The translations under genes and the position numbers were made by a program. From a virus, in the IMG/VR virus record IMGVR_UViG_3300030116_002108, positions 1-25,748 of that record: a stretch of 25,748 nucleotides of DNA; one strand, written 5' to 3'. Numbering within the stretch: the stretch's first letter is position 1; each line of letters begins with the position of its first letter. Positions 1 to 25,748 of this stretch are shown one piece after another. The notes under the pieces are model-generated. The model saw only the letters and a program-made list of their open reading frames with translations, was not told the origin of the DNA and searched no databases.

Positions 1-841
1 CTACAACATCAACTGTTGGTATTGCATCGAAAGCATACTGTTCCGCTTGTTTTTCTATATCTTCGTACTTTTCTATAAAATCAAGACTATAAAGCTTTTC
101 CACGTCTTTATCTATTTCTATAGCACTAAAAAAACCTTCATCAACAAGTTTTTTGTTATTTTTAAGATATTCTTCTTTTTTACGTTTAGCAAAGTCTTTT
201 TTATTTTGTTCTTCTACATATTGTATGTTAGCTAAAATATTAGAATATGGATTAGGTTTAACAGCCCCAGGTACCGCATCACGGGTGGCTGCAATTGACT
301 TTTCAAACTCTTTTTCTAGCTCTTGTACTTTTCTTAAATCTAAATCACCAGTTTGTTTAAACTCTTGATATAAATCAAATTTTTCTTGACCAAAACTATT
401 CAATATGTTTTCGTTATTTCTTGTTTCAGCTTCTTTGTTTTGAGCATCTATCATAGCTTCATTGTAAACGTACAAGTTATCTACTTTGCTTGGAATTACT
501 GAACCACCATATTTTATATTGTTTTGAATAGTAGCTTCTTCTTTTTCATATTCTATATTACCTAAAACATCATTAGCTTGTTCGTTAAAAACTTTATCTA
601 ACACAAAGCTCTTTAACTCAGCATCGTCACTTATATTTGTTAATTTTTCTATACTAGCTAGACTTCTAACAACATCTTCACCGTTTTTAGGGTCATCAAT
701 AATCTTATAGTCAAAACTAAAGTCTTCTATAGGTTGAACAACACCTTTGTTGCTATTATAATGGTTTACAACCTCCATTATTTTTTCTTCAGGCTCGCCA
801 TTGGCTACCATTAAATCGATTACCTCTTCTATACTCGCCAT
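1..841 (-). CDS. Partial virion/ejection-type protein, N-terminal 280 codons
   Basis: The reading frame opens with ATG at 841-839 and stays open to the left window edge, so only the N-terminal 280 residues are visible. It begins MASIEEVIDLMVANGEPEEK and is hydrophilic, rich in Glu, Lys, Asn and Asp, with predicted helical, coiled-coil-like stretches around residues 150-190 and 215-260. There is no signal peptide, membrane segment or lytic-enzyme motif in this part. It starts 7 nt after the stop of the 605-residue gene (gap GATTAAT, no Shine-Dalgarno), so it is in the same operon. As the last gene after a T7-like 13-14-15 order, it could be the large inner-core or ejection protein (T7 gp16-like position), which often carries a transglycosylase or other enzyme farther on. 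That role is positional inference only; I do not recognise the family. Confidence 0.8.
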   Translation of the reverse strand, partial: MASIEEVIDLMVANGEPEEKIMEVVNHYNSNKGVVQPIEDFSFDYKIIDDPKNGEDVVRSLASIEKLTNISDDAELKSFVLDKVFNEQANDVLGNIEYEKEEATIQNNIKYGGSVIPSKVDNLYVYNEAMIDAQNKEAETRNNENILNSFGQEKFDLYQEFKQTGDLDLRKVQELEKEFEKSIAATRDAVPGAVKPNPYSNILANIQYVEEQNKKDFAKRKKEEYLKNNKKLVDEGFFSAIEIDKDVEKLYSLDFIEKYEDIEKQAEQYAFDAIPTVDVV

Positions 842-848
842 ATTAATC

Positions 849-2666
849 TTATTTTTTTATTAACATGTTTTTATAATCTTCGGCTGTTTTCTCATTTTTT
901 TCACTAAGTTTTCTCAAACTTGGAAACATATTTAAAAGCTGATCACTAAAAAATTTTGGTTTTAAAGGTCCTTGATAATTAGCTTTTTGCATTTGTCTTA
1001 AAAAGTCTGACGTCGGAGAAAACTTGTTACGTGGTAAAAGTTGGAACATTTGCGATTGTGTTTTAGTATCTTGAGAGTCTTTATCTACAGGCATTAAACG
1101 TCCACTTTGATAAGTTTCTATTAAAGTGTAAGAGTTATCTCTGTTTCTTCTCCAAACATCTTGATTAACTCTTAATGTTTGACCTTCTGACTGTTCAATT
1201 AAATCACGAGTAAGCGACATTACCTCGTTGTATTGGTTTTGTTCTGTTTGGTTGTTTATAGTAATACCTTTACCCCAAGGTAAATCAACTGTTGTCTTTT
1301 TGTTTTGATTAATTTGATTAGCTACAGAAGCGTTATACCTTGCTTTACCAGTATTATGAAAAACTTCACCAGTTCTTCTAGCGTGGCTTAAAGCTACTTC
1401 AGTAGTAGTTTGTTGATCATAAAATTTATTATCAACATCTAGTATAGCGTTTTTTACTTTTTTATAGTTATTAACAGCAACATCATTACCTATAAAATCA
1501 TCTTTGTCTATATCACCATCATTGTCCGCGTCTTTAACACCTATTTCTTGTAACTTCGCATTACCTAAACCAGCAAATATTTCAGCTGACTCTGAGCTTA
1601 CGTTGTTTAAATCTTGTTCTAAACTAGTTGCGTTACTACCTAAAGGCATTCTAATAAGCTTGTGTAACGATTCTTCGTTTTCATACAAAGGTCTTAATCT
1701 ATTTATAAACTGATCACCCATGTATTGTGTTCCAGCTTGAGCACCTCTTTTTTCTAAATCATTAAACGCTTTATTTAAACTATTAACAGTTTGAGCATCT
1801 AATTTTGTTTTTATTAAACCAGCTGTTTTCTCCATTGTTAAAACAAAAGGTTTTTCACCTGGTGAACTTATTGGTTTTAAATCATCATCTTTACCTGTTA
1901 TAAAGTTACCTTGAGCATCTTTAAACATAAAAGCTAACTTGTCGTTTTCATCTCTAGTTAAAACTGCTTCAAAACCGTTATAATCACTTTTAGGATCGTT
2001 TATTTTACCTGTTTTAGTTTTATAAGCATTCATAGCTTTTTTCATAAATAAATTAAACTCACCTGTTGCATTTAAATCAGCGTTGTTAGAAGTAAGCACC
2101 TCATCGCTAAAATTATCTGCGTTTTCTAAAAACTTTATGTCATTATGAAACTGATCTCTTTTGTTTCTTAGCTCTGCTTTTCTTTTTCTACTTTCAGGAT
2201 CTGTTTTTAAATACAAATCAAAAAGTTCTTTTCTTATGTTTTTTAATTCATCACCTATAGTTGTTTTTTGAGTACCAGTACCAATTCCACCAGTAGTAAC
2301 AGGATCATCAGAAGGATCTGTAGTTATTAAACCACCTGGTTGACCTTCATCTTCTTTAGCTTGCTCTTCTGTTTTAGGTCCTATTATTTCTTTCTCTACT
2401 AATATCTCTGTTGAAAAACCTTTGTTTATTTGTTGTTGGTTATACAACGCATCATTAACTAAACCTGCACCTAGTTTACCTATGTTAGCAGCGGCTTGTT
2501 TAAACGAAGCGCCAATAGTATACATAGTTTTTTCGTAACTTTTAGACATAGCTTCAAAAGTACGACTAAGATCTTTAGGTACATTCGCCATAGCAGCTCT
2601 TGTAGCTGCTGCCACTAAAGTTGCATCTGCACCTGGGTTTAAATTAAATCCTGATTTTTTTGCCAT
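849..2666 (-). CDS. Structural/ejection-like protein with an EF-hand loop (605 aa)
   Basis: This is a 605-residue soluble protein. The N-terminus (MAKKSGFNLNPGADATLVAA) is followed by an Ala-rich amphipathic helical region to about residue 75, then an acidic, Gly/Thr/Pro-rich linker (about 85-135), then a mainly helical, charged body. Residues 379-390 read DADNDGDIDKDD, a textbook 12-residue EF-hand calcium loop with Asp at 1, 3, 5, 9 and 12, Gly at 6 and Ile at 8. There is no membrane segment or catalytic motif. It lies 17 nt after the 238-residue Ala/Gln-rich gene and 7 nt before the next gene, and there is no Shine-Dalgarno in front of it. Size and position match the T7 gp15-like slot of an ejection cassette, but I see no sequence signature that proves this. 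It could equally be another internal virion protein. Confidence 0.85.
   Translation of the reverse strand: MAKKSGFNLNPGADATLVAAATRAAMANVPKDLSRTFEAMSKSYEKTMYTIGASFKQAAANIGKLGAGLVNDALYNQQQINKGFSTEILVEKEIIGPKTEEQAKEDEGQPGGLITTDPSDDPVTTGGIGTGTQKTTIGDELKNIRKELFDLYLKTDPESRKRKAELRNKRDQFHNDIKFLENADNFSDEVLTSNNADLNATGEFNLFMKKAMNAYKTKTGKINDPKSDYNGFEAVLTRDENDKLAFMFKDAQGNFITGKDDDLKPISSPGEKPFVLTMEKTAGLIKTKLDAQTVNSLNKAFNDLEKRGAQAGTQYMGDQFINRLRPLYENEESLHKLIRMPLGSNATSLEQDLNNVSSESAEIFAGLGNAKLQEIGVKDADNDGDIDKDDFIGNDVAVNNYKKVKNAILDVDNKFYDQQTTTEVALSHARRTGEVFHNTGKARYNASVANQINQNKKTTVDLPWGKGITINNQTEQNQYNEVMSLTRDLIEQSEGQTLRVNQDVWRRNRDNSYTLIETYQSGRLMPVDKDSQDTKTQSQMFQLLPRNKFSPTSDFLRQMQKANYQGPLKPKFFSDQLLNMFPSLRKLSEKNEKTAEDYKNMLIKK
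1497..1532 (-). other. EF-hand calcium-binding loop in the 605-aa protein
   Basis: These bases encode residues 379-390 of the 605-residue protein, DADNDGDIDKDD. Every ligand position of a canonical EF-hand or dockerin-type loop is filled (1, 3, 5, 9, 12), with the conserved Gly at position 6 and a hydrophobic residue at 8. Only one such loop is visible. Calcium binding follows from the motif and is not shown directly. Confidence 0.75.
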
Positions 2667-2683
2667 ATTCTATATTTTTTTAC

Positions 2684-3400
2684 TTAAAGCAGTTTTCCAG
2701 TAATTCCACCTGTTAAACCTTGAGCCATACCACCGTATATTTGACCCCACATACCAACTTGTGAGTTAAGCATACTTGCTTGGTGACCGAATCCTGCCAT
2801 TTGGTTTGCATAAGCGGCTTGTACACCAGCGTTAGCACCAGCCATACCACCATATTCTATTCCTAACAAAGTAGATTGTCTACCCATTTCAGCTGATTGT
2901 ACCATAGCAGCACCACCTCTTTGTGTCATATCAGCTTGACCAGCACCTTGCCTTTCTAACATTTGTAATTGCATTGAAGCTTGTCTAGCCATTAAGTTAC
3001 CAGCTCTTTCTTGTTGTGATATACCAGCCGCAATTTGCTGGGATTGAAGAGCTCCTTGATTTGCTAAAGCTTGAGCTAATCCAGCTACACCACTACCACC
3101 AGCAGAACCTCTAAGTGCTTGCATTATATTAGCTTGTTGCTGTTGCATTTGCTGTGTTTGAAAGTTAGCAGCCCTCATATCAACTTCCATGTCTTCATAA
3201 AAGTTTTCCATACCTTCAAACTGATTTTTCATGTCAGCATAAGGATTTTTAAACTCAAACTGTCTATACTTATCTTTTTGCTCTTCTAATAATTCACGTT
3301 GAACAGCTTGCTCGTCATTGTATCTTGCTAACTGATCTTGAGAAGCCTCAAACATTTGTCTACTTAAAGCATCTTGTCTTCTTTTAGATCTTCTTCCCAT
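2684..3400 (-). CDS. Ala/Gln/Gly/Met-rich internal virion (DNA ejection) protein
   Basis: This 238-residue protein starts MGRRSKRRQDALSRQMFEAS, a basic segment, followed by a charged helix to about residue 50. A conserved-looking stretch KNPYADMKNQFEGMENFYED (about 51-70) and a Gln/Met tract (about 80-95) follow. From about residue 97 it becomes a small-residue region with repeated Gly-Gly, Ala-Leu and Gln motifs, such as SGVAGLAQALANQGALQSQQ. This composition is typical of short-tailed phage ejection proteins that leave the capsid and line a channel in the envelope (T7 gp14, P22 gp7 type). The assignment rests on composition and neighbours. The start codon overlaps the end of the upstream GNAT-like gene by 17 nt, which suggests translational coupling, and the 605-residue gene follows after 17 nt. 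It is widespread in marine phage genomes as I remember them. Confidence 0.85.
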   Translation of the reverse strand: MGRRSKRRQDALSRQMFEASQDQLARYNDEQAVQRELLEEQKDKYRQFEFKNPYADMKNQFEGMENFYEDMEVDMRAANFQTQQMQQQQANIMQALRGSAGGSGVAGLAQALANQGALQSQQIAAGISQQERAGNLMARQASMQLQMLERQGAGQADMTQRGGAAMVQSAEMGRQSTLLGIEYGGMAGANAGVQAAYANQMAGFGHQASMLNSQVGMWGQIYGGMAQGLTGGITGKLL

Positions 3401-3851
3401 AATTTTTATCTATTTTTCTTAAATTGTTTTCTATATATTTAAAAGCTTCAAATCTTGATGGTGCCATTTCCCAACCTAAATTTCTATGTATATCTGATAC
3501 AAATTTATCATTACAAACTGTAAACAGTTGTAGTGTACCGTATTTCTCTGCTTCAAACTCTACACCTTCTATTAATTGATATATTAAATTTCTTCTATCT
3601 TTTTCTCTGTATTTAGGATTTGAAACTAAATACGTCGTCCAAGCTACAGACGGTACTTCTGATAAAAACAAAAAAGTAGCTGCAACTGGTATATTGTTTT
3701 TTTCTATTATAAAACATCTTTCATCTGCTGGTAAAAAACCTCTTCTTACAGGTTCTGTGCCATAAAATTTAGTCCACCACCATTTCCACCACTCCACACA
3801 TATTTCATAGTCTCCTTGTTTAAAAGACCTAAAGTTTACATTATCATTCAT
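3384..3851 (-). CDS. GNAT-fold protein, T7 gp13-like position, probably not catalytic
   Basis: This 155-residue protein has the order of elements of a GNAT N-acetyltransferase: a first strand and helix (residues 5-30), central strands (about 45-77), a helix after the acetyl-CoA loop (about 83-104), and a last strand, helix and strand containing NDKFVSDIHRNLGWEMA (about 114-130). The acetyl-CoA pyrophosphate loop, normally Q/R-x-x-G-x-G/A, reads R-E-K-D-R-R at residues 82-87 and lacks both small residues, so enzyme activity is doubtful. A Trp cluster WWKWWW lies at residues 21-26. As far as I recall, T7 internal virion protein gp13 also has a GNAT-like fold, and this gene sits directly before a gp14-like protein, which it overlaps by 17 nt. 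A structural or assembly role is therefore at least as likely as acetylation. It starts after a 42-nt AT-rich gap without a Shine-Dalgarno. Confidence 0.82.
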   Translation of the reverse strand: MNDNVNFRSFKQGDYEICVEWWKWWWTKFYGTEPVRRGFLPADERCFIIEKNNIPVAATFLFLSEVPSVAWTTYLVSNPKYREKDRRNLIYQLIEGVEFEAEKYGTLQLFTVCNDKFVSDIHRNLGWEMAPSRFEAFKYIENNLRKIDKNYGKKI

Positions 3852-3893
3852 TTAATTAAATTTGAGTGTATTTATAATCACACTTTTTACTAT

Positions 3894-4256
3894 TTATTTA
3901 CTACTTGGCATTACTTCAGAGCTAATAGCAAATAGCTCAGCTCTTTTTCCAGAAGTATTTTCCATTGTAACTTCAGCATAATAACCTTTTAAACTAGACT
4001 CGTTAGCTTGAATATTTTTAGCAAACATAATAAAATGGCTTATATCTGGTATAAAGTTTGGTATAACAACTTCTACTTGTATTTTAAAACTATCACTAAG
4101 CATCTCTATACTTAAAACATTTCCTAAATATACAGGATCTGTCGATGCAATTGCACCATGTAGATTAGCTGGAGCTTCTACGTAATAGACATAGTCACCT
4201 ACTTGAAGTGAGTTTTTTCTTTTTAGTTTTGTAAATTTAAATTCGTATAAAGCCAT
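3894..4256 (-). CDS. Small beta-rich virion-associated protein, function unknown (120 aa)
   Basis: This 120-residue protein is predicted to be mostly beta strand. It opens MALYEFKFTKLKRKNSLQVG, then has a turn-rich core with VGDYVYYV and YLGNVLSIEML, and ends with a conserved-looking FIMFAKN...SLKGYYAEVTMEN segment at about residues 76-100. There is no signal peptide or membrane segment. It is 11 nt after the 424-residue beta-rich gene, and both sit between the nozzle and ejection genes, which suggests a minor tail or head decoration component. I know similar short proteins only as uncharacterised members of marine and Bacteroidota phage structural modules. No Shine-Dalgarno precedes the start; the leader is AAAAATAAAAC. 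Confidence 0.82.
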   Translation of the reverse strand: MALYEFKFTKLKRKNSLQVGDYVYYVEAPANLHGAIASTDPVYLGNVLSIEMLSDSFKIQVEVVIPNFIPDISHFIMFAKNIQANESSLKGYYAEVTMENTSGKRAELFAISSEVMPSSK

Positions 4257-4267
4257 GTTTTATTTTT

Positions 4268-5542
4268 TTATGATGCCGTACCAGGTATTAATAATTTATC
4301 TAAGTCTATATTTACTTCTTTATTAGAGCTAGAAAATTCTGTTATAGATGCTAATCCTGTAAAAGTTATTTTATCAATAGTATTTGAAAAAAATAACTTT
4401 GTACCAACTGTAAGTTCTTGAGCTTGTTGCATTACTACAGAGCCATCTCCATCAACTCCGGTTGCATCAGGCGTTACAGAAACTACGTTGTTATCAAGAG
4501 TATTGTCTACATCAACACCAAATACCCCGACAACAGAACCACCAGTTATACCTTTAGTATTGTTTAAAGATATTCTAGTGCTAGAACCATCAGTAGCTTC
4601 TGTAATACTACCATCAGCTTTAACAGTTTTAGTTATACCCATAATATTGGTGGCAAAATCTGGAGTTACTGTCAGATTTGTTAATTCAAAATGCAAACCA
4701 GTAGCATCTGCAATTCTTTGCCCATAAGATCTAAATGTCATAGTTTGACCATCTTCAAACGCAACTGATTGAGAAAAAGTAAGTATATTATTATTAAAAT
4801 CTATATCTGTTATAAAAGTATCTGAACTAGGTGCAGTTGTTGTTTTATGATAATACAACTGTGTTCCAACAGCTAAATCTGTTATATCAGCAACAGTTAC
4901 TCGCTCTGAAGCATTCCCACTGCCTTCTAAATTACTTACTATATTTTCTGTTGTTTGATGATAAATTAAATTACCAGCAATAATGTTGTCTTTAATGTAG
5001 TCTTGATAGTCAAGTGGTTTAATACCACCAAAAAGTCTAAAGCCAAAACTACCAGTATCTGTAGTGTTAGTGTTTATTTCAAATGAAAAACTTTTAGTAA
5101 CAAAATCATCACCTGTACCAACTAATGTTGTAGACGGTAAAGAAGCGTACTTTGAAGTATCGTTAGCTTGAGGAGCTAGTGTTATGGTTGTATCTGAAGA
5201 TACTTTTTCTATGTTTTTAGATATAACATTTAAACCTCTATTAGTAACTGTGTCTTCTAGTGTTATTAATTTCACAACGTATGTTCCACCAGTACCGCCT
5301 CCAGTAGGAAAAGTAACACTTCTTTGTAAAAAATTAGACGTCATTTGCACTACTAAGTTGTTTTTAGGAGCATGACCACTAGTAAAAGTATCAGTTGTCC
5401 AATCGTAAAAATTTATAGTTCCTGATTGAGTTATTATTAAAAAAAATTTAGCACCTAATTTAGCTTCAATTCTAATAGTTTTTATTGTTTCAGCAGTAGG
5501 CATTACCGCTGTGTCTAATGATAAATTACTTACTCTACTCAT
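4268..5542 (-). CDS. Beta-rich structural protein with two related segments (424 aa)
   Basis: This 424-residue protein is rich in Thr, Ser, Gly, Val and Asp and predicted to be almost all beta strand, as in phage fibre, collar or decoration proteins. The N-terminal part contains GAKFFLIITQSGTINFYDW (about residues 29-47), a compact beta domain. Two later segments look related: LAVGTQLYYHKTTT (about 223-236) and LTVGTKLFFSNTID (about 378-391), each followed by strands ending in a hydrophobic run, which suggests duplicated Ig-like or similar modules. There is no enzyme motif or collagen repeat. It starts 1 nt after the stop of the giant nozzle gene (TAA-C-ATG), so the two are probably translationally coupled. 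A tail-associated role is inferred from this coupling; the exact function is unknown. Confidence 0.83.
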   Translation of the reverse strand: MSRVSNLSLDTAVMPTAETIKTIRIEAKLGAKFFLIITQSGTINFYDWTTDTFTSGHAPKNNLVVQMTSNFLQRSVTFPTGGGTGGTYVVKLITLEDTVTNRGLNVISKNIEKVSSDTTITLAPQANDTSKYASLPSTTLVGTGDDFVTKSFSFEINTNTTDTGSFGFRLFGGIKPLDYQDYIKDNIIAGNLIYHQTTENIVSNLEGSGNASERVTVADITDLAVGTQLYYHKTTTAPSSDTFITDIDFNNNILTFSQSVAFEDGQTMTFRSYGQRIADATGLHFELTNLTVTPDFATNIMGITKTVKADGSITEATDGSSTRISLNNTKGITGGSVVGVFGVDVDNTLDNNVVSVTPDATGVDGDGSVVMQQAQELTVGTKLFFSNTIDKITFTGLASITEFSSSNKEVNIDLDKLLIPGTAS

Positions 5543-5543
5543 G

Positions 5544-8500
5544 TTATATTATTTCTGTTACTGACTGCGGAAAACCAATACCTTGAACACTAAATTTAGA
5601 CGTATCTATAGTGGAATTATTTGTTAAATAACCTCCTTTTATATAACCAAACCATTTTCCTTCTTTTTTAATAAAGTTGTTTAAACTACCGCTGTCTAAA
5701 TCAGTGTGTATATTTAAACATCTCCAACCTTCAATATCTCCGTTTATAGCATTAGAGTTATAAGAAGCCCCAAAATAAACTGATTCACTAACAGTTGGTT
5801 GAAGCACAAAAGCTTGAGATCCTTCGTAATTTATAGTGTTAAATGTTTTAACAACACTTGGCTCTACGTTTATTAAAGCTGTTACAGTTGATTTATATAT
5901 TTCGCTAGCGTCTAAATGATTGTAAAAAAGATTATAATTTTCAGCTTCACTTTCTACGCAATCAGACCACTCTAAATTAACTGTATCATACTTCATTGGC
6001 ATGTAGTGCCTATATAAATAACCATTTTTAAATGTAAAATATTTTTTAGATAAACTTAAACCACCTTCTGGTACAAAGGATTTAAAACTAGTCCAACCAT
6101 TAACATCTTCACTAAAAGTTATTGTTTTTTCACCTAAACTATCACTAGCGTAATTACTACCCTCAACAGGTAATAAACCTGGTATGTAAACTCTACGCAT
6201 AGAAATATTATCTATCCAACCCGTAACAGTAGATTCTCCAGCACTATCTTTACGTATAACTAAAGTGTTTCTAAAAGCTTCCCCAAAACCATTTTCATAC
6301 TCTGAGTTAGCGTAATCTTCTGTTCCCGGCGCTATTACATCATAACCAAGAGTTGAGTCATAAACCATTCTGTTACTACTACCATCACCAATACCAACAA
6401 CTTTAGTCACTTTCCACCATAAAAAATTACCATTTGCGTCATAAATTGCTTCGGGCGTGTAGTCGTTATGGTGTAATGTTGCTGAAGTAAAGTTTGGATC
6501 TCCAATATCATCAATTCTAAAGCCATAACCCTCAGCATTAAAATAATACATATGAAACACGCCTTGTCCATCTGAAACAGTGTCAGTAATATCATTAAAA
6601 TCTTGCATTGCAAAATTAAAACTTACTTCATATTGTTCATATCTATTTATTTTTTTATCAATAAATTGATTAGCACATACAATAACATTACCATTTCCAA
6701 AGTTAGAATCAAAACTTGGCGCTTCTCTAAATTGTAATCTGCCATCTGGATCTGAATTTTGATCCCAATATATCTGCCAAGAAATAAATTGACTTGTTGT
6801 AGAATCAAAACCGTCAAAATCCCAAGACCCAGCTTGACCACCGTTAAAAATAGTATTTTGTTGCGTTAAAGATATGTTTTTAATACCACAAGTCATTGGA
6901 AGTGATGATGTATTGTGATTAAAAAACGTTAACTTATTTTCGGCAACGTTATAAGTATTACTATAACCACTAGCACTATACTCTTGAACAGTTATAGACG
7001 TGTCTTCAATACCGTCTTTAACAACACCGCCATCAGGACCAGTGCCATCTAGTTTAAATTTAATTTCATATTTACCTGGAGAATTTATACCATAAGCTCT
7101 AATACCTGTAAACTCATTTGTTGCACCACCATAATTACCATAATCTGTAGAGCTACCAGTTACATAAACACTAAGATCTGGAACATCAAAACTATTTGTT
7201 CTAGGATTATTACCTAATTCAAATTTTAAAAGCCAACCATCTCCTTGGTTTAAAATAGGATTAGTACTTAAGTCTTGTGTCCACGAGCTTTGCTGGCCAA
7301 GAGTAGACCAATTGTAATTACCATCTTTCTTACAGTTTTCCCAACATAAATGGTCGTCATTATAGTATAAAACACTATTAGTAAGAGCGTTTATCTGAAT
7401 ATGCCTATCACCATTACCATCGTAAATGCCTCTTAACCAGTTAGTAGCTGTTCCTAAACCGTTAACATAACTTACTTTTTTAACTATTATACTTCTAACT
7501 CTTATATCGTTATTTATAAAATTATAAAAACGTATATTAATGTTTTCAGCACCAAGAGTTGATGATGTTGTAGTATTTACCCAAGAGTCAGATTCTATTT
7601 TAAATACCGCTCTATAAACCCACTGATCTGTACCATACTCCGTTCTATAATGAAGTCTACAACTAGCATGCTCATCAGTATTACCACCTACATTAGTACC
7701 AAAACCACCTATTGTAGATAAATCTTGGTTCTGTGTTAATGAAGAGCCGTTTACACCTCTAATAGCTATATGACCATCTTGTAAGTTTCCACCAGAAGTA
7801 TAAGATCCCACTACTGGTCCAGTACCTCCATTAGAAGGACTAACGTTAATACTAGGGTGATGAGTAGGGTCTAGCTCTATATCAACTAAATACCATTCTC
7901 CAGTTTCAAGAGGACTACCAGTATGGTCGTAAGAAATACCATAGCTACCTTGATTTTGATTAGTATGTATAATTCTCCACCATGGAGAAGCAAGGTCTGT
8001 ATATATTTTTTCACCTGGCACAGCGCCATCTCCATTTGGACCGTTACCACCAGGAACACCTATATCACCAGGTGGTGGTGGGTTATGACTAACGCCAAAC
8101 TTATCTAATATTATTTTATCAAAAACACCAGCTGAATTACCATAATTACCTTCTTGAGGATTTTGACCACCTGGATCTGCGCCTGGTGTTTTCCAACTAA
8201 CAACAGGTCCAGTATAACTATTTGTTGAATCACCTGGCGCTGCTTTTGTTGCTGAAACAGTGGTACCGCCTCTAGCATTACCAAACATGACAGCTTGATT
8301 AAAAGCGTGGTATGCACCAAAATTTGCACTAAGTGGAATACTTCCAATATTAAAATCCCAGTTCGTGTCACCGTGTATAACTTCAACCCAAGCTGGAACT
8401 GCTACATCTGGTATGTTAGGATGGTAATAAGAACCACCACTTGGGCTGTTAATGTAATTGTTTATTGATTGTAAGTTAGCACCAGGACCAGTACCAGCTT

Positions 8501-11500
8501 GATTTAAAACATAACCACCAGCTCCACCGTTAACAGTTGGATCCCAAACTCCACCACCAGCAAGTACTTCGGCTTCTGTATATGTTTCTATAGCGCCTGT
8601 TGTTGGGTCATCATAAGTAGTAACTTGAACACCAGGATTTGCGGGAACAAAATCAGTGTGAGGTGCTTGAACAGAGTAACCTTTAACAACTCTTACGTCT
8701 TTAACTTGAAATATAGGTCTACTCATTGGGTATATACCAGAGCTACCTAATTGATAACCAATATTATAGCTTGTTTGATAATCATTTCCTATAGCTATAC
8801 CAAGATCTTGTATTAATTGTACTTCTTCAATACCATCACCAGTACCATTATGACTACCATCAGCGTTTTGTTGGTTAGGATCTCTAAACTTATAACTAAC
8901 ACCAACAACTAGATCGTAACTAGTTAACTGACTCTGAGAATGCGCATGAGAAAGATCATCAGTGGCGTTATCTATATAACTTGTACGTGGAAATACGAAA
9001 GGACCACCATTTGCAAAAGTATGTATATGATGCCAGTGGTTTGATATTCCACTCCAAGAATTACCAAAAACATTAGTAATATTGCTAATATTTGACGCAG
9101 CATCAAATCCATTGTATGTTACCCCTGTTTCATCAGCGTAAGCAGCAGAAGCTGAACTAGAAATATAACCAGTCCAAGTAGCTAAACCAACACCTGAGTG
9201 TGGCATGCTGTGATATTTAGTGTAAGGATTTATAGCGGGATCTGTCTCATACAATGACGATGCACTTCCTGGTGAAACCATATATTGAACTATATCGGGA
9301 GAAATATAGTTTGGCGTACCATCAGCATTAAGTCCGTCTACAAGTTCAATTACAGGTTCTATTCTATTCATACCATAAAGAGAAGAGACTGTGTGTCCAC
9401 TAACCATATATTCTTTATAACATTTAATCCTAACTTGAATATGTATTTCGTCACCGTTATATATACTGTTATTATAAATACCAACACTGTTAGCTGTTGG
9501 ACTTGGAGAACCCGGATAAGCAGCGTTGTAATAAGTAGCGTTAGTACCACCTTGACTTAATTGTCCTGATCTAGCAAGTTCTGTAAAAATAACTCTACTA
9601 TCTTTGTGAGTTCTGTCAAAAGTAATATGCCCATTATTTGCTGCTCTAGTTATTTGACCAGTAACTTCGTCATAATAATCGTTACCATTATACTGCGAGT
9701 AAGTCATAGGATAACTTTGTATAGCGGTAATTTCAGTAGTTGGATTATTACTATTTGTCGATGTAGCAGGCCAGCTTACACTAGTGTTACCAAAAGGATT
9801 TGCAAAATAAGGGTTACTGCTTGGGTTGCTTTCATCTATAACAGAAACAGAAGCAGTATCAAGAGGTCCACACATCCTAGTTATTTTAGCTCTATGGGCT
9901 CCGCTGTCAACTTCAACAGAAGAGTATAAATTATATGAATTTGCTGCAGTAGGACCAAATAAATCATTAGATGTAGTTGAAGGTCTTGCTAAAAATAAAC
10001 TATCATCTACATTAGAATATGTTGCTTCAGCAAAAGGTACAGCAGCGGTAGCACCTACTGTCGCTGTAGTTGCAGTAGCTATTACTGCTGCTGGAGCTGT
10101 TCCAGAGCCGTTTTGTTCTTGTTGAAAATGACCGACTGGTATGGCTGGATGATTTCTTACGGTTATAGTTCTTCTAAAACTTTCATCTACAGGAAAACTG
10201 TAAACAGGATCAGTGTTTATGTCTTTTGTGTTGTAACTATGACCGTAACTACCACCAACGTTAACACCTCCATTTGTAATATAACTTAAAACAGAAGTAT
10301 CTATTGGTGTGCTTTCTGCACCTAATTGAAAATACGTGTTAAACACTATGTTTTCAGTATAAGTGTTAGAAAATGTTAAATTATAATTTTCTTTATAACT
10401 ATCATAACTACCTATTAAAGAAACGTTATTTTTTAAATTATCTCTAAACCAATCGTGCATACCTGTTTTTGATATAGGTGTTATACCGTCCATAGATAAT
10501 CTTAATACAGCACCTCTTTGTGAGTCTGTAAAATAAGCTCTGTATGATTCTGAAGCAAAAGACTCTGGATTTTTAGCAATACCATACTCTCCAACAAAAG
10601 GCACTGTTTGACCTAAAACGTTTTCGTTTGCTGTTAATTGAGCGTTTCCGTCCGCGTTAAATACGGCATCTTTATTAGCTAATATTTTAATAACTTTATC
10701 TTCACAAAAGGCAACTAAATCTGTATTTCTAGTAAAAAGTTTTTGTATACTACCATAAGTTGGATTTAAATCTTTAGTAATCTTTTCAGCCATTATAAAC
10801 TGATTCAAATCATTAACACCAGAGTTAGAATTATATAATCCGGAAAATATTAAACCACTAGATCTAGACTCTTGCTGATAAGTTTCTTGTGTAATACTAG
10901 AAACTTTAGGACCATTAGTAATAAACATCTCATTAAAATCATCTCTAATTCTATTAGATTCTAATCCATTACCAAAAGAAAAACAATTAAACCAAGGTAA
11001 ACCAACTTCTATTTGTGTAGAAGAAATATTAGGTTTAAATATAAAATTAGTTTTAAAACCAGAAACAGAACCTGTTAAATTTTGTTGTCCTAGCTCAGCT
11101 ATTGTATAACTGCCATCTTCTCTAATAAATTTTACTTGATAATTAGTATAATCTATTTCATTTGTACCGTCACCAGCTATAAAACCAGGCTCAAACGTAG
11201 CTATATTATTATCCCACTCTACTAGATAAACATTATCATCTTCTTGATTAGAAGGTACGTTTAATAATTCAACTTTACAACCTTTCGGAGCAAATAAACT
11301 ATTAGTATGTTTGTTTATTCTAATAGGTATGCTGTCACTAGCCTCATGATATATATCTAAATCAGCTTTTTGTTTTTTAGGACTTAATTCCCATATAGCT
11401 GGAAACTTATTTAAATCACTTAAAATTAAATCTTGAATAGGCTCTAAAAACTCTATATCAGTAAAGTTATCACTATCTAAATCACCAGACATAGCATCTT

Positions 11501-14500
11501 TGTTATTTATACTATTATCTACTGGATTATAACTAGATTGTGTAGGGTTTTTGTCAAGCTCTATAATATAACATAGTCTTCTATTGTGAGCAGCTCCAAA
11601 ATCAACTATTTTTTTCTTTAAATCTTCTAATTTACTTACACCATAATTATTCGCTGCAGAGTCTTTATCAGTAAGGCCAACTGCTTCGTTGTAGTCACCG
11701 TCTTTATCTATAGAGTCTAAAAATTTTAAAGCAAAATCTTCAACAGTAGAATAAGCACTACCCATATGAGTATCATCATAATCATATTTATAACCACCGT
11801 TTCCATTCCAGTATATATTATAATGAGATCTCCAATTAGTGTGATTATAAAGTTTTTTAATTTGCACTTTTTTTATAGTGTATACATTTTCTGTATCTTC
11901 ATGTGCGGTAGCACCAGCAGCTCCAGGTGTAGTATAATTAAATCTAAATTTAGCTCCTGGATATATATTTCTAATAAAATCTCTAATTTTATTATCTGGA
12001 TCTCCGTTTTCATTAAACGTTGGATCCCACTGTCTCTCGTGTAGCTCTCTGTATTCTAAATTATAACCGTAACCAACGCCAGGGCCAGGCGGCTCTTTAT
12101 AAACTTTATAAGTATTATCACTACCGTTGGCATAGTTACCTTCCATAGCTAGATGGTAATGTTTATTTGCGTGACTACTATCGCTACCAAACTTATCAGC
12201 AGCTCTACGTCCAGTAAACACACCACCACCCCATATACCTTGTAAATTGTCCATTATAGTATCTTCTCCATAAAGCATTGGATTACTAAGACTCCAAGTG
12301 TTATTATGTAAATTTCTACCTGGAGCAAAAAACGACAAGTGCATAAAGTGTTTACCTGTTTCTTTATTTTCAGAATAAGTTTTAGTATCTTTACCAACAC
12401 CTCTATCTTCACCGTTCATACCACTTAACCATCTTCTAGGACCTACAGCGTGGTAATCGTTAGTTGTTACAAAACCTTCTAAGCAATTTATATGGTTTGC
12501 TGCTTCGTTACCAAACAAAGTTAATCTACCAACATGTTGATTAGCACCAACAAAACCATCTATTTGTAAACCTTTATTGTTACCATTATCGTCTTCGTAA
12601 GTCCAGTTATCTACAGTATCAAACAAATGAGATGTTGTTATTATACCTTGATTAGGATCAGATCCAGCTTGCGTAAAAACAGTAGAAGAATTTGAAAAAT
12701 ATTGTCCACTCTGATAATAACCAGCACCACCACTCATAAAAGATTTTCCTTTTGTTGCTTCTAACTCGTTTTCTGTTATTTCAGTCCACCATTTTTTTAC
12801 AGGAGGATAAGACCAGCAAGACTCTTTACCAGAAGCATCTCCAAATGAAAAACCAGGCGGTTGATAATGTTGAGTTGTAAAACCAGACCAATTAATACAA
12901 TTAAACTTAGCATAGTTACTATGATTACTTTGACCAGAAGCGATATGCATAGCATCTACAAAAAATCTAGGTCTTTTTGTGTCATTATTTAATTCTGCTA
13001 AAACATTTTCCCACATTACATGCCAGTCTGTTAATCTAGCAGTACCACCAAGACCGTTTACATTGGTATTTCCACCACCAGCTTGTTGTATGTCATTGTT
13101 AGACTGTTTTGTTGCATGGTAAAAACCAAAATAATTAGTAGCACCATAAGGAGCGCCACTACCAAAATGATGAGGGTTATTAGCGTTGGTAAGAGTACTT
13201 TGACCAGGATCATCTTGCCAATACCAAGCCCCTGATTTTGCTTTAACTTGATATTGATTTAATTCTTGCAACTCGTTACCTTCAGTAATATTTTGTGTTA
13301 TTTGGTTTTTAGATATTTTAACAAAAAACTGACCTGAAAAATTTTCTTGTCTTTCTTCTTTTCTTTCTACTTGAAAAACTAAATCTGCATGTAAGTTTGC
13401 CTCGCTTGTGCTATCAGCGGCATTACCACTCACGTGAGCTATATCAGCATCTACTTCTTCAATAGGTCTTTCTAACTTAATAACATAACCATTAGATCCT
13501 ACCCAACCACCCGCACCTTTGTATTTAGAAGAAGCTGTTACTGTACCATCATCAGCAAGTCTAAACCAAGAGAAATACAAATCTGTATATATATCAGCAG
13601 TATCTGGATTAATATCTTTAGCTAATCTTGGTCTTGCAGATGTATATTGACCATTTTCACTCGTCCAACGAAGGATACTTAATTGAAGAGTATCATTACC
13701 TATTTTATCTATCCTAAAATTATCTCTTTGGAAAAACTTTAAAATAGGAGTGTCGTCCTGAGTAAGAGTATTGTTAGAGTCATTAGCAACTGTTCCTAAA
13801 TTAACTAATTTATGTTTTATAGCATCTGGCGCTTCATTTTTTATATCAATTACTTTAAACTTGTTTTCAAAAGTAATTTGATTTTCATTAGCACCTATTT
13901 TCTTTTTTAAAATTATATAATCTTCTTCTGATATTTTATTTCTATCTGAAGAAGGAAATGAAAGCCACAAATGACCTTCTTCATTATCTAATTCATAAAT
14001 ACTCTTAGCTGTCCAAGCTCTTTGCATAGCTAAATTATAATACTCACCTGAGTTTTCTTTTACAAAAAACTTAATATATTCTACCCAGTCAGGAAAATTA
14101 TTTACAGCAGAAGCAACTAGTTGATTGCTTTTACTAGCATTTTTATCTCCTCTTTCATTTTCCCAAGGAATATAAGTAGCTCCAGTATTAGAAGTAAAAA
14201 CAGGTGTTTCTCTACCAAATTCATCTATGTAAACAACACCTACTTGATAGTTTCTTTGTGACTTTATAGAAGGTAAACCTTTAGAATCAAAATCACTTAA
14301 CATCTTTTTTCTATTTCTATAACTTACAAAAACTTTTGGTTTACTACCTATAGTATAGTTTTGTATATAATTACCATATACTATTCTATTACCAACAACT
14401 TCTTGTGCTTTTGCTTTTAAAGGTACGTTATCCCAAGGTCTAAGCAATTGGTTAGCTGGTAAAGCGGCGTATATATTTTCTGTAGTAACTGTATACTTAC

Positions 14501-16097
14501 CAGATGTTAAGTCACCATGCGCAGCTGGCATATGTGATCTTATATTACTCGAAGTAATATTAGTTGAATATCTTGGAACACCTCTTTCTATTAAATTTTT
14601 ATTTTCGTAATTTAATGAAGCGTGCCACTCAAAATCAGTATGTTTTATTGTAGCTATAGAATAAACAACAGGTGAATCTTCTTGTTTATATAGTATATCA
14701 ACTTCAACTACATCTTCAGGCGTGTCTATCGTTATAAAATTACTTAAATCTACGGATTGTATAGAATTAACCATAGCCTTGTTATGCGGCTCTTTTATAT
14801 CGTAAGCGTTGTCTGGATTGTATAAAACACTAGCGTCTAAAGATTTAGTAGTGTCTTTTGTGTATTGAGGGTTAAACACAGGCGCGGTAAACGGTGCCAT
14901 AGGTGAAAACTCACCATCTTGATATTTATATCTATAAGAAAATCTAGGAAATTTAGTTTCAAATAAATTAGGTATTTTGTTTACAGCAGATGTATTTTCT
15001 TGATAATTTATATTTACCTTAAGAGTTTTTGTTGGTTTTGGTTTTATTACCGTAATATGTTTTTCTTCTATATCTATTTTAATATTATTACCAAACACAA
15101 CGTCTCCAACTTTAAAATCAAAATCAGTTGCGTTGTTGTTATATCGTAAATGAGTACCATTTCCATTATCCCAAATTCTTATTTCTTTTTTACCAAGAAA
15201 TTCGTTTTCTCTATAATGTCTTATTTCTCTTACATAACCGTTGTTTGGCTGATCTGCATTACCAAAAGAATTTGTACCAGTGCCAGAGTTTATTAAATTA
15301 CCAGGAGCATCCGTAGATTGTGAAGCATCTATGTATTGATTATTAGCGTCTCTAATTTGTCCAAATGGATCTATTAAAGATTCAAAAGGAATACCAAAAA
15401 TAGCTGCTAATCTTCTTCTTTCAAAAACAATATATTTACCAACTTTTACTCTATCTTTAAGAGAAACAAATGGTGGATGGTTTTCTTCGTTAAGACCAGA
15501 TTGGTCAGATGTAGAAGCATCTGGAAAACCAGTAGTACCAGTGAAATTAGGCATTTTACTTGGCCAAACATATTCTGCAGCTAAACCTGTAAAACTATTA
15601 TTACTAAAACTTATTTGAGTATGAGTGTCTATGTTAGGCGTACCTTGTTTACAGGTGTCTATATTTATTTTTTTAGGTTCACCTTTTCCGTCTGACCAAA
15701 ATAAAAGATTATCAATTATATTTATACCAGTTATAATATTACCAAAAAATTTTAATACAGCTTTTTGTGTACCTGCTTTTAAATCTACAACAACAGGTGA
15801 TGTTACATCATTATCTATATCATACTCTAGTATTACGTCTTTGTCGTACCTAGATATAAACCAATATAATTTATTTGTTTTTTCGTCAGTAATACTACCA
15901 ACACAAGTAAACTCAGACCCAACTAAATCTTCTACTCTTTTATTACCTAATATGTTTTCAATAACACCTACGTTAGAGCTTTCAGAAGTAGAAACCTCAA
16001 CGTTCATAGCGTCTCTATATTGTCCGTTTGGCACTAACCTTTCATCAAGGTCTTTATTCATTTTGCCACCGGTAAAATTATTTTTAACTTCTGGCAT
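5544..16097 (-). CDS. Giant tail nozzle/propeller (stabilisation) protein with large insertion (3517 aa)
   Basis: This is the dominant gene of the window. The N-terminus carries the family signature NNFTGGKMNKDLDERLVPNG followed by YRDAMNVEV and GVIENILGN (residues 6-52), the pattern of the distal tail nozzle proteins of short-tailed phages (P22 gp10 / T7 gp12 role). Other family blocks are FSYRYKYQDGEFSPM (about 390), QVGVVYIDEFGRETPVF (about 610), LTDWHVMWENVL (about 1020), and the long block WFNCFSFGNGLESNRIRDDF to GSYDSYKENYNLTF (about 1695-1910) with YFTDSQRGAVLRLS. The closing block FSEDVNGWTSFKSF, YTVTALINVEP-like strands, INYEGSQAF and KEGKWFGYIKG is in the last about 200 residues (3320-3517). 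Some 1400 residues lie between the last two blocks. The start ATG is 3 nt after the 582-residue gene, and the stop is 1 nt before the next start. There is no tape-measure helical repeat, consistent with a short tail. Start choice is supported by the tight spacing. Confidence 0.93.
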   Translation of the reverse strand: MPEVKNNFTGGKMNKDLDERLVPNGQYRDAMNVEVSTSESSNVGVIENILGNKRVEDLVGSEFTCVGSITDEKTNKLYWFISRYDKDVILEYDIDNDVTSPVVVDLKAGTQKAVLKFFGNIITGINIIDNLLFWSDGKGEPKKINIDTCKQGTPNIDTHTQISFSNNSFTGLAAEYVWPSKMPNFTGTTGFPDASTSDQSGLNEENHPPFVSLKDRVKVGKYIVFERRRLAAIFGIPFESLIDPFGQIRDANNQYIDASQSTDAPGNLINSGTGTNSFGNADQPNNGYVREIRHYRENEFLGKKEIRIWDNGNGTHLRYNNNATDFDFKVGDVVFGNNIKIDIEEKHITVIKPKPTKTLKVNINYQENTSAVNKIPNLFETKFPRFSYRYKYQDGEFSPMAPFTAPVFNPQYTKDTTKSLDASVLYNPDNAYDIKEPHNKAMVNSIQSVDLSNFITIDTPEDVVEVDILYKQEDSPVVYSIATIKHTDFEWHASLNYENKNLIERGVPRYSTNITSSNIRSHMPAAHGDLTSGKYTVTTENIYAALPANQLLRPWDNVPLKAKAQEVVGNRIVYGNYIQNYTIGSKPKVFVSYRNRKKMLSDFDSKGLPSIKSQRNYQVGVVYIDEFGRETPVFTSNTGATYIPWENERGDKNASKSNQLVASAVNNFPDWVEYIKFFVKENSGEYYNLAMQRAWTAKSIYELDNEEGHLWLSFPSSDRNKISEEDYIILKKKIGANENQITFENKFKVIDIKNEAPDAIKHKLVNLGTVANDSNNTLTQDDTPILKFFQRDNFRIDKIGNDTLQLSILRWTSENGQYTSARPRLAKDINPDTADIYTDLYFSWFRLADDGTVTASSKYKGAGGWVGSNGYVIKLERPIEEVDADIAHVSGNAADSTSEANLHADLVFQVERKEERQENFSGQFFVKISKNQITQNITEGNELQELNQYQVKAKSGAWYWQDDPGQSTLTNANNPHHFGSGAPYGATNYFGFYHATKQSNNDIQQAGGGNTNVNGLGGTARLTDWHVMWENVLAELNNDTKRPRFFVDAMHIASGQSNHSNYAKFNCINWSGFTTQHYQPPGFSFGDASGKESCWSYPPVKKWWTEITENELEATKGKSFMSGGAGYYQSGQYFSNSSTVFTQAGSDPNQGIITTSHLFDTVDNWTYEDDNGNNKGLQIDGFVGANQHVGRLTLFGNEAANHINCLEGFVTTNDYHAVGPRRWLSGMNGEDRGVGKDTKTYSENKETGKHFMHLSFFAPGRNLHNNTWSLSNPMLYGEDTIMDNLQGIWGGGVFTGRRAADKFGSDSSHANKHYHLAMEGNYANGSDNTYKVYKEPPGPGVGYGYNLEYRELHERQWDPTFNENGDPDNKIRDFIRNIYPGAKFRFNYTTPGAAGATAHEDTENVYTIKKVQIKKLYNHTNWRSHYNIYWNGNGGYKYDYDDTHMGSAYSTVEDFALKFLDSIDKDGDYNEAVGLTDKDSAANNYGVSKLEDLKKKIVDFGAAHNRRLCYIIELDKNPTQSSYNPVDNSINNKDAMSGDLDSDNFTDIEFLEPIQDLILSDLNKFPAIWELSPKKQKADLDIYHEASDSIPIRINKHTNSLFAPKGCKVELLNVPSNQEDDNVYLVEWDNNIATFEPGFIAGDGTNEIDYTNYQVKFIREDGSYTIAELGQQNLTGSVSGFKTNFIFKPNISSTQIEVGLPWFNCFSFGNGLESNRIRDDFNEMFITNGPKVSSITQETYQQESRSSGLIFSGLYNSNSGVNDLNQFIMAEKITKDLNPTYGSIQKLFTRNTDLVAFCEDKVIKILANKDAVFNADGNAQLTANENVLGQTVPFVGEYGIAKNPESFASESYRAYFTDSQRGAVLRLSMDGITPISKTGMHDWFRDNLKNNVSLIGSYDSYKENYNLTFSNTYTENIVFNTYFQLGAESTPIDTSVLSYITNGGVNVGGSYGHSYNTKDINTDPVYSFPVDESFRRTITVRNHPAIPVGHFQQEQNGSGTAPAAVIATATTATVGATAAVPFAEATYSNVDDSLFLARPSTTSNDLFGPTAANSYNLYSSVEVDSGAHRAKITRMCGPLDTASVSVIDESNPSSNPYFANPFGNTSVSWPATSTNSNNPTTEITAIQSYPMTYSQYNGNDYYDEVTGQITRAANNGHITFDRTHKDSRVIFTELARSGQLSQGGTNATYYNAAYPGSPSPTANSVGIYNNSIYNGDEIHIQVRIKCYKEYMVSGHTVSSLYGMNRIEPVIELVDGLNADGTPNYISPDIVQYMVSPGSASSLYETDPAINPYTKYHSMPHSGVGLATWTGYISSSASAAYADETGVTYNGFDAASNISNITNVFGNSWSGISNHWHHIHTFANGGPFVFPRTSYIDNATDDLSHAHSQSQLTSYDLVVGVSYKFRDPNQQNADGSHNGTGDGIEEVQLIQDLGIAIGNDYQTSYNIGYQLGSSGIYPMSRPIFQVKDVRVVKGYSVQAPHTDFVPANPGVQVTTYDDPTTGAIETYTEAEVLAGGGVWDPTVNGGAGGYVLNQAGTGPGANLQSINNYINSPSGGSYYHPNIPDVAVPAWVEVIHGDTNWDFNIGSIPLSANFGAYHAFNQAVMFGNARGGTTVSATKAAPGDSTNSYTGPVVSWKTPGADPGGQNPQEGNYGNSAGVFDKIILDKFGVSHNPPPPGDIGVPGGNGPNGDGAVPGEKIYTDLASPWWRIIHTNQNQGSYGISYDHTGSPLETGEWYLVDIELDPTHHPSINVSPSNGGTGPVVGSYTSGGNLQDGHIAIRGVNGSSLTQNQDLSTIGGFGTNVGGNTDEHASCRLHYRTEYGTDQWVYRAVFKIESDSWVNTTTSSTLGAENINIRFYNFINNDIRVRSIIVKKVSYVNGLGTATNWLRGIYDGNGDRHIQINALTNSVLYYNDDHLCWENCKKDGNYNWSTLGQQSSWTQDLSTNPILNQGDGWLLKFELGNNPRTNSFDVPDLSVYVTGSSTDYGNYGGATNEFTGIRAYGINSPGKYEIKFKLDGTGPDGGVVKDGIEDTSITVQEYSASGYSNTYNVAENKLTFFNHNTSSLPMTCGIKNISLTQQNTIFNGGQAGSWDFDGFDSTTSQFISWQIYWDQNSDPDGRLQFREAPSFDSNFGNGNVIVCANQFIDKKINRYEQYEVSFNFAMQDFNDITDTVSDGQGVFHMYYFNAEGYGFRIDDIGDPNFTSATLHHNDYTPEAIYDANGNFLWWKVTKVVGIGDGSSNRMVYDSTLGYDVIAPGTEDYANSEYENGFGEAFRNTLVIRKDSAGESTVTGWIDNISMRRVYIPGLLPVEGSNYASDSLGEKTITFSEDVNGWTSFKSFVPEGGLSLSKKYFTFKNGYLYRHYMPMKYDTVNLEWSDCVESEAENYNLFYNHLDASEIYKSTVTALINVEPSVVKTFNTINYEGSQAFVLQPTVSESVYFGASYNSNAINGDIEGWRCLNIHTDLDSGSLNNFIKKEGKWFGYIKGGYLTNNSTIDTSKFSVQGIGFPQSVTEII
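6135..10355 (-). other. About 1400-residue modular insertion in the nozzle protein
   Basis: These bases encode roughly residues 1915-3320 of the nozzle protein, between two blocks that I associate with adjacent parts of the conserved family. The insert begins with a linker-like stretch including an Ala/Thr tract (about residues 1999-2020). Beta-rich modules follow whose final strands look alike: FQVKDVRVVKG (about 2465), IRVRSIIVKKV (about 2867), CGIKNISLTQQ (about 3072) and GWIDNISMRRV (about 3295). Such endings are common in jelly-roll carbohydrate-binding modules. A Pro/Gly linker NPPPPGDIGVPGGNGPNGDG lies near residues 2671-2690. No hydrolase motif is evident. Receptor or glycan binding is an inference. 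Boundaries are good to perhaps 20 residues. Confidence 0.6.
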
Positions 16098-16100
16098 TAA

Positions 16101-17849
16101 TTAGTGTTTTATATGTTTTGATTTACCTCTTAAAATTTGAGTTATTTCTTCTAATTTAATATTTGATAATCTTAGCTTAGCTTGTCTTACAGCAGCAAAT
16201 CTTTCTTTTTTAAATCTAGGTACAAATTGCTGTCCAAAAGCAGATGAAGAAACAATAGCATAAGCTATAGATTTATACATAGCTTCTTCAGCAAATTTAT
16301 GAACTGTTGTTTCTTGATCAGTACCAAGACTATCGCTTATATAATCTAATATCACAGTTTTTCCTGAAATATTAGAACTAAAATGTATTCTACCGACTCT
16401 ATCATCTATGTAAAAGCTACCGTTTGTCTGCGCATGAGCTGGATCAATACCGTATCTTTCACCTTCGTTAGGCCAATAAATATGGTTTTCGTAATCTCTA
16501 TAATCTTGAACATCGTTTTCGCTAGGATTGTGAGATTTATATTTATTCCATGTTGTTGAATTTTTATCCGTGCTATTTTCTGATAAATTAGGATTTTGAC
16601 CTTCTGTTACAACCTCAACTAAATCTACAAAGTTTACTTGATGTGTATTGTTTGTAGATGTTAAAGGTGTAGGTTGAACTAAAGAGCCAAAATTAGGAAA
16701 CGGTATGTTAGGCGTAGCTGGATCGTTGTCATGATCGTAAGTATCTAAAGTTGTTATAGCGTCAGAAGTCCAAGGAGAAAAACTTTGTACATACACCCAA
16801 ACTTGGTCAATATTACTTACATCTATCTCTAATATTTCTTTTTGACTACTAGTACCATCTGACCATTCTAAGTAAGCGGGAGATCCAGAAGGAGCTATAA
16901 CATCATAATTAGAAGTATTAAAGTTAGGAGACATATTAGGCCCGCCAGGAGCCGAAGCGTAAGCCGATTTTAAAACTGGCGTTGTATGTGTGTTAAGCCA
17001 ACCAACATCTGGATTTACAGTAGTAAGACCAACTCTTATAACACCAAAATCACATAGCAGTGTTCCACTACTATCAGTTTGTTGCGCTCCTGAACCAGCA
17101 AAAGCCCTTAAATCTACAAAGTTTTCTGAACTAACATCTAAGAGTTGCCAAGCAGCATAAGCCCTACTAGAACCAACAACACCAAAACCGTTTTGCCAAA
17201 GATGTTTAAATTGAAGCTGCTCATTGTTTACTACTATAATATCTTCTACAAAAGAAATTCTAAACTTTGGAGGATTACCAGTTGTTTGTTCCCAACTATC
17301 CCAAGCACCTGATCTACCTGGGTTGGAAACTTGCCAAGCAGCTCCAAGTATACTATAATCAGGGTTTTGTATAAGGTTTGTTTGATCTAAATATTGACCT
17401 AACTCACCAAAGAAATATTCACCTGTACTGTGTTGTTTTATTTGAAAAGGATTGCTAGTGTGTTTAGTAGGATATAAAGGATGTTTTATACCGGCACCGT
17501 CAACAGCTGTTAACTTAGTATAATTAACATAATCATGTGGTAAAGGCATAACTAAACTTGGTGGTAAATCTATTTGTTGACTCTTAAAAGACTTTAACGT
17601 GTCAAAAGATAATTCTTGTAAAGCTCTATGAGCATGAAAAGCAACATCTATTTTTTTAGCGCTTGGTATAACTTTACCTTCACCAACGTATGAAATCATA
17701 AATTGATTTACTATATCTTCTAAACTTAAAAACTGATAATGACCAAAAGAATTACCTTGATAATAAGATATTTGTGGATCTCCTTTTTTCCAACCAGTTT
17801 GTTGAGTACTTGCGTGTGCTCCTCCTCCGGAGCCATAGTGTGTTGGCAT
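16101..17849 (-). CDS. Tail tube/adaptor-like protein with inserted beta-sandwich (582 aa)
   Basis: The N-terminal part (residues 40-130) has SLEDIVNQFMISYVGEGKVI, a helix AKKIDVAFHAHRALQELSF, then LPPSLVMPLPHDYVNYTKL. The C-terminal part (470-582) has NGSFYIDDRVGRIHFSSNI, TVILDYISDSLG, a helix VHKFAEEAMYKSIAYAIVSS and a basic end RLSNIKLEEITQILRGKSKH. Helical arms around a beta core resemble the tail-tube or gatekeeper adaptor of short-tailed phages (T7 gp11 / P22 gp4 role); this role is inferred from layout and position before the nozzle gene. Residues about 157-417 look like an added module. It opens NLIQNPDYSILGAAWQ, like a carbohydrate-binding jelly-roll, and ends VNFVDLVEVVTEG. The start is 6 nt after the upstream stop (gap GAAAAT), without a Shine-Dalgarno. 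I am sure it is a real structural gene and less sure of the exact role. Confidence 0.87.
   Translation of the reverse strand: MPTHYGSGGGAHASTQQTGWKKGDPQISYYQGNSFGHYQFLSLEDIVNQFMISYVGEGKVIPSAKKIDVAFHAHRALQELSFDTLKSFKSQQIDLPPSLVMPLPHDYVNYTKLTAVDGAGIKHPLYPTKHTSNPFQIKQHSTGEYFFGELGQYLDQTNLIQNPDYSILGAAWQVSNPGRSGAWDSWEQTTGNPPKFRISFVEDIIVVNNEQLQFKHLWQNGFGVVGSSRAYAAWQLLDVSSENFVDLRAFAGSGAQQTDSSGTLLCDFGVIRVGLTTVNPDVGWLNTHTTPVLKSAYASAPGGPNMSPNFNTSNYDVIAPSGSPAYLEWSDGTSSQKEILEIDVSNIDQVWVYVQSFSPWTSDAITTLDTYDHDNDPATPNIPFPNFGSLVQPTPLTSTNNTHQVNFVDLVEVVTEGQNPNLSENSTDKNSTTWNKYKSHNPSENDVQDYRDYENHIYWPNEGERYGIDPAHAQTNGSFYIDDRVGRIHFSSNISGKTVILDYISDSLGTDQETTVHKFAEEAMYKSIAYAIVSSSAFGQQFVPRFKKERFAAVRQAKLRLSNIKLEEITQILRGKSKHIKH
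16599..17381 (-). other. Probable inserted jelly-roll module in the 582-aa tail protein
   Basis: This stretch encodes residues about 157-417 of the tail adaptor protein. It starts with NLIQNPDYSILGAAWQVSNP, which matches the usual opening of CBM4/9-type jelly rolls (Asn-Leu-Ile-x-Asn ... Trp). Predicted beta strands rich in Trp and aromatic residues follow, and it ends with VNFVDLVEVV, the kind of last strand seen in that fold. The helical parts expected of an adaptor lie on both sides. The fold and the boundaries are inference. Confidence 0.45.
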
Positions 17850-17855
17850 ATTTTC

Positions 17856-18599
17856 TTAGTTTTCTTGTTGTATTTTTTTAACTTCTTCTTGTGTTGCTAG
17901 TTGAACTAAACTACCATCTTTAATATTTATACCTGCTAATTGTAAAATTTTTATTACTAAGTTTGTTTCTTCGGAAGGATGTAGTTCAAAGTCTTGGTGA
18001 TCAGAAGCTGAGCTATTATATAAAGCATTTTCACCAGACATTAAATAAGTCCAGTTAGGTTTTTTAGGTATTCTTACATAACTAGTATAAACAACGTCAT
18101 CTCCATTAAACTCAGGAAAAGGATACACCTTAATACGTAATTGATCTGAGCTACCAGAAAATCTAGAATAATAAGGATAATGTTTAGATATGTTGTGTAT
18201 TAAGCTTGAATCAGCATATTGTAATAGCTCTTTAAGTGGTACTTCTGAAGCTTGCGCAATATGCTCAGAACCATGATACTCAACACCAACCATTGTTAAT
18301 CTATAAAAATTAGTAGAATCAGGAATCAAAACACTACCGTTCTCATCTACTATTGATGATTCTACATTAATTTTTTCAAACATAGATATTTTTTCTTCAA
18401 CCATTTTAACAGTATCAGCATAACCAGTGTTATTAGGTATTGTTTTTAAAGCTCTATCTAGTATATAAAAATATTGTCTAAATATATCCATTTGAGCATG
18501 ATCAGCAAAAAGATTAAATTCTTGCGGTGTCACATAACCTCTTTGTTCTTTATTAGCTAATGCTAAAACTTTTTGATATACGTCATCTATTCCTATCAT
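17856..18599 (-). CDS. Head-tail connector-like structural protein (247 aa)
   Basis: This 247-residue protein opens MIGIDDVYQKVLALANKEQR then GYVTPQEFNLFADHAQMDIF (residues 21-40), a motif I know from structural modules of many marine and Bacteroidota phages. An N-terminal helical hairpin is followed by a beta-rich middle, including IPDSTNFYRLTMVGVEY (about 92-108) and RIKVYPFPEFNGDDVVYTSY (about 154-173) with the RIPKKPNW motif. A C-terminal helical segment, SEETNLVIKILQLAGI (about 208-223), follows. Size and its place between capsid and tail tube genes fit a head-tail connector or head-completion protein. There is no enzyme motif. The start lies 56 nt after the upstream stop, downstream of an RNA hairpin, with an A-rich leader (ACAAAAAAAT) and no Shine-Dalgarno. 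The precise role is inferred. Confidence 0.87.
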   Translation of the reverse strand: MIGIDDVYQKVLALANKEQRGYVTPQEFNLFADHAQMDIFRQYFYILDRALKTIPNNTGYADTVKMVEEKISMFEKINVESSIVDENGSVLIPDSTNFYRLTMVGVEYHGSEHIAQASEVPLKELLQYADSSLIHNISKHYPYYSRFSGSSDQLRIKVYPFPEFNGDDVVYTSYVRIPKKPNWTYLMSGENALYNSSASDHQDFELHPSEETNLVIKILQLAGINIKDGSLVQLATQEEVKKIQQEN

Positions 18600-18618
18600 A
18601 TTTTTTTGTATTGTAGTT

Positions 18619-18642
18619 GTAATCGCCCCGCAGGGCGACTAC
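18619..18642 (-). promoter_or_regulatory. GC-rich RNA hairpin between the 273-aa and 247-aa genes
   Basis: On the transcribed strand the stem GTAGTCGCCC pairs with GGGCGATTAC through ten consecutive pairs, one of them a G-U wobble, around a TGCG tetraloop. It is one of the few GC-rich patches in the intergenic DNA. The sequence after it is AACTACAATAC followed by an A-run, so there is no U-tract and it is not a classical intrinsic terminator. It could be an RNA-processing or mRNA-stability element, or a partial terminator, separating capsid-region from tail-region messages. Confidence 0.6.
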
Positions 18643-18655
18643 CTCTACAGTTTGA

Positions 18656-19477
18656 TTAATTGTTTAATCTTTTTTCTATATTTGCATATATTTCCATACC
18701 TTCATCAGTTTTAAACCAAGCGGCTAAAGCTGTATATGGATGTTCATCAAAAGGAACGTTCATTAACTTTCTATCATTAGAACCCCAAGTAAAAGTTCTT
18801 TGATCGTTTGATAATCTAATAATTCCAAGTTCAGTTGCTTTAATACCAAAGTTTCTAAGTTGAACATTATCATCAGAAGCTAATTCTAAGAACAAAGCTG
18901 GATTATTACGAGCAAATACTAGTAAATCTCTTTTAAGCTCTTTAGAACTCATCTTAGATACTTGAGAACCTTTTTCTACACGCATAATAGCTTCTGCTAA
19001 ATCAATATCCATCTCTCTAGCTATAACTATTGCATCTGCTTCTAGCTCTAACACTTCTATTTCATTAGCAGCGTTAACCTCTGGTTTCCACTCATAAAAC
19101 AAAGTGTCTCTATGTGGGTGGTATAAAGATAAAAACTTTTGTAATACTGTTTCGTTTTTAGGTACAAATAAAGTTCCGTTTCTAAAAACTATATGCTCTA
19201 ATCTTTGATCACCTTTCATTTCATCTACAAACGGCGTGGTTTGATTTTTACAGTATTTTATTTCTCTCTCGTAACCTTTTTCTTCGTCAAACCAATATAA
19301 ATTAGCAGATCTAATTTGGTAAGATAAAGGCCTTCTTTCTTTTGTTAAATAATAAACTCTATCTTTTATTTCCCACTTAGGTTTTTTATTTTCAACTTTT
19401 TTAGGTTTTGGTGTTTCAACAACTGGTGTTTCAACAACAGGTACCTCTACCTTTTGTTTTGTTTCTTTTTTTGCCAT
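18656..19477 (-). CDS. Unrecognised head-region protein with disordered N-terminus (273 aa)
   Basis: This 273-residue protein has a Lys/Val/Pro/Glu-rich, probably disordered start (residues 1-35) containing the duplicated unit VVETP. A folded part follows: WEIKDRVYYLTKERRPLSYQ (35-54), a beta segment with NGTLFVPKNETVLQKFLSLY (100-119), an acidic helical stretch (about 137-170), and a C-terminal segment RTFTWGSNDRKLMNVPFDEH with a final helix. There are no membrane or catalytic features. It follows the capsid gene after a 71-nt gap that holds an intrinsic terminator and a repeated AT-rich element, so its expression is probably set apart from the capsid message. Similar proteins are, to my memory, common next to capsid genes in marine phages but without assigned function. 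A head-completion or capsid-associated role is a guess from position. Confidence 0.85.
   Translation of the reverse strand: MAKKETKQKVEVPVVETPVVETPKPKKVENKKPKWEIKDRVYYLTKERRPLSYQIRSANLYWFDEEKGYEREIKYCKNQTTPFVDEMKGDQRLEHIVFRNGTLFVPKNETVLQKFLSLYHPHRDTLFYEWKPEVNAANEIEVLELEADAIVIAREMDIDLAEAIMRVEKGSQVSKMSSKELKRDLLVFARNNPALFLELASDDNVQLRNFGIKATELGIIRLSNDQRTFTWGSNDRKLMNVPFDEHPYTALAAWFKTDEGMEIYANIEKRLNN
19410..19439 (-). repeat. Two 15-nt tandem copies encoding Val-Val-Glu-Thr-Pro
   Basis: On the plus strand GGTGTTTCAACAACT is followed at once by GGTGTTTCAACAACA, with one mismatch at the last base. The repeat encodes the doubled PVVET/VVETP unit in the disordered N-terminus of the 273-residue protein. 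It is probably a slippage-prone, length-variable linker. Confidence 0.8.
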
Positions 19478-19504
19478 AATATAATATATAATAAAATTAA
19501 TAAA
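19474..19504 (-). promoter_or_regulatory. AT-rich leader element, copy 1, at the start of the 273-aa gene
   Basis: The plus-strand 15-mer CCATAATATAATATA occurs here and again at 22215-22229, and the similarity continues for about 14 more bases (TAATAAAATTAATA here, ATAATAATTAATA there). On the transcribed strand it gives TATATTATATTATGG, in which ATG is the start codon of the 273-residue gene. It lies directly after the terminator behind the capsid gene, so a promoter that restarts transcription is plausible. A -10-like TATATT is present, but I see no clear -35 or Bacteroidota TAnnTTTG box. Confidence 0.4.
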
Positions 19505-19536
19505 ATAAAAGGCCGAGGCCGAAGCCCCGGACTTTT
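19498..19536 (-). terminator. Intrinsic terminator downstream of the major capsid gene
   Basis: In the transcript the stem CCGGGGC pairs with GCCTCGG (7 bp, one G-U wobble) around a UUCG tetraloop. The flanking AAAAG and CUUUU extend the stem after one mismatch. A U-rich tract (CCUUUUAUUUUAUUAAUUUUAUU) follows. The hairpin core is at 19513-19530, starting 18 nt beyond the capsid stop codon. This is the best terminator in the window and probably makes the capsid message end here or drop in level before the 273-residue gene. Confidence 0.85.
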
Positions 19537-19548
19537 AAAAATAAATGC

Positions 19549-21057
19549 TTACTTCATTAACATAAAGTTGTTAGCACCTTGAGTAATTAAACATCTTTCA
19601 GAAAGCATGTGTAATTCCATCACGTCTAAAGCAGATGTAGCAGCACCAACAGAACCAGTAACCCAAGTTTTCATTCTTCGGTCATCAGTTTGTGAAGCTC
19701 TATATCTAACGTGTAAGAAAGGACGCTTAATGTTAGAACCTACAGTACCATCGTAAACAGATGATGTACCAGCAGGAATTATAACTCCTCTGATAGCTTC
19801 AGTACCAGCAGCAGTATTTATACCACCTCTAGTAGCTTTGTCGTTTAAGTATCTAAAGTCAGACTTGTAGAAGTCGTAAGAACCTCTTCTGAAACCAGAG
19901 AAACCTAAATTTAATGCCATATCTTCAGAGTTGTTAAATACACCGTAAGATGTACCACCAGCACCGTAAGAGTTCATTGAAGCTAACATATCGTCAATAG
20001 CTAAACTAGTAGATCTATTAACAAACATCATATTTTCTTCAATAGCACCTTGGCTGTCAAACTCAGCTAAAATAGCATCAAACTCTGCTAAATCAGTAGC
20101 AGCGTTAACACCAGTAACACCAGTAGTTATATTACCTCTATCTTCAATAGCATCAAACAAACCTTGAGTACCAGTAGCGCCAGTGTTAGAACCAGGTACT
20201 CCTAATAAGTTATCAACGTTATCAGTACCAGGTACACCTTTAATACTTTCAAGCATCATCATTTCTAAGTAATCAGCAAAACGTAATCTTGTTTCAGACT
20301 CAGCTTTTAAATACCATAGGTAACCACCTTGACCACCTTCAGTAGAAACTTCAACCCAACCTATTCTTGAAGCATCAGATCCAGATATACTGTAGTAATC
20401 TTTTATGATTATAGGTTTGTTAGTAAAAGTTTTAAAAGTTGGCTCGTTAGAAGTTCTTGTAGATGCTAAGCTTCCTATGTTTCCATAGTCAACACCTTTA
20501 GCAAACTCAGAACCTATAACTAATAAAGTAGCATCAGTTCCAGTAGCATCAGAACCAGGTAATAAGTCACTACCAAAAGCACGTAACTCAACTTGACCAT
20601 TAGTTCCAGCTGCAACCTCAGAAACAATTGCTCTACAAATTGTGTTGTTATAAGCTAATAAAACAACATCGTTTACTCTAACACCATGGTCTGCAACAGC
20701 AAAACCGTTTACACCGTTAGTGTTACCATCAATGTCAGAAACAACAGTAAATAAACCTTTGTTGTCACCACCACTAATATCACCATTAACATCTACAGTA
20801 CCTTTGTAAGATAAATGTAGTCTTGATTGTTCAGACCAGATAACTTGATCAGCTGTCATAGCCTCTTCTGCACCGATTTGAGCAAGGAAACCAGATATTG
20901 TTCTTGAACCAAAAACATCAGCTTCTTTTTCCATCAAATCTGGCACGTATTGTTGTCCCCAACCAGCATTGGTTGAAAGATCTAGATAATTTGTATTTAG
21001 TACTTGTCTTTGTGCAGACGGTACGCTATTCAAATTATCACCTCCTGTAATTGCCAT
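19549..21057 (-). CDS. Major capsid protein
   Basis: This 502-residue protein occupies the capsid position, after portal and scaffold-like genes and before connector genes. The N-terminal arm has NYLDLSTNAGWGQQYVPDLM and EKEADVFGSRTISGFLAQIG (about residues 23-62). The middle is an alternating alpha/beta region with VDYGNIGSL, KDYYSISGSDASRIGWVEVS and a long helix containing ESETRLRFADYLEMMMLESI. Next come a beta hairpin region with MMFVNRSTSLAIDDMLASMN and FRRGSYDFYKSDFRYLNDKA. The C-terminus is RPFLHVRYRASQTDDRRMKT and HMLSERCLITQGANNFMLMK. This is the layout of HK97-fold capsid proteins known from marine phage sets; the fold is inferred. An ATG follows an AAAATT leader without a Shine-Dalgarno. 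An alternative TTG start seven codons in would have a perfect Shine-Dalgarno, but the ATG is preferred. A strong terminator follows the gene. Confidence 0.9.
   Translation of the reverse strand: MAITGGDNLNSVPSAQRQVLNTNYLDLSTNAGWGQQYVPDLMEKEADVFGSRTISGFLAQIGAEEAMTADQVIWSEQSRLHLSYKGTVDVNGDISGGDNKGLFTVVSDIDGNTNGVNGFAVADHGVRVNDVVLLAYNNTICRAIVSEVAAGTNGQVELRAFGSDLLPGSDATGTDATLLVIGSEFAKGVDYGNIGSLASTRTSNEPTFKTFTNKPIIIKDYYSISGSDASRIGWVEVSTEGGQGGYLWYLKAESETRLRFADYLEMMMLESIKGVPGTDNVDNLLGVPGSNTGATGTQGLFDAIEDRGNITTGVTGVNAATDLAEFDAILAEFDSQGAIEENMMFVNRSTSLAIDDMLASMNSYGAGGTSYGVFNNSEDMALNLGFSGFRRGSYDFYKSDFRYLNDKATRGGINTAAGTEAIRGVIIPAGTSSVYDGTVGSNIKRPFLHVRYRASQTDDRRMKTWVTGSVGAATSALDVMELHMLSERCLITQGANNFMLMK
21037..21046 (-). 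promoter_or_regulatory. Perfect anti-SD complement inside the capsid gene start
   Basis: On the coding strand AGGAGGTGAT, the exact complement of the usual 16S rRNA 3' end, starts 11 nt after the A of the capsid ATG, where it encodes the Gly-Gly-Asp of MAITGGD. A TTG codon in the same frame (Leu8) lies 7 nt past GGAGG. It may be a chance product of coding Gly-Gly-Asp, an internal initiation site, or harmless because host ribosomes ignore SD sequences. Confidence 0.5.
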
Positions 21058-21077
21058 AATTTTGTAATTTTAAATTG

Positions 21078-22205
21078 TTATTTATTGTTTTTAATTTTAA
21101 ACTTAAAATCAGAAGAATTATCACCTAATACTTTTACTTTTATTCCACCAGCCTCAATTGTACCTTGAGATTTTCTTGGATCCATACTTATGTTTTTAGA
21201 TTTAGCTATACTTTCTTTTAAAGCATCTGCTTTACCTTGTTCATAAAAATGATTAGCAACAGCATCGGCATTCATAGCTGTAAATAAAGACTTGTGATAC
21301 CCTTTAGCATCCGTTAAAGCGAAATTTTTATCAACAAACTTTGCCATAAAATTATTAGAATCGCTTTGTGTTTTTTTAACGCTTTCAACATCTTTAACAT
21401 TAAACCTAAACTTTTTATCACCAATATTATATTCAAAACCTTTGAATTTGTTGTTAAAAAGATTATTTGTTTTTTGCTCAAATATTTTACTGTTAGCGTC
21501 AACAGCCTTTTTTGTAGCCTCTGATTCTTTGTTGTATCTATTAAAAAAATCTACAGCTTTTTGTTGTTCTTTTGTAAGTTTACTTCCAGCTTTGATTTCT
21601 TCATAGTATTTGGACTTTTGCCCGTCCAAGTGGCTTCTAGCGCTGGCAACTTGCTCTTTTAACGCTAGTTTTTTTCTTTTTATATCTATTTCTTCATCTT
21701 CGTCTTCATTGTAAGAAAAAGAATCTTCCATAAGAAAACTTATTTCTTCTAAACTTAAATGTGGTTTTGTTTGTTTATAGTATTCTAATAAAACCTCTGT
21801 ATCGCTTAATTTGTTATAATCTTGATTAAGCTTAACATAATCACTAATATCACCTCCAGTTTCTTCCATAAAATCTACTAACTTTTGTATATTTTCTGGT
21901 AAAGGTTTACCTGTTGCTTCAGCTTCAGCAACAGCTTCTTCAATTTTTTCTTCTACTTCAGCAACTTCTTCTCCTGTTGATTCTTCTGTTATTTCTTCTA
22001 ATACTGGAGCTTCTTGTGTTTCTGTTTCCTGTTGTACTTCTTCTTGTTTCTGTGCGGTCCCGGTGTCCTCGGATTTAACATCCTCAACGACTCCTGCTTG
22101 GTCATTAGTATTTTCTGTAGTTTCATTTTCTATTGGTTTATCTAAATTAACAACGTAATCGCCGTTTTCATTAACGTTTGGTTTTTTAGTTTCTTCAACT
22201 TTCAT
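21078..22205 (-). CDS. Scaffold-like protein of the head module (375 aa)
   Basis: This 375-residue protein lies between portal and capsid genes, where tailed phages usually encode the scaffold. Residues 1-100 are highly acidic and low in complexity, with runs of Glu, Thr and Val such as EEVAEVEEKIEEAVAEAEA, and probably disordered. A helical, charged middle (about 100-250) contains an acidic patch YNEDEDEEIDIKRKKLALKE at about 165-184. The C-terminus is a small basic domain with NNFMAKFVDKNFALTDAKGY and a Lys-rich end FKFKIKNNK, as in scaffolds that bind the capsid shell through positive charge. There is no protease signature. Unusually for this window, a purine-rich GGAAG lies about 8 nt before the ATG. 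An earlier out-of-frame ATG opens a short ORF across this start. The scaffold role is inferred from place and composition. Confidence 0.87.
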   Translation of the reverse strand: MKVEETKKPNVNENGDYVVNLDKPIENETTENTNDQAGVVEDVKSEDTGTAQKQEEVQQETETQEAPVLEEITEESTGEEVAEVEEKIEEAVAEAEATGKPLPENIQKLVDFMEETGGDISDYVKLNQDYNKLSDTEVLLEYYKQTKPHLSLEEISFLMEDSFSYNEDEDEEIDIKRKKLALKEQVASARSHLDGQKSKYYEEIKAGSKLTKEQQKAVDFFNRYNKESEATKKAVDANSKIFEQKTNNLFNNKFKGFEYNIGDKKFRFNVKDVESVKKTQSDSNNFMAKFVDKNFALTDAKGYHKSLFTAMNADAVANHFYEQGKADALKESIAKSKNISMDPRKSQGTIEAGGIKVKVLGDNSSDFKFKIKNNK

Positions 22206-22218
22206 TTTTTTCTTCCAT
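22195..22218 (-). CDS. Possible 7-codon upstream ORF overlapping the scaffold start
   Basis: An ATG at 22218-22216, inside the repeated AT-rich element, opens ATG GAA GAA AAA AAT GAA AGT TGA (MEEKNES). It ends 10 nt beyond the scaffold ATG, in another frame. In the other copy of the element the equivalent ATG is the real gene start. It may be a coupling leader or chance; it is too short to judge by coding signal. Confidence 0.2.
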   Translation of the reverse strand: MEEKNES

Positions 22219-22243
22219 AATATAATATAATAATAATTAATAA
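22215..22243 (-). promoter_or_regulatory. AT-rich leader element, copy 2, before the scaffold gene
   Basis: This is the second copy of the element found at 19474-19504. It shares the exact plus-strand 15-mer CCATAATATAATATA and a similar continuation ATAATAATTAATA. It occupies most of the 41-nt gap between portal stop and scaffold start. The placement of both copies before head genes suggests a phage promoter or translation enhancer. In such AT-rich DNA a chance match is possible. Confidence 0.35.
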
Positions 22244-22246
22244 TTT

Positions 22247-24676
22247 TTATTTAGGGTCAAACGCTCCTAAATCAAATCCACCTCCTAGTATATCATTACC
22301 TGAAGATTCAAATTTTTTAGGTGGTTTTCCACTTTTTCTCTGCTCTATCATTTCACTTTGTTGAGTAGCTTGTATCTTTGTTCTTTCGTCTTTTCTATCT
22401 TCTTTTATTTTTTCTCTTTGTTGTAAACCTTCTGTTTCTATAGATTTAAGTTTCATGTTGTAATTAAACTCTAGCTCCATAAGTTGTTTTTTCATTTCAA
22501 CTTCTTGTTGCATTTTTTGTCCTTCAAGCTCTGCTTCTGCTTGCATCAACTGTATTTTACCAGCATTAATAGTTCTTTCTTTATTCATTTCTATTTGAGC
22601 GGCGGTTTGAGCTGCTTGAGCATTAGACTGTGACTGAGCTTGTATGTTTTCTAGCTGTAACTTTCTATCTTTTTCTTGTTTCTTTTTTCTACGTATTTTT
22701 AAAAGTTGATTTGCTAGTTTTACATTTTTTATCTCTCTTAAATCTATAGCATCTTCTAATTCTATATTTTGTTGTTGCAAAGCCATTTGTATATTATTTT
22801 CAAGTCTAGCTTTTTCTTCTTCGTCTGGTTGTAGTTGTATAAATATACCAAAATCATAAAGATGTAAATTAGACATTTCTTCTAACGTAGCAACGTTATG
22901 TGCTCCTATAGCTTGTATAAAAGCTTCTTTTGTTGGTGAATATTCAATAACATCAGATATTCTTAACGATAAACACTCTGCTGTTTGAGCTGTTAAAAAC
23001 AAACCAGCTTGTAATATATGTCTTGTTGCAGTATTACTATTTGCTGCAGCTAACTTTTGTACACCTACTAAAGCATTTTTATCTGGCATACTGCCGTCTC
23101 TAGCTTCGTTTAATCCGGTTACATCTCTTATCATTTGCAAGTAATAATTATAATTACCTATTAATGCTTGCATTTTATTACCACCACTACCACTTGTTAT
23201 TTCTTGTATTGGCACTTTACCAGGATTCATATCTCCATCAGATGTAAATGACCTACCAATCACACTACCTGTTTGGAAAAACATATTTAAAGCTTCTTGC
23301 GGATTGTAATTTGTACCGTTACCTAAATCAACTTCAGCTAAACCATCAGCGTCTAAATAAACACCGTCTGGCACCATACGTGACATTACTTGCTGTAGTT
23401 TTAAGTGGGTTAACTGTATCATATCAGCAAAACCCGTTATACGTTTAACTAAAGAATCTATTTTTCCATCGTACATACGAGGAGCCACTATAGAGTAATT
23501 CATTTTAACCTTAGTGTAATCGCTTTTAGGTCTTACCATGTTTTTAGCCATTTCCCATTTTAAAAGCCTTTCAGTGCCTAGTATTAAAGCACCTTCATAT
23601 AAAACCTCTATAGCTCTTTGTAATCTTGTAAAATTACCTTCTTTGTTTTCTGGTGGATTAAATTGATCAGTTTTTTCAATAGCTTTTTCAGAACCACTAC
23701 CAGTTTCTTTAACTTTATAAACTTCATTCATATATGTTTTAAAATTAAAATATAAAACTTGAACTTTGTTTATATCTTCTTTTTCTGAACTGTATCTTGT
23801 TTTACTATTGTTTTTTTGAGATAGTTTACTTTGCATTATCTCTTCTAAGTCAGACTCTGTTAAATGTGGAAATTGTTTTGCTAGTTCGTTTATAGGTATA
23901 TCTTTAACCTCACCAACGTAGTATATATCATCAAAATAAGGTGAGTCAGTATAAGAGTAAACAATATCAGCAGGGTCAACATAGTTAACAGTTATACCTT
24001 CAGAAGTAGTGAAATCTGTTTTAACACAACCAATACCTAAAACTGTTAAATCATAATAAAAACGTTTTTTAGTTAATTCGTAATTATTACCTTCAAATAA
24101 AACATTAATAGCTTGTTCCTCTGCTAACTCTACAGCTTGTTTATAAGTTAACTGCATGTGCAAACCTAACTCTTCATCTGTAGTAGGCAACTCTTCTAAA
24201 TTACTTTCTTTTAAATCTACGCCTAACTCATTTATAGTTTCCTCGTCAAAATCTTGCATACGCATGTCACGAAGAACAGTATCCATATATTTAGTTCTTT
24301 GTTCAACACCATTTGGTGATTGAGAAAAAGCTTTTATATCATATGTTCTTTCAGCTATACCGTTGACTACAATATCTACAAACTTAGGTATTATAGGTAC
24401 TGGTGTCCAGTCTAAATTTAAATAAGACAAATCACCATTTATAGATAATTCATCTTTATACTTTTGTATTGATTGCTCGCCTCTTGCGTATAGTCTTAAA
24501 TTGTGGAAATTAATATAGTTATTTCTATACCTACTATTTTTATAGTTATTACTATAGTTATCACTAAACCACTCTTTTTCTATAGCTTTAGCTACTCTTA
24601 AACCATAATCATAACTCAACTTTTCAGCATCACTAACTGTCTGACTAGGAAAATAACTGTTAACAGAATATGACAT
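22247..24676 (-). CDS. Portal protein
   Basis: The portal is the dodecameric ring through which DNA is packaged and ejected. This one has 809 residues, in the range of large portals such as those of crAss-like phages. It follows the terminase stop by 1 nt (TAA-T-ATG). The N-terminal helical region (1-75) leads to DWTPVPIIPKFVDIVVNGIA (about 89-108). The core has YYDLTVLGIGCVKTDFTTSE (207-226) and VNYVDPADIVYSYTDSPYFD (230-249) with YYVGEVKDI. Next come KVPIQEITSG, a stem-like stretch NYYLQMIRDVTGLNEARDGS, and helices with NTATRHILQAGLFLTAQTAE. The last about 180 residues are a Gln/Glu/Lys/Met-rich coiled coil (about 625-780) followed by a Gly/Phe tail GGGFDLGAFDPK. This coil would form an internal barrel in the capsid, as known for long portals such as P22; that is inference. 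There is no Shine-Dalgarno. Confidence 0.92.
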   Translation of the reverse strand: MSYSVNSYFPSQTVSDAEKLSYDYGLRVAKAIEKEWFSDNYSNNYKNSRYRNNYINFHNLRLYARGEQSIQKYKDELSINGDLSYLNLDWTPVPIIPKFVDIVVNGIAERTYDIKAFSQSPNGVEQRTKYMDTVLRDMRMQDFDEETINELGVDLKESNLEELPTTDEELGLHMQLTYKQAVELAEEQAINVLFEGNNYELTKKRFYYDLTVLGIGCVKTDFTTSEGITVNYVDPADIVYSYTDSPYFDDIYYVGEVKDIPINELAKQFPHLTESDLEEIMQSKLSQKNNSKTRYSSEKEDINKVQVLYFNFKTYMNEVYKVKETGSGSEKAIEKTDQFNPPENKEGNFTRLQRAIEVLYEGALILGTERLLKWEMAKNMVRPKSDYTKVKMNYSIVAPRMYDGKIDSLVKRITGFADMIQLTHLKLQQVMSRMVPDGVYLDADGLAEVDLGNGTNYNPQEALNMFFQTGSVIGRSFTSDGDMNPGKVPIQEITSGSGGNKMQALIGNYNYYLQMIRDVTGLNEARDGSMPDKNALVGVQKLAAANSNTATRHILQAGLFLTAQTAECLSLRISDVIEYSPTKEAFIQAIGAHNVATLEEMSNLHLYDFGIFIQLQPDEEEKARLENNIQMALQQQNIELEDAIDLREIKNVKLANQLLKIRRKKKQEKDRKLQLENIQAQSQSNAQAAQTAAQIEMNKERTINAGKIQLMQAEAELEGQKMQQEVEMKKQLMELEFNYNMKLKSIETEGLQQREKIKEDRKDERTKIQATQQSEMIEQRKSGKPPKKFESSGNDILGGGFDLGAFDPK

Positions 24677-24677
24677 A

Positions 24678-25748
24678 TTACTTTATTATTTGTGAATTTG
24701 TTCCAGCGTTATTATATCTGGATATGTTTATATTTATCTTTGGTTTTTCAATAGCTACATTAGGTCTGTACAAATGTCTATTATTCGCCATTATAGCTAA
24801 ACCGCTACTTATAGAAGCGTCAAACTTTGTTCTTTTGTTTATATCAAATTTAGCCCAATCGTTTAGTAAATCATTAAAATACAAGTCTCCAAAACTACCA
24901 TCTTGTTTCATACCAACGTGATCTTGAATATACATTTCAATAGCAGCCGCATGAGCTTGTTTTATATCTTCGCTTGAGTTTGGTATACCACCTATTTCTT
25001 TTTCAGCTGTAGATAATTTATTCCAAACTTTATCTGGCCTGTTCATACTATAACCTCTGTAACCTCTACGCCTTAAATAGTATAATAATCTAGGTTTGTT
25101 ATTTTCTGCTAATATTGGCATACCATAAAAAACTAATGCCATTAATACGTCTTCAAAAAATATTTCTGCCGTAGGTGGTCTTGATAAGTATTCTAAAAAA
25201 AAGCTGTTCGCAGGAGCGTCCTCCATACTAAACCTGGTTAAGCCGTGTAATGCTCCTTTAGATCCTTTTCCATCTACGGTTCCTGATATATCATAAGAGT
25301 CGCAACCAAACGCTCCCATGTGTTCATTACCAGGATACTTAATACCATTTTTCAAAACCACTCTATTTTGCAACTGTTGAGGTGGAACCCAACTAACTTT
25401 AAACCTACCTTTTGGATCTGGATAAAATATTACGTTTGAATCTTTAACACCATTAATCCATTGAAAATTACCTTGAGTTACACCTAGTGTTCTAGACATT
25501 TCTTCATTGTAATCTATTTGCTCGTATATTTTCACTAAGTTAAATATACTATTTTTTGTTTCATCTCTAAACGCGTGTTCTTCGGTTCTTGGAAACTGAC
25601 GATAAAATTCGTTTAAAGCATCTTGATCATTTTTTAAACCTTCGGCTTCATTTTGCCAATGATCTATTACGCCTATATCTATTAATTCACCGTCTGGGGC
25701 AAACACGTCGACACTAGGAGTAGTGAATACTGGAACTCCATACTCGTC
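24678..25748 (-). CDS. terL: Terminase large subunit, C-terminal nuclease part (partial)
   Basis: The frame is open to the right window edge, so only the last 356 residues are present; the GTG at 25706 is an internal Val codon. The visible part follows the ATPase domain. FYRQFPRTEEHAFRDETKNS is the linker typical of phage large terminases. An RNase H-like nuclease domain comes next: GAFGCDSYDISG holds the likely first metal-binding Asp, FFEDVLMALVFYGMPILAEN the second acidic site region, and KFDASISSGLAIMANN the likely last Asp. The enzyme cuts concatemeric DNA and drives it into the prohead through the portal. The C-terminus INISRYNNAGTNSQIIK overlaps nothing; the portal ATG is 1 nt farther on. 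Being first in the visible order (terminase, portal, scaffold, capsid), it defines the packaging end of the module. The assignment is firm; the ATPase half is outside the window. Confidence 0.93.
   Translation of the reverse strand, partial: DEYGVPVFTTPSVDVFAPDGELIDIGVIDHWQNEAEGLKNDQDALNEFYRQFPRTEEHAFRDETKNSIFNLVKIYEQIDYNEEMSRTLGVTQGNFQWINGVKDSNVIFYPDPKGRFKVSWVPPQQLQNRVVLKNGIKYPGNEHMGAFGCDSYDISGTVDGKGSKGALHGLTRFSMEDAPANSFFLEYLSRPPTAEIFFEDVLMALVFYGMPILAENNKPRLLYYLRRRGYRGYSMNRPDKVWNKLSTAEKEIGGIPNSSEDIKQAHAAAIEMYIQDHVGMKQDGSFGDLYFNDLLNDWAKFDINKRTKFDASISSGLAIMANNRHLYRPNVAIEKPKININISRYNNAGTNSQIIK

Follow-up and report, generated by a model that had tools for sequence, protein, structure and literature searches.

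The muzzle, or tail nozzle, is a hexameric protein at the end of the short phage tail and gates the ejection of DNA and protein. To our knowledge, host recognition by the short-tailed crass-like phages of marine Bacteroidota is largely unknown. The closest described muzzle is gp44 of phi-crAss001 (PDB 7QOK/7QOL; PF25729, PF25731), whose reported length variation concerns the crass and IG2 domains and not the blade treated here, and whose tail-tip crass domain was proposed earlier to contact the cell surface (PMC10172136). The nozzle of phage SU10 is a seven-bladed propeller in which Ig-like domains have been inserted between blades, at the tip of the tail (PMC9509320), and the BACON-domain tail proteins of crAssphages carry tandem repeats of carbohydrate-binding domains in a fast-evolving tail protein (review PMC10136315). 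The open-access papers searched describe neither insertions nor splits in the late-blade turn treated here.

The muzzle studied here shares with gp44 a gene position behind the ring protein gene as well as homologous late blades and the MUZ_C region, and gp44 is its best structural match; gp44, however, is a protein of 1,371 aa with a two-residue turn at the place where the present protein has ~1,413 residues. The SU10 nozzle is likewise a propeller nozzle with domains inserted at the tail tip, but it was matched to relatives of our muzzle by fold only, its insertion lies between blades 2 and 3, its total length is ~910 aa and SU10 has separate short tail fibres. Tandem repeats in a fast-evolving crass-like tail protein are also found in the BACON-domain proteins, although these are thought to be tail spikes, apart from the muzzle. 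Phage phi18:3 (Pachyviridae) has a homologous muzzle with extra Ig/cadherin-type domains at the same point, but there the gene is cut, with gp114 ending in the appendage and gp115 supplying the block that follows (the C-block, see below) as a second protein.

A crassvirus-type muzzle of 3,517 residues

The window, i.e. the whole stretch of DNA analysed (a 25,748-base virus record), carries on its minus strand a cluster of head and tail genes in the order terminase end, portal (PHROG match phrog_6547), acidic 375-aa protein, major capsid protein (phrog_13704), two tail proteins, an ORF of 3,517 aa and further structural genes. A near-identical copy lies in the longer contig IMGVR_UViG_3300030451_002728 (40,611 bases), and the cultured relatives are Flavobacterium elemoviruses and phages of Cellulophaga, Tenacibaculum and Maribacter, belonging to Pervagoviridae, Pachyviridae and Elemovirus. 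The structural cluster also includes an acetyltransferase-like gene (3384-3851, minus strand; phrog_17252), and the gene at this position in MW202828 is annotated as an N-terminal acetyltransferase. Outside the window, the same virus encodes a small protein in which the motif 'SYPSGHS' resembles that of PAP2 phosphatases (L179 354-896).

The 3,517-aa protein (~390 kDa) is encoded by a single uninterrupted ORF (5544..16097, minus strand) that matches the virion structural protein phrog_14478 at E 1.7e-133. Its gene adjoins that of the tail ring protein (582 aa, phrog_13977; 16101..17849, minus strand) and precedes the cargo protein genes, large internal-protein genes lying downstream of it, as expected for a crassvirus-type muzzle. 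We conclude that the ORF is such a muzzle; its preliminary description as a nozzle homologue is borne out by the match to gp44 and by the Foldseek nozzle matches given below.

Profile HMMs covering 162 loci delimit an N-block (~residues 1701-1909; 10371..10997, minus strand), which would hold the propeller blades as far as strand B of a split blade, and a C-block (5547..6134, minus strand; PF25729, gp44 1200-1280), which would hold strands C-D of that blade, the next blade and the part that joins the ring. Between them lies an insert of ~1,413 aa (~153 kDa; ~residues 1910-3321; 6135..10370, minus strand) with boundaries accurate to a few residues, missing in 70 and present in 42 complete homologues. 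The motif YKENYNLTF (residues 1901-1909, window 10371-10397) closes the N-block, and FSEDVNGWTSFKSF (residues 3328-3341, window 6075-6116) follows in the same frame, with NYEGSQAF (3423-3430) and KEGKWFGYIKG (3478-3488) further on in the C-block. The PF25729 (crAss_MUZ_C) match of this muzzle is weak (5760..5936, minus strand; 18.4 bits vs a cut-off of 27) and sits at the expected place. The separation of YKENYNLTF from the C-block motifs had been put at about 1400 residues; it is ~1,413 in one frame, and the coordinates first given to the insert were correct within a few residues.

Position of the insert in the muzzle fold

We gathered 162 loci with profiles of the blocks before and after the gap, yielding 129 distinct muzzles, 114 of them complete and used for gap statistics. 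The gap was bimodal: the blocks were separated by 58 aa or less in 70 of the 114 muzzles (median 11.5) and by 659-1441 aa in 42 (median 1256), with only two intermediate cases of 178 or 211 aa. Blocks are adjacent in the cultured phages Calle, phi40:1, Gundel and Elemovirus (QMP84796), and at the L043 junction, which reads '...NEYNLT-LDS-TNVTVSFDEKVKGWTSFKSF', and the L125 junction ('GEYNLTIDNKTVSYSEKVKGW', given also as 'EYNLTIDNKTVSYSEKVKGW') the two blocks read as two sides of a tight turn. The site is empty in L045, L047, L052, L076, L079 and L082, in which the 424-aa and 120-aa genes flank the muzzle as they do here. The preliminary description gave the motifs as close neighbours in related marine phages and asked whether short homologues lack exactly this segment; adjacency is indeed common, and the short homologues do lack it. 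Several of the metagenome contigs are fragments, and adjacency could on that account be only apparent, the short homologues being truncated or mis-assembled; yet it occurs in cultured phages, in 70 complete metagenomic genes and in gp44 of the solved structure, which refutes this reading and leaves it a negligible probability. The architecture of the long form, in turn, recurs in dozens of contigs that are independent of each other, ruling out an assembly artefact.

Relatives without the insert allowed the site to be placed in a solved structure. All 50 examined matched PF25729 (crAss_MUZ_C, best E 5e-13) and 11 of the 50 matched crAss_MUZ. Searches of PDB sequences with their profile or with single sequences did not recover gp44, but profile-profile alignment succeeded (hhalign probability 96.8%, E 3e-10, gp44 1054-1280) and maps the insertion site to a two-residue KD beta-turn of gp44 (~1198-1199) between 'DVYFTY' and 'HCLCYSE'. 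An AlphaFold2 model of a natural insert-less relative, the L079 fragment, was poor overall (pLDDT 60), but reached pLDDT 86-95 over residues 250 to ~370, where strands 316-320, 325-329, 334-338 and 343-348 are predicted and the insertion point (330-333) forms a confident hairpin. The best solved match of this model was the crAss001 muzzle (Foldseek, E 4e-11), and the next among unrelated propellers were the nozzles of Pa223, GP4, A4, SU10, VP1, Pan3 and P22 gp10. Junctions, model and gp44 alignment together support the earlier proposal that the large region is an insertion within the propeller, in a late blade, and not a C-terminal appendage. From the strand pattern in the model, we infer that the site is the B-C hairpin loop of the penultimate blade, blade 6 by our count.

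In propellers, B-C loops share a face with the connections between blades. In gp44 an Ig domain sits below the propeller on the connection from blade 2 to blade 3 (PMC10172136), and because the B-C loops share the face of this connection, the insert should be distal; its distal exit is thus deduced from propeller topology.

Other occupants and breaks of the same turn

The turn is also used in other lineages. L060 and L077 carry inserts of 729 aa and 178 aa there, which blastp relates neither to one another nor to the main family. Cellulophaga phage phi18:3 has its muzzle gene cut at the turn: gp114 continues ~500 residues past it with an appendage of bacterial Ig/cadherin domains (Big_9, E 2.8e-20), gp115 starts with 'MPKTITYSEKNKGWTSF', and both are annotated in the record as virion proteins detected by MS/MS. 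Matches are likewise spread over two structural proteins in phi13:2, phi19:3 and phi46:3. MW202828 has three ORFs, comprising the N-block plus ~350 aa, an ORF of 183 aa and then 'MEHTLSYDDGVKGWTSF', and in L075 a stop three residues beyond the N-block is followed by a restart at 'MAYTLTFREDVKGWVSF'. The L075 split alone could be a single-base sequence error, but those of phi18:3 and MW202828 cannot be one. Since the gene is broken at the turn, the muzzle of the split lineages would be made of two chains.

Departures from the common arrangement were also seen away from the site itself. The L159 muzzle (3011-11197) has ~185 residues just before the strand that precedes the main site and a domain corresponding to the flanking 120-aa protein fused at its end. 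In Maribacter phage Panino (L167 7989-11899) the muzzle frame is broken within the N-block, by frameshift or sequence error, and profile coverage is contiguous over two overlapping ORFs. In L155 (9314-10534, 407 aa) and L157 (9269-10552, 428 aa) a short ORF encodes the late-blade portion of the muzzle, indicating that in these phages the split lies upstream of the N-block.

The end of the muzzle varies as well. C-terminal extensions of at least 100 residues occur in none of the 42 complete insert-bearing muzzles vs 37 of the 70 insert-less ones (Fisher 2e-10, kinship being ignored). Movement of one module between hairpin and C-terminus was considered and rejected, given that inserts and C-terminal tails had no blastp or profile homology to each other. 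The initial picture was also incomplete, since relatives place appendages C-terminally or split the gene at the insertion turn. In the window, the 120-aa protein (3894..4256, minus strand), identified by HMM matches, aligns with the muzzle C-termini of cultured phages (hhalign 99.5%, E 2.4e-22); its domain is fused to the muzzle C-terminus in Elemovirus, Callevirus, Gundel, Panino and phi18:3 gp115, whereas here it is separate, indicating that the muzzle end is also a point of gene fission or fusion. Homology of this domain to the end of gp44 was undetectable. Between the genes of the muzzle and the 120-aa domain lies that of a 424-aa beta-rich protein (4268..5542, minus strand) with homologues in most relatives.

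Two further observations concern other genes. The ring protein is longer than its ~290-aa relatives by a central stretch of ~250 residues, and the median length of ring proteins is 518 in insert-bearing phages vs 345 in those without insert or tail. Many loci whose muzzles bear C-terminal extensions also contain sequence related to a phage-encoded protein (L175 10351-12936) that starts like a signal peptide and has a MAM domain along with numerous 'GCTDP..NYNP.A..DDGSC' repeats.

Given that the turn is empty, differently filled or cut in relatives, it resembles a natural docking port for host-touching parts. It would be a general permissive port, which other lineages filled with unrelated domains or at which they broke the gene. 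The broader proposition, for which we see even chances, is that the penultimate-blade B-C hairpin of crass-type muzzles is an evolvable port that stands empty, holds unrelated megadalton-scale adhesins or is cut, with a large adhesin placed either there or at the C-terminus and not at both.

Nature, evolution and possible role of the insert

The 42 inserts form one homologous family, with 1,621 of the 1,980 ordered insert pairs matching by blastp; pairs without a match include those with L060, L077 and L159. AlphaFold2 predicts the C-terminal half of the insert (residues 2707-3327; 6117..7979, minus strand; mean pLDDT 78.5) as three tandem beta-sandwich domains, separate from the propeller core to which the region might have belonged, and domains 2 and 3 are a detectable repeat (hhalign 94.4%, E 8.7e-8). 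Foldseek matched this half to Vip3 proteins, CBM22 pairs, a Bacteroides surface glycan-binding protein (SGBP-B) and GH101 modules, with CBM4 lower; TM-scores were low, 0.1-0.3 for most matches, so that carbohydrate binding is a hint at the level of the fold. Viral matches were to CBM-cenC, discoidin-like, lectin-like and tail proteins, and one family member matches HpiC1-like (E 4.8e-4). Pfam and family profile searches recognised no binding or catalytic family above cut-off in the insert, tblastn against phage records gave no match, and a single-sequence search of the collection returned the same virus only. Among the ORFs of the loci searched there was no stand-alone copy, profile matches being found only in ORFs with an N-block. 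The insert is thus, in its modelled C-terminal half and among these loci, a family of tandem beta-sandwich domains confined to muzzles.

Conservation of the insert was below that of the N-block in each of the 861 pairs of insert-bearers. Among eight closely related pairs, dN/dS was 0.01-0.06 for the N-block, 0.07-0.24 for the C-block and 0.18-0.51 for the insert, and while dS of insert and N-block was comparable, dN of the insert was ~2 to 70 times higher. Such fast evolution suits a host-facing part, but relaxed constraint would look similar and, dN/dS being below 1, may be its cause. All insert-bearers except L060 fall in one region of the tree, and a single clade of them was not rejected (AU p 0.64) and had the higher likelihood; these phages may thus descend from one gain. 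Repeated loss of the insert, suggested by a first tree, was not upheld, the single insert-bearer clade scoring better.

The precise insertion in a conserved site and the relatives that lack it would also fit a removable element, an intein or intron-borne ORF missing from the mature muzzle. We consider this very improbable: Pfam found no intein (Hint) domain and the domains are all-beta and tandemly repeated, on which grounds the intein was rejected, no stop, splice or endonuclease features were seen, and the frame runs on without a break in 42 complete genes and shows purifying selection in the close pairs.

The suggestion that the insert replaces separate tail fibre genes did not find support. 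The 66.9-kb contig of L032, which is insert-bearing and of the same architecture, encodes a 599-aa fibre-like protein ~20 kb downstream of the muzzle (L175:6818-8617; weak phrog_972 match, E 1.2e-5); the longer contig with the near-identical copy of the window stops short of the corresponding place. This gene would also fit an insert that is mainly structural, lengthening or stiffening the tail tip or clamping muzzle subunits while separate fibres recognise the host, as would the insertion borne by the upstream ring protein and the example of SU10, where inserted nozzle domains mainly build or extend the nozzle and fibres bind (PMC9509320). However, the insert protein evolves much faster than the core, its fold matches are mostly to binding-type tandem sandwiches, and L045, L052, L076 and L079 manage without it despite the same flanking genes; we therefore hold a mainly structural role to be unlikely, though of all the alternatives it deserves the most weight.

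Our preferred reading, which we consider probable, is a muzzle with a module of ~1,413 residues in the B-C turn of a late blade, most likely serving as a distal glycan-binding adhesin. The multi-domain module, inserted into this hairpin turn, would hang below the propeller in six copies per tail (~0.9 MDa) and bind host-surface glycans beside the gate, where it could couple attachment to opening. Natural split genes in cultured phages indicate that the chain can be opened at the insertion turn. The gate protein itself bears the fastest-evolving part, of putative binding type, at one turn that can be located in a solved structure, and an insert at the gate protein offers a testable route by which attachment may be coupled to ejection.
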